Shown: in pieces, positions 1 to 43,200 of the stretch | Layout of the letters: the number at the start of each line of letters is the position of its first letter | How positions within the stretch are numbered: the stretch's first letter is position 1 | NCBI GenBank assembly: GCA_017482465.1 | Contig: JAFUMW010000130.1 | Span: 1 to 43,200, forward strand | Direction of reading: 5' to 3' | DNA from: Clostridia bacterium | Lineage (GTDB): Bacteria > Bacillota > Clostridia > Oscillospirales > CAG-272 | Length of the DNA: 43,200 nt | Position numbers and translations under genes: made by a program | Notes under the pieces: generated by a model | The model's input: only the letters and a program-made list of their open reading frames with translations | Told to the model about the DNA's origin: nothing | The model's database searches: none

Positions 1-122
1 CACGTGAGCGGCTGCCTGTGAGTGTAATGCGTTGTCAAACTTCAGTGGTCCCTTTCAGGGATGAAGCCTGTATTAGCCCCTTATAGGGGCTGTGCAAACC
101 ACCAGTTTACTGGTGGTTATGA
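1..122 (+). mobile_element. Probable right end of an IS200/IS605-type element
   Basis: Two back-to-back perfect hairpins lie here: AGCCCC/GGGGCT at about 78-94 and AACCACCAG/CTGGTGGTT at about 98-119. They are followed directly by TTGAC, where similarity to the second RHS cassette begins. Subterminal hairpins next to a TTGAC-like pentamer are typical of IS200/IS605 (TnpA/TnpB) ends, and the preceding bases could be the 3' part of a TnpB guide-RNA scaffold. No transposase is visible because the window starts here. Alternatively this is only a pair of terminator-like hairpins closing an upstream gene. Confidence 0.4.
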
Positions 123-151
123 TTGACAGGAGTTGTGAGTTATAGTATAAT
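123..151 (+). promoter_or_regulatory. Consensus promoter at the head of RHS cassette 1
   Basis: A perfect -35 (TTGACA, 123-128) and a perfect -10 (TATAAT, 146-151) are separated by 17 nt. The same promoter with the same spacer recurs at 2181-2209 at the head of cassette 2, so it is part of the repeated unit. The -10 overlaps the in-frame TAG (143-145) that interrupts the RHS reading frame. Confidence 0.7.
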
Positions 152-445
152 AATTTTGACGGACTGTACGGCTTCCGAATAGGCGAGGTCGATTACTTCT
201 ACAAGAAGAATCTGCAGGGAGATATTACCGATATCTACCATGAGGACGGAACTAAGTATGCGTCCTACGTATACGACGCATGGGGTAATTGCACGATAAC
301 GCTTGACACCGCCGGCATCGGTACACTGAATCCGTTCAGGTACAGAGGTTATTACTACGACAGCGAGACAGGTCTCTACTACCTCAAGAGCAGATACTAT
401 GATCCGACGACGGGTAGGTTCATCAATGCGGATGAAGTTATTGAC
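123..445 (+). repeat. RHS-core direct repeat, copy 1
   Basis: This segment and 2181-2503 are about nine-tenths identical by eye and colinear without gaps. It covers the promoter, the in-frame TAG and the terminal RHS core encoding YRGYYYD, YYLKSRYYDP and GRFINAD. Divergence rises sharply after the GRFINAD motif, where the variable tip begins. Such repeats are the usual homologous substrate for exchange of RHS C-terminal tips. Confidence 0.85.
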
Positions 446-1114
446 AAACGCTGTATTATCGGCTATAACCTCTATACTTATTGTGCTAACGATCCTGTTG
501 ATAGGATTGAATTGTTTGGTAACGCATGGTATCACTGGGCTATTGGTGCTGCTATTGTTGCAGCATGTGCCGTAGCGGTTGTGGTAACCGCAGGAGGTGT
601 TGTGGCCGGAGCGGCTGCGGTTTCGGCAGTTGGAGGAGGAATGTCAGCCTCGACCGCTGCTTCTACAGTTGCAGCAAGTGCTTTTTTAGGGTCTGCGACA
701 GTTTATGGTGCCGCTGCAATGTATGCTGAATATGATTCCGATTCTATACAAGAATTTTCTGATCATGGTGATTGGGGAACGGTTGTGTCTACTGCCGGAG
801 GAGCTATAGTATCTGGTGGAGTTGCATATGCATATACATATACTAGACCCGTCAATGTTGCTCCTGTGGGGTCACCATTTGTGAAAGGCCAAAAAGTAAA
901 TTCAACCCAAATAGGTGTTGATCCTTATACACTTATAATAAACTCGACTATTCATCCCGATAAACTTAAAGCTGCCAGAAACAAAATATTAAACGAAGGA
1001 ATGTACGGTATTATCGAAGTTTACAGCGATGGAACAGTATATAATGGCAATCATAGGGTTACTATTGCCAAAGAATTGAATATTGCAGTGGACACAATAG
1101 TGGTCTTCAATTAA
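146..1114 (+). pseudogene. Orphan RHS tip with polymorphic C-terminal domain (cassette 1)
   Basis: The frame is open from just after a TAG at 143-145. It encodes the last RHS core (Y/F-rich YD repeats ending GRFINADE...DRIELFG), then an Ala/Gly/Val-rich hydrophobic stretch (two possible membrane-spanning segments) and a C-terminal domain with DGTVYNGNHRVTIAKELNI. The DG-x4-GNHR-x3-A pattern resembles ParB/sulfiredoxin-like domains found in polymorphic toxins. No ATG or GTG precedes the tip; the first possible initiator is TTG at 512, without a clear Shine-Dalgarno. The RHS export shell is absent, so this is probably a displaced tip or silent cassette. It could still be expressed from the promoter at 123-151. 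The toxin assignment is inferred from position and the short motif. Confidence 0.7.
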
Positions 1115-1125
1115 GGAGGGAAATA

Positions 1126-1581
1126 GTGTTAAGTGTTTATGATTTATATGACTTGTCAGCTGTGTACAAGTTGATACGGTATTTTCCACAATATGAATTA
1201 AACATTATCATACTTGAAAAAGTATTGGAAGTTTTGCGTTGCAAAGACAATACTATAAGTCATAATCAATTTAGAACGGTTCTTTCAGAAATCCCGTTTC
1301 TTGATAGAGAAAGATTTGAATTTGTGTATACAAACAATGTATACACATACTTTCCTTCGTTGCTAAAAGATGAGCTTGCTTATAAAGTTTTGATAGAAGC
1401 TACGGAAAAGTTAAAGGAATCCATTGTTTCGAATAATACGCAATTTACGATTGAATTGGCTGATTGTCTACACGATTTACCACCTGATATTGTAGAAAAT
1501 CAAATGAAAATACCTAAACAGTATTGGAAACGAGAATTTGCGGCTATACGACGAAAATGGGATAAAACTTTTGTCAAATAA
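1126..1581 (+). CDS. Candidate immunity protein for RHS tip 1
   Basis: A 151-aa soluble, helix-rich acidic protein of unknown family. GTG at 1126 is preceded by a strong AAGGAGGG at 1114-1121, which overlaps the stop of the toxin-like frame, so the two are tightly coupled. The C-terminus carries a CLHDLPPDIVENQ segment and a W/K/R-rich tail (YWKREFAAIRRKWDK). A small gene directly behind an RHS tip, AT-richer than the neighbouring housekeeping genes, is the normal position of a cognate immunity gene. Function is inferred from position alone. Confidence 0.6.
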   Translation: MLSVYDLYDLSAVYKLIRYFPQYELNIIILEKVLEVLRCKDNTISHNQFRTVLSEIPFLDRERFEFVYTNNVYTYFPSLLKDELAYKVLIEATEKLKESIVSNNTQFTIELADCLHDLPPDIVENQMKIPKQYWKREFAAIRRKWDKTFVK

Positions 1582-1589
1582 GGGGGGTT

Positions 1590-1700
1590 ATGCAATATAA
1601 AAAGAACGATGATATCTGGAGTATTTGGCTAACCATGGTAAAATATTTAACGTATAAACGGACTATTAGGTTATTATTAAAATGCTACTATATTATTTAG
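1590..1700 (+). CDS. Possible 36-aa small ORF with strong ribosome site
   Basis: ATG at 1590 lies 2 nt after an A-G6 run (1581-1587) and opens a 36-codon frame ending TAG at 1698-1700. The peptide is basic and aromatic (MQYKKNDDIWSIWL...). It overlaps the start of the next gene (1682) in another frame, so its translation may couple to that gene, which has no good ribosome site of its own. It could equally be a decayed 5' end. Confidence 0.25.
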   Translation: MQYKKNDDIWSIWLTMVKYLTYKRTIRLLLKCYYII

Positions 1701-2101
1701 TACACAAGAGAAAAGTTGAACCTTTATCTAGAAATAATTGGTTGTACAGTACAAAAGCCCTTGGCTTTTTTAGATCAAAAGTTGCTGTTAAGCGAGCGAT
1801 AGATCGGTACAAGCAATTAATGGGGTTCAATCGATATCCAAATGGGTTTAAGATCTTTGCTTATCATTGTAGAACAAATCGAGTCAAAAATATATATTTT
1901 TTGCAACATGAGTATTACAATGAGCGCTTTGATTGTGATATTGTTACATCTTTAGGTGTGTATTTATCAAAAGATGATGCACAAAAAGGAATTGAAGCTT
2001 TAATTCAGTCTCCGAAATGTACTTTGTCAAATTATCCCGAAGGATTTTGTATAGATAAATACAAAATAAATGAATTATATTGGCCATACGGCTTTGATTG
2101 A
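1682..2101 (+). CDS. Tandem DUF7336-like protein, candidate second immunity gene
   Basis: A 139-aa protein made of two related halves. Residues 1-60 contain YYLVHKRK...GFFRSKVAVKRAIDRYKQL..F..YPNGFKI. Residues 70-139 contain IYFLQHEYY...GVYLSKDDAQKGIEAL...YPEGFCIDKYKINELYWPYGF. The pattern YLLQH / GIYS / A..AI / YPEGF.ID.Y.IN...W..GF is what I recognise as DUF7336, a small domain often seen near polymorphic toxins; here it appears duplicated. ATG at 1682 has no convincing ribosome site. It is AT-rich like the gene before it. The immunity role is inferred from location. Confidence 0.55.
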   Translation: MLLYYLVHKRKVEPLSRNNWLYSTKALGFFRSKVAVKRAIDRYKQLMGFNRYPNGFKIFAYHCRTNRVKNIYFLQHEYYNERFDCDIVTSLGVYLSKDDAQKGIEALIQSPKCTLSNYPEGFCIDKYKINELYWPYGFD

Positions 2102-2149
2102 TTCTTAACATATTGTCTCAATCTTTTGTGTATTGGGAACTCTCGTTTT

Positions 2150-2174
2150 CCCCGCGGTCTTTCGACCGCGGGGG
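2150..2174 (+). terminator. GC-rich hairpin before cassette 2
   Basis: A ten-base perfect stem, CCCCGCGGTC (2150-2159) with GACCGCGGGG (2164-2173), has a TTTC loop. It is followed by GTTCTTATTGACA with only a weak T tract. It sits between the last gene of cassette 1 and the promoter of cassette 2, so it probably ends transcription of cassette 1. Confidence 0.6.
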
Positions 2175-2180
2175 TTCTTA

Positions 2181-2209
2181 TTGACAAGAGTTGTGAGTTA
2201 TAGTATAAT
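2181..2209 (+). promoter_or_regulatory. Consensus promoter at the head of RHS cassette 2
   Basis: TTGACA (2181-2186) and TATAAT (2204-2209) are 17 nt apart, identical in layout to the promoter at 123-151. The in-frame TAG is again embedded (2201-2203). Confidence 0.7.
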
Positions 2210-2503
2210 GATCTTGACGGACTTTACAGCTTCCGTATAGGCGAGGTCGATTACTTCTACAAGAAGAATCGGCAGGTAGATATCACCGATATCTACCATG
2301 AGGACGGAACTAAGTACGCATCCTATGTATACGATGCATGGGGTAATTGCACGATAACGCTCGATACCGATGGCATCGGCACGCTCAATCCGTTCAGGTA
2401 CAGAGGTTATTACTACGATACGGAAACCAACCTCTACTACCTCAAGAGCAGATACTATGATCCGGCTGTGGGTAGGTTCATCAACGCAGACAATATATTT
2501 GAT
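2181..2503 (+). repeat. RHS-core direct repeat, copy 2
   Basis: Second copy of the repeat at 123-445, roughly 90 percent identical by eye with no indels noticed. The similarity starts exactly at TTGACA and fades after the GRFINAD codons. Confidence 0.85.
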
Positions 2504-2746
2504 AGACGATCAATTCTTGGCTATAATCTGTACGTGTATTGTTTGAACAATCCTTCGAGCAGAGTCGATTTGTTTGGATGTATATCCGCTTTTGTAGCAA
2601 TAGCTGGTCTTGTTTTGGTTACTGGCGTATTGAGTGGTTGTTCTTCATCGACTAAGAGCTCTTCTCCGTTTGGCGTAGTACCCGTATATAAGGATATAAA
2701 AGCGAGTAATGGAAATCGTAATAATCCTAAAATTATTTATCACTAA
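2204..2746 (+). pseudogene. Orphan RHS tip with short hydrophobic, lipobox-like end (cassette 2)
   Basis: The frame is open after a TAG at 2201-2203 and encodes the terminal RHS core. A GTG at 2468 (in GRFINAD) is the first plausible initiator. After the VDLFG boundary the tip is only about 54 aa: a hydrophobic segment (FVAIAGLVLVTGVLSGC) ending in a lipobox-like LSGC, then a Ser-rich linker and a short polar tail. It is too short for most toxin domains, so the C-terminal part may be truncated or be an exchange remnant. An intact downstream immunity-like gene at 2760 argues that the cassette was once functional. Confidence 0.6.
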
Positions 2747-2759
2747 AAGGAGTAATATC

Positions 2760-3380
2760 ATGTACTGGAACAAAAGCAATATCTCGTACGATATTCTGAT
2801 TCCCCCTCTAAAAAAACATGTTTCTGAATTAGACAAATTAGAAGCAAAAGAATATTTTGAATGGTATTTACAATGTTTACCTGCTAGAATTAGTTATCTT
2901 TCAGAAGTTAGTAAATGTGTTTTGGACGGGTCCTTTGATTCTCTGATCCCTCTTTGGCACTGGTTTTTGATTGTTGCAAAAATCGAAAAAACTCCGACAG
3001 CTAAATTAAATATGATAAAAAGGTTTTTGAACAAACAATCTAATCCTTTCATTAATGAAATTATTGATGAGTCATCAACTCAATTTTCATTGCAGACCGA
3101 ATATATTATACGAGACATTGGTATGTATTTAGGTAACGTATTTGTAAAATTTAGTGATAAAATAAAGTGGGGATATCATACTGATATCGAAAAGGATTCA
3201 TTTGCTAATACTCCGTTGCTTACAGGATTTGAAGATGCGAAATTCACTCCACCTTTCAAAATGGAATTTGAGCCTGTTCATATGACAAAAGTACAGGCGT
3301 CTAATATTTTCGATAATACTGCAAGTGATACAGATTTATATAATCTATGTCTGCACTGGGTTTCAAATATACCTAAATAA
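2760..3380 (+). CDS. Candidate immunity protein for RHS tip 2
   Basis: A 206-aa soluble protein of unrecognised family, rich in aromatic residues (MYWNKSNISYD..., LEAKEYFEWYLQCLPARISYL, PLWHWFL). ATG at 2760 has a good AAAAGGAG at 2745-2752, starting inside the stop region of the upstream tip. It is AT-rich like the other cassette genes and unlike the GC-richer housekeeping genes that follow. Its place straight after an RHS tip is the only basis for the immunity role. No membrane segment is seen. Confidence 0.55.
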   Translation: MYWNKSNISYDILIPPLKKHVSELDKLEAKEYFEWYLQCLPARISYLSEVSKCVLDGSFDSLIPLWHWFLIVAKIEKTPTAKLNMIKRFLNKQSNPFINEIIDESSTQFSLQTEYIIRDIGMYLGNVFVKFSDKIKWGYHTDIEKDSFANTPLLTGFEDAKFTPPFKMEFEPVHMTKVQASNIFDNTASDTDLYNLCLHWVSNIPK

Positions 3381-3717
3381 ATATTTTCAAATATTATCTA
3401 TGAACATATAGCTTTTATTAGATGCTAATCGTTGTTAAACCATGTGCAAGTCACTTTGATCAATTTTCATTTTACATTTGCACATCCTATCGCACACATA
3501 CACCCTCTGCATTAAGAGCAGAGGGTGTTCTCTATATGCTTATATTGACAAGATCGGTAAAGAATTATTATGCGGCGTATAAGGTGTATCAAGTGAAAAA
3601 TATTGTTGAAGAATATATTGCCAAAACATATGAAAAGAAAATGACAAAGACGGAACCTTCAAGCTTTTGCTCAACGCCGTGTACCGTGAGATATAACCTA
3701 AATACATATAAAAACAG
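3381..3717. other. Gene-poor stretch at the edge of the RHS region
   Basis: No convincing gene. It holds a perfect hairpin, ACACCCTCTGC with GCAGAGGGTGT (3500-3528), followed by TATTGACAAGA at 3543-3553, the same string that opens RHS cassette 2 (ATTGACAAGAG). Beyond that, an open but unrecognisable frame with no start signal runs towards the gpmI terminator. It may be the degraded end of the RHS array. Confidence 0.5.
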
Positions 3718-3746
3718 CTTCCGACGTGATCGTCGGAAGCCGTTTT
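3718..3746 (-). terminator. gpmI terminator
   Basis: On the minus strand, GGCTTCCGACG and CGTCGGAAGCT form a strong stem with a short loop followed by a T run, just past the gpmI stop at 3756. Confidence 0.85.
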
Positions 3747-3755
3747 GGCGTCATA

Positions 3756-5408
3756 TTACTTTGCTTCGATCATCGAGGCGTCCCACATATCGGGAGCTTC
3801 ATAACCGAGAAGATTTACTACCGTAGCTGCAACATTCGAAAGCCCGAACTCGCCTGCATCCGCCTTGACGGTGTAGCCGTCCTTGTAGTAGTTGTCGTAG
3901 ATATAACAGGGTACGGGATTGAGCGTGTGGCTTGTTTTTGCCTTGAAGTTGCCTGCCTTGTCCGCCTTGGGCGCCCCGGTCTTTTTATCGACCTCAAACA
4001 TTTCGTCTGCATTACCGTGGTCTGCTGTGATGAGAGCAACACCGTGGAGCTTGTCGATAACCTCAAGAAGTCTCTTAAGCTCAAGGTCTACTGATTCAAC
4101 GCCGATCCTTGTTGCGAGCAGGTTGCCTGTGTGTCCCACCATGTCGCCGTTCGGGAAGTTTACGCGCAGATACTTGTACTTGCCCGATTCAAGGCACTCA
4201 ATGAGCTTGTCGGTGATCTCGGCACTCTTCATCCACGGTCTCTGCTCAAACGGGATAACGTCGGAGGGGACTTCGATGTAGGTCTCGTATTCTTCGCTGA
4301 ATTTACCCGATTTGTTTCCGTTCCAGAAGTAGGTGACGTGACCGTATTTCTGTGTTTCTGAGATAGCGAGCTGTGCTATCTTCATGTCTGCGAGATATTC
4401 GCCCATTGTGTTTGTGATCTCGGGAGGAGAAACGAGGTAGCGGCTCGGAATATGGAGGTCGCCGTCGTATTCAAGCATACCTGCGTATACTACCTTGGGG
4501 AAACGTACGCGGTCGAATTTGTCAAATTTGATATCTTCAAACGCCTTGGAGATCTCGATCGAACGGTCGCCGCGGAAGTTGTAGAATACAACGCTGTCGC
4601 CGTCGTTTACCGTACCGACCGGCTTGCCGTCTTTTGCAATAACGAAGGGAGGGAGATCCTGGTCGATCACCTTGTATTCTTCTCTGTAAGCAACAACTGC
4701 TTCTTCGGCGCTTGCAAACTGCCTGCCCTCGCCGAGCACGTGTGTCTTCCAGCCGAGCTCGACCATGCTCCAGTCAGCCTCGTATCTGTCCATCGTGATC
4801 TTCATTCTTCCGCCGCCGGATGCAATCATGATATCGAAGTCTGCGCTTCTCTGCGAAGCGAGAAATTCTTCGAAAGGTCTGATGTATTCAAGCGCAGATG
4901 TTTCGCCGACGTCACGTCCGTCTATAAGGATGTGAACGCGTACGGTCTTGACCTTTTCTTCTTTAGCCTTTACGATAAGCGCCTTGAGGTGGTCGATGTG
5001 CGAGTGAACATTACCGTCCGAGAAAAGTCCGAGGAAGTGGAGCGTACCATCGTTTTCTTCAACATTGTTAACGATCGCTTTCCATGCGTCGGACGAGAAT
5101 ATCTTACCTGATTCGATAGACTGTGTAACGAGCTTTGCGCCCTGTGCGAACACCTGACCTGCGCCGAGAGCATTGTGTCCGACCTCGGAGTTGCCCATGT
5201 CATCGTCCGACGGAAGACCTACAGCTGTGCCGTGAGCCTTGAGCTTCAGCATCGGATAGTTTTCCTTTAGCATATCAAGTGTGGGAGTGTAAGCGCTCGA
5301 AACAGCGTTGCCTACACCGTCGGGAGCGATACCCACGCCGTCCATAACTATAGTTACAACAGGGCCGTCTACGCCCTTAAAGCCTGCGAGTTTCTTAAGT
5401 TCTGCCAT
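3756..5408 (-). CDS. gpmI: 2,3-bisphosphoglycerate-independent phosphoglycerate mutase, plant-type
   Basis: Interconverts 3- and 2-phosphoglycerate in glycolysis using two metal ions and a phospho-serine intermediate. The 550-aa product shows MDGVG near the N-terminus (metal Asp), GNSEVGHNALGAG (catalytic Ser), SDGNVHSHIDHL, DGRD, ASGGGRMKITMDRYEADW, FPNGDMVGHTG, ADHGNADEM and SHTLNPVP. GLPSDDDMGNSEVGHNALGAG, FDKFDRVRFPK and YFWNGN are hallmarks of the long plant/trypanosomatid subclass rather than the roughly 510-aa form usual in Firmicutes. ATG at 5408 is chosen because GGAGGT lies just upstream (5413-5418) and the promoter occupies 5476-5504; a longer in-frame start there would begin inside the promoter. 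Confidence 0.95.
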   Translation of the reverse strand: MAELKKLAGFKGVDGPVVTIVMDGVGIAPDGVGNAVSSAYTPTLDMLKENYPMLKLKAHGTAVGLPSDDDMGNSEVGHNALGAGQVFAQGAKLVTQSIESGKIFSSDAWKAIVNNVEENDGTLHFLGLFSDGNVHSHIDHLKALIVKAKEEKVKTVRVHILIDGRDVGETSALEYIRPFEEFLASQRSADFDIMIASGGGRMKITMDRYEADWSMVELGWKTHVLGEGRQFASAEEAVVAYREEYKVIDQDLPPFVIAKDGKPVGTVNDGDSVVFYNFRGDRSIEISKAFEDIKFDKFDRVRFPKVVYAGMLEYDGDLHIPSRYLVSPPEITNTMGEYLADMKIAQLAISETQKYGHVTYFWNGNKSGKFSEEYETYIEVPSDVIPFEQRPWMKSAEITDKLIECLESGKYKYLRVNFPNGDMVGHTGNLLATRIGVESVDLELKRLLEVIDKLHGVALITADHGNADEMFEVDKKTGAPKADKAGNFKAKTSHTLNPVPCYIYDNYYKDGYTVKADAGEFGLSNVAATVVNLLGYEAPDMWDASMIEAK

Positions 5409-5475
5409 TTTTACCTCCAAAAAATAAGACAAAATCAGAAAGGCATAAGCCTTGCCGAAATATTCATACCCTTTA

Positions 5476-5504
5476 AGTATACCACAAACTATATGAAAAT
5501 TCAA
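5476..5504 (-). promoter_or_regulatory. gpmI promoter
   Basis: On the minus strand TTGAAT (5504-5499), a 17-nt spacer and TATACT (5481-5476) with TGG immediately before it form an extended -10 promoter, about 70 nt upstream of the gpmI ATG. Confidence 0.7.
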
Positions 5505-5576
5505 GAGAAATAAGCAATATTAAGCATGTTTTTGATGCGATTTTTGTTATAATTGTTTGAATATTCAGCTTGGGGC

Positions 5577-5605
5577 TTGATTAATGCAAAAAAATATGGT
5601 ACAAT
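5577..5605 (+). promoter_or_regulatory. glyA promoter
   Basis: TTGATT (5577-5582), 17-nt spacer, TACAAT (5600-5605). A small GCCG-TTT-CGGC hairpin flanked by A and T runs (about 5633-5657) lies in the leader just before the ribosome site and could act as a weak attenuator. Confidence 0.65.
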
Positions 5606-5672
5606 TTGATGGAAAGCAAAAATTCTTATCCGAAAATGCCGTTTCGGCGTTTTTAGAAAGGCAGGACACAAA

Positions 5673-6917
5673 ATGATAAGAGATATTATGGATTTTATAT
5701 GCGAGCATGACTCTGAGATCGGCGACGCCGTAAAAAAAGAGTTTGCCCGTCAGCAGAGAGGACTTGAACTTATCGCTTCGGAAAATGTTGTTTCTCCCGC
5801 GGTAATGGCAACAATGGCGACCGTTCTCACGAACAAGTATGCCGAGGGATATCCCGCAAAGCGTTACTACGGCGGATGCGAATGCGTTGACATTGCGGAA
5901 AATATCGCACGTGAGCGCGCAAAAAAAATATTCGGTGCAGAGCATGCCAACGTACAGCCTCACAGCGGTGCACAGGCGAACCTCGCTGTGTATTTTGCAC
6001 TTCTTGAAACAGGCGATACTGTGCTCGGCATGAACCTTGCACACGGCGGCCATCTTACACACGGAAGTCCTGTAAATATGTCGGGTAAGAACTACAATTT
6101 CGTAGCTTACGGAGTTGACAGCGAGACGCACCGCATAGACTATGACAAGCTTGAGGCACAGGCAAAGGAATGCAAGCCCAAGCTCATTGTAGCCGGTGCT
6201 TCTGCCTACCCCAGGATAATCGACTTCAAGCGTATCTCGGAGATAGCAAAGAGTGTCGGCGCGTACTTTATGGTGGATATGGCTCATATTGCCGGACTTG
6301 TTGCCGCAGGACTGCATCCCAACCCTGTTGAATACGCCGATGTTGTAACGACTACCACTCACAAAACACTGCGCGGACCCAGAGGCGGTATGATCCTCTG
6401 CCGCGAGGAGCTCGCAAAGCAGATAGATAAGGCTATATTCCCCGGAACACAGGGCGGTCCGCTCATGCATGTTATTGCTTCGAAGGCAGTATGCTTCGGA
6501 GAGGCGCTCAAGCCCGAATTCAAGGAATATCAGAAGAAGATCGTAAAGAACGCGGCTACCCTTGCCGAGTCCCTCAAAAATAACGGTCTCAATCTCGTTT
6601 CGGGCGGTACGGACAACCACCTTATCCTGCTTGACCTCAGAAGTGTCGGCGTAACGGGTAAGGAGCTTGAAAAACGTCTTGATGAGGTATATATAACAGT
6701 AAATAAAAACGCAATACCGGATGATCCCCAGTCGCCCTTTATTACAAGCGGTATCAGAGTCGGAACACCTGCGGTAACATCCCGCGGTCTTGGCGAAGAA
6801 GAGATGGTAAAGCTTGGAGAGCTTATAGCTCTTGCGGCTAAGGATTTTGATAACAGGGCGGATTATATCAGAACCGAGGTCACAAAGATCTGCGAAAAAT
6901 ATCCGCTTTACAACTGA
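5673..6917 (+). CDS. glyA: Serine hydroxymethyltransferase
   Basis: PLP enzyme converting serine and tetrahydrofolate to glycine and 5,10-methylene-THF, the main one-carbon source. The 414-aa product has the family signatures [32 protein letters not shown], and [14 protein letters not shown] with the PLP lysine at about K231; length is normal. ATG at 5673 follows GAAAGGCAGG. It is preceded by its own promoter at 5577-5605 and ends at a terminator at 6932-6953, so it is probably a single-gene transcript. Confidence 0.97.
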
Positions 6918-6931
6918 AATCATTAAACCGA

Positions 6932-6957
6932 CGGGTGCCCTTTGCGGCACCCGTTTG
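6932..6957 (+). terminator. glyA terminator
   Basis: CGGGTGCC (6932-6939) pairs with GGCACCCG (6946-6953) around a CTTTGC loop, followed by TTTGG; a short T tract but a strong stem right after the glyA stop. Confidence 0.75.
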
Positions 6958-6989
6958 GTGTCATTTTATACAAATTCACGATCAGCCTA

Positions 6990-7019
6990 TTGACAATTGT
7001 ACCAATAATATGATATCAT
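6990..7019 (+). promoter_or_regulatory. Promoter of the MinD-like/MGS-like operon
   Basis: TTGACA (6990-6995) and TATCAT (7014-7019) are 18 nt apart, with TGA before the -10 (extended -10). Confidence 0.7.
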
Positions 7020-7084
7020 AATAGTGTACGTATGATAAAAAACGCATAAAAGTACGTGAGATCGCAGACGTTGCGGAGAGGATT

Positions 7085-7900
7085 ATGTCAGAAACAGTTC
7101 TTGTAACATCGTGTAAAGGCGGCATCGGAAAATCCACGGTCGCCGCAAACTTATCAATGGCACTGGCTATGGCTGGTCACAGCGTTCTTGCTGTTGACTG
7201 CGACTTCAGAATGAGATGCCTTGACCTTATAATGGGATACGAAAACAACGCGGTGTTCAATCTGTATGATGTTATTGAAGGAAGATGCACTCCCGAGCGT
7301 GCGCTTGTTAAGGATGAGCGTGTCCGCTCGCTGTATTTTCTTGCCGCGCCGTCCGACAGGCACGCATCTGTTGACGCAGAAGGCTTTGCAAGGCTTATAG
7401 GTGAGCTTCGTGAATATAAGCCCGACGGCAGGGGAATAGATTATATAATCATCGACGCGCCTGCTGCGGATGATGAGTCTATAGCACTTTCTGCACCGGT
7501 AAGCGATCAGGCGATAATCGTATGTTCGCATATGCCCTCGGCGATACGTGCCGCGACCTTTACAAGCGAGCTTCTTGATGAGTTCGGCGTAAAAAAGCAG
7601 AGACTGCTTATCAATAGCTTCGATGCAAAAAGCGCGCTTATGTCAAGCAGGGCGGGCATAATAGAAATGATAGACAGCTCAAAGACAAAGCTTCTCGGTA
7701 TAGTTCCGTATGACAGGGAGCTGATGATACATCAGGAAAACGGAGAGCTTATAGACAGGCTGTCCTCTAAAAACAATGCAAAAGCGGCGTTTGTAAATTT
7801 AGCCAAGCGTCTTATCGGCAGACAGATACCGCTGTTTGAAGGTTTTTCGGGAAAAGATTACAAAAAGATATTGAGCGCGGGAGATACATCCGGCAAATAA
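7085..7900 (+). CDS. MinD/ParA-family ATPase
   Basis: A 271-aa P-loop ATPase with the deviant Walker A CKGGIGKST (residues 10-18), a second signature VDCDFRMRCLDL and IIIDAPA (Walker B region). Overall architecture is MinD-like (septum-site placement), but the C-terminus (FSGKDYKKILSAGDTSGK) does not show an obvious amphipathic membrane-targeting helix. ATG at 7085 is preceded by GGAGAGG. It is followed 20 nt later by the methylglyoxal-synthase-like gene. In many Clostridia mgsA sits at the end of the minCDE-rodA cluster; here minC, minE and rodA are not adjacent, so this may be a remnant or a MinD paralogue. Confidence 0.8.
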   Translation: MSETVLVTSCKGGIGKSTVAANLSMALAMAGHSVLAVDCDFRMRCLDLIMGYENNAVFNLYDVIEGRCTPERALVKDERVRSLYFLAAPSDRHASVDAEGFARLIGELREYKPDGRGIDYIIIDAPAADDESIALSAPVSDQAIIVCSHMPSAIRAATFTSELLDEFGVKKQRLLINSFDAKSALMSSRAGIIEMIDSSKTKLLGIVPYDRELMIHQENGELIDRLSSKNNAKAAFVNLAKRLIGRQIPLFEGFSGKDYKKILSAGDTSGK

Positions 7901-7920
7901 CGAAGAAAGGGTTGAAACAA

Positions 7921-8358
7921 ATGGTTATAGCGATAATCGCAGACGACAAGAAAAAAGAACTCATGGCTCAGTTTTGCATCGCATATTGCGGTATTTTGAG
8001 CAAACACAGGATATGTGCGACCGGTATAACGGGAAAATACGTTTCCGAAGCGACCGGCCTTAAGATAGAGAAGCTGCTGTCGGGTACACACGGCGGTGCC
8101 GAGCAGATCACTTCGAGAATCGCTTATAATGAGATCGACCTCGTTCTTTTCTTCAGAGATGCGACAGGCACAGAGATGCTTGATACCGAGGTGGAGGATA
8201 ATCTGCTCAGAATGTGCGATGTATCAAATGTGCCGATAGCAACAAATATTGCAACAGCGGAAATACTCGTAATGGCGCTTGAAAGCGGAGGTCTTGACTG
8301 GCGTGAGTTCGTAAATCCCACGTCCGAATATAATCAGAACAAGAATAAAGCACTTTAA
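7921..8358 (+). CDS. Methylglyoxal synthase-like protein with altered active site
   Basis: A 145-aa MGS-like fold: IAIIADDKKK, CATGITGKYVSEATGL, LLSGTHGGAEQI, IDLVLFFRDATG, LLRMCDVSNVPIATNIATAE. Aligned by eye to E. coli MgsA, His19 is Asp, the catalytic base Asp71 (GGDQQ) is Ala (GGAEQ), His98 is Leu and Asp101 is Glu, while Lys23 and Asp91 are kept. Conversion of dihydroxyacetone phosphate to methylglyoxal is therefore doubtful; a phosphate-binding or regulatory role is possible. ATG at 7921 fits the AAAGG at 7906-7910; a TTG at 7912 would be too close to it. Second gene of the MinD-like operon. Confidence 0.8.
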   Translation: MVIAIIADDKKKELMAQFCIAYCGILSKHRICATGITGKYVSEATGLKIEKLLSGTHGGAEQITSRIAYNEIDLVLFFRDATGTEMLDTEVEDNLLRMCDVSNVPIATNIATAEILVMALESGGLDWREFVNPTSEYNQNKNKAL

Positions 8359-8359
8359 A

Positions 8360-8395
8360 AAATGTGCACATCCAAGCGGATGTGCACATTTTTAT
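8360..8395. terminator. Bidirectional terminator between the MGS-like gene and hslO
   Basis: A 14-bp perfect stem AAATGTGCACATCC (8360-8373) with GGATGTGCACATTT (8378-8391), loop AAGC, with T runs on both strands. It separates two convergent genes and touches the hslO stop. Confidence 0.9.
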
Positions 8396-9288
8396 TTCAA
8401 TATATCCTTAAGATCTTCTCTGAAAAATTTATATTTTCTGTCACAGAACTGACAGCATATCTCGATCTCCTCGGGTTTGCCCTCTGCTTTGCATTCGGCG
8501 AATATTTCTTCAATGTCCTTTTTACCCAGGCTTATGACAGCTCTTTCCATTCTTTCACGTGAGCAGTCGCAGGCATATCCGACATTGATCTCATCGAAAA
8601 TATCATACTCGACACCCTCAAGTGCGAGATCGATAAGCTCGTTTAAGCTCTTGCCCTCGGCGATAAGCGAGGAGATGCTTCCGAATTTGGAAAGATTTTG
8701 TTCTATCTTGCCGACCGTTTCATCATCGGCAAACGGTAAAAGCTGTATAAGCAGGCCTCCTGCCGCAAGACAGGTGCGGTCCGGATTGACGAGTACGCCG
8801 AGCGCACATGCACTGGGCGTTTGCTCGCTTGAGTGGAAATATTCGGTGATATCCTCCGCGACCTCTCCGCTTACAAGCTCGATCATCCCGCTGTAGGGCT
8901 CTTTTAGTCCGATATCTTTTACGACACTGAGTGTGCCATATCCGACAGCTCCCGATACGTCAAGCTTGCCGTTAGGCTTGCGTGGTATGTCGGTATCGGG
9001 ATTTGCAATATATCCCTTGACATTTCCCGCATAGTCGGAGACCGCAAGCGTTGTGCCGGCAGGACCGTCACCTCTTATAGTAAGGGTCAGCGTGTTTCCG
9101 GGGTCTTTCAGAAGCGTACCCATCATCGAAGCCGCTGTCAGTGTGCGTCCGAGCAAGGCGGTAGCTGTCGGTGCGGTCTGATGAAAGCGTATTGCTTCAT
9201 TCACCATATCTGTCGAATTTATAACGAAAGCGCGTGCGCTTCCGTCGCGTGTCATTACGCGAAGTATTTTTGAGTTCTGTTCTGCCAT
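8392..9288 (-). CDS. hslO: Hsp33 redox-regulated chaperone
   Basis: A 298-aa cytoplasmic holdase activated by oxidation. The N-terminal core (TRDGSARAFVINST..., AAALLGR-like TATALLGRTLTAA, GDGPAGT) is followed by the C-terminal zinc redox switch CxC (CDCSRER) and CxxC (CQFC); all four cysteines are present, with one extra Cys (CCQFC). ATG at 9288 is chosen because GGAGATTATT lies directly upstream; the in-frame ATG at 9300 would include that ribosome site. Single gene on the minus strand. Confidence 0.95.
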   Translation of the reverse strand: MAEQNSKILRVMTRDGSARAFVINSTDMVNEAIRFHQTAPTATALLGRTLTAASMMGTLLKDPGNTLTLTIRGDGPAGTTLAVSDYAGNVKGYIANPDTDIPRKPNGKLDVSGAVGYGTLSVVKDIGLKEPYSGMIELVSGEVAEDITEYFHSSEQTPSACALGVLVNPDRTCLAAGGLLIQLLPFADDETVGKIEQNLSKFGSISSLIAEGKSLNELIDLALEGVEYDIFDEINVGYACDCSRERMERAVISLGKKDIEEIFAECKAEGKPEEIEICCQFCDRKYKFFREDLKDILK

Positions 9289-9359
9289 AATAATCTCCAT
9301 GCCGCATTGTGCGGATCAAATATAATATATAATAATTGAGTTTTTGTTCCGCGGACCTT

Positions 9360-10115
9360 TTACTTTTTTGCGCGTGCTATGTAGTAATGTCTGCCGTCGG
9401 TCTCGCACGCCGGTGAATGCCTGTCCTCGCCGACCACTTCGATGAGCTCAAGATCGTTGTCTTTAAGAAGTCTGAGTATCATATTCTCGCTGTAAGCGCG
9501 TTCGGTCTGTGTTTCGTTGCTTCGCTCGTATCTTCCGTCGGACATTTCTTCGAAGAAATTTAGGTAAAAATCACACAGACCGCTTTCTTTGTCATAAAAA
9601 TTCTGCCATGAGCAGAATAGTCCGTCTGCTTCAAGTACATAGCTGTTGTCCGCATATATATTTTCGAACTTATATATCGTGTTCATGTCGAAAATGAAAA
9701 TTCCGTCCGGATCGAGATAGTTGTGGACGAGCGAGAAGCATTTGGAAAGGTCGGCGGGATCTGTCAGATAGTTTAGGCTGTCAAAGCAGCAATATACCGC
9801 GTCGACAGTGCCGTACAGCTCAAACTCGCACATATCCTGACACAAAAACAGTATGTCAAGCCCGTCCTCGCGTGCTCCGTCAGAGGCGACCGCGAGCATG
9901 TCGTATGACAGATCGATACCTGTCATGTCGTATCCGCGACGTGCAAGCTCATGAGTAAGCTTGCCTGTGCCGCATGCAAGATCAAGCAAGAGCGTCGGCT
10001 TTTTTTTATAGTATTTTTCTGTTTTCTCCAAAAGAAAATCTGCAAGAGCCTTATAATCCGTGTCGGAATTGAGCCTGTCGTAAAGCTCGGCTATGCTTGT
10101 GTACTGATCTCCCAT
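9360..10115 (-). CDS. Class I SAM-dependent methyltransferase
   Basis: A 251-aa protein with the SAM-binding motif I LLLDLACGTGKLTHELARRG (around residues 40-60), motif II GIDLSYDML, and motif VDAVYCCFDSLNYL. The closest class is the small-molecule methyltransferases of the YqeM/UbiE type; substrate unknown. ATG at 10115 follows AAAGGATAAGGAAA. It starts 17 nt after the radical SAM gene on the same strand and shares its promoter. Confidence 0.88.
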   Translation of the reverse strand: MGDQYTSIAELYDRLNSDTDYKALADFLLEKTEKYYKKKPTLLLDLACGTGKLTHELARRGYDMTGIDLSYDMLAVASDGAREDGLDILFLCQDMCEFELYGTVDAVYCCFDSLNYLTDPADLSKCFSLVHNYLDPDGIFIFDMNTIYKFENIYADNSYVLEADGLFCSWQNFYDKESGLCDFYLNFFEEMSDGRYERSNETQTERAYSENMILRLLKDNDLELIEVVGEDRHSPACETDGRHYYIARAKK

Positions 10116-10132
10116 TTTCCTTATCCTTTCAT

Positions 10133-11041
10133 CTATATTCCGCGTCCGTCGAAAACCGGTATAAAACTTTCGCCTACCGCGTCTCCGTCTTGTATGAAGC
10201 CCTGTGTTACTCCTATATCCAGTGCAAAGTCTACGACATTATTGTATTCTTCATCGGTGATCTTGCGCGCAAGCTCGGGAAAGTCTTTTACGTCCCGCAT
10301 GGGAGTATATTGGCTCATTATACTGATGTATATGCTGTTGCCGTATTGTCTGCGGAGATAGCTTATAATGTTTTTTGAGTCCTCGGTACATCCCGGCAAA
10401 ACAAGGTGACGTACTATAACACCGCGCTTTATCATGCCGTCCGAATCAAATTCCGGAAGCGGACATTGGCGTACCATTTCGCCGAGTGCTGCTTTTGCGT
10501 GTTCGGGATAATCCTTTGCAAGCGAGTACATTTTTGCAAGCATGGGCGACATATACTTGAAATCGGGCAGATATACGTCGATTAGTCCGTCAAGCATTTT
10601 CAATGAGGAGACAGACTCGTATCCCGAAGAATTGAATACAACAGGCAGATCAAGTCCATGCGCTTTTGCAAGACTTATTGCTTCTGCTATATCGGGGATG
10701 TACGGTGTCGGGGATACAAGATTGATGTTGTGTGCTCCCGCGTCCTTTAGTTCGAAAAAGATATCGCATAAACGCTCGCGTGTTATGCATTTTCCGTTTG
10801 CGGCATGAGATATCTCGCGATTCTGGCAAAAAACACACTTTAACGGACAGCCTGAAAAAAAGACAGTGCCGGAGCCGCGTTCTCCCGAAAGACACGGTTC
10901 TTCCCACATGTGTAAGGACGCGCGTGCGGCGGTTATTTTATCCGGAGCTTTGCATATCGGCATACGCTTTGGCGAAGAGCCGCTTCGGTCGGCATTGCAT
11001 TCGCGAGGACAAAGCTTGCATCCGGTGTCAGTGTTTTTCAT
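10133..11041 (-). CDS. Radical SAM protein, PflA-like (COG1313 type)
   Basis: A 302-aa protein with the radical SAM cluster motif C65-PLK-C69-VF-C72, an N-terminal Cys cluster (C8, C11, C15, C30) and a typical PflA-like body (NLVSPTPYIPDI, NSSGYE, YLPDFKY, HLVLPG). This family is annotated as putative pyruvate formate-lyase activating enzyme, but true PflA has a different length and lacks the N-terminal cysteines, so the target is uncertain. ATG at 11041 follows AAAGAGAGATAAA. First gene of a two-gene operon with the methyltransferase. Confidence 0.88.
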   Translation of the reverse strand: MKNTDTGCKLCPRECNADRSGSSPKRMPICKAPDKITAARASLHMWEEPCLSGERGSGTVFFSGCPLKCVFCQNREISHAANGKCITRERLCDIFFELKDAGAHNINLVSPTPYIPDIAEAISLAKAHGLDLPVVFNSSGYESVSSLKMLDGLIDVYLPDFKYMSPMLAKMYSLAKDYPEHAKAALGEMVRQCPLPEFDSDGMIKRGVIVRHLVLPGCTEDSKNIISYLRRQYGNSIYISIMSQYTPMRDVKDFPELARKITDEEYNNVVDFALDIGVTQGFIQDGDAVGESFIPVFDGRGI

Positions 11042-11086
11042 TTTATCTCTCTTTTCAAAAGATCATGTTTGAGTTTACATACGATT

Positions 11087-11115
11087 ATTATACACGATAA
11101 TCGGACTCAAATCAA
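11087..11115 (-). promoter_or_regulatory. Promoter of the radical SAM/methyltransferase operon
   Basis: Minus strand: TTGATT (11115-11110), 17-nt spacer, TATAAT (11092-11087), about 45 nt upstream of the ATG at 11041. Confidence 0.7.
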
Positions 11116-11291
11116 CACAATTCGGTAAATTAACTAAATTTATGTGCATATTTTTGTCGAAAAAACGATTGAAAAGTACGCTATTTTACAAAAAGTTAAC
11201 GAGATATTTAGCGTAAATATAATATTCAGCTGTAAAATAAGTATAATAATGCGAGGGATATATTTACTCGCACAAAAAGGTTTGGTGAAAA

Positions 11292-12155
11292 TTGTTCGGA
11301 TACGTTGAGCCGGATAAACCGCAGTTAAGACTGTGGGAATATGAACAGTACCGCGCTGTGTACTGCGGACTTTGCCGCAGTATGGGTAAGCACACGGGAG
11401 AGTTTTCGAGACTGACACTTAATTATGATTACGTGTTCCTTGCGATGATACGCAGTGCGATGCTCGGAATCACGCCCGACATAGCGCCGTCAAGATGCGC
11501 TGTGCATCCGATTAAAAAAAGAGCGATAGCAAAGGATGACCCGGCGCTTGAATACTGCGCCAAGATCAGCGCGCTTTTGACATATCATAAAATATGTGAC
11601 GATATTGCCGACTCGCGCGGAGCAAAGAAGCTTGCGGCGATGGCGGCAAGACCTTTTTGCGCCGCATTTTTGAAAAAATGCCCGGAGCTGAAGACACCGG
11701 GTGAAAGGATAGCAGATCTTCTGCGCGAATCGGCAAGGCTTGAAAAAGCTGATATGCCTTCTGCCGATGCACTTGCCGAGTGCTTCGGTGCTGTAATGAG
11801 CGAGATCTTCTCTTACGGGCTTGAGGGCGAGAGTGATATCCGTATTGCACGCGAGCTCGGACGGCATGCGGGCAGATACATATATTTTGCCGATGCGCTT
11901 GATGATATCGGGCATGATATAAAGCACGGTGAATTCAACCCGTTCGTGTCTATGTACGGCGAAAAGGTGTATGATAACACCGATAAGATCAAAACAGCTG
12001 TATTACTTGAATTAAAGGGCCTTGAGGCGGCGCTTGCTTTGGTAGACTTTTCCGCGTGCCCCGGATACGGAAGTATAGTAAATAATATAATTTATCTCGG
12101 AATGCCTCGAAAGATAGACAGAATATGCGAAAAACTGCCAAGGCAGGAAGATTGA
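11292..12155 (+). CDS. DUF5685 family protein
   Basis: A 287-aa protein starting MFGYVEPDKPQL and continuing YEQYRAVYCGLCRSMG, the recognisable N-terminus of DUF5685. TTG at 11292 is the start: the family begins MFGY, and AAAAAGG lies 11 nt upstream. The CGLC and clustered Cys residues suggest metal or redox chemistry, but function is unknown. It is followed by a J-domain gene 16 nt later, a pairing I recognise from related Clostridia. A TATAAT at 11242-11247 may be its -10, although no good -35 is visible. Confidence 0.85.
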   Translation: MFGYVEPDKPQLRLWEYEQYRAVYCGLCRSMGKHTGEFSRLTLNYDYVFLAMIRSAMLGITPDIAPSRCAVHPIKKRAIAKDDPALEYCAKISALLTYHKICDDIADSRGAKKLAAMAARPFCAAFLKKCPELKTPGERIADLLRESARLEKADMPSADALAECFGAVMSEIFSYGLEGESDIRIARELGRHAGRYIYFADALDDIGHDIKHGEFNPFVSMYGEKVYDNTDKIKTAVLLELKGLEAALALVDFSACPGYGSIVNNIIYLGMPRKIDRICEKLPRQED

Positions 12156-12171
12156 AAGGTAAGAGTTTTGT

Positions 12172-12768
12172 ATGAAAGACCCCTATAAGGTTTTGAATGT
12201 GCCGAGGACGGCAACTGACGATGAAATAAAAAAAGCATACAGAGAGCTTGCGCGCAAGTATCACCCAGACAATTATGCGGGAAATCCTCTTGCCGATCTT
12301 GTTCAGGAAAAGATGAAGGAGGTCAACGAGGCGTACGACCAGATACAGAGAGAACGTGCAAGCGGATCCCGCGGGGGAGCTTCAAGTGCCGGTTCGGGAA
12401 CAAACTCCGGATTTGTGCATATCCGCAGTATGATAAACATGGGCCGTTACTCGGAGGCCGAGCTTATGATAGATGCGGTTGCTCAGAGCGACCGTAATGC
12501 AGAATGGAACTATCTCAAGGGCGTTGTGCTCATAAAGCGCGGTTGGTATATTGATGCGCAGAAGTATCTTGAGGCGGCGTGTTATATGGACCCTGATAAC
12601 GCAGAGTACAAAAACGCGCTTAATAATTTGAGAAATACCGCGGCCTCTTACGGAGGAGGATACCGATCGTCATCCGGATCGGTGTCACCGTGTGATATAT
12701 GTATGAATCTTATCTGTGCCGACTGCCTTTGTGAGTGCTGCGGCGGAGATCTTATACCCTGCTGTTAA
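12172..12768 (+). CDS. J-domain protein with TPR-like middle and Cys-rich tail
   Basis: A 198-aa DnaJ-family co-chaperone. Residues 1-65 are a J-domain with the essential HPD (KYHPDNY) and [26 protein letters not shown] Gly/Ser linker follows, then a TPR-like helical stretch (about 85-155: [48 protein letters not shown]). The last 25 residues hold ten cysteines in CxxC/CxC/CC arrangements, suggesting zinc or metal binding. It lacks the DnaJ G/F region and canonical zinc centre. ATG at 12172 has GAAAGG upstream. Confidence 0.9.
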
Positions 12769-12789
12769 AGATGAAAGGACGGCTTGACT

Positions 12790-13326
12790 ATGAGAAGTCG
12801 TGCTAAAACGCAAAAAATAGCACTCGGAGCGATGCTTGCCGCACTCGGAGTCGTGCTTCAGTATTTCGGTGCGGTAATTGAGGTGCTCGATCTCACTTGC
12901 TGTGCCGCGGCAAGCCTTATCATTGTATTTGCTGTGATAGAGTTCGGTCGAAAATATGCTTACGGTGTGTATGCGGCGACGCTTATATTGTCAGCGATCC
13001 TCGTACCGAATAAATTTGAGGTAGCGGCGTATGCGTTTGTTGCGCTTTATGTAATAATAAAGTCGAATATCGAAAGACTTAAGAGGGTGTCGTCGTGGAT
13101 ACTTAAGCTGTTGTATTTCAATATCGTTCTTGCACTTGCGCTTACTTTGGCAAAGCTTGTGTTTATGACCCCCGATCTTGATCTGATGGCTGTCGTTTTC
13201 TTCGAGGTCGTTGGAAACGTGGCGTTTATACTCTTTGATATAGCCGTAACCAAACTGATAATTCTCTATATTTACAGACTTCGTGCACGGTTTAAGATAG
13301 ACAGGTATGTCGCAAAGCTGAGATAA
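12790..13326 (+). CDS. Integral membrane protein, ECF-transporter S-component-like
   Basis: A 178-aa protein with five to six hydrophobic segments. The N-terminus (RAKTQKIALGAMLAALGVVLQYFG) and overall size resemble substrate-binding S components of ECF vitamin transporters, but no A/A'/T components are nearby, so this is tentative. ATG at 12790 fits the AAAGGA at 12774-12779; a TTG at 12784 would be too close. Third gene of the DUF5685/J-protein operon. Confidence 0.65.
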   Translation: MRSRAKTQKIALGAMLAALGVVLQYFGAVIEVLDLTCCAAASLIIVFAVIEFGRKYAYGVYAATLILSAILVPNKFEVAAYAFVALYVIIKSNIERLKRVSSWILKLLYFNIVLALALTLAKLVFMTPDLDLMAVVFFEVVGNVAFILFDIAVTKLIILYIYRLRARFKIDRYVAKLR

Positions 13327-13349
13327 AAATAAAAATTTTCGCAAAAGTG

Positions 13350-13378
13350 TTTACAAAACCGATTTTTTATAATATAAT
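13350..13378 (+). promoter_or_regulatory. Promoter of the cysteine T-box operon
   Basis: TTTACA (13350-13355), 17-nt spacer, TATAAT (13373-13378), directly before the T-box leader. Confidence 0.75.
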
Positions 13379-13379
13379 G

Positions 13380-13616
13380 TAAGTACATGTTTGAAAATAG
13401 CAATTAAAGGCAGTGATCGGGAAGAATCCGCACTTTACCCTGTTTCAGAGAAATACGCCTCGGCTGAAAGCGTATACAGAGTAAGCGGGCTGTGCCCCCG
13501 TGAGTCCGCGGAGCAAAACTCCGCGCGTATGTCCGCGTTAAGGAATCAAAGTTATAAATTAAAGTGGAACCGCGACTCTGCCGCCTTTATGTTATTGCAT
13601 ACAGGCGGCTTTTGTA
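13380..13616 (+). promoter_or_regulatory. T-box riboswitch, tRNA-Cys specific
   Basis: The leader has the T-box core AAGTGGAACCGCG (13562-13574), a Stem I with GAGAAA/GCTGAAAGC elements (13447-13472), and a likely specifier codon TGC (Cys) at 13493-13495 followed by CCCCGTGAGT. The tRNA-end binding bulge is UGGA, whose last base would pair with discriminator U73; tRNA-Cys has U73, which supports the assignment. A perfect CGCGGAG/CTCCGCG hairpin (about 13507-13525) is likely Stem III. A terminator stem, GCCGCCT (13580-13586) with AGGCGGC (13603-13609) then TTTT, competes with the antiterminator. Uncharged tRNA-Cys should turn on cysE-cysS and the downstream lipoprotein. Confidence 0.92.
13580..13613 (+). 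terminator. T-box regulated intrinsic terminator
   Basis: GCCGCCT/AGGCGGC stem with a 16-nt loop containing an additional ATG/CAT pairing, followed by TTTT. It partly follows the ACCGCG of the T-box, as expected for the alternative to the antiterminator. Confidence 0.85.
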
Positions 13617-13664
13617 TTATCATTCACCGGTTCGCTTACAGTCAATTACAGGAGATCGTTTTTA

Positions 13665-14309
13665 ATGGGAGATCTGAGAAATACGATAAAGATCATAAAG
13701 GAACGCGACCCGGCGGCAACATCAAGTATACAGGTCGCACTTTTGTACTCGGGATTTCATGCTATATTGGCGTATAAGCTTTCGCATTGGCTTTATAAGC
13801 ATAAATGCTTCTTTTTGGCAAGGCTTGTAAGCCAGCTTGCAAGGTTTTTCACCGGTATCGAGATACATCCGGGTGCAACTATAGGAAAGGGTCTGTTTAT
13901 AGACCACGGAAGCGGTGTTGTTATAGGCGAGACCGCGGTGATCGGAGACAATTGTACGATATATCAAGGCGTTACCCTCGGAGGTACGGGAAAGCACACC
14001 GGAAAGCGTCACCCGACGCTCGGCAATAATGTTATGGTCGGCGCGGGAGCAAAGGTCCTCGGACCGTTTAAGGTCGGGGATAACTCCAAGATAGCCGCAG
14101 GCGCGGTCGTACTTGACGAGATACCCGAAAACTGTACGGCGGTCGGTATACCGGCCCGTGTTGTAAAGCAGGGAGACAAAAAGGTCGGGACAGATCTTGA
14201 CCAGGTACATATACCCGACCCTGTGTCTCAGCAGTTCTGCAGACTTCAGGCGAGAATAGACGCGCTTGAAAAAAAGCTGAGTGAATTTGAAGAAAAAAGC
14301 GACAAATAA
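13665..14309 (+). CDS. cysE: Serine O-acetyltransferase
   Basis: Makes O-acetylserine from serine and acetyl-CoA, the first step of cysteine synthesis. The 214-aa product has a short N-terminal helical region and a left-handed beta-helix of hexapeptide repeats: IEIHPGATIGKGLFIDHGSGVVIGETAVIGDN, YQGVTLGGTGK, NVMVGAGAKVLGPFKVGDN. The catalytic DHG (around residue 83) is present. It has the short N-terminal form typical of Firmicutes, and ends in a coiled, charged tail. ATG at 13665 has AGGAG at 13650-13654. First gene after the Cys T-box. Confidence 0.95.
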   Translation: MGDLRNTIKIIKERDPAATSSIQVALLYSGFHAILAYKLSHWLYKHKCFFLARLVSQLARFFTGIEIHPGATIGKGLFIDHGSGVVIGETAVIGDNCTIYQGVTLGGTGKHTGKRHPTLGNNVMVGAGAKVLGPFKVGDNSKIAAGAVVLDEIPENCTAVGIPARVVKQGDKKVGTDLDQVHIPDPVSQQFCRLQARIDALEKKLSEFEEKSDK

Positions 14310-14327
14310 AGGATAAGGAAGGCAGAT

Positions 14328-15722
14328 ATGAAATTTTATAATACACTTACAAGAACAAAAGAAGAATTTACCCCGATCGACCCGTCATGCGTAAAGATCT
14401 ACGCTTGCGGTCCGACTGTATATAACTATTTCCATATAGGAAACGCGCGTTGCTTTGTTGTGTTCGATATGCTTCGCAGATATCTTGAATACAGAGGCTA
14501 TAATGTAAAATTCGTTCAGAACTTCACCGATATTGACGATAAGATGATTAAGCGCGCCAACGAAGAGGGTATTACGGTTAAAGAGGTCGCTGAAAAGTAT
14601 ATAGGCGAGTACTTTACGGATGCTGGAGGACTTGGAGTCGTTCCTGCAAGCGTACACCCCAGAGCAACCGAAAATATTGCCGAGATAATCGACATAGTAA
14701 ATACGCTTGTTGAAAAGGGGCATGCGTATGAGTCAAAGGGCGATGTGTACTTCCGTACAAAGACATTCAAGGAGTACGGTAAGCTTTCTCACATGCCTAT
14801 TGACGAGCTTGAAGCAGGCGCAAGAATAGAGATAGGCGAAGCCAAGGAGGACGCTCTCGATTTTACTCTTTGGAAAGCGGCAAAGCCGGGAGAACCCAGT
14901 TGGGACAGCCCGTGGGGCAAGGGCAGACCGGGTTGGCATATCGAGTGCTCGGCGATGGTTCTCAAATATCTCGGCGAGAGCATAGATTTCCACTGCGGCG
15001 GACAGGACCTGACCTTCCCGCACCATGAAAATGAGATCGCGCAGTCCGAGTGTGCTACCTGCAAGACCTTCGCGGCAAGATGGATGCACAACGGATATAT
15101 AAATGTTGACAATAAAAAAATGTCAAAATCGGCAAACAATTTCTTTACCGTGCGCGAGATATCCGAAAAGTACGGCTATATGCCTATAAGATTTTTTATA
15201 CTCAGCTCGCATTACCGCAGTCCGATAAACTTCTCACAGGATATAATCGAGCAGTCAAAGACCGCGCTTGAGCGTATCTTTAACTGCCTTGACAGCACAG
15301 AGTTCTATCTTGAGAGCGCGCCTGCGGGTGAGCTTGACATGAGTGTACGCGAGCGTGTTGACGCACGTAAGGCGGAGTTCATCGCCAAGATGGATGATGA
15401 CCTTAACACAGCTGACGCTATCTCGGTGATATTTGACCTTGTTCGTGACGTGAACTCGTATGTAAACGAGGACAAGGCAAACGCCGCGTCGGTAAGATAC
15501 GCGTATGATCTGCTTGCCGAGCTTACAGGGCTTATGGGTCTTAAGAGAGACGAGCTTGACAGTGCGCTTGAGCAGGAGATAAAGAAGATGATCGAGCTTC
15601 GACTTATCGCGAAGAAAGAGAAGAATTACGCGGAAGCCGACAGGATACGCGCTGACCTTCTTGCACGTGGCATAGTGCTTGAGGATACTCCCGGCGGAAC
15701 AAAGTTTAAGATAAACAAATAA
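14328..15722 (+). CDS. cysS: Cysteinyl-tRNA synthetase
   Basis: Class I aminoacyl-tRNA synthetase, 464 aa. HIGN at residues 36-39 (HIGH motif), KMSKS at 264-268, and zinc ligands C27, C207, H232 and E236 are all visible, as is FTDIDDKMIKRA. ATG at 14328 follows AAGGAAGG, 18 nt after cysE. It is under the Cys T-box, so low Cys-tRNA charging should raise both cysteine supply and this enzyme. Confidence 0.97.
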   Translation: MKFYNTLTRTKEEFTPIDPSCVKIYACGPTVYNYFHIGNARCFVVFDMLRRYLEYRGYNVKFVQNFTDIDDKMIKRANEEGITVKEVAEKYIGEYFTDAGGLGVVPASVHPRATENIAEIIDIVNTLVEKGHAYESKGDVYFRTKTFKEYGKLSHMPIDELEAGARIEIGEAKEDALDFTLWKAAKPGEPSWDSPWGKGRPGWHIECSAMVLKYLGESIDFHCGGQDLTFPHHENEIAQSECATCKTFAARWMHNGYINVDNKKMSKSANNFFTVREISEKYGYMPIRFFILSSHYRSPINFSQDIIEQSKTALERIFNCLDSTEFYLESAPAGELDMSVRERVDARKAEFIAKMDDDLNTADAISVIFDLVRDVNSYVNEDKANAASVRYAYDLLAELTGLMGLKRDELDSALEQEIKKMIELRLIAKKEKNYAEADRIRADLLARGIVLEDTPGGTKFKINK

Positions 15723-15734
15723 TCGGAGGTCGAA

Positions 15735-16538
15735 ATGACTGTGAATAAAATACGATTTACTGCGCTTTTGCTTTGCATAGTGCTTATTATGTGCGGATTG
15801 ACTTCGTGTGGTCTTGCAGGCTCGGGCATAGAATCCGAAGCAGATTTGGTGAATAAGAAGATCGGCGTAGTTGAAGGCTCAAAGAGCGATACCTACGCGC
15901 AGAAATACGTGGAAAAGGGATGCGAGATCATCAAGTATAATTCGCGTATTGACATGATAAAAGCGTTTGATGCCAATGAGATCGATTGTGCCGTGGTAGA
16001 TAAAAACCACGCTGATGTACTCGCAAGAGAGTACGATACTCTCGAAGTGCTCCCCGATGTACTTGGAGAAGACAGCTTTGCGTTCTATATGCTCGAAAGC
16101 AAAAGAGTTTATACGATCATGCTCAACAAGGCGCTTGCCGCACTTAAGGAAAACGGTACCGTGGACGAGATAGTCAACGGTTACTTAAGCGATCCCGAAT
16201 ACGAATATGAGTTTGCAAGTGAGCATGACACGAGTAACGGCACATTCAATATTTCGCTTGACCCGTCAATGTATCCGTATGTTTATGCGGCTGATGAAGA
16301 GCATCCGATGCCGAGAGGTATTGCGATCGCGCTTGTTGACGCGATATGCGAATATCTAGGATGCGGATATACGTTTATGCCCGTGACCACTCTGTCGCTC
16401 AACAGTACACTTTATTTGGGAACGGCGGATTTTTCGATAGGCACATTTACCCCCTTAACAGCTGAAGCGTCGGGGATGGCAATCGTCGAATCCGATCCTA
16501 TTATGACCTACAGCCATGCAATAGTCGTGAAGAAATAA
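15735..16538 (+). CDS. Solute-binding lipoprotein, SBP_bac_3-like with permuted halves
   Basis: A 267-aa lipoprotein: signal peptide then lipobox LTSC (Cys about residue 25). The order of SBP_bac_3 elements is reversed. Residues about 36-155 match what is normally the second part (DLVNKKIGVVEGSKSDTYA, IDCAVVDKNHADVLA, LNKALAALKENGTVDEIVNGYL). Residues about 170-267 match what is normally the first part (NISLDPSMYPYVYA, GIAIALVDAICEYLG, DFSIGTFTPLTAEAS, SDPIMTYSHAIVVKK). This is a circular permutation, or the remainder of a tandem pair trimmed at both ends. ATG at 15735 has CGGAGG upstream. Being third in the Cys T-box operon suggests cysteine or cystine as ligand; no permease is adjacent. Confidence 0.8.
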   Translation: MTVNKIRFTALLLCIVLIMCGLTSCGLAGSGIESEADLVNKKIGVVEGSKSDTYAQKYVEKGCEIIKYNSRIDMIKAFDANEIDCAVVDKNHADVLAREYDTLEVLPDVLGEDSFAFYMLESKRVYTIMLNKALAALKENGTVDEIVNGYLSDPEYEYEFASEHDTSNGTFNISLDPSMYPYVYAADEEHPMPRGIAIALVDAICEYLGCGYTFMPVTTLSLNSTLYLGTADFSIGTFTPLTAEASGMAIVESDPIMTYSHAIVVKK

Positions 16539-16577
16539 TATAAGTGCCGAGGCATATGCCTCGGCACTTATATTATT
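16534..16577. terminator. 44-bp perfect palindrome, bidirectional terminator
   Basis: A 22-bp arm is followed by its exact reverse complement, with AT-rich outer and GC-rich inner parts (AAGTGCCGAGGC/GCCTCGGCACTT). It contains the stop codon of the lipoprotein gene on the plus strand and the stop of the AraC-family gene on the minus strand, and serves both convergent transcripts. Confidence 0.88.
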
Positions 16578-17442
16578 TTCCGAATTTTCTGTATTGACCG
16601 GGTGACACCCCGGTGATCCGTGTGAAAAAGCTGTTGAAATAACATTCACTGGTGAATCCGAGCTGTTCGCTTATGTTCTTTAACGAGGCGTTACTGTCGG
16701 CAAGAAGTATTTGCGCTCGTTTTACCTTTTCCTGATGTATGAATTCAAGTAATGTCATTCCGGTTTGCTTCTTGAAGATGCGTCCGAGATATTTTACGTT
16801 GAAATGACAGTTCTCGGCTATTTCACCGCAGGTGAGCTTTTTTTCAAAGTTGTCGATGATATATTGCTTTGCCCTGTTTACGATAAGCTCGTCACCAAGC
16901 GAGATCTCTTCGTTACCCTTGATAGTATGAGCACAGACAGCTCTTGAGCTTTCACATATTATATCGAATACGCTGTTTTGTAATACCGACTGGGAGAAGA
17001 TATCGTTTATTTCGGCTTCCTTGAAAATGCGGTTGATAGCAGACTTCATATTTGTGTTGATCTCAAAGCATTTGATCTGTGCTGATAACAGCGCGTTGTA
17101 AAGCTCGCCGTTTTTTTCCGGAACAAAAGCAAACGATACTCTGACCATATCGGAGGAAATGTCGCTAACAATGTGCTTTTTGAAGGGTGGTAGGATTATG
17201 GAAGTGCCTGCGGGCACTGAGTAAATGTTACCATCCTGATCCTTATATTCCATAGAACCCTTAAGAATATAATGCGTTTCAAAAAAAGCATGCTGATGCA
17301 GATCTACGCTTATAAGTTCGTGCTTGTTCTTTGAGGATACCGCGGTCATCCAATAAAATTTGATTTCAACAGGCTCTGTAAAATTTGCGATCTTGAGCCT
17401 TGAAAGCTTGCTTGTTATCGGTTTGGAGTAAATTGTTGACAT
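16573..17442 (-). CDS. AraC-family transcriptional regulator
   Basis: A 289-aa regulator. Residues about 40-100 form a cupin-like sensor (DLHQHAFFETHYILKGSMEY, PAGTSIILPPFKKH). The last 100 residues are the double helix-turn-helix domain (LTCGEIAENCHFNVKYLGRIFKKQTGMTLLEFIHQEKVKRAQILL and SLKNISEQLGFTSECYFNSFFTRITGVSPGQYRK). ATG at 17442 is supported by the promoter at 17516-17544. It is divergent from the broken DapA/sialidase locus, so it probably regulated that sugar-acid cluster; with its target decayed it may now act elsewhere or be redundant. Confidence 0.92.
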   Translation of the reverse strand: MSTIYSKPITSKLSRLKIANFTEPVEIKFYWMTAVSSKNKHELISVDLHQHAFFETHYILKGSMEYKDQDGNIYSVPAGTSIILPPFKKHIVSDISSDMVRVSFAFVPEKNGELYNALLSAQIKCFEINTNMKSAINRIFKEAEINDIFSQSVLQNSVFDIICESSRAVCAHTIKGNEEISLGDELIVNRAKQYIIDNFEKKLTCGEIAENCHFNVKYLGRIFKKQTGMTLLEFIHQEKVKRAQILLADSNASLKNISEQLGFTSECYFNSFFTRITGVSPGQYRKFGK

Positions 17443-17515
17443 GACTTTTTATCCTTGATAGGTCACTTTTTGTAAATTCATAGATTTGTTGTTTTCACAT
17501 ATATAATACGGCTTT

Positions 17516-17544
17516 ATTATAATATAACATTAAAACAAAGTCAA
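17516..17544 (-). promoter_or_regulatory. Promoter of the AraC-family gene
   Basis: Minus strand: TTGACT (17544-17539), 17-nt spacer, TATAAT (17521-17516). Confidence 0.7.
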
Positions 17545-17585
17545 CACAAAGTTACTTTTTCGTAAAAACAAGTTTCTTTTCGATA

Positions 17586-17614
17586 TTGAATGTGCAGTTG
17601 TTTGATGATAAAAT
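17586..17614 (+). promoter_or_regulatory. Promoter of the broken DapA/NanA-like gene
   Basis: TTGAAT (17586-17591), 17-nt spacer, TAAAAT (17609-17614) preceded by TGA. The promoter and the ribosome site downstream look intact although the gene is truncated. Confidence 0.6.
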
Positions 17615-17641
17615 TTAGATAATAATGTTTTGGAGGCGGCA

Positions 17642-17959
17642 ATGGGGATCAAATATAATTTCGGAGCATATCCGACTATGATAACACCGTATACCGATGA
17701 CGGTAAGGTCGATTATGAGACCGCAAGGAAATATGTAAGATGGTATTACGAAAACGGATGTGACGGCATATTTGCCGTGTGTCAGTCGAGCGAGATATTC
17801 TATCTTTCTCTTGAGGAACGCGTAAAGCTTAATAAGAGCGTTTATGATGAGGTAAACAAGCTTTCCGAAAACGGCGGCAGACGAATGACGGTCGTGTCAT
17901 CGGGACACGTCTCTGATACACTCGAAGAGCAGGCTCATGAGCTTAATATGATCCTGTAA
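17642..17959 (+). pseudogene. Truncated dihydrodipicolinate synthase/N-acetylneuraminate lyase family gene
   Basis: Only the first 105 aa of a normally 300-aa TIM-barrel aldolase remain: FGAYPTMITPYTDDGKVDYE, YYENGCDGIFAVCQSSEIFYLSLEER and VVSSGHVSDTLEEQA. The Schiff-base lysine and later strands are missing. GGAGG at 17632-17636 precedes ATG at 17642. The frame ends at TAA 17957-17959, a few codons after the sequence switches, in another frame, to a sialidase-like gene: a deletion junction. Confidence 0.85.
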
Positions 17960-18261
17960 GCGGTAAATATTATTCGCTTGCAGACCGAATAATCGATGAT
18001 GCTCATTGTGGCGCCCGTACGCTGATATCGCTGATGGAATCAGACAACGGCTGGGATTGGCATACAAAAGCGGACATGATCAATAATCTTGATGAGGATC
18101 ATTTGAAGGTGGGCTTCCAATATATAGACTTTATTATTGAAGGAGAGGACATCCTGTTCCAGTGCCGTACCGCGATGAACAACGCAAAAAATTACCACGA
18201 CACGAATTATTCCACCTTTCACATAATAAAAAATTTCAGAACAGAGCCTGAGCTTATATAA
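17951..18261 (+). pseudogene. C-terminal fragment of a sialidase-like (BNR-type) protein
   Basis: Reading frame 1 from about 17951 gives PVSGKYYSLADRIIDDAHCGARTL, NGWDWHTKADM, VGFQYIDFIIEGEDILFQCRTA, NYHDTNYSTFHIIKNFR, which matches the end of sialidase-like proteins of gut Clostridia. There is no start signal and the reading frame differs from that of the DapA-like fragment, so a deletion removed the 3' part of one gene and most of the next. An in-frame ATG at 18034 has no ribosome site. Confidence 0.75.
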
Positions 18262-18264
18262 CGC

Positions 18265-18296
18265 AAGCCCGACGGAAGACCGTCGGGCTTATTCTT
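18265..18296 (+). terminator. Terminator after the sialidase fragment
   Basis: AAGCCCGACGG (18265-18275) pairs with CCGTCGGGCTT (18280-18290), loop AAGA, followed by ATTCTT. Confidence 0.8.
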
Positions 18297-18328
18297 ATAA
18301 AACTTTATGTAAACTATTTTCAAATATG

Positions 18329-18357
18329 TTGAATAAATGGAAAAATTGTGGTATCAT
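18329..18357 (+). promoter_or_regulatory. Promoter of the two membrane-protein genes
   Basis: TTGAAT (18329-18334), 17-nt spacer, TATCAT (18352-18357) preceded by TGG. The roughly 80-nt leader contains a CACGAT/ATCGTG hairpin (18412-18426) close to the ribosome site. Confidence 0.65.
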
Positions 18358-18445
18358 ATTAACATACGCCGCGTTCTACCCGGGAGTGCTTCTTTCATAT
18401 ACTTGAATATACACGATGATATCGTGAGGAAGAAGAAAGGAGCAG

Positions 18446-19090
18446 ATGGGTGTGTGGCAAGATGACACGTACAACAATGAGTCGTTATATAAAACAATGA
18501 ACGCGTACAGAGGGCGCAGAGAGGCAAGGATCGCAATGTCGACGGCGGCAATGCTTGTTTTTGCCGGACTTGCTCTCGGCGTAATACTTTACAGAATATC
18601 CGGCGAAGATATTGACATAGACACAGACGCGCTGATCGGTAATTATTTCAGAGGAATGTTTGCCGAGGCAGACGGAGCCGGCGCAAAGCTTGGCGTGATG
18701 CTATCCTGCTTCTGGCACGAGATGGCGTTTCCCGCACTCGTTTTTGTCATGGGATACACGGTGTTTGCTCCGATATTTTCGGCGGCGATATGCGTTTGGA
18801 AATCGGCACTTTGCGGATTTGCAATATGTATGCTCGAGTTTACAACGCAAAACGGGATATTTGTTGAGTCGCTTATCTATCTTGTGTGTCAGATAGCGAT
18901 AATTTCGGTAAACGTATCGGTCGCGTTGCGCGCTTTTTTCTACAGCGCAACATTTAATTCGGACGAGGTCAAGCTTGCGGATGTGTTCGGCAGAAGTGAT
19001 TCGAGAGCGTATATTGTGGACTTTGTAATATCATCCGGAGTCTTGTTTCTGACGATTACACTGACGTTGGTACTTATAAATTTTATATAG
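18446..19090 (+). CDS. Multi-pass membrane protein, SpoIIM-like topology
   Basis: A 214-aa protein with about five transmembrane segments (residues about 30-50, 90-115, 120-140, 150-175, 190-212) and a polar loop after the first. Size, segment spacing and the phrases GLALGVILY, ALVFVMGYTVFAPIF and KSALCGFAICM recall SpoIIM/DUF95 membrane proteins, but similarity is weak. ATG at 18446 follows AAAGGAGCAG. Followed 21 nt later by a DUF624 gene, so probably one operon. Confidence 0.6.
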   Translation: MGVWQDDTYNNESLYKTMNAYRGRREARIAMSTAAMLVFAGLALGVILYRISGEDIDIDTDALIGNYFRGMFAEADGAGAKLGVMLSCFWHEMAFPALVFVMGYTVFAPIFSAAICVWKSALCGFAICMLEFTTQNGIFVESLIYLVCQIAIISVNVSVALRAFFYSATFNSDEVKLADVFGRSDSRAYIVDFVISSGVLFLTITLTLVLINFI

Positions 19091-19111
19091 TAAAAAACGA
19101 AAGGACGTAAA

Positions 19112-20080
19112 ATGAAAATATTCGGAAAAGAGTTTAAGCTCTTTAATTACGATGTTGACGGAAAGGGCATAAAAAAAGAACCCGAGGGACCAAAAAATCT
19201 CAAAAACTTTTTTGTAAGCTATGCAAGCAAGTTCGGTCAGCTCGTTACTGTCAACATTTATATGATACTCGGTAATTTCCCGGTACTGTTCGCGCTTCTT
19301 GCTATCAGCGGAAACCTTAACATACATTTAAGCGCTCCCGCAACAAAGCTTTACACAGTGCTTTACGGTGTGCTTCAGGATACGGGCGACCCGGTTCTTG
19401 CAGCGGTAAACGGTGTGTTCGGACTGCGCGGTGATTTGTCATTGCCTACGGTTGCGACTAATATTTTCTGGGTGCTTTCACTTTTGATATTTGTAACATT
19501 CGGCCTTGTGAATGTCGGTACAACCTATATACTTCGCAATATGGTAAAGGGCGAGCCGATCTTCATGTGGAGCGACTTTTGGTACGCGATCAAACGCAAT
19601 TGGCGTCAGGGACTTATTCTCGGAGTTCTTGATCTTGTGTTCATGGTAGTTATTGCTTACGATATTCTCTTTTTCTATACGAACCTCGGAAACTTTATGC
19701 TTGGAGTTTTCTTTTGGTTCAGCTTGGTTCTGGCGATACTTTACTATTTCATGCGTTTTTATATGTATATCGTTATGATAACCTTCGATCTTTCGATATT
19801 CAAGATACTCAAAAACGCGCTCATCTTCTCGCTTCTCGGATTTAAGCGTAATTTCATGGCACTGTTGGGAACGGTGCTCGTGCTGTTTATAACAGCGGGA
19901 CTGTTCTCAGTATTTGTACCTCTCGGTGTCATTATTCCTTTCGTTATCATGTTCTCGACCTGTGCATATATGTCGGCATACGCCGCTTTCCCGAAGATAA
20001 AGCAGTATATGATAGATCCGTACTACGAGGAAGAGCCGGAGGACGAGGACTTCGAGCCCATATTCAAAGACAGAGGATGA
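19112..20080 (+). CDS. DUF624 (YesL-like) membrane protein
   Basis: A 322-aa integral membrane protein with six likely segments. The region VNVGTTYILRNMVKGEPIFMW followed by SDFWYAIKRNWRQGLILG is the DUF624 signature. YesL-family genes often accompany carbohydrate uptake and degradation genes, which fits the GH95 gene downstream. It has an acidic C-terminal tail (YEEEPEDEDFEP). ATG at 19112 is preceded by AAAGGACG. Confidence 0.82.
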   Translation: MKIFGKEFKLFNYDVDGKGIKKEPEGPKNLKNFFVSYASKFGQLVTVNIYMILGNFPVLFALLAISGNLNIHLSAPATKLYTVLYGVLQDTGDPVLAAVNGVFGLRGDLSLPTVATNIFWVLSLLIFVTFGLVNVGTTYILRNMVKGEPIFMWSDFWYAIKRNWRQGLILGVLDLVFMVVIAYDILFFYTNLGNFMLGVFFWFSLVLAILYYFMRFYMYIVMITFDLSIFKILKNALIFSLLGFKRNFMALLGTVLVLFITAGLFSVFVPLGVIIPFVIMFSTCAYMSAYAAFPKIKQYMIDPYYEEEPEDEDFEPIFKDRG

Positions 20081-20081
20081 T

Positions 20082-20111
20082 AAAAAACGCGCTCATCGAG
20101 CGCGTTTTTTT
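20082..20111 (+). terminator. Terminator after the DUF624 gene
   Basis: A-rich run, GCGCTC (20089-20094) with GAGCGC (20098-20103), then seven T; the A and T runs extend the stem. Confidence 0.92.
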
Positions 20112-20204
20112 ATGTGAATATTATTATAATATTTGTGAATATTTCACTTGTATTTGTCTTAATGCTGTGGTATTATTATAAAAAGATTTATAGGAGGTTT
20201 GATC

Positions 20205-22433
20205 ATGGCAGACTCAAAAACGTTATATACATCTCCGGCACAGTATTGGACCGAAGCAAATCCGCTCGGAAACGGCAGAATAGGAGCAATGGTGTTTGGC
20301 GGTATTTCAAGTGACAGAGTCGCTCTTAATGAGGAAACGCTGATTTCGGGATTCCCTCATTATTTTGAACACCCTAAAGCTCTTGAAGTATTTGAACAAA
20401 TAAAAAATTATGTTGCTGACAGGCAGTATGAGGAGGCACAGGAGCTTGCGTCATATGGATTTTTATTCGGCAACACCGAATTGTATATGCCTGCGGGAGA
20501 TATGTTTATTGATTATGACATTGACGGTGATGTAAAGAACTATACGCGTACGCTTGATATGTCAAAGGCTATTGTCACTGTTGATTTTACCGCAAATGAT
20601 ATCAAATATAAAAAAGAATATTTTGTATCGTATCCCGATAATGTAATGGTAGTAAAGCTTTCCGCATCAGGAAATGTATTGCCGGACATTAAGGTGCGCT
20701 TCGCGAGTAGGCTGAAGAGCGAATGTGCTTCGGAAAACGGAATGCTTTATCTTGAGGGAGAATGTCCCGGAAAATCCGGTTCGTATTCCTCTATCGGAAA
20801 GGTTCGGTTTGAATATTTTGACGAGCCGGAAAAGCGCGGAGTCAGATTTAAAAGCGGTGCCAAGGCAATTTGTGACGGTACGATCACGTTTGAAGACGGT
20901 GTCCTTGATATCAAGGGGGCATCGGAGGCTGTGATTATCATGTCGATAAAAACAAGCTACAACGGTTACGACCGACATCCTTTCACGGACGGAAAAGAAT
21001 ATAGAAACGCACTTGAACAAACGCTTAATACGGCACTTGAGCTCGGGTACGAGGAGCTTCTCAGGCGGCATCTTGACGACTATATACCTCTGTTTGAACG
21101 CATAAAGCTCGATCTCGGCGAAAGCGGGCGCGAGGATATGCCCACGGACGAAAGACTTAAAAAGTTTGCCGAGGACAAAAATGATATAAGCCTGTATACT
21201 CTGCTTTTCGACTTCGGACGTTATCTTACTATAGCCGGTTCAAGAGCGGGAACGCAGGCGATGAATCTTACGGGAATATGGAATCAAGAGATTATCGCTC
21301 CCTGGCGTGGTAACTATACGCTTAACATAAATACAGAAATGAACTATTGGCCGACTCTTATGTGCGGTCTTGATGAATGCTTTGAACCGCTTATTGAGTT
21401 TGTCAAAACAAGAAGTGTGCCGGGAGCTCGCACCGCACGCGAGTATTATGGAGCAAGCGGCTTTGTAATACATCACAACTCCGACCTGTGGGCTCATACG
21501 ACGCCTGTGAGCTTTGACGCACAGTACGGTTTCTGGCACGGAGCGTCCGGGTGGCTTACATGCATGCTTTACGATTACTTTGAATATACGCAGGACAAGG
21601 ATATCCTTGCACAAACGATATATCCGCTTATGAAGGAAGCGGCTAAATTCTATCTTGACCTGCTTTGGGAGCGCGAGGACGGCAAGCTTTCGGTATTCCC
21701 GGCTACATCGCCTGAAAACCGATTCCGCACCGAAAGAAATAACAGATGTTCTGTTGCAAAATATACAACGATGTCCGACTCGATCGCATTTGAGCTCTTT
21801 GAAAAGTGCAAAGCAGCAATAGCTGCAGTCGGAGATGATGATGCGGAATTCGTTTCCAAGATCGACAGAGCACTTGAAAATATGAACCCGTTTGCCATCG
21901 GCACTGACGGAAGATTGCTTGAATGGAACGAGGAATTCGGAGATGATGAGGTGAATCACAGACACGTGTCTCACCTGTATGCCCTGCACCCTGCTCATCT
22001 TATAACTCCTGAGCACACACCCGAGCTTGCAGAGGCTTGTAAACGCTCGCTTGAAAAGCGCGGTGACGCCGGAACAGGCTGGAGTCTTGCATGGAAAATC
22101 AACTTTTGGGCAAGACTGAACGATGGCAATCACGCACTTAAGCTTCTGGATATGCAGCTTACTCCGAAAGTTGAAACCGACGAAAGCCGCGGTGGCGGAA
22201 CATATCCAAACCTCTTTGACGCACATCCGCCGTTCCAGATAGACGGAAACTTCGGAGCTCCCAGCGGTATCCTGGAAATGCTTGTGGACGTACGTAACGG
22301 AGAACTCAAACTCTTGCCCGCACTTCCCGATAAGTGGAAAAACGGTTCGCTTAAGGGAGTACGTATCCGCGGCGGAAAGATACTCGATATCGAGTGGGCG
22401 GACGGCAAGCTTGTTTCATGTATTGAAAGATAA
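20205..22433 (+). CDS. Glycoside hydrolase family 95 (alpha-L-fucosidase-like)
   Basis: A 742-aa cytoplasmic enzyme without signal peptide. GH95 signatures: YWTEANPLGNGRIGAMVFGG, LNEETL, NLTGIWNQE, GNYTLNINTEMNYWP (paired Asn residues of the active site), HNSDLWAHTTPV, FPATSPEN (candidate general acid Glu), HRHVSHLYALHP, WSLAWKINFWARL and HPPFQIDGNFG (catalytic Asp). GH95 inverting enzymes release alpha-1,2-fucose, with some members acting on alpha-galactosides; specificity cannot be told here. ATG at 20205 follows AGGAGG (20192-20197). Lack of a secretion signal implies action on imported oligosaccharides. Confidence 0.93.
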   Translation: MADSKTLYTSPAQYWTEANPLGNGRIGAMVFGGISSDRVALNEETLISGFPHYFEHPKALEVFEQIKNYVADRQYEEAQELASYGFLFGNTELYMPAGDMFIDYDIDGDVKNYTRTLDMSKAIVTVDFTANDIKYKKEYFVSYPDNVMVVKLSASGNVLPDIKVRFASRLKSECASENGMLYLEGECPGKSGSYSSIGKVRFEYFDEPEKRGVRFKSGAKAICDGTITFEDGVLDIKGASEAVIIMSIKTSYNGYDRHPFTDGKEYRNALEQTLNTALELGYEELLRRHLDDYIPLFERIKLDLGESGREDMPTDERLKKFAEDKNDISLYTLLFDFGRYLTIAGSRAGTQAMNLTGIWNQEIIAPWRGNYTLNINTEMNYWPTLMCGLDECFEPLIEFVKTRSVPGARTAREYYGASGFVIHHNSDLWAHTTPVSFDAQYGFWHGASGWLTCMLYDYFEYTQDKDILAQTIYPLMKEAAKFYLDLLWEREDGKLSVFPATSPENRFRTERNNRCSVAKYTTMSDSIAFELFEKCKAAIAAVGDDDAEFVSKIDRALENMNPFAIGTDGRLLEWNEEFGDDEVNHRHVSHLYALHPAHLITPEHTPELAEACKRSLEKRGDAGTGWSLAWKINFWARLNDGNHALKLLDMQLTPKVETDESRGGGTYPNLFDAHPPFQIDGNFGAPSGILEMLVDVRNGELKLLPALPDKWKNGSLKGVRIRGGKILDIEWADGKLVSCIER

Positions 22434-22437
22434 CATC

Positions 22438-22512
22438 AAAAAGAGTCCCGACTGAAGCGGACCCCAAAAGTTAGACACTTTTGGAGGTGCATATCAGACC
22501 GGGGCTCTTTTT
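22438..22512. terminator. Bidirectional terminator with inserted IS-like end in its loop
   Basis: AAAAAGAGTCCCG (22438-22450) pairs with CGGGGCTCTTTTT (22500-22512), with one G-U pair. This is a classic bidirectional terminator between convergent genes, but the loop is 49 nt instead of 4-8, because an IS3-like terminal segment lies inside it. Confidence 0.8.
22458..22497 (+). mobile_element. Orphan IS3-family-like terminal segment
   Basis: GGACCCCAAAAGTTAGAC, followed by ACTTTTGGAGGTGCATATCA, resembles the terminal inverted repeat and the pre-orfA ribosome site of IS3-family elements. The CCAAAAGT (22464-22471) and ACTTTTGG (22477-22484) arms form their own hairpin. No transposase is present, so this is a remnant of about 40 bp. 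Confidence 0.5.
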
Positions 22513-23806
22513 ATCTGCGTTTGTTGTTGTTTTTCTTGTGCATACGTCTGAACTGTACATAACTGAGCAACAGATATGATACAAACAATGCAACGAATAT
22601 GCCTATAGCTATTCTTACCTGACTGCTCTTGAGCAGATTCTTGATATAATCGAGAAGCCTGAGTATCGTACTTGCGCTGACATTGTTCTTTGTGACCAGC
22701 GCTACCGTCGCTATCGTCTTCCCCTTGTACTCAACATCGACGTTTCCGACCTTTTGCCCCTCGTAGATCGGAGCGGTCAGCGTATCGGAGTCAAGTCTCA
22801 TTTTATAGGTTATCTCGGTGCTTACATCCGTGCTTAGCGGCAGAAAATACTCAACCTTGTCTTGCGGTGATACTATAACGTAGTCGACGTTTTTGGCAAG
22901 GCTTACGGGCACCTCGCGCACGATAGTGTTCGGGTCGAGAACTGTCATGTATCCAAAACTTGACGTTGCCCAGTCTATAAGCTTAGATGCCATGTAGAAT
23001 GATGAGTTGTCTCCGTTATCATCTTTTTCGGCATTCATTATTACGATAATGTAAGTAAGCCCGTTCGATTCCGCGGCGGTTACTGTGCAAAATCCGCCCT
23101 CTTGTGTAAAACCGGAGTTCATTCCGATAGCGTCGGAGTCATAATATTTCGGCTCTATATGATACGAGAGCAGATAATTTCTGTTGTGGATTACGCGTTG
23201 CTTGCTCTTGTTTGTCGCGTCCATCACATAACGCGTTATACCGGCGTATTCTCTGAAGCCTGAGAGCTTGTATGCATATGCGCTTATCAGTGCAACATCC
23301 TTCGCGCTTGTTACCATGCCCTCCTTGTCGATACCGCTTGCGTTTTTGTAAACGGTGTTAACGGCACCGATCTCGGCGGCTTTTGCGTTCATCATGTCGC
23401 AGAAGCTGTCAAGATCTCCTGCGATCTCGATAGCAAAGGTGTTTGCCGCATCGTTGGCCCCTCCCGCGATGAGTGCGGTAAGAAGCTCGTCGACCGTAAC
23501 CTCTTCGCCTGCGACAAGTCCTATATTATTGCCGACTGTCATGTCGACCGCTTTTTCGGGAACAGTGATGACAGTGTCGAAAGTCCCCCGGTAGTGCTCG
23601 TATGCGATTATCGCGGTCATAAGCTTGACCGTGGATGCGGGAGGAGTGAGCTTGTCTGCGTTTTTTGAGTGAACTTCAAGTCCGCTGTCGGTATTGTATA
23701 CATAAACAGCGTCGGCAAGCGACAGATCGGGGACTGCCGCGACCGTTATTGAAGAAATAGCGGCGAAAATGATCGCCGCCAATAGGAAAGTACAAAATCT
23801 TCTCAT
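22511..23806 (-). CDS. D-alanyl-D-alanine carboxypeptidase-like (PBP5/DacF family), atypical motifs
   Basis: A 431-aa exported protein: signal peptide (1-24), penicillin-binding peptidase S11 domain, a C-terminal beta domain, then a C-terminal membrane anchor (about 397-415) with a basic tail. The nucleophile motif S58-TVK61 is intact. The SxN motif reads G116-A-N118, with Ser replaced by Gly, and the KTG motif reads N230-S-G232, with Lys replaced by Asn. D,D-carboxypeptidase activity is therefore doubtful, although the scaffold is complete. ATG at 23806 overlaps the ribF stop by 4 bp, indicating translational coupling. Confidence 0.9.
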   Translation of the reverse strand: MRRFCTFLLAAIIFAAISSITVAAVPDLSLADAVYVYNTDSGLEVHSKNADKLTPPASTVKLMTAIIAYEHYRGTFDTVITVPEKAVDMTVGNNIGLVAGEEVTVDELLTALIAGGANDAANTFAIEIAGDLDSFCDMMNAKAAEIGAVNTVYKNASGIDKEGMVTSAKDVALISAYAYKLSGFREYAGITRYVMDATNKSKQRVIHNRNYLLSYHIEPKYYDSDAIGMNSGFTQEGGFCTVTAAESNGLTYIIVIMNAEKDDNGDNSSFYMASKLIDWATSSFGYMTVLDPNTIVREVPVSLAKNVDYVIVSPQDKVEYFLPLSTDVSTEITYKMRLDSDTLTAPIYEGQKVGNVDVEYKGKTIATVALVTKNNVSASTILRLLDYIKNLLKSSQVRIAIGIFVALFVSYLLLSYVQFRRMHKKNNNKRR

Positions 23807-24735
23807 TGAATTTTTCCTGTGTCAAAATATTCTTTTGTTTGGGCTATATCGCGCTCTATCTGCGCCACAAGCTCATCTATAGAGGAAAACTTTTTCTCGT
23901 CACGTATCTTTTTGTAAAACGATACCTTTATTTTTTGACCGTATAACCAGCCTGTGAATCCGACAATGTGCGTTTCACAATTTATCTGAGCATCTGTATC
24001 AACGGTTGGATGCGAGCCTACATTGGCGACCCCTGCGTATTTTTTTTGACCGATCGTTACTGTGCAAGCGTAAACTCCATGTGCGGGAATGACATGACCC
24101 GCGGGGAAGTTTTGATTGATCGTCGGTACGCCGATGGAACGTCCAAGCTCTTTTCCGTGTATAACCGGGAAGTCGATATAAAACGGTCTGCCAAGCATTT
24201 GTGCGGCATATTCGGTGTCGCCGCTTTCAACGGCAAGGCGTATGAGTGTCGAGCTTACAGGCTGACCGCGCTTCATAACAGGCGGTATGACTACTGCTTC
24301 ACCGTCCATAAGGCGGGTAAGCATTTCGGGTGTTCCCTTACCGTACTGCCCGAACTTGAAATCAAAGCCGCATACGGCGACAGACGCGTTTATAGTCTTT
24401 CTGAGTATGTCGCTTACGAATCTATCGGGCGAATAGTCGCGTATCTTCTCAAAGTCCGCAAGGTAAACACGCTCGATGCCCAGTTCCTTGAATATCTCAA
24501 GCTTGTCATCAAGCGTCAGGATGCTCGGTGCGTTTCGGTTGGCAAGTACCGTTTCGGGATGCTTGGCAAAGGTAAAGACCGCAGGCATAAGCCCGCGTTT
24601 TACCGCAACAGCCACCGCTTGCTTTAGCAGCTCTGTGTGTCCTGTATGCACACCGTCAAAATTACCGAGTGCAACAACGCACGGCGGCATTTCGCACGGG
24701 AGCTTATCCGAGCTTGTGATGTCATATATCAGCAT
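23803..24735 (-). CDS. ribF: Bifunctional riboflavin kinase/FAD synthetase
   Basis: Makes FMN and FAD from riboflavin. The 310-aa product has the nucleotidyltransferase signature ALGNFDGVHTGH (residues about 21-32), SSTLIR, and the riboflavin kinase signature GRSIGVPTINQNFP with the PTxN motif, then GVYACTV and NVGSHPTV. ATG at 24735 sits 7 nt after the ireB stop with no clear ribosome site, so translation is probably coupled to ireB. Confidence 0.95.
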   Translation of the reverse strand: MLIYDITSSDKLPCEMPPCVVALGNFDGVHTGHTELLKQAVAVAVKRGLMPAVFTFAKHPETVLANRNAPSILTLDDKLEIFKELGIERVYLADFEKIRDYSPDRFVSDILRKTINASVAVCGFDFKFGQYGKGTPEMLTRLMDGEAVVIPPVMKRGQPVSSTLIRLAVESGDTEYAAQMLGRPFYIDFPVIHGKELGRSIGVPTINQNFPAGHVIPAHGVYACTVTIGQKKYAGVANVGSHPTVDTDAQINCETHIVGFTGWLYGQKIKVSFYKKIRDEKKFSSIDELVAQIERDIAQTKEYFDTGKIQ

Positions 24736-24742
24736 CTGGTAT

Positions 24743-24997
24743 TTATTTTGAAAGTCCGAGGTAATTCTTAAGCATCATGTTAAGAAGATCGTCGCGGTCA
24801 ATACGGCGGATAAGACTGCGCGCATTGTTATGGTTGGTGATATACGTCGGATCCTCGGAGAGAATATAGCCTACGATCTGATTTATCGGATTGTAGCCTT
24901 TTTCGCTGAGAGCCGCATGCACCTGAAGAAGAATGTCTTTAATTTCGCTTTCACGGTCATCGTGAAGCTTGAAGGTGATTGTATCGCTTGTTTGCAT
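24743..24997 (-). CDS. ireB: IreB family regulatory protein
   Basis: An 84-aa protein with the strongly conserved [20 protein letters not shown] and [23 protein letters not shown] of the IreB (UPF0297) family. In Enterococcus IreB is phosphorylated by the PASTA kinase IreK and controls cephalosporin tolerance. Here it heads an operon with ribF and a penicillin-binding-protein-like gene, consistent with a cell-envelope link. Confidence 0.95.
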
Positions 24998-25076
24998 AGT
25001 GTACTCCGAATTCTCCGCTTGTTTCCTGTAATACTAAAATCAGGAAATTGCGGCAATTAAATATTTCCCTATTGTT

Positions 25077-25106
25077 ATGATACACCAAAAGGTGATATAA
25101 TATCAA
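25077..25106 (-). promoter_or_regulatory. ireB operon promoter
   Basis: Minus strand: TTGATA (25106-25101), 18-nt spacer, TATCAT (25082-25077). The leader has a TTTCCTG/CAGGAAA hairpin with a 12-nt loop (25022-25047). Confidence 0.55.
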
Positions 25107-25139
25107 GAAATATCTGTGTTTTGTAATATAAATGTAAGA

Positions 25140-27122
25140 TTATCTGCCTCTTTTTACATTCTTTTTTACGGATGTACGTTTTGTTTTGTATCGGTTAGAC
25201 GGTTTTGACGCCGTGCCTGTTCTTTTTGAGCCGCTTTGCGTACGGGTTGTGTTCTTTTGGCGCGCGCTACCGCTACCGCTTTTACTTGCCGGTCGTTCGG
25301 CAGTATTTCCGTGTGCCGGGCGTACAAGACATTCCTTTCCGTAGCCGATCAGATCCTCACGACCGCACTTTTTCAGCGCGCGGCGCACAAGCTCGGCGTT
25401 TTCCGGTCTGGTATACTGCAAAAGTGCTCGTTGCATCTTCTTTTCCTCATAATCGGAGGCGACAAATACCTTTTTGCCCGTAAGCGGGTCTATGCCGGTA
25501 TAGAACATAACGGTAGAAGCTGTACCCGGAGTCGGATAGAAATCCTGCACTTGCTCGGGCTTCATACCGAGACTTTTCAAGTATAGCGCGAGCTCTACCG
25601 CGTCCTCAAGCCTGCTGCCCGGGTGGCTGGACATAAGGTAGGGAACGAGATACTGCTCAAGACCTATGCTTTTTGTAAGCTCAAAGAAGCGCTTTCGGAA
25701 GCTCTCGTATACTTCGATGTTAGGCTTGCCCATGCATGAGAGTACATTTGCCGAGCAGTGCTCGGGAGCGACCTTGAGCTGTCCGCTGACATGGTGTCTG
25801 ACAAGACGCTTGAAGAAAGCTTCGTTTTTGTCGTACATCACATAGTCAAAACGGATGCCTGAACGTATGAATACCTTTTTTACTCTCGGAAGAGCTTCGA
25901 GCTTTTCGAGCAGATTTATATATTCGCTGTGGTCTACCTCAAGATTTTTACACGGAGTGGGTGCAAGGCACTTGCGCGATGAGCATACGCCGTTTGTAAG
26001 CTGTTTTTCGCATGATGGATAACGGAAATTTGCGGTCGGACCGCCGACATCATGTATATAACCCTTGAAATCGGGCATTTCCGTAATAAGCTTAGCTTCG
26101 CGTACTACCGAGTCTATACTGCGCGAGCGTACCGTCCTGCCCTGATGGTAGGCTATTGCACAGAAGTTGCACGCGCCGAAGCAACCGCGGGTATGTGTTA
26201 TTGAGAATTTTACCTCGTCTATACCCGGTACGCCGCCGAGGACATCATACGAGGGGTGTACCTTACGTGTAAACGGAAGAGCGTACACGCGGTCAAGCTC
26301 ATCTCTTTCAAGTGGGGGCATCGGCGGATTGGCGACGAGCATTTTATCGTCGTAATATTCTATTATGGCTTTTCCCGATACCGGGTCTGTGTTTTTATAT
26401 TGTACACCGAATGCCTTTGCGTAAAGCTCCTTTGAATTCTTGAGGTCGTTGTAATCGAATTCGCCGGCTACATCGTAGTGTACACGTTCACCGCGCTTGC
26501 ACAGGTATGCCGAACCGCGTACATCACGTATCTTTTTTACCGGCACACCGCGGTCAAGCAATTCTGCTATACGTACAAGTATCTTTTCCCCCATGCCGTA
26601 TGTGAGGATATCGGCACGCGAATCGACAAGTATACTGCGTCTGACCTTGTTGTCCCAATAGTCATAGTGCGCGTGGCGTCTGAGAGATGCTTCAAGCCCT
26701 CCGATAATTATCGGAATATCACCGAATGCCTCGCGTATACGGTTGCAATAAACGATGACCGCGCGGTCGGGACGCTTGCCCATAACACCGCCCGGAGAGT
26801 AGTAGTCGTAGCTTCTTTTCTTGCGTGATAAAGTGTAGTGAGCGACCATTGAGTCGATGTTGCCCGCGCTTACAAGAAAGCCGAGGCGGGGACGAGGGTA
26901 CTCCTTAAACGCATCAGCGCTTTTGTAATCGGGCTGAGAGAGTATGGCAACACGAAAGCCCGCGTCCTCTAAAACGCGGGAGATTATGGAAGTGCCGAAG
27001 CTCGGATGGTCGACATAGGCATCGCCTGTTACATATACAAAATCGGGTCTGTCCCAGCCGCATTCCTCCATGTCTGCGCGGCATAACGGGAGAAATCCCT
27101 GAGCAATTGCGGAATTTGTCAT
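25140..27122 (-). CDS. YgiQ family radical SAM protein
   Basis: A 660-aa protein. The N-terminal region FLPLCRADMEECGWDRPDFVYVTGDAYVDHPSFG and the radical SAM motif C314-FGA-C318-NF-C321 identify YgiQ; further Cys motifs (CSSRKCLAPTPC) follow. The last 60 residues form a basic, low-complexity Lys/Arg/Ser/Thr tail resembling nucleic-acid-binding extensions. Function of YgiQ is unknown. ATG at 27122 gives the family's usual N-terminus, but its best ribosome site (AAAGGAT near 27150) is about 25 nt away, with a small palindrome between. It follows the membrane-protein gene on the same strand and overlaps the region after that gene's end. Confidence 0.92.
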   Translation of the reverse strand: MTNSAIAQGFLPLCRADMEECGWDRPDFVYVTGDAYVDHPSFGTSIISRVLEDAGFRVAILSQPDYKSADAFKEYPRPRLGFLVSAGNIDSMVAHYTLSRKKRSYDYYSPGGVMGKRPDRAVIVYCNRIREAFGDIPIIIGGLEASLRRHAHYDYWDNKVRRSILVDSRADILTYGMGEKILVRIAELLDRGVPVKKIRDVRGSAYLCKRGERVHYDVAGEFDYNDLKNSKELYAKAFGVQYKNTDPVSGKAIIEYYDDKMLVANPPMPPLERDELDRVYALPFTRKVHPSYDVLGGVPGIDEVKFSITHTRGCFGACNFCAIAYHQGRTVRSRSIDSVVREAKLITEMPDFKGYIHDVGGPTANFRYPSCEKQLTNGVCSSRKCLAPTPCKNLEVDHSEYINLLEKLEALPRVKKVFIRSGIRFDYVMYDKNEAFFKRLVRHHVSGQLKVAPEHCSANVLSCMGKPNIEVYESFRKRFFELTKSIGLEQYLVPYLMSSHPGSRLEDAVELALYLKSLGMKPEQVQDFYPTPGTASTVMFYTGIDPLTGKKVFVASDYEEKKMQRALLQYTRPENAELVRRALKKCGREDLIGYGKECLVRPAHGNTAERPASKSGSGSARQKNTTRTQSGSKRTGTASKPSNRYKTKRTSVKKNVKRGR

Positions 27123-27160
27123 GCTTGTATTTACGGATATATCCGTTATCCTTTCGAGAG

Positions 27161-27610
27161 TTAGCTGTCCTGCCTGCCGTCAAAAACAGAGGTGTAATTT
27201 TGGACTTCTTCTGCTTTTTTTGATGTGAGCTTTCTTATTGCAAATGCGATAAAAGAAACAACGATGTATATAATTGTTGCAAGAAACAGGAAAACAAAGA
27301 CATATCTAATTTCGGTTCTGCGGGGAGTTATTACGCCCACAAGAAGCAAACAGAACATTGCAAGCGCGTAATGTATGAGTCTTACAACTACGCGCGGAAG
27401 GCTCTTTATTCTGAATACATAGCTTAAAATATTGAATATGAAAGCGGTGATTAAAACGAGCACAGCACCTCGGAGTCCGAGAAAACTGACTGCTGTATTG
27501 CTTGTAGCCTGTCCCTTAAGCATCAGATCGGATACAATAAGCAGTATAAACTCACAAACAGTGAAACATATGCAGGTGTTTGATATTATCCTTTTTAATT
27601 CCTTAAGCAA
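27161..27610 (-). CDS. Small four-segment membrane protein, DUF3021-like
   Basis: A 149-aa protein with four hydrophobic segments (about 13-31, 45-64, 78-97, 103-126) and a polar C-terminus. Topology and size resemble DUF3021 proteins, with only weak similarity. The start is TTG at 27610, supported by AAAGGAG 9 nt upstream and the promoter at 27644-27672. First gene of a likely operon with ygiQ. Confidence 0.65.
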   Translation of the reverse strand: MLKELKRIISNTCICFTVCEFILLIVSDLMLKGQATSNTAVSFLGLRGAVLVLITAFIFNILSYVFRIKSLPRVVVRLIHYALAMFCLLLVGVITPRRTEIRYVFVFLFLATIIYIVVSFIAFAIRKLTSKKAEEVQNYTSVFDGRQDS

Positions 27611-27643
27611 TTTTCAAAGCTCCTTTAATTTATTCTGCATACT

Positions 27644-27672
27644 ATTATATCAATAAAATTTACTAAATGCAA
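27644..27672 (-). promoter_or_regulatory. Promoter of the membrane protein/YgiQ operon
   Basis: Minus strand: TTGCAT (27672-27667), 17-nt spacer, TATAAT (27649-27644) preceded by TGA (extended -10). Confidence 0.72.
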
Positions 27673-27705
27673 GTGTATAAGTGTTAAAGAACACAAATTA
27701 TATAA

Positions 27706-27737
27706 ATACACCCGGGGTCAAACGACACCGGGTGTGC
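27706..27737 (-). terminator. Terminator of the GH42 operon
   Basis: ACACCCGGGGTC (27708-27719) pairs with GACACCGGGTGT (27724-27735) with one mismatch, just past the stop at 27741. On the minus strand an AT-rich tail follows. Confidence 0.75.
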
Positions 27738-27740
27738 TTG

Positions 27741-28616
27741 TTATGCGTTTTTGTACGCTTCGATTTTTGAAATAAGATGTCTTCCGACCTTGCACATATA
27801 CGCTGCAGCCTCAGGAACAAAGTCATTGTCGAAGCCCCTTAAGAATACGTCGGCCTCAAAGGTAAATTCTCCCTTGTAGTCGATGTCGGCAAGTGCCTTG
27901 CAGACAGCATCCCAATTAATTTTCGCCATTCCGGGAAGCGTGTGAAGATCGTTTCTGTAGTCCACGTCATGCACGTGAAGCGCACCGAGTCTGTCATGTC
28001 CGAGGGTACAGATCGCATGTGCAGGCTCTTCTCCTACAAGCGGCGAGTGTCCGACGTCAAGACAAACTGTGAAGTATTCGGGATCAAGCGCGTCAAAGCA
28101 GGTGATAAGCTCGCTTGCAAAGCTTATGTAGTTGGGAATGATATGTCCGCGTCTGTCATCATACCCCCACATATTCTCAAGAGCTACCTTTACACCGGCT
28201 GCCTTGATATAGGGAACGAGTCTGTTGTAAAAATCTATGTTGTACTTTATACAGTCCTCGGCGCACGGAAAGCCGCATACGGGGTGAACGATGATCTGTC
28301 GCGCTCCCACCGTTCCGGCGATCTCGATCGCGCGTACGACTCGTTCAAAGCTGACCTTGTTGTATTCATCATCACCGGACTTTTCGGACGGAAACGGTGC
28401 GTGAGCCTGGTTAAAGAACACACCGTTGTCTTCCGCGATCTTTTTTAACTCTTTTGCAAAAGCAATATCGTTTGAACCGAACGGAAAATCTTCATGCTCC
28501 TTGTGTCCGAACAATGACAGATCGATAGCATCATAGCCTGCCTTCGCGAGGATCTCGATCGATTTGCGGTATCCGAATCTGTTTACAAGAGCTGAGTTTT
28601 GTGTAGATAGTATCAT
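27741..28616 (-). CDS. Sugar phosphate isomerase/epimerase, xylose-isomerase-like TIM barrel
   Basis: A 291-aa AP-endonuclease-2/xylose isomerase-like barrel. Likely metal ligands are in NQAHAPFP (His), IIVHP (His), ALENMWG (Glu), CLDVGHSPL (Asp, His), HVHDVDY (His) and FEADVF (Glu). The product begins MILSTQNSALVNRFG. RBS AGAAAGGGTG precedes ATG at 28616, 17 nt after the GH42 stop, so it is the second gene of the galactoside operon. It probably isomerises or epimerises a sugar or keto-sugar released by the GH42 enzyme. Confidence 0.88.
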   Translation of the reverse strand: MILSTQNSALVNRFGYRKSIEILAKAGYDAIDLSLFGHKEHEDFPFGSNDIAFAKELKKIAEDNGVFFNQAHAPFPSEKSGDDEYNKVSFERVVRAIEIAGTVGARQIIVHPVCGFPCAEDCIKYNIDFYNRLVPYIKAAGVKVALENMWGYDDRRGHIIPNYISFASELITCFDALDPEYFTVCLDVGHSPLVGEEPAHAICTLGHDRLGALHVHDVDYRNDLHTLPGMAKINWDAVCKALADIDYKGEFTFEADVFLRGFDNDFVPEAAAYMCKVGRHLISKIEAYKNA

Positions 28617-28633
28617 ATATACACACCCTTTCT

Positions 28634-30682
28634 TTATTTAGCCGAACGCTTGAGTATTCTGATTCCGTATTTGTCGATCGTGAGTGTACCCGAAACAGTT
28701 TTGTCCTCAAGCATATCGAAGTATTCGCCGTCAAGTGTTATATTTATGTCGTTTGAATTATAGTTTTGAACAAAGAGATAGTCGTTTTCGCCGTCTGTAC
28801 GCATGGTAATTGCGGCGTTTTCGGGAAGCTCTATGTCGGCAGCGCCCTTGATACCAAGCTCGTCTGTAAGCTTACCAAGAATATCAGCCATAAAGTCGCC
28901 CTCGTTCTTGAAGCCCATATAGTAAGCCTTACCCTTGCCGTACTTGTTTACGGTGAGCGCAGGCATACCTGCATAGTAATCATCCGCAAACTCTGCAAGC
29001 ACTTCAACATCATCGTTTTTGGTATGGAGAAGGTCGCAGTATTCGATTATTTCATAAGAATCCTTGAGTCCGTCGACAGATTTTATCATACGGGCAGTAT
29101 TCTTTTCGCCATTGTGCAGACATTCAAGGTCCTCAGACCATACGCCGAACACCTCTGCAAGCTTGCCACCCGGGAAACCTCCGAGTCTGCAAAGGTCATT
29201 TTCATCCACCCAGCCGGTGAAATAGGTTGACAGAAGTGTGCCGCCGTTTTCAACAAATTTTGCTATACGCTCACAAGCCGCGTCATCTGCCATATAAAGT
29301 GCCGGCACAATAACGAGGTCGTAAGAATCAAGCTCGTCGCATGCCTCGATTACGTCACAGGAAATTCCCTTTTTCCACAAAGGCTTATAGAATTTAAGGC
29401 AAAGGTCCTCATATTTCTTAGGTTTTCTTGCGCCTGCCATTTCGTTAAGCGCCCATGCGTTTTCAATATCGTATATGATAGCCACGCGGCTGACATTCAT
29501 AGTGCCGACAACCTCGTCAAGCTTTGCAAGAGCAGCACCTACCTCGGATACCTCTTTAAATACGCGTGTGTCGTCTCTTCCGCAGTGGTCTACGACAGCA
29601 CCGTGGAACTTTTCAAAGCCACCGCGCGATTTTCTCCACTGGAAATACTGCACCGATTCCGAGCCGTGAGCAATAGCCTGCATAGATGCAAGCTTATGCA
29701 TACCCGGCTTTTTGCCCTTGTTTACCTCGAGCCAGCTGTTAAAAGAGGGCGCACATTCCATAAGCATAAACGGCTTTTTGCCCATTGAGCGGAAACGGTC
29801 GTGCCAGAAGGCTGTCTTTATTCCCGAATACATATGAGCATCACCTAATGCGTGCCATCTGGGATAGCTGTCCCATGATACCACGTCTACAACCTTTGCA
29901 ACCTTCTTGTAGTCAATGCCGTCGGTTTCCATCATATTCGTGGTGACAGGCACGTCGGGCGTTACCTTTTTAAGTGCCGCCGCTTCCCATGCTATGTAGT
30001 CTGCAAGCAGGTCATTTACATATCTCTTCCAGTCGAGTATAAGCGCGTGTACGGATTTATCTGTAACAACGATCTCGGACCAATCCGTATAAGTATGTCC
30101 CCAGAAGCTGTTCCAGTATGCGGCGTTGATAGCATCAAGTGTTTTGTACTTTTTCTTGAGCCATTCACGGAAATTATTCTGACAACGCTCACAATAACAT
30201 TCTCCGCAGCATTCGTTGCTTATATGCCACATTCCAAGCGCAGGATGATCCTTATAATGCTCTGCCATAGCGGTATTGAGGTCGTGTATCTTGCGTCTGA
30301 AATCAGGCGAGGACTTACAAAATCCTCCGCGTCCTCCGCGTCTGCCACGTACACCTGCTTCGTTTACAGGCAGGATATCGGGATACTTTATGCCAAGCCA
30401 GTGCGGTTTGCCAGCACTCGGCGTTGCAAGGCAGGCCTTCATTCCCTGCGCGGCAAGGTTATCCATGATCTTATCAAAGAATTCAAAATTATAAACTCCG
30501 TCCTCGGGTTCAAATTCTACCCATGAGAATATGCCGATAGAAACGGTGTTCACATTCGCCTTATCAAAATATTTGAAATCATCCGAAATAATCTCGGGAA
30601 AAGCCTTCCACTGATCGGGGTTATAGTCACCGCCGTGAAGCATATGAGGAAAGTTCGGTACTACAGGATTGAATTTTTTCAT
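28634..30682 (-). CDS. Glycoside hydrolase family 42 beta-galactosidase
   Basis: A 682-aa cytoplasmic enzyme without signal peptide. N-terminal HGGDYNPDQW is typical; acid/base Glu157 in WHISNEC; nucleophile Glu309 in LMECAPSFNSW. The zinc-cluster cysteines of GH42 are present (C122 and the C162-x-C164-x2-C167 set). The TIM barrel is followed by a trimerisation domain (about 400-590) and a small beta domain at the end. An Arg/Gly-rich stretch (GVRGRRGGRGG, about 110-120) is unusual. ATG at 30682 follows GAAAGGCAG. It is driven by the promoter at 30741-30769. Confidence 0.95.
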   Translation of the reverse strand: MKKFNPVVPNFPHMLHGGDYNPDQWKAFPEIISDDFKYFDKANVNTVSIGIFSWVEFEPEDGVYNFEFFDKIMDNLAAQGMKACLATPSAGKPHWLGIKYPDILPVNEAGVRGRRGGRGGFCKSSPDFRRKIHDLNTAMAEHYKDHPALGMWHISNECCGECYCERCQNNFREWLKKKYKTLDAINAAYWNSFWGHTYTDWSEIVVTDKSVHALILDWKRYVNDLLADYIAWEAAALKKVTPDVPVTTNMMETDGIDYKKVAKVVDVVSWDSYPRWHALGDAHMYSGIKTAFWHDRFRSMGKKPFMLMECAPSFNSWLEVNKGKKPGMHKLASMQAIAHGSESVQYFQWRKSRGGFEKFHGAVVDHCGRDDTRVFKEVSEVGAALAKLDEVVGTMNVSRVAIIYDIENAWALNEMAGARKPKKYEDLCLKFYKPLWKKGISCDVIEACDELDSYDLVIVPALYMADDAACERIAKFVENGGTLLSTYFTGWVDENDLCRLGGFPGGKLAEVFGVWSEDLECLHNGEKNTARMIKSVDGLKDSYEIIEYCDLLHTKNDDVEVLAEFADDYYAGMPALTVNKYGKGKAYYMGFKNEGDFMADILGKLTDELGIKGAADIELPENAAITMRTDGENDYLFVQNYNSNDINITLDGEYFDMLEDKTVSGTLTIDKYGIRILKRSAK

Positions 30683-30740
30683 AATATGATCTGCCTTTCA
30701 TTAATTAACGTAAAAAATGTATATTTTAACAATTTTATTA

Positions 30741-30769
30741 ATTGTATCACAGTAAAATTAAAAAAGCAA
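30741..30769 (-). promoter_or_regulatory. GH42 operon promoter
   Basis: Minus strand: TTGCTT (30769-30764), 17-nt spacer, TACAAT (30746-30741) preceded by TGA (extended -10). A weak -35 suggests activator dependence. Confidence 0.7.
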
Positions 30770-30777
30770 TATAAATT

Positions 30778-30812
30778 TATTGTTTTATCAATTAAAATAT
30801 TGTTTTATCAAT
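30778..30812 (-). promoter_or_regulatory. Tandem operator-like repeat upstream of the GH42 promoter
   Basis: The 15-mer ATTGATAAAACAATA (minus strand) occurs twice exactly, at 30778-30792 and 30798-30812, with a 20-bp period (two helical turns). Each copy is itself partly symmetric (ATTG-N6-CAAT). The proximal copy ends 8 bp upstream of the -35, the usual place for an AraC-type activator. Confidence 0.6.
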
Positions 30813-30825
30813 AAAAAATGAAAAA

Positions 30826-30853
30826 ACAAGGCTGTCAAGAATGACAGCCTTGT
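30826..30853 (-). terminator. Terminator of the export/SLH operon
   Basis: ACAAGGCTGTCA (30826-30837) pairs perfectly with TGACAGCCTTGT (30842-30853), loop AGAA, followed on the minus strand by a long T run. Confidence 0.92.
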
Positions 30854-30866
30854 TTGCATGTATATG

Positions 30867-33593
30867 TTATTTTTTGATCGCGATAATGATTCTTATCCTT
30901 CCGCCGTTTTTTGGAGTTGTATCATAATATGCGTGGACATTGTAAGAATCAATGTTGTTTGTGAGCTCGCTTATGCTCATTACGCTGTAATCGAGCGCGG
31001 ACTGCTTGTTTGTATTCGGAGTGTATACGGTAAGGTAGTCCGAATAGAGGTAAAGCTCGCCTGATGATACTATTCCGAATGAGGTGTAAGTATCAACGGA
31101 AGAGAGCTTTCTTAAAGCTGTGATCTCTTCAAGCGATTGACCGTTGTATTTGAACACGCACGGACCTGTGGAATAGGTGTACGGTCTTGTGACCGTCATA
31201 GAGCGTGCCGAAGAACCTATCTGATATTCGTATATGAAATTATCGGAAGTTATCTGCGAATAATCGTAATCCTCATCATCTGACACGAAGCCGGACGTGC
31301 TTTGAGCGGTAGTGATTATACCGTAGGTGTAGCTGTCCCCGGAAAAATCACTCAGGATTATGTCAGTGATCTCTCCTTTGGAATTTATAGCGTAATATCT
31401 TACGTCATCATCCGTAAGCGTTGCTCCTGTCAGACGGCTGAAAAAAACGGGTATGGGGTCTTCTCCGTAGATATTTGTCTCAAGGATATTTACATCGGCG
31501 GCTACTTCCTTTGTGCCGATAGTGTAACCATCGACCTTGCCGGAAACGGCGCGCGAACTCATTTTTTCTACCTTTACGCCGTCAGTGTACGACACCTTTA
31601 CAATATCGCCCGAAGTAAGAGAGTTGAGTATACCTTCAAGCTTTAAGGTTTCCCCGTCGGTGGTCATCATGGTGACAGTTTTGGCACTGTATGTCATGCC
31701 GAGAGTGTCTGTGTAGTTTTCGGATGCAACACCGGTGACAACGCCGTATACATTGTTTGCAAAGGTGCTCATTGAGATAACGCCTGCCACCTCATCGTTG
31801 CGACCGAGAAGCAGTGTTATAAGATCTCCCGGCTTAAACTGTCCGATAGTGGACACAGTAAGCGCGATCTCCGAGTTTGCAATAGTATATGTGTTACCTG
31901 CTACGGTTATCTGCGAGGGTGTATCGGCGTTGGGAGCGGCGGACATGTACGTTCCGCTTACCGTCTTTGAGTATACGATGACAGTCTTTGCTACCTCGGA
32001 GTAATAAACAACATCGTAAAGCTTTATCGCACTTACCGAAGATGCGGCGTCGTTTCTCATAACGCTTACACCGCTTGTCGGTAGTCCGAGTGCCGCGTAT
32101 GAGCTTGTTACAACATACGGACCCTCAAGCGTGCTTTCGACAAGTTCGAGGTAGTTGTCTTCGTCTATATGCATATGATCGTCTATAGAATATACTGCGG
32201 CAACACCGCCATCCTTACCTAAAAGGAGAGTGACCATGTCCTCAAGCTCAAACTTGCCCATGAATGAAAGGTCGTATGCCGCCTCTGAGGTCTCGATCGC
32301 GTAGTTCTTAGCGCCAACAGTAACGCTTGAAGGGGAAGAGACAGAGGGAGTTGCCGCATTGTATTTGCCGGTAACCGCATCTCTGTACACCCATACGGTA
32401 TTTGCCACCTTTGAGTAATAAAGGATATCGTACGCTTTAAGTGCAGATGCGCTTGTTTCTGCCGACTCCATTACATACTTGACCGAATCGTTCATAAAGG
32501 GGAGTGCTTCACCCGTGTACACATAAGGACCGTCGAGAGTATTGTTGACTATGCTTAAATATTCGTCTGTGTCGGTGCTGTGATAATCAGCCGCGTCAAG
32601 AACCTTGACTATTCTGCCGTCCTTGCCTAAAAGCAGTGTTACTGCGTCCTCTTTGGCAAATTCGCCGTAGACGGACATTGACTTTGCCGCGTCGTTTTCT
32701 TCAAATGAGTAGTTTTTGCCGCTGACCGAAACGCTTGTGGGAAGTGAGCCGGAAAGAACGGCTGAATCATATGTGCCTGTAACGGTGTCGTTATATATCC
32801 AGACGCTTTTCAACGCCTGACTGTAGTAAGCAACGTCGTATTTGCTTACATCCGATGCCGATACAGCGGAATCATCCTTGTATACCGTGTATCCAGATGT
32901 GTCTACCGGAAGATCGGAGAGTCCGTTTTCCAGAACATAAGGGCCTGTCATCTCATCAGATACGGTTTTATAGATGTCGATCTTACCGTCAGTACCCAGA
33001 GAATATCCGAGAGTCTGTGCGTAGACCTGACCTTGTTTTGTTTTAGCATTGAGCAGATTTACAAAAAGGTTCACACAATCGCGTCTTGTAACCGTGTCGC
33101 CGCGCTGTGACTCAACACCGTCATCAAGCTCAAGCGCTTCATAAAGCGCTAACTGACCGTTCGGATAAACACCGGTAACATCGGATGAAGTGTATCCGAG
33201 TATACGTAAAAGCATCGTAGCCGCTTCCTCGAGCTTTATATTGCTTGAGGGGGCAAACGTGCCGTCAGAGTACCCGTATATCCATTTGTTGTTTGCGGCT
33301 ACTCTGATGTAGGGAGCCGCCCAATGGGATGCGCTGACGTCCGAAAAGCCTGTTGATATCGCGGATGTGGAGATGCTGTCCTTGTAAATTGATGCGGTTA
33401 CGAGCATTTTGGAAAATTCGGCTCTTGTAACATTGTTGTCAAGCTTCAGATCTCCGTTCTCATCACCGTTCATAATACCGAGCACGCCGAGAAGCCTTTG
33501 CGCGTCGACCTGCGAGCTTGCCGCATACACACATGTGACAAGTGATATCGCAAGTATGAGCGAGAGCATCAGCGTGATTATTCTTTTTCTCAT
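30867..33593 (-). CDS. SLH-domain surface protein with three internal repeats
   Basis: A 908-aa exported protein: signal peptide (1-24), S-layer homology modules (about 28-70, 82-135 with FSDVSASHWAAPYIRVAANNKWIYGYSDGTF, and about 145-185), then three repeats of about 117 residues (217-333, 355-470, 491-608). Each repeat runs GPYV...YDVxYYSxxxxxVWxYxxxVTGxY...VxGKNYxIE...G.F...DxVTLLLGKDG. The remaining 300 residues are not recognised. SLH modules usually bind pyruvylated secondary cell-wall polymer. ATG at 33593 has GGAAAGGA upstream; an ATG at 33623 would overlap the ABC permease gene. Last gene of the MacAB-like operon. Confidence 0.85.
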   Translation of the reverse strand: MRKRIITLMLSLILAISLVTCVYAASSQVDAQRLLGVLGIMNGDENGDLKLDNNVTRAEFSKMLVTASIYKDSISTSAISTGFSDVSASHWAAPYIRVAANNKWIYGYSDGTFAPSSNIKLEEAATMLLRILGYTSSDVTGVYPNGQLALYEALELDDGVESQRGDTVTRRDCVNLFVNLLNAKTKQGQVYAQTLGYSLGTDGKIDIYKTVSDEMTGPYVLENGLSDLPVDTSGYTVYKDDSAVSASDVSKYDVAYYSQALKSVWIYNDTVTGTYDSAVLSGSLPTSVSVSGKNYSFEENDAAKSMSVYGEFAKEDAVTLLLGKDGRIVKVLDAADYHSTDTDEYLSIVNNTLDGPYVYTGEALPFMNDSVKYVMESAETSASALKAYDILYYSKVANTVWVYRDAVTGKYNAATPSVSSPSSVTVGAKNYAIETSEAAYDLSFMGKFELEDMVTLLLGKDGGVAAVYSIDDHMHIDEDNYLELVESTLEGPYVVTSSYAALGLPTSGVSVMRNDAASSVSAIKLYDVVYYSEVAKTVIVYSKTVSGTYMSAAPNADTPSQITVAGNTYTIANSEIALTVSTIGQFKPGDLITLLLGRNDEVAGVISMSTFANNVYGVVTGVASENYTDTLGMTYSAKTVTMMTTDGETLKLEGILNSLTSGDIVKVSYTDGVKVEKMSSRAVSGKVDGYTIGTKEVAADVNILETNIYGEDPIPVFFSRLTGATLTDDDVRYYAINSKGEITDIILSDFSGDSYTYGIITTAQSTSGFVSDDEDYDYSQITSDNFIYEYQIGSSARSMTVTRPYTYSTGPCVFKYNGQSLEEITALRKLSSVDTYTSFGIVSSGELYLYSDYLTVYTPNTNKQSALDYSVMSISELTNNIDSYNVHAYYDTTPKNGGRIRIIIAIKK

Positions 33594-33615
33594 TTCTGTT
33601 ATTCCTTTCCGTGTA

Positions 33616-34785
33616 TTATTCATATCTGAGTGCTTCGATAGGATTGAGCTTTGAAGCCTTGCTTGCGGGCAGATAACCGAAAAGCACTCCTATGAATATC
33701 GAAACTCCCGCACTCACACCGACAGCAAGTACGGTCGGTGTTGCGTTTATACCTATAGCGTCACCCAAAACGATCGAAAAGACAGTTCCGAGGACTATAC
33801 CGATAAGACCGCCCATAGCCGAGGTCGTTCCTGCCTCGATAACGAACTGACGCATGATGTCGCGCCGTCTTGCACCGAGTGATTTTCTGATGCCTATCTC
33901 ACGCGTACGTTCGGTAACAGATACAAGCATGATGTTCATGATGCCGATACCGCCGACAAGCAGAGATATTCCCGCGATTCCGACAAGAACCATTGTCATC
34001 ATGTTTATCATTTCTTCCATCTGGTCGATGAGCGCCTGCATATTTATTATTGTGTAGTAGTCATCCGATTTGAAAATGTTGTAGAGATAGTTGTCAATAA
34101 CTTCTTCGGCGTAGCTAATGTTGTCGGTGTCGGCAACGCAGAAACTGTAGCTGTTTATCTGAGTCCTGCCTATCTTGCAGGCGGTGCTGTACGGAAGAAG
34201 GATGAGATCATCGCTCGAACCTTCCGTGGAGTCGTCTGTTTCCTCGAGAACACCTATTATCGTAAGCTTGTTACCTCCGACCTTTATTGTGTTTCCCACA
34301 GCGTTTCCGTTATATGCTTCTTTACTTAAGTACGAGCCTATAACGCATACCTTTTGATAGTACTCTATGTCCGAATAGGAGATAAAGCGTCCGCTTGTAA
34401 GCTCATATCCCTCAATTGCCATGTATTCTTCGGATACGCCCTTTACAGAAGAGGAGTATTCGTTGTTGCCTTGCTTCACCATACCGGATACGGTCACGTT
34501 CGGGGATATTGCACTGAAAAGCTCGTTGTTTTCAGCATAAAACTCGTAGAAATCCTCATCGTCTACCGTACGTGTTGCTCCGCGGCTCTGTACCGATACG
34601 GTCAGAACTTCTGTTCCGAGATCAGAGAACATGGATGTGACCTCACCCGTAAGACCCTGCATAAGGCTTACAAGTATGATAACAGCGGCTACACCGATGA
34701 TGATGCCGAGCATGGTTAAGAATGCTCTCATTTTGTTTCCCGCAAGGCTTTTGAGAGCTAATTTGAATGCCTGAAAAAATCCCAT
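33616..34785 (-). CDS. MacB-type ABC transporter permease
   Basis: A 389-aa FtsX/MacB-type permease: one N-terminal transmembrane helix (MRAFLTMLGIIIGVAAVIILVS region), a large extracytoplasmic MacB_PCD domain (about 45-240), and three C-terminal helices with the cytoplasmic coupling segment TERTREIGIRKSLGARRRDI. Ends KLNPIEALRYE, typical of the family. ATG at 34785 is 5 nt downstream of the ATPase stop. Such non-canonical ABC systems drive mechanotransmission or export of peptides and antimicrobials rather than classical transport. Confidence 0.93.
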   Translation of the reverse strand: MGFFQAFKLALKSLAGNKMRAFLTMLGIIIGVAAVIILVSLMQGLTGEVTSMFSDLGTEVLTVSVQSRGATRTVDDEDFYEFYAENNELFSAISPNVTVSGMVKQGNNEYSSSVKGVSEEYMAIEGYELTSGRFISYSDIEYYQKVCVIGSYLSKEAYNGNAVGNTIKVGGNKLTIIGVLEETDDSTEGSSDDLILLPYSTACKIGRTQINSYSFCVADTDNISYAEEVIDNYLYNIFKSDDYYTIINMQALIDQMEEMINMMTMVLVGIAGISLLVGGIGIMNIMLVSVTERTREIGIRKSLGARRRDIMRQFVIEAGTTSAMGGLIGIVLGTVFSIVLGDAIGINATPTVLAVGVSAGVSIFIGVLFGYLPASKASKLNPIEALRYE

Positions 34786-34790
34786 AGCCC

Positions 34791-35495
34791 TTACCTCGCT
34801 TCGAACGCCTTGCCGGCGTCACCGTCAAATATTATTTTACCGTCCATTATGCGGACAACACGCTTTGCCTCAGCGGCGATGCTGTTGTCGTGAGTGATGA
34901 GTACGATCGTATTGCCTTCTTGATTAAGCTTTTTTAAAAAGTCAAGCACCTCGCGGCTGGTCTTACTGTCGAGCGCACCCGTAGGCTCGTCGGCGAGTAT
35001 TATAGATGGATTGCCGGCAAGTGCACGCGCTATAGACACACGCTGCTGCTGACCGCCCGAAAGCTGATTCGGGAAGTTTTTTAGTTTATCCGAAAGACCG
35101 ACGCGTTCAAGAGCTTCCTTTGCCATCGCACTGCGCTTGGACTTTGATATTCCCGCATACAGAAGAGAGAGCTCAACATTTTCAAGCACATTAAGCTTGG
35201 CGATAAGATTGTATTGCTGGAAGATAAATCCGAGGGTCTTGTTTCTGATATGAGCCTGTTCATCATCCTTAAGCTCGCTTACATCCTCGCCGTTCAAGTA
35301 ATATTCGCCCGAGGTAGGAACGTCAAGGCAGCCGATAATGTTCATAAGCGTTGACTTTCCCGAGCCTGACTGACCGACGATCGCGACAAACTCGCCCTCG
35401 TATATTTTGAGAGATACGCCGTCAGCGGCACGCACCTCGCTGTCACCCATGTAGTATATTTTGTAGATATCGCGCAGATCGATTATAGGCGTCAT
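34791..35495 (-). CDS. MacB-type ABC transporter ATPase
   Basis: A 234-aa ATPase with Walker A GQSGSGKST, Q-loop FQQYNL, signature LSGGQQQRVSIARAL, Walker B IILADEPTGALD and H-loop ITHD. Its length and GSGKSTLMNIIGCLD are typical of the LolD/MacB group. ATG at 35495 overlaps the membrane fusion protein stop by 4 bp, and the permease follows by 5 nt. Confidence 0.95.
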   Translation of the reverse strand: MTPIIDLRDIYKIYYMGDSEVRAADGVSLKIYEGEFVAIVGQSGSGKSTLMNIIGCLDVPTSGEYYLNGEDVSELKDDEQAHIRNKTLGFIFQQYNLIAKLNVLENVELSLLYAGISKSKRSAMAKEALERVGLSDKLKNFPNQLSGGQQQRVSIARALAGNPSIILADEPTGALDSKTSREVLDFLKKLNQEGNTIVLITHDNSIAAEAKRVVRIMDGKIIFDGDAGKAFEAR

Positions 35496-37207
35496 CTCAT
35501 ACCACCGCCCATATTTCCTCCCATGTTACCGGAGGGTCTGGCGCCCATGTTGCCGCCCATATTACCGCCCATGCCGCCTTGCATGCCGTTCGGCATTTGG
35601 CCGGAAGCCATCTGCTCAAAGATGTTTGTGGTAACGTGTACTGCCTGAGGTACGTATACGGTGTCGCCTTCTTCGAGATCGCCGCTTACGATCTCGATAT
35701 AATTATCGTTGGAAAGACCTGTTTCGACCTTTATCGACATATATCCTTCGGGAGCTGTGTCCTCAGGTGTCTTTGTGCCGTCGTCCTTTACATAGACCAC
35801 ATTACCGCGCTGGACAGCGGCTGTCGGGATCGTGAGCACATCTACTGCTTCTTCAAGGATGAGCTCGGCGTCAACATTCATTCCGGCAAGAAGGTCTTGC
35901 GGCGGATCGTATATCTTTACCGTGACAGGGTAGCTTGTTGAATTGTAAGAGGTCGTTCCCACAACGCTTACCTTTGTGATCTCTCCTTCGATACCGTTCA
36001 TTTCCAGCGCATCACAGGAGATCATGACCTTCTGACCTACAGCGACTTTGCTGATGTCGAGCTCATCAAGCGCCATGTCAAATTTAAGGTAAGAAAGATC
36101 ATATATAATGGCCAAGGTGGACTGACCCTGAGAGGACGAGCCGAGGGTGTCTCCGACCTTGCTGTATTTCTCGATGACCGTGCCCGTGATAGGAGCTTCT
36201 ATCGTATAGTCGTCAAGCTTTTCCTTTGTGTTGTCAAAGGAGAGCTGTGCGTCATCAAGCGATGCCTGGGCATCTTTGAAATTATCTTGAAGTGTCTCGC
36301 TCTCAAGCGCGCATATGAGCGTGCTGTCTGCTTTTACTCTGTCGCCCTTTGATATTACGCTTAACACGGTTCCGCTTATCTTGGCGCTTATAGTTGCTTC
36401 TTTGTTATATTCAAATGTACCTGAAGCAAGGCAGGCAATGTCGCCGAAGTTTACGGTTGCCTGTGTGACATTGAATATGCCGCCGGACTTATTGTCAACG
36501 CTTACTTCTACATATTTTATCGCGCGTCCGTCAAGATGAGATTCAAACGAATCTATCTCGGTGACGGTCGCACTGCGGCTTTCAAACGAACCGTCTATGA
36601 TAGCCGTGCCGACCTGTCCGACCGATAATGTGTTTGCATCGGCAGCGGCAAAGGGGATGCTCAGGTGCATCGTATCAGAATCTCTGAGCTGTGCGATCTT
36701 CGTACCTGCCTGTATCTCGTCACCTACCTCAACGTATACGTCGATGACAACACCGTCGTAGTCCGAGTATACATTAAGATCTTCAAGTGAATCGACGATC
36801 TTGTTGTAGCTTCGCAGAGTCTTGTCGTACGAGATCTGCGCGCGGTCAATGGTGTTTTCCATATCGGATGAGTCAATGACGTAAAGAAGATCGTCTTCGT
36901 TTACCGTATCGCCTTCTTCAAAAGTACATTCAAGAATGTCACCTGTTACAGAGGCTGTAACATTGTAAGAGTCTGCGGGCTGAAGCGTACCGCTTGAAGA
37001 AAGAGTGGTCTGTATAGTGCGCTTTTCCGCTTTTCCTTCAACGTATGTAGGTCCTGTAACCTTATTTGACTGATTTTTCGGTAAGAAGAAATAAATTAGT
37101 AATGCCGCTATGAGCAATACGGCGATTATAATTATAATTGTTTTCTTGCCTTTTCCTTTTTTCTTTTTGTTTTTTTCTTTTACGGGTTCTAAAGTCTGAT
37201 TTTCCAA
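35492..37207 (-). CDS. Membrane fusion (HlyD/MacA-like) protein with Met/Gly-rich tail
   Basis: A 571-aa protein with a Lys-rich cytoplasmic N-terminus, one transmembrane helix (about 23-42), two biotinyl/lipoyl-like segments (SVTGDILECTFEEGDTV and KISGTVLSVISKGDRV), a coiled-coil stretch (about 303-335), and beta-barrel domains. The last 35 residues are repetitive Gly/Met/Asn (NGMQGGMGGNMGGNMG type), possibly flexible or metal-binding. The start is TTG at 37207 with AGGAGGGA just upstream. In Gram-positives such proteins work with MacB-like permease and ATPase to export peptides. First gene of the operon. Confidence 0.9.
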   Translation of the reverse strand: MENQTLEPVKEKNKKKKGKGKKTIIIIIAVLLIAALLIYFFLPKNQSNKVTGPTYVEGKAEKRTIQTTLSSSGTLQPADSYNVTASVTGDILECTFEEGDTVNEDDLLYVIDSSDMENTIDRAQISYDKTLRSYNKIVDSLEDLNVYSDYDGVVIDVYVEVGDEIQAGTKIAQLRDSDTMHLSIPFAAADANTLSVGQVGTAIIDGSFESRSATVTEIDSFESHLDGRAIKYVEVSVDNKSGGIFNVTQATVNFGDIACLASGTFEYNKEATISAKISGTVLSVISKGDRVKADSTLICALESETLQDNFKDAQASLDDAQLSFDNTKEKLDDYTIEAPITGTVIEKYSKVGDTLGSSSQGQSTLAIIYDLSYLKFDMALDELDISKVAVGQKVMISCDALEMNGIEGEITKVSVVGTTSYNSTSYPVTVKIYDPPQDLLAGMNVDAELILEEAVDVLTIPTAAVQRGNVVYVKDDGTKTPEDTAPEGYMSIKVETGLSNDNYIEIVSGDLEEGDTVYVPQAVHVTTNIFEQMASGQMPNGMQGGMGGNMGGNMGARPSGNMGGNMGGGMR

Positions 37208-37236
37208 AACTATCCCTCCTGTGAATTACTGGGATA

Positions 37237-37270
37237 ATTTTACTCCCGAAATGTGACGGTTTTTTGACGG
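37237..37270 (-). promoter_or_regulatory. OmpR/PhoB-type box and -10 of the export operon
   Basis: Minus strand: two CCGTCA half-sites (37270-37265 and 37259-37254), 11 bp apart within ACCGTCA-AAAA-ACCGTCA, then 11 nt, then TAAAAT (37242-37237). No normal -35 is present. Direct repeats with an 11-bp period placed about 10 nt before a -10 are the layout of PhoB/OmpR-class activated promoters. Confidence 0.5.
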
Positions 37271-37368
37271 TTGTAAAAACTTGACAAGAATATTTATGTA
37301 TTTTCGTTGAAATAATGGCTTAAAACAAGTCAAAAACAGAATATGTAGAAATTATGGCTTACATTTTA

Positions 37369-37397
37369 TTGACAAATTTGCGGGGAAATGCTACAAT
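37369..37397 (+). promoter_or_regulatory. Promoter of the DUF1643/asnA genes
   Basis: TTGACA (37369-37374), 17-nt spacer, TACAAT (37392-37397). Confidence 0.8.
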
Positions 37398-37460
37398 ATA
37401 AATCGTTAAATAGAAAAAATGAGCTGCTCTTGAGCACCTGAGGGCGATGCGGAGGCTATT

Positions 37461-38084
37461 ATGCATATACCGGTTACCGATACCGTTAATATAAATGTGC
37501 TTACATTTGATGACGCGCTCGGCGAATATGAAGCTTACACAGGCGGCGAGTTCTCCGCCGAGGACTGGCTCTATGTTCCGCCGAGATACTCGGAGTACAG
37601 ATATATTTTGGGGACAAAGGGAAATAACCCGCTTATATGTATTGGAATAAATCCGTCAACAGCTGTACCTAATGATCTTGATAACACGCTTAAAAGCGTT
37701 GAGCGTATCGCGAAGCATAACGGCTTTGACAGCTTTATAATGTTCAATGTGTATGCAGAGAGAGCTACAGTTCCCTCGGATATGGACAGGGAATGCAATC
37801 CTCATTTGCACCAAGAGAATATGAAAGCATTCAGATATGTGCTTGAGAAAAGCAAGTCGCCCGCACTGTGGGCGGCATGGGGAGCGATAATCGAGGAGCG
37901 TGCGTATCTTGCCGATTGCGTAAGCGATATGATAAATATAGCGATCGAGTTTGACGCGAGGTGGTATACCTCGGGCAAGATATCGAAAAAAGGACACCCG
38001 CATCACCCGCTTTACTTAAAAAAGGATTCTCCCCTTGACGTATTTGATGTGCGTACATATGTAAGCTCCGTGCTTGCAAAATAA
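37461..38084 (+). CDS. DUF1643 family protein
   Basis: A 207-aa protein recognised by RYILGTKGNNPLICIGINPSTA, DNTLKSVERIAKHNGFDSFIMFNVYAERAT, WAAWGA and GHPHHPLYL, the DUF1643 pattern. Function is unknown. ATG at 37461 follows GGAGG at 37451-37455. The gene is followed 35 nt later by asnA and shares its promoter at 37369-37397. Confidence 0.88.
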   Translation: MHIPVTDTVNINVLTFDDALGEYEAYTGGEFSAEDWLYVPPRYSEYRYILGTKGNNPLICIGINPSTAVPNDLDNTLKSVERIAKHNGFDSFIMFNVYAERATVPSDMDRECNPHLHQENMKAFRYVLEKSKSPALWAAWGAIIEERAYLADCVSDMINIAIEFDARWYTSGKISKKGHPHHPLYLKKDSPLDVFDVRTYVSSVLAK

Positions 38085-38119
38085 CAGTATATAACCCCTG
38101 TTCTGAAAGGATGATACCA

Positions 38120-39124
38120 ATGAAGTTTTTTATTCCCGAAAACTACAAGCCGCTTCTTGATCTGCGCGGAACTCAGGTAGCAATCAAGAAGGTCAAGGAC
38201 TTTTTTGAAAGAGACCTTGCGATACAACTTAATCTCACACGTGTGTCCGCACCGCTTTTTGTCAGACAGTCAACAGGACTCAATGATACGCTTAACGGTA
38301 TCGAGCGTCCGGTAGGTTTTGACGTAAAGAATGTGTGCGATGACGCGGAGATCGTGCAGTCGCTTGCAAAGTGGAAGAGATATGCGCTTAAAATGTATGA
38401 GTTTGATCCGGGAGAGGGTCTTTATACAGATATGAACGCTATTCGCCGTGACGAGGATGTCGACAATATCCATTCGGTATTCGTTGACCAGTGGGACTGG
38501 GAAAAAATCATAAAAAAAGAAGAACGTACGCTTGATACGTTAAAGCTTACCGTAAAGCGTATCTACCGCGCGTTTCTTCATACCGAATACTATATCTCGT
38601 ATGAGTATTCATTTATAAACAAGCAGCTTCCCGAGGATATTAAATTCATTACGACTCAGGAGCTTGAGGACAAATATCCCGACCTTACGCCCAAGGAGCG
38701 CGAGTACGCGGTCGCAAAGGAGTACGGAGCGGTGTTTATTATGCAGATCGGCGGAAAATTGAAGTCGGGAAATATACACGACGGCAGAGCCCCCGACTAT
38801 GATGACTGGAGCCTGAACGGAGATATCATAGTGTATTATCCGCTTCTTGATATTGCGCTTGAGCTTTCGTCAATGGGTATAAGAGTTGATGAGAAAGCGC
38901 TTATTTCACAGCTTAATGAGCGCGGTTGCCCAGAGAGAACAAAGCTTGATTTCCACAAAGCGCTTTTGAACGGCGAGCTTCCTTATACGATCGGTGGAGG
39001 TATCGGTCAGTCGAGAATGTGTATGTTCTTTTTGCAGAAGGCACATATCGGAGAGGTACAGTCCTCGGTGTGGGATGAAAACACCATAAAGGTATGCAAT
39101 GAAAAGGGCATAAGCCTGCTTTGA
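38120..39124 (+). CDS. asnA: Aspartate-ammonia ligase
   Basis: Makes asparagine from aspartate and ammonia with ATP. The 334-aa product has the family signatures VSAPLFVRQSTGLNDTLNG, GLYTDMNAIRRDE, SVFVDQWDWEK, GRAPDYDDW, NGDIIVYYP and TIGGGIGQSRMCMFFL (class II synthetase-like fold). ATG at 38120 is preferred: GAAAGG at 38105-38110 gives 9-nt spacing, whereas the ATG at 38111 abuts it. Confidence 0.96.
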   Translation: MKFFIPENYKPLLDLRGTQVAIKKVKDFFERDLAIQLNLTRVSAPLFVRQSTGLNDTLNGIERPVGFDVKNVCDDAEIVQSLAKWKRYALKMYEFDPGEGLYTDMNAIRRDEDVDNIHSVFVDQWDWEKIIKKEERTLDTLKLTVKRIYRAFLHTEYYISYEYSFINKQLPEDIKFITTQELEDKYPDLTPKEREYAVAKEYGAVFIMQIGGKLKSGNIHDGRAPDYDDWSLNGDIIVYYPLLDIALELSSMGIRVDEKALISQLNERGCPERTKLDFHKALLNGELPYTIGGGIGQSRMCMFFLQKAHIGEVQSSVWDENTIKVCNEKGISLL

Positions 39125-39188
39125 TCGTAAAAGTGTAACAGTATATAATTAAAAAATGTGAAAAAATTTAACTAATTTACGGTATTTC

Positions 39189-39217
39189 TTGACAATGAAA
39201 AGAATTAAGATTATAAT
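39189..39217 (+). promoter_or_regulatory. Promoter of the D-glutamate/oxoproline operon
   Basis: Perfect TTGACA (39189-39194), 17-nt spacer, perfect TATAAT (39212-39217). Confidence 0.8.
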
Positions 39218-39230
39218 AAAATAAATGGCG

Positions 39231-39260
39231 GGGCGCCATCCAGGGGATGACGCCCTTTTT
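39231..39260 (+). terminator. Intrinsic terminator in the leader of the oxoproline operon
   Basis: GGGCG-c-CATCC (39231-39241) pairs with GGATG-a-CGCCC (39245-39255) with one internal mismatch, followed by TTTTT. It lies only about 7 nt downstream of the expected start of transcription from the 39189 promoter and 35 nt before the first gene. It may attenuate the operon, or terminate read-through from asnA. Confidence 0.7.
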
Positions 39261-39294
39261 GATTTAAAAGTACAAACAGAAAGTGAAAAAAGTT

Positions 39295-40362
39295 ATGACA
39301 CAGCATGAGATAACGGTGTTAAATCTCGGTCAAAGTCTTGATGATCTGGCAAATCTTGATCCCAGAGGCTACGGCGTTTGTAAGATATTATACAAAGCGT
39401 CAAGAGAATATACCGGAATGCCCACGTCGATGAACGCCGCAAAGAAGCTTGTTGAAACTGTACGAAAAGGCAATATCGTCTATATTATGACAGGCTTTGT
39501 GCTTCGTCCGTTCAATAAGGCGGAAATGGACGGTATAGTAAGCTCGATGCTTTTGTGCCGTGCGCTTGTAAAAGCATTGGGCGCGAAGCCTGTAGTGATT
39601 TGTCCTCAGGACAATTATGAAGCGGTAAAGAATATGTCTGTGTGTATGGGTCTTTCTCTGTGTAAAGATATACAAGAGCTTGTCAAGACCGAGAATTCAA
39701 TGGGCGTTGTGATCTTTACAAAGGACGCTGACGAGGCAAAACATCAGGCGGATGAGATAATTGTAAAGGCAAAGCCTGCGGCGGTAATAAGCATAGAATG
39801 CCCGGGAGCAAATAAAAACGGTTGCTATCATAATGCAACGGGACTCGGTGTAAGCGAGCTTGAAGCAAAGCAGGATGTTCTGTTTGAAAAGCTGCAGGAA
39901 ATGGGAGTGCTTAATATAGCAATAGGAGATCTCGGTAACGAGATAGGCATGGGCGCGATTGCACAAACGCTTGAAAAATATATACCTTATGCCGCGAAAG
40001 GCGCTTGCAGATGCGGTTGCGGTGGCGGAATAGCAGTAAGGACAAAGGCGGATAATATTATTACAGCGACCGTGTCCGATTGGGGATGTTACGCGATGAT
40101 CGCGGCTATGGCTTTTTTGAAAGAGGATGTTGATATCATGCACACGGCAGAGCTTGAGGAAAAAGCTGTGATCTGTGCAAGTGAAAGCGGCATGATTGAT
40201 ATGTACGGTGAGCTTATCCCGGCGATAGACGGATTCGGACTTGAGATAAACCTGCCGATAGTGTCGCTTATGCGGGAGCTTGTTATAAGTGCGCTCGGAC
40301 TGAAGCAGACCTGTAAGACATGGTTTGATAAGGTTGCTCAGAGCGGTTATTTTGAAGGTTAA
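39295..40362 (+). CDS. DUF4392 protein (D-glutamate cyclase C-terminal-like domain)
   Basis: A 355-aa protein (359 aa if GTG at 39283 is used; neither start has a strong ribosome site). The motifs GANKNGCYHNATG, AIGDLGNEIGMG and ATVSDWGCYAM are those of the DUF4392 domain, which forms the C-terminal half of mammalian D-glutamate cyclase (DGLUCY), converting D-glutamate to 5-oxo-D-proline. An unusual CRCGCGGG stretch (about residue 237-244) may bind metal. It begins an operon with pxpB, pxpC, DUF1445 and pxpA. The partner domain, DUF1445, is encoded separately at 42084. Confidence 0.85.
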   Translation: MTQHEITVLNLGQSLDDLANLDPRGYGVCKILYKASREYTGMPTSMNAAKKLVETVRKGNIVYIMTGFVLRPFNKAEMDGIVSSMLLCRALVKALGAKPVVICPQDNYEAVKNMSVCMGLSLCKDIQELVKTENSMGVVIFTKDADEAKHQADEIIVKAKPAAVISIECPGANKNGCYHNATGLGVSELEAKQDVLFEKLQEMGVLNIAIGDLGNEIGMGAIAQTLEKYIPYAAKGACRCGCGGGIAVRTKADNIITATVSDWGCYAMIAAMAFLKEDVDIMHTAELEEKAVICASESGMIDMYGELIPAIDGFGLEINLPIVSLMRELVISALGLKQTCKTWFDKVAQSGYFEG

Positions 40363-40392
40363 AATTTCTACGAAAGGCTTGAGTTTGCGCTA

Positions 40393-41121
40393 ATGGAAGT
40401 AAGTGCCGACAAGTTAAGGTTTCTTTCGTGCGGTGACAGTGCGGTAACGGTCGAGTTTGCAAAGGAAATGAGCGAGCAGACCAACCGCAGGATAAGATTT
40501 CTTGCCGCAAAGATCGAAAGCGAGGGCATTAAAGGAGTAAGCGAGTGTGTGCCGACCTTTTGCAGTATGACGGTGTATTTTGATCCGTTTGTAATATCAA
40601 GAAAAAAGCTTGAAAAAAGGCTTGCTGAGATAATAAGCTCGTATGAGGAAAGCACAGAGAGCAAAAAGAGAGTGTTTCTTATTCCCGTGTGCTATGACGG
40701 TGAGTATGCGCCGGATATGGATGATGTGTGCATGCTTACGGGACTTGATAAAAAGCAGGTAGTCGATATCCATACGGGAACCGATTACCTTATCTATATG
40801 CTCGGCTTTTTGCCGGGTTTTCCCTATCTGGGCGGAATGGACAAGAGACTTGAAGCTCCCAGACTTGAGACGCCGAGAACGACTATTCCCGCAGGAGCTG
40901 TCGGTATAGGCGGCAAGCAGACGGGTATTTATCCGTTAGCTTCTCCGGGAGGATGGAGACTTATCGGCAGAACTCCTGTAAAGGTGTACGACCCGGACAG
41001 AGAGACTCCGATACTGTACAAGGCGGGAGACTATATAAGATTTTATCCGATAACCGGGCAAGAGTTTGAGAATATTGCCGCTGACAGCGATCATACTGTG
41101 GAAGTGCGGGAGGAAATATGA
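40393..41121 (+). CDS. pxpB: 5-oxoprolinase subunit B
   Basis: A 242-aa PxpB/KipI family protein: FLSCGDSAVTVEFA at the start, then MLGFLPGFPYLGGM, IPAGAVGIGGKQTGIYP and SPGGWRLIGRTP. With PxpA and PxpC it hydrolyses 5-oxoproline (pyroglutamate) to glutamate using ATP; the Bacillus homologue KipI was first described as a sporulation kinase inhibitor. Ends overlap pxpC by 4 bp (ATGA). Confidence 0.95.
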   Translation: MEVSADKLRFLSCGDSAVTVEFAKEMSEQTNRRIRFLAAKIESEGIKGVSECVPTFCSMTVYFDPFVISRKKLEKRLAEIISSYEESTESKKRVFLIPVCYDGEYAPDMDDVCMLTGLDKKQVVDIHTGTDYLIYMLGFLPGFPYLGGMDKRLEAPRLETPRTTIPAGAVGIGGKQTGIYPLASPGGWRLIGRTPVKVYDPDRETPILYKAGDYIRFYPITGQEFENIAADSDHTVEVREEI

Positions 41122-42080
41122 TGCCAAAAATGACTGTTATTTCTCCCGGTGCTTTGTCAACGATACAGGACACAGGGCGCTTCGGCTACATGAGTACCGG
41201 ATTTTCACCGAACGGTGCGATGGATATTTATTCGATGAAGATCGCTAATATACTGGTTGGAAACGCACTCAATGACGGTGTGGTCGAAATGACTTTGCTT
41301 GGCATGAGTGTAAGGTTTGACTGTACGTCGGTGATCGCTCTTACAGGTGCGGACATGCAACCCGAAATAAACGGTGAGGCTGTAGAAATGTATACAGCAC
41401 ACGAGGTGCATGACGGCGATGTGCTTGTTTTGAAAGCGGCACAGACCGGCTTGCGTACCTACCTTGCCGTGGCGCATGGCTTTGATATTACCGCGGTGAT
41501 GGGAAGCATGTCAACTAATCTCAAATGCTCGCTCGGCGGTTTTATGGGAAGAAAGCTTTGTGCAGGCGATGAGATCCCGCTCAGACAAAGTATCTCTCTT
41601 GAACTGATAGGTAAAAGAAGAGCAAAATGTGAAAACAACTACACTTTGACTGTGACCGCAAGAGTGATGCTCGGACCGCAGGACGATCTTTTTACCGATG
41701 AGGGTATAAAAACATTTTTGTCAAGCGAATACACTGTTTCCGATAAGTCAGACCGTATGGGTGTACGGCTCGACGGCGATATGATCGAAAACAAAAACGG
41801 AGTAGATATTATTTCGGACGGAATTGCTACCGGGTCTGTTCAGATCCCCGCCTCGGGCACACCTATCATAATGATGGCGGACAGGCAGACGACCGGAGGA
41901 TATGCGAAGATCGCGACTGTCATAAGCGCCGATCTGCATAAGATCGCGCAGGCAAGACCGGGTACTAAAGTTCGTTTTAAGGCGGTTGACGAAAAGACTG
42001 CTTTGGAGCTTAAGAAAAAGCAAGAACAAAAGCTTAAGGCTTTGCAATACAGAATGCTGTATGCATATAAGGAGAACTGA
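41118..42080 (+). CDS. pxpC: 5-oxoprolinase subunit C
   Basis: A 320-aa PxpC/KipA family protein with SPGALSTIQDTGRFGYMSTGFSPNGAMD, ALTGADM, DRMGVRLDG, and GIATGSVQIPASGTPIIMMADRQTTGGY. It forms the catalytic complex with PxpB. ATG at 41118 (an alternative is 41121) is preceded by GGGAGGAAAT and overlaps the pxpB stop. The C-terminus is a Lys-rich helix. Confidence 0.95.
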   Translation: MMPKMTVISPGALSTIQDTGRFGYMSTGFSPNGAMDIYSMKIANILVGNALNDGVVEMTLLGMSVRFDCTSVIALTGADMQPEINGEAVEMYTAHEVHDGDVLVLKAAQTGLRTYLAVAHGFDITAVMGSMSTNLKCSLGGFMGRKLCAGDEIPLRQSISLELIGKRRAKCENNYTLTVTARVMLGPQDDLFTDEGIKTFLSSEYTVSDKSDRMGVRLDGDMIENKNGVDIISDGIATGSVQIPASGTPIIMMADRQTTGGYAKIATVISADLHKIAQARPGTKVRFKAVDEKTALELKKKQEQKLKALQYRMLYAYKEN

Positions 42081-42083
42081 TAT

Positions 42084-42866
42084 ATGGATTATTCAACAAT
42101 GTTACCCTCGCAGGTACGAGCTCTTATCAGAGACGGAAAGATCACTACTCAGACATCGGGAATGTGTGCGGGGTACGCGCAGGCTAATCTGTTGATTATA
42201 CCAAAAGAGCATGCGTACGATTTTTTACTTTTTACACAACGCAACCCCAAGTCGTGTCCCGTGCTTGAGGTGGGTGATACAGGCGACCGACTTGTAAAAA
42301 GAATTGCAAACGCCGATATTGCGACCGACATACCCAAATACAGGGTATGGGAAAACGGTGTCCTGACAGGAGAGTACACGGATATATCTCATCTTTGGCG
42401 AGATGATTTTGTGTATTTTCTTATAGGCTGTTCCTTCTCATTTGAAGGAGAATTGCTTGCACAGGATGTACCTGTAAGACATATAGAAGAGGGAAGAAAT
42501 GTTCCGATGTACATTACAAATATGCCATGCGAAAAAGCGGGGATATTCCACGGAAATGTAGTTGTAAGCATGCGTCCGATGCCTGCGGATCAGGTGATAA
42601 GAGCGGTGAGTATAACCGCGTCTATGCCACGTGTACACGGCGCTCCCGTTCACATAGGCGACCCTGCACAGATCGGTATCAAGGATATCTCCAAGCCCGA
42701 TTTCGGTGATGCTGTTATGGTCAAGAACGGAGAGATACCCGTGTTCTGGTGCTGCGGTGTCACTCCGCAGTCGGTGGTCATGAGCACAAAGCCTCCGATA
42801 GCTATCACGCATTCACCCGGGCACATGTTTATAACCGATGTTAAAAATTCTCTCTTAAAGGACTGA
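42084..42866 (+). CDS. DUF1445 protein (YcsI-like, D-glutamate cyclase N-terminal-like)
   Basis: A 260-aa protein of the DUF1445/UPF0317 family (putative hydro-lyase): [63 protein letters not shown], and [11 protein letters not shown]. The same domain forms the N-terminal half of mammalian D-glutamate cyclase. Bacterial homologues (YcsI) sit with pxpABC in Bacillus. ATG at 42084 is 3 nt after the pxpC stop, with AAGGAG upstream. Confidence 0.92.
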
Positions 42867-42871
42867 AGGAT

Positions 42872-43200
42872 ATGTACTTTATAGATTTGAACAGCGATCT
42901 CGGAGAAAGCTTCGGTGCGTACAAGATAGGCAGAGATGAAGAAGTGATACCGTTTGTTTCTTCTGCCAATATCGCATGCGGTTTTCATGCGGGCGATCCG
43001 ACGATCATGGCAAAGACCGTTAAGCTATGTAAGAAAAACGGCGTTGCGGTGGGCGCTCACCCGGGATTTAACGATATCGTCGGCTTTGGCAGACGTAATA
43101 TGGCGGTATCTCCCGAGGATATAAAAAATATGATACTCTATCAGGTCGGCGCGATAGATGCCTTCTGTAAGGCAAACGGAGTGAAGCTACAGCATGTAAA
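42872..43200 (+). CDS. pxpA: 5-oxoprolinase subunit A (partial, cut by window end)
   Basis: The first 109 codons of a LamB/YcsF (PxpA) protein: [50 protein letters not shown]. Family length is about 250 aa, so less than half is visible. ATG at 42872 follows GAAGGA and lies 5 nt after the DUF1445 stop. It completes the PxpABC complex in this operon. Confidence 0.95.

Follow-up and report, generated by a model that had tools for sequence, protein, structure and literature searches.

Why does a binding lipoprotein whose two halves stand in exchanged order lie third in an operon headed by a cysteine-type T-box, and what might such a protein bind? The question is raised by an open reading frame at positions 15735-16538 of the forward strand of the window, the term used here for the whole analyzed stretch of 43,200 nucleotides (contig JAFUMW010000130.1 of the Clostridia bacterium assembly GCA_017482465.1). 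An earlier sequence-only reading of this DNA had described the product as a circularly permuted SBP_bac_3 lipoprotein and had proposed that it senses or captures cysteine or cystine. To our knowledge, natural circular permutants of ATP-binding cassette (ABC) binding proteins have rarely been described. The features of the gene and its operon are as follows.

13350..13378 (+): TTTACA-17-TATAAT promoter-like site upstream of the T-box, an 11/12 match to the consensus and a consensus match only.
13404..13591 (+): T-box leader of the Cys type (RF00230, 76.6 bits, E 7.4e-17, full model 1-219 aligned), with orthologous leaders in three other genomes.
13493..13495 (+): T-box specifier codon TGC (Cys), aligned to the specifier position and invariant in seven leaders.
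13665..14309 (+): cysE, serine O-acetyltransferase, with hexapeptide repeats and a weak SATase_N match; it adjoins cysS in many relatives.
14328..15722 (+): cysS, cysteinyl-tRNA synthetase of 464 aa, 80-90% identical within the genus and 54-65% in related families.
15735..16538 (+): circularly permuted SBP_bac_3 lipoprotein of 267 aa.
15735..15809 (+): lipoprotein signal peptide with the lipobox LTSC; the Cys25 codon lies at 15807-15809, and Cys25 is invariant in an alignment of 14 permuted proteins.
15825..16190 (+): canonical second half placed first (aa 31-152), comprising lobe 2, the returning strand and the C-terminal helices (AncQR 107-229; 4ymx 134-260).
16191..16232 (+): linker between the ancestral C- and N-termini (aa 153-166), the least conserved segment of the mature protein, with 21-57% identity to orthologues.
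16233..16535 (+): canonical first half placed last (aa 167-267), with the first hinge strand HAIVVKK at its end (PF00497 3-92; AncQR 5-104; Foldseek of the isolated half).
16536..16575 (+): hairpin of 18 bp followed by U's, overlapping the stop codon (-30.6 kcal/mol, z -10.6).

A good ribosome-binding site, GGAGG, lies ahead of the ATG of the frame. The Pfam SBP_bac_3 profile (PF00497) scores 38.4 bits against a gathering cut-off of 26.4 (E 1.2e-9) and does so in two stretches, of which the C-terminal one, residues 173-267, corresponds to profile positions 3-92, the start of the family. Against solved structures, residues 31-149 align with positions 108-229 of AncQR (4zv1) and residues 164-267 with positions 5-104. 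A profile of four orthologues scores better than the single protein and gives the same swapped assignment, with residues 30-149 on 4zv1 107-229 (45 bits) and residues 164-266 on 4zv1 5-104 (20.8 bits); taken together, the two segments span the entire canonical chain a single time, with its halves swapped. The protein reaches the gathering score of the family and shares homology and the two-lobed type II fold, the latter as a prediction, but departs from the usual definition in two respects, the order of lobe 1 before lobe 2 and the Arg that binds the α-carboxylate, both of which it lacks. Because of this swapped order, it is classed as a permuted variant and not as a typical SBP_bac_3 member. 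The frame encodes a natural circular permutant of the SBP_bac_3 fold. The coordinates, the lipobox and the exchanged half-order given by the sequence-only reading are borne out by LTSC at Cys25 and by the two swapped PF00497/AncQR segments.

AlphaFold2, run on 14 permuted sequences, yields a bilobed model (mean pLDDT 90.3, pTM 0.81). Structural comparison with VIA-align places model residues 28-153 on residues 134-260 of 4ymx at 1.6 Å over 124 residues (Z 13.0), which sets the first half of the model on the C-terminal half of an amino-acid substrate-binding protein (SBP). Superpositions on SBPs in the native order also exist and are led by OpuAC (2b4l), which VIA-align ranks second with Z 12.9 and 4.6 Å over 206 residues; the Z values of the permuted-half and native-order matches are tied, within an overall range of 10-13 to SBPs. 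The high rank of OpuAC could be taken to mean that the protein is no permutant at all but an OpuAC-like or other native-order SBP that resembles SBP_bac_3. This is extremely improbable, since each half is similar in sequence to SBP_bac_3 in the swapped order, and the rmsd in the native order is far larger than that of the permuted half; an OpuAC-like native order was rejected for its loose superposition. The OpuAC match is read as what would be, on the model, the ordinary similarity between two lobes. The sequence-only reading had recommended structure prediction and comparison, which returned a confident bilobed model and a close fit of the permuted half, and it had named a match in the normal order as contrary evidence, of which only the loose OpuAC superposition was found. 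When the isolated lobe-1 half is folded alone, the model is middling (pLDDT 71), and its Foldseek list consists nearly entirely of SBP_bac_3 first lobes and their close kin. The predicted structure supports placing the new chain ends at the first hinge strand (...HAIVVKK). The earlier suggestion of a circular permutation with new ends at a hinge crossing thus finds support in sequence, orthologues and structure prediction.

A profile search of the genome contigs found no orthologue when the single protein was the query and three when an alignment was used. These orthologues, in three other sampled genomes of the genus (Clostridia metagenome-assembled genomes, one of them from yak rectum), show 67, 49 and 40% identity, and all four genus genomes share the arrangement Cys T-box-cysE-cysS-permuted SBP. 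The homologue search proposed in the earlier reading thus recovers the same swapped order throughout the four. Each of the four genes is a single frame of 264-271 aa without internal stops, dS is saturated and dN is far lower. Rejected on these observations were an assembly or chimera artefact (the order recurs in four genomes), half of a tandem protein (a single frame in 4/4) and a decaying gene (no internal stops in 4/4, with dS and dN as given).

The best overall match in the Protein Data Bank is the tandem protein 6h30 (GlnPQ SBD1-SBD2), and the alignment spans the junction of its two domains, as is expected of a permutant. The same alignment, along with the (lobe 2-lobe 1)n-permease fusions that occur in relatives, could also point to a degenerating remnant of a tandem or fused SBP with its outer halves lost. 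We consider such a remnant very unlikely, as no tandem orthologue was found among the four genomes and the frame is intact and under sequence constraint in all of them; none of the orthologues represents half of a tandem protein with deletions, the second outcome that the sequence-only reading had set against itself. From the sequence comparisons, the permutant is likely to have originated by duplication followed by trimming.

The architecture extends well beyond the genus. Three segments were scanned across Clostridia: A, the start of lobe 1; B, lobe 2; and C, the returning strand with the last helices. Next to the canonical order A-B-C, Clostridia contain the order B-C-A, cut at hinge 1 as in the window protein, with a closely similar variant whose cut lies just within lobe 2 (L073, L079, L080); the order C-A-B, cut at hinge 2 (L038, L081-L083, L135-L138); and multi-copy (B-C-A)n-permease fusions (L035, L036, L068, L069, L131). 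At two of these loci (L068:2089-5487 and L069:1424-5014), one polypeptide of ~1130-1200 aa comprises two permuted SBP modules, a permease and an ABC ATPase. A profile search of 245 class-level genomes detected full-length hinge-1 permutants (E < 1e-70) in 12 genomes outside the genus. Permuted SBP_bac_3 proteins, which between them use at least two cut sites and mostly belong to complete ABC operons, were seen at L034, L037, L038, L066-L073, L078-L085 and L119-L138; L037 was sorted automatically as canonical, is hinge-2 permuted by eye, and was left out of later tests. Permease and ATPase genes adjoin the permuted SBP in nearly all of 37 other loci, and the window group departs from this pattern as an orphan with no permease nearby. 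The commonness of these proteins in Clostridia was not foreseen in the sequence-only reading, and standard annotation silently calls them ordinary SBPs.

For the tree, all sequences were first rotated to one order, and the topologies group strongly. A single origin of the hinge-2 type is rejected (p-AU 8e-5), and a single origin of all permutants together is rejected more weakly (p 0.025); a single origin of the hinge-1 type including the window group is not rejected (p-AU 0.22). Judged from these sequence trees, the hinge-2 cut site arose at least twice. The window group lies on a long branch and for this reason is not firmly placed.

Natural permutation of binding proteins has precedents, of which the SBP_bac_3 permutant is a variant. 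In Treponema pallidum, the tethered ABC binding protein Tp0684/MglB-2 is naturally circularly permuted and retains both ligand binding and closure (PMC4990184). It differs from the window protein in being a type I/cluster B glucose protein of another family with another cut, in which three N-lobe strands moved; the window protein is SBP_bac_3 and type II by sequence and fold and does not belong to the TpMglB-2-like type Ic/cluster Bc. Among type II proteins (cluster F), the glycine-betaine binding proteins OpuAC and ProX are circular permutants that were recognized structurally (PMC2395249), but they differ in family and ligand, and the relation was detected between distant proteins with < 24% identity. 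The SBP_bac_3 amino-acid binders (GlnH, AncQR 4zv1, 4ymx and the GlnPQ SBDs) are homologous to both halves of the window protein in sequence and structure. Compared with these canonical proteins, the window protein has its halves swapped, its lipid anchor at the hinge instead of lobe 1, its carboxylate Arg lost and no permease partner nearby. Other permuted SBP_bac_3 proteins of Clostridia (L119-L130, L066, L067, L007) share the hinge-1 cut and the order of the window protein, yet they lie in complete SBP-permease-ATPase operons and retain the conserved Arg, and none turned up in a cysE-cysS operon. A search of open PMC papers, a collection of partial coverage, yielded no paper on permuted SBP_bac_3 proteins. 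Permutants appear to be common within a single large protein family and among gut bacteria; at least two cut sites are used, each located at a hinge crossing. The effect of moved ends on permease docking, opening and closing, or anchoring becomes testable, and permuted proteins of this kind offer naturally occurring templates for biosensors, in which hinge-located ends are sought.

In the operon, cysE is followed after a gap of 18 bp by cysS and, after 12 bp, by the permuted SBP gene. The T-box score of 76.6 bits lies below the Rfam gathering score of 93 although the full RF00230 model aligns; by all marks of its sequence other than that score, the leader at 13404-13591 is a T-box. The UGC specifier and the TGGAACC antiterminator bulge (UGGN) are invariant in seven leaders, three of which come from other families of the order. 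Default annotation misses this Cys T-box, which scores below the Rfam gathering score, and likewise those of the genus's three other genomes. The hairpin at 16536..16575 is a probable bidirectional terminator closing the operon. The sequence-only reading had placed the gene third in a Cys T-box operon, which agrees with the RF00230 match, the UGC specifier and the order cysE-cysS-SBP. It had also held that the gene lacks a permease of its own, and indeed neither the window nor the orthologue loci retrieved yielded an amino-acid ABC permease; PAAT-type (amino-acid-type) permeases are present elsewhere in the same genome. In related families, cysE-cysS pairs occur, in some cases with T-boxes, but no SBP accompanies them. 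Since the T-box-cysE-cysS operons of other genera have no SBP, the SBP gene probably joined the operon in this genus, and the link is genus-specific.

The ligand can be approached through the pocket. In canonical SBP_bac_3 proteins, the Arg of the TPER motif clamps the α-carboxylate. All four orthologues lack this Arg, whereas it persists in all nine of the permuted transporter relatives that were compared; its loss in the orthologues argues against a canonical amino-acid binder. Asp89 of lobe 2, which by position we take to be the residue that binds the α-amino group in canonical members of the family, is the same in all four orthologues. Judging by these residues, a free amino acid bound in the canonical manner is an improbable ligand, and binding may have been altered or lost along with the Arg. 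Near-identical permuted SBP paralogues that flank an ABC ATPase (L034:4014-4820, L034:5846-6649, L071:2142-2945) are also without the carboxylate Arg. All mature cysteines beyond the lipobox (C63, C85, C205 and C210) are invariant in 4/4, compared with about one quarter of all columns, and their invariance makes disulfides or thiol chemistry at these positions possible. NCBIfam gives no specific ligand assignment, with all scores far below the cut-offs. Only the co-regulation suggests cysteine or cystine as the ligand.

Direct computation gave the domain order and its retention across four genomes, the bilobed model, the location in a Cys T-box operon, the absence of any nearby permease and the occurrence of this architecture in complete ABC operons of other Clostridia. 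The reading that we favor, with somewhat better than even confidence, is that of a permuted SBP_bac_3 lipoprotein, induced by Cys starvation, that catches a cysteine- or sulfur-related compound for a permease encoded elsewhere. An old permutation would have put lobe 2 and the C-terminal helices ahead of lobe 1, giving a chain that has both termini at the first hinge strand and keeps the two-lobed clamp; the product would be a membrane-anchored extracytoplasmic binding protein. In T-box biology, uncharged tRNA-Cys turns such an operon on. During cysteine shortage, uncharged tRNA-Cys would accumulate and the T-box would permit readthrough of the operon, raising cysteine synthesis and tRNA-Cys charging. 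The displayed lipoprotein would then capture an external compound connected with the supply of cysteine or sulfur and deliver it to an ABC permease of the amino-acid type whose gene lies elsewhere in the genome. Against this stand the operon without a permease, the Arg lost in 4/4, the T-box-cysE-cysS operons of other genera without an SBP and the tied Z of OpuAC.

A narrower proposal, in which the permuted protein itself binds cysteine or cystine, as the sequence-only reading had it, and feeds a shared cystine permease, draws on the Cys T-box control, the cysE-cysS neighbors, the invariant Asp89 and the best Foldseek match of the isolated lobe-1 half, a cystine receptor tied with many others. 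The missing TPER Arg, which the permuted transporter relatives keep, and the cystine-SBP model of NCBIfam, which scores far below its cut-off and below the Lys/Arg/Orn model, make it unlikely. The clamp could also have been repurposed for a non-transport sensor or redox lipoprotein, whose four conserved cysteines would engage in disulfide bonds or in reactions with thiols or sulfur species. The absence of a nearby permease, the lost Arg and the invariant cysteines would fit such a role, but there is no fused or adjacent signaling partner and C85 is also present in permuted transporter SBPs, and we judge it distinctly unlikely. A broader account, which we put forward as a doubtful conjecture, is that Clostridia repeatedly re-cut the amino-acid-binding clamp at hinge crossings, moving the membrane anchor to the hinge; in this genus, one permutant would have become separated from its permease, given up the amino-acid clamp, acquired conserved cysteines and turned into a receptor for a sulfur or thiol compound, induced by cysteine starvation.

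A minor observation concerns window positions 17630-17959, which hold the first 109 aa only of a DHDPS/N-acetylneuraminate-lyase-type gene, followed by the tail of an unrelated frame. The site looks like a deletion junction; in genome G003, an intact 313-aa homologue lies directly after the permuted SBP gene (L031:8193-9134).
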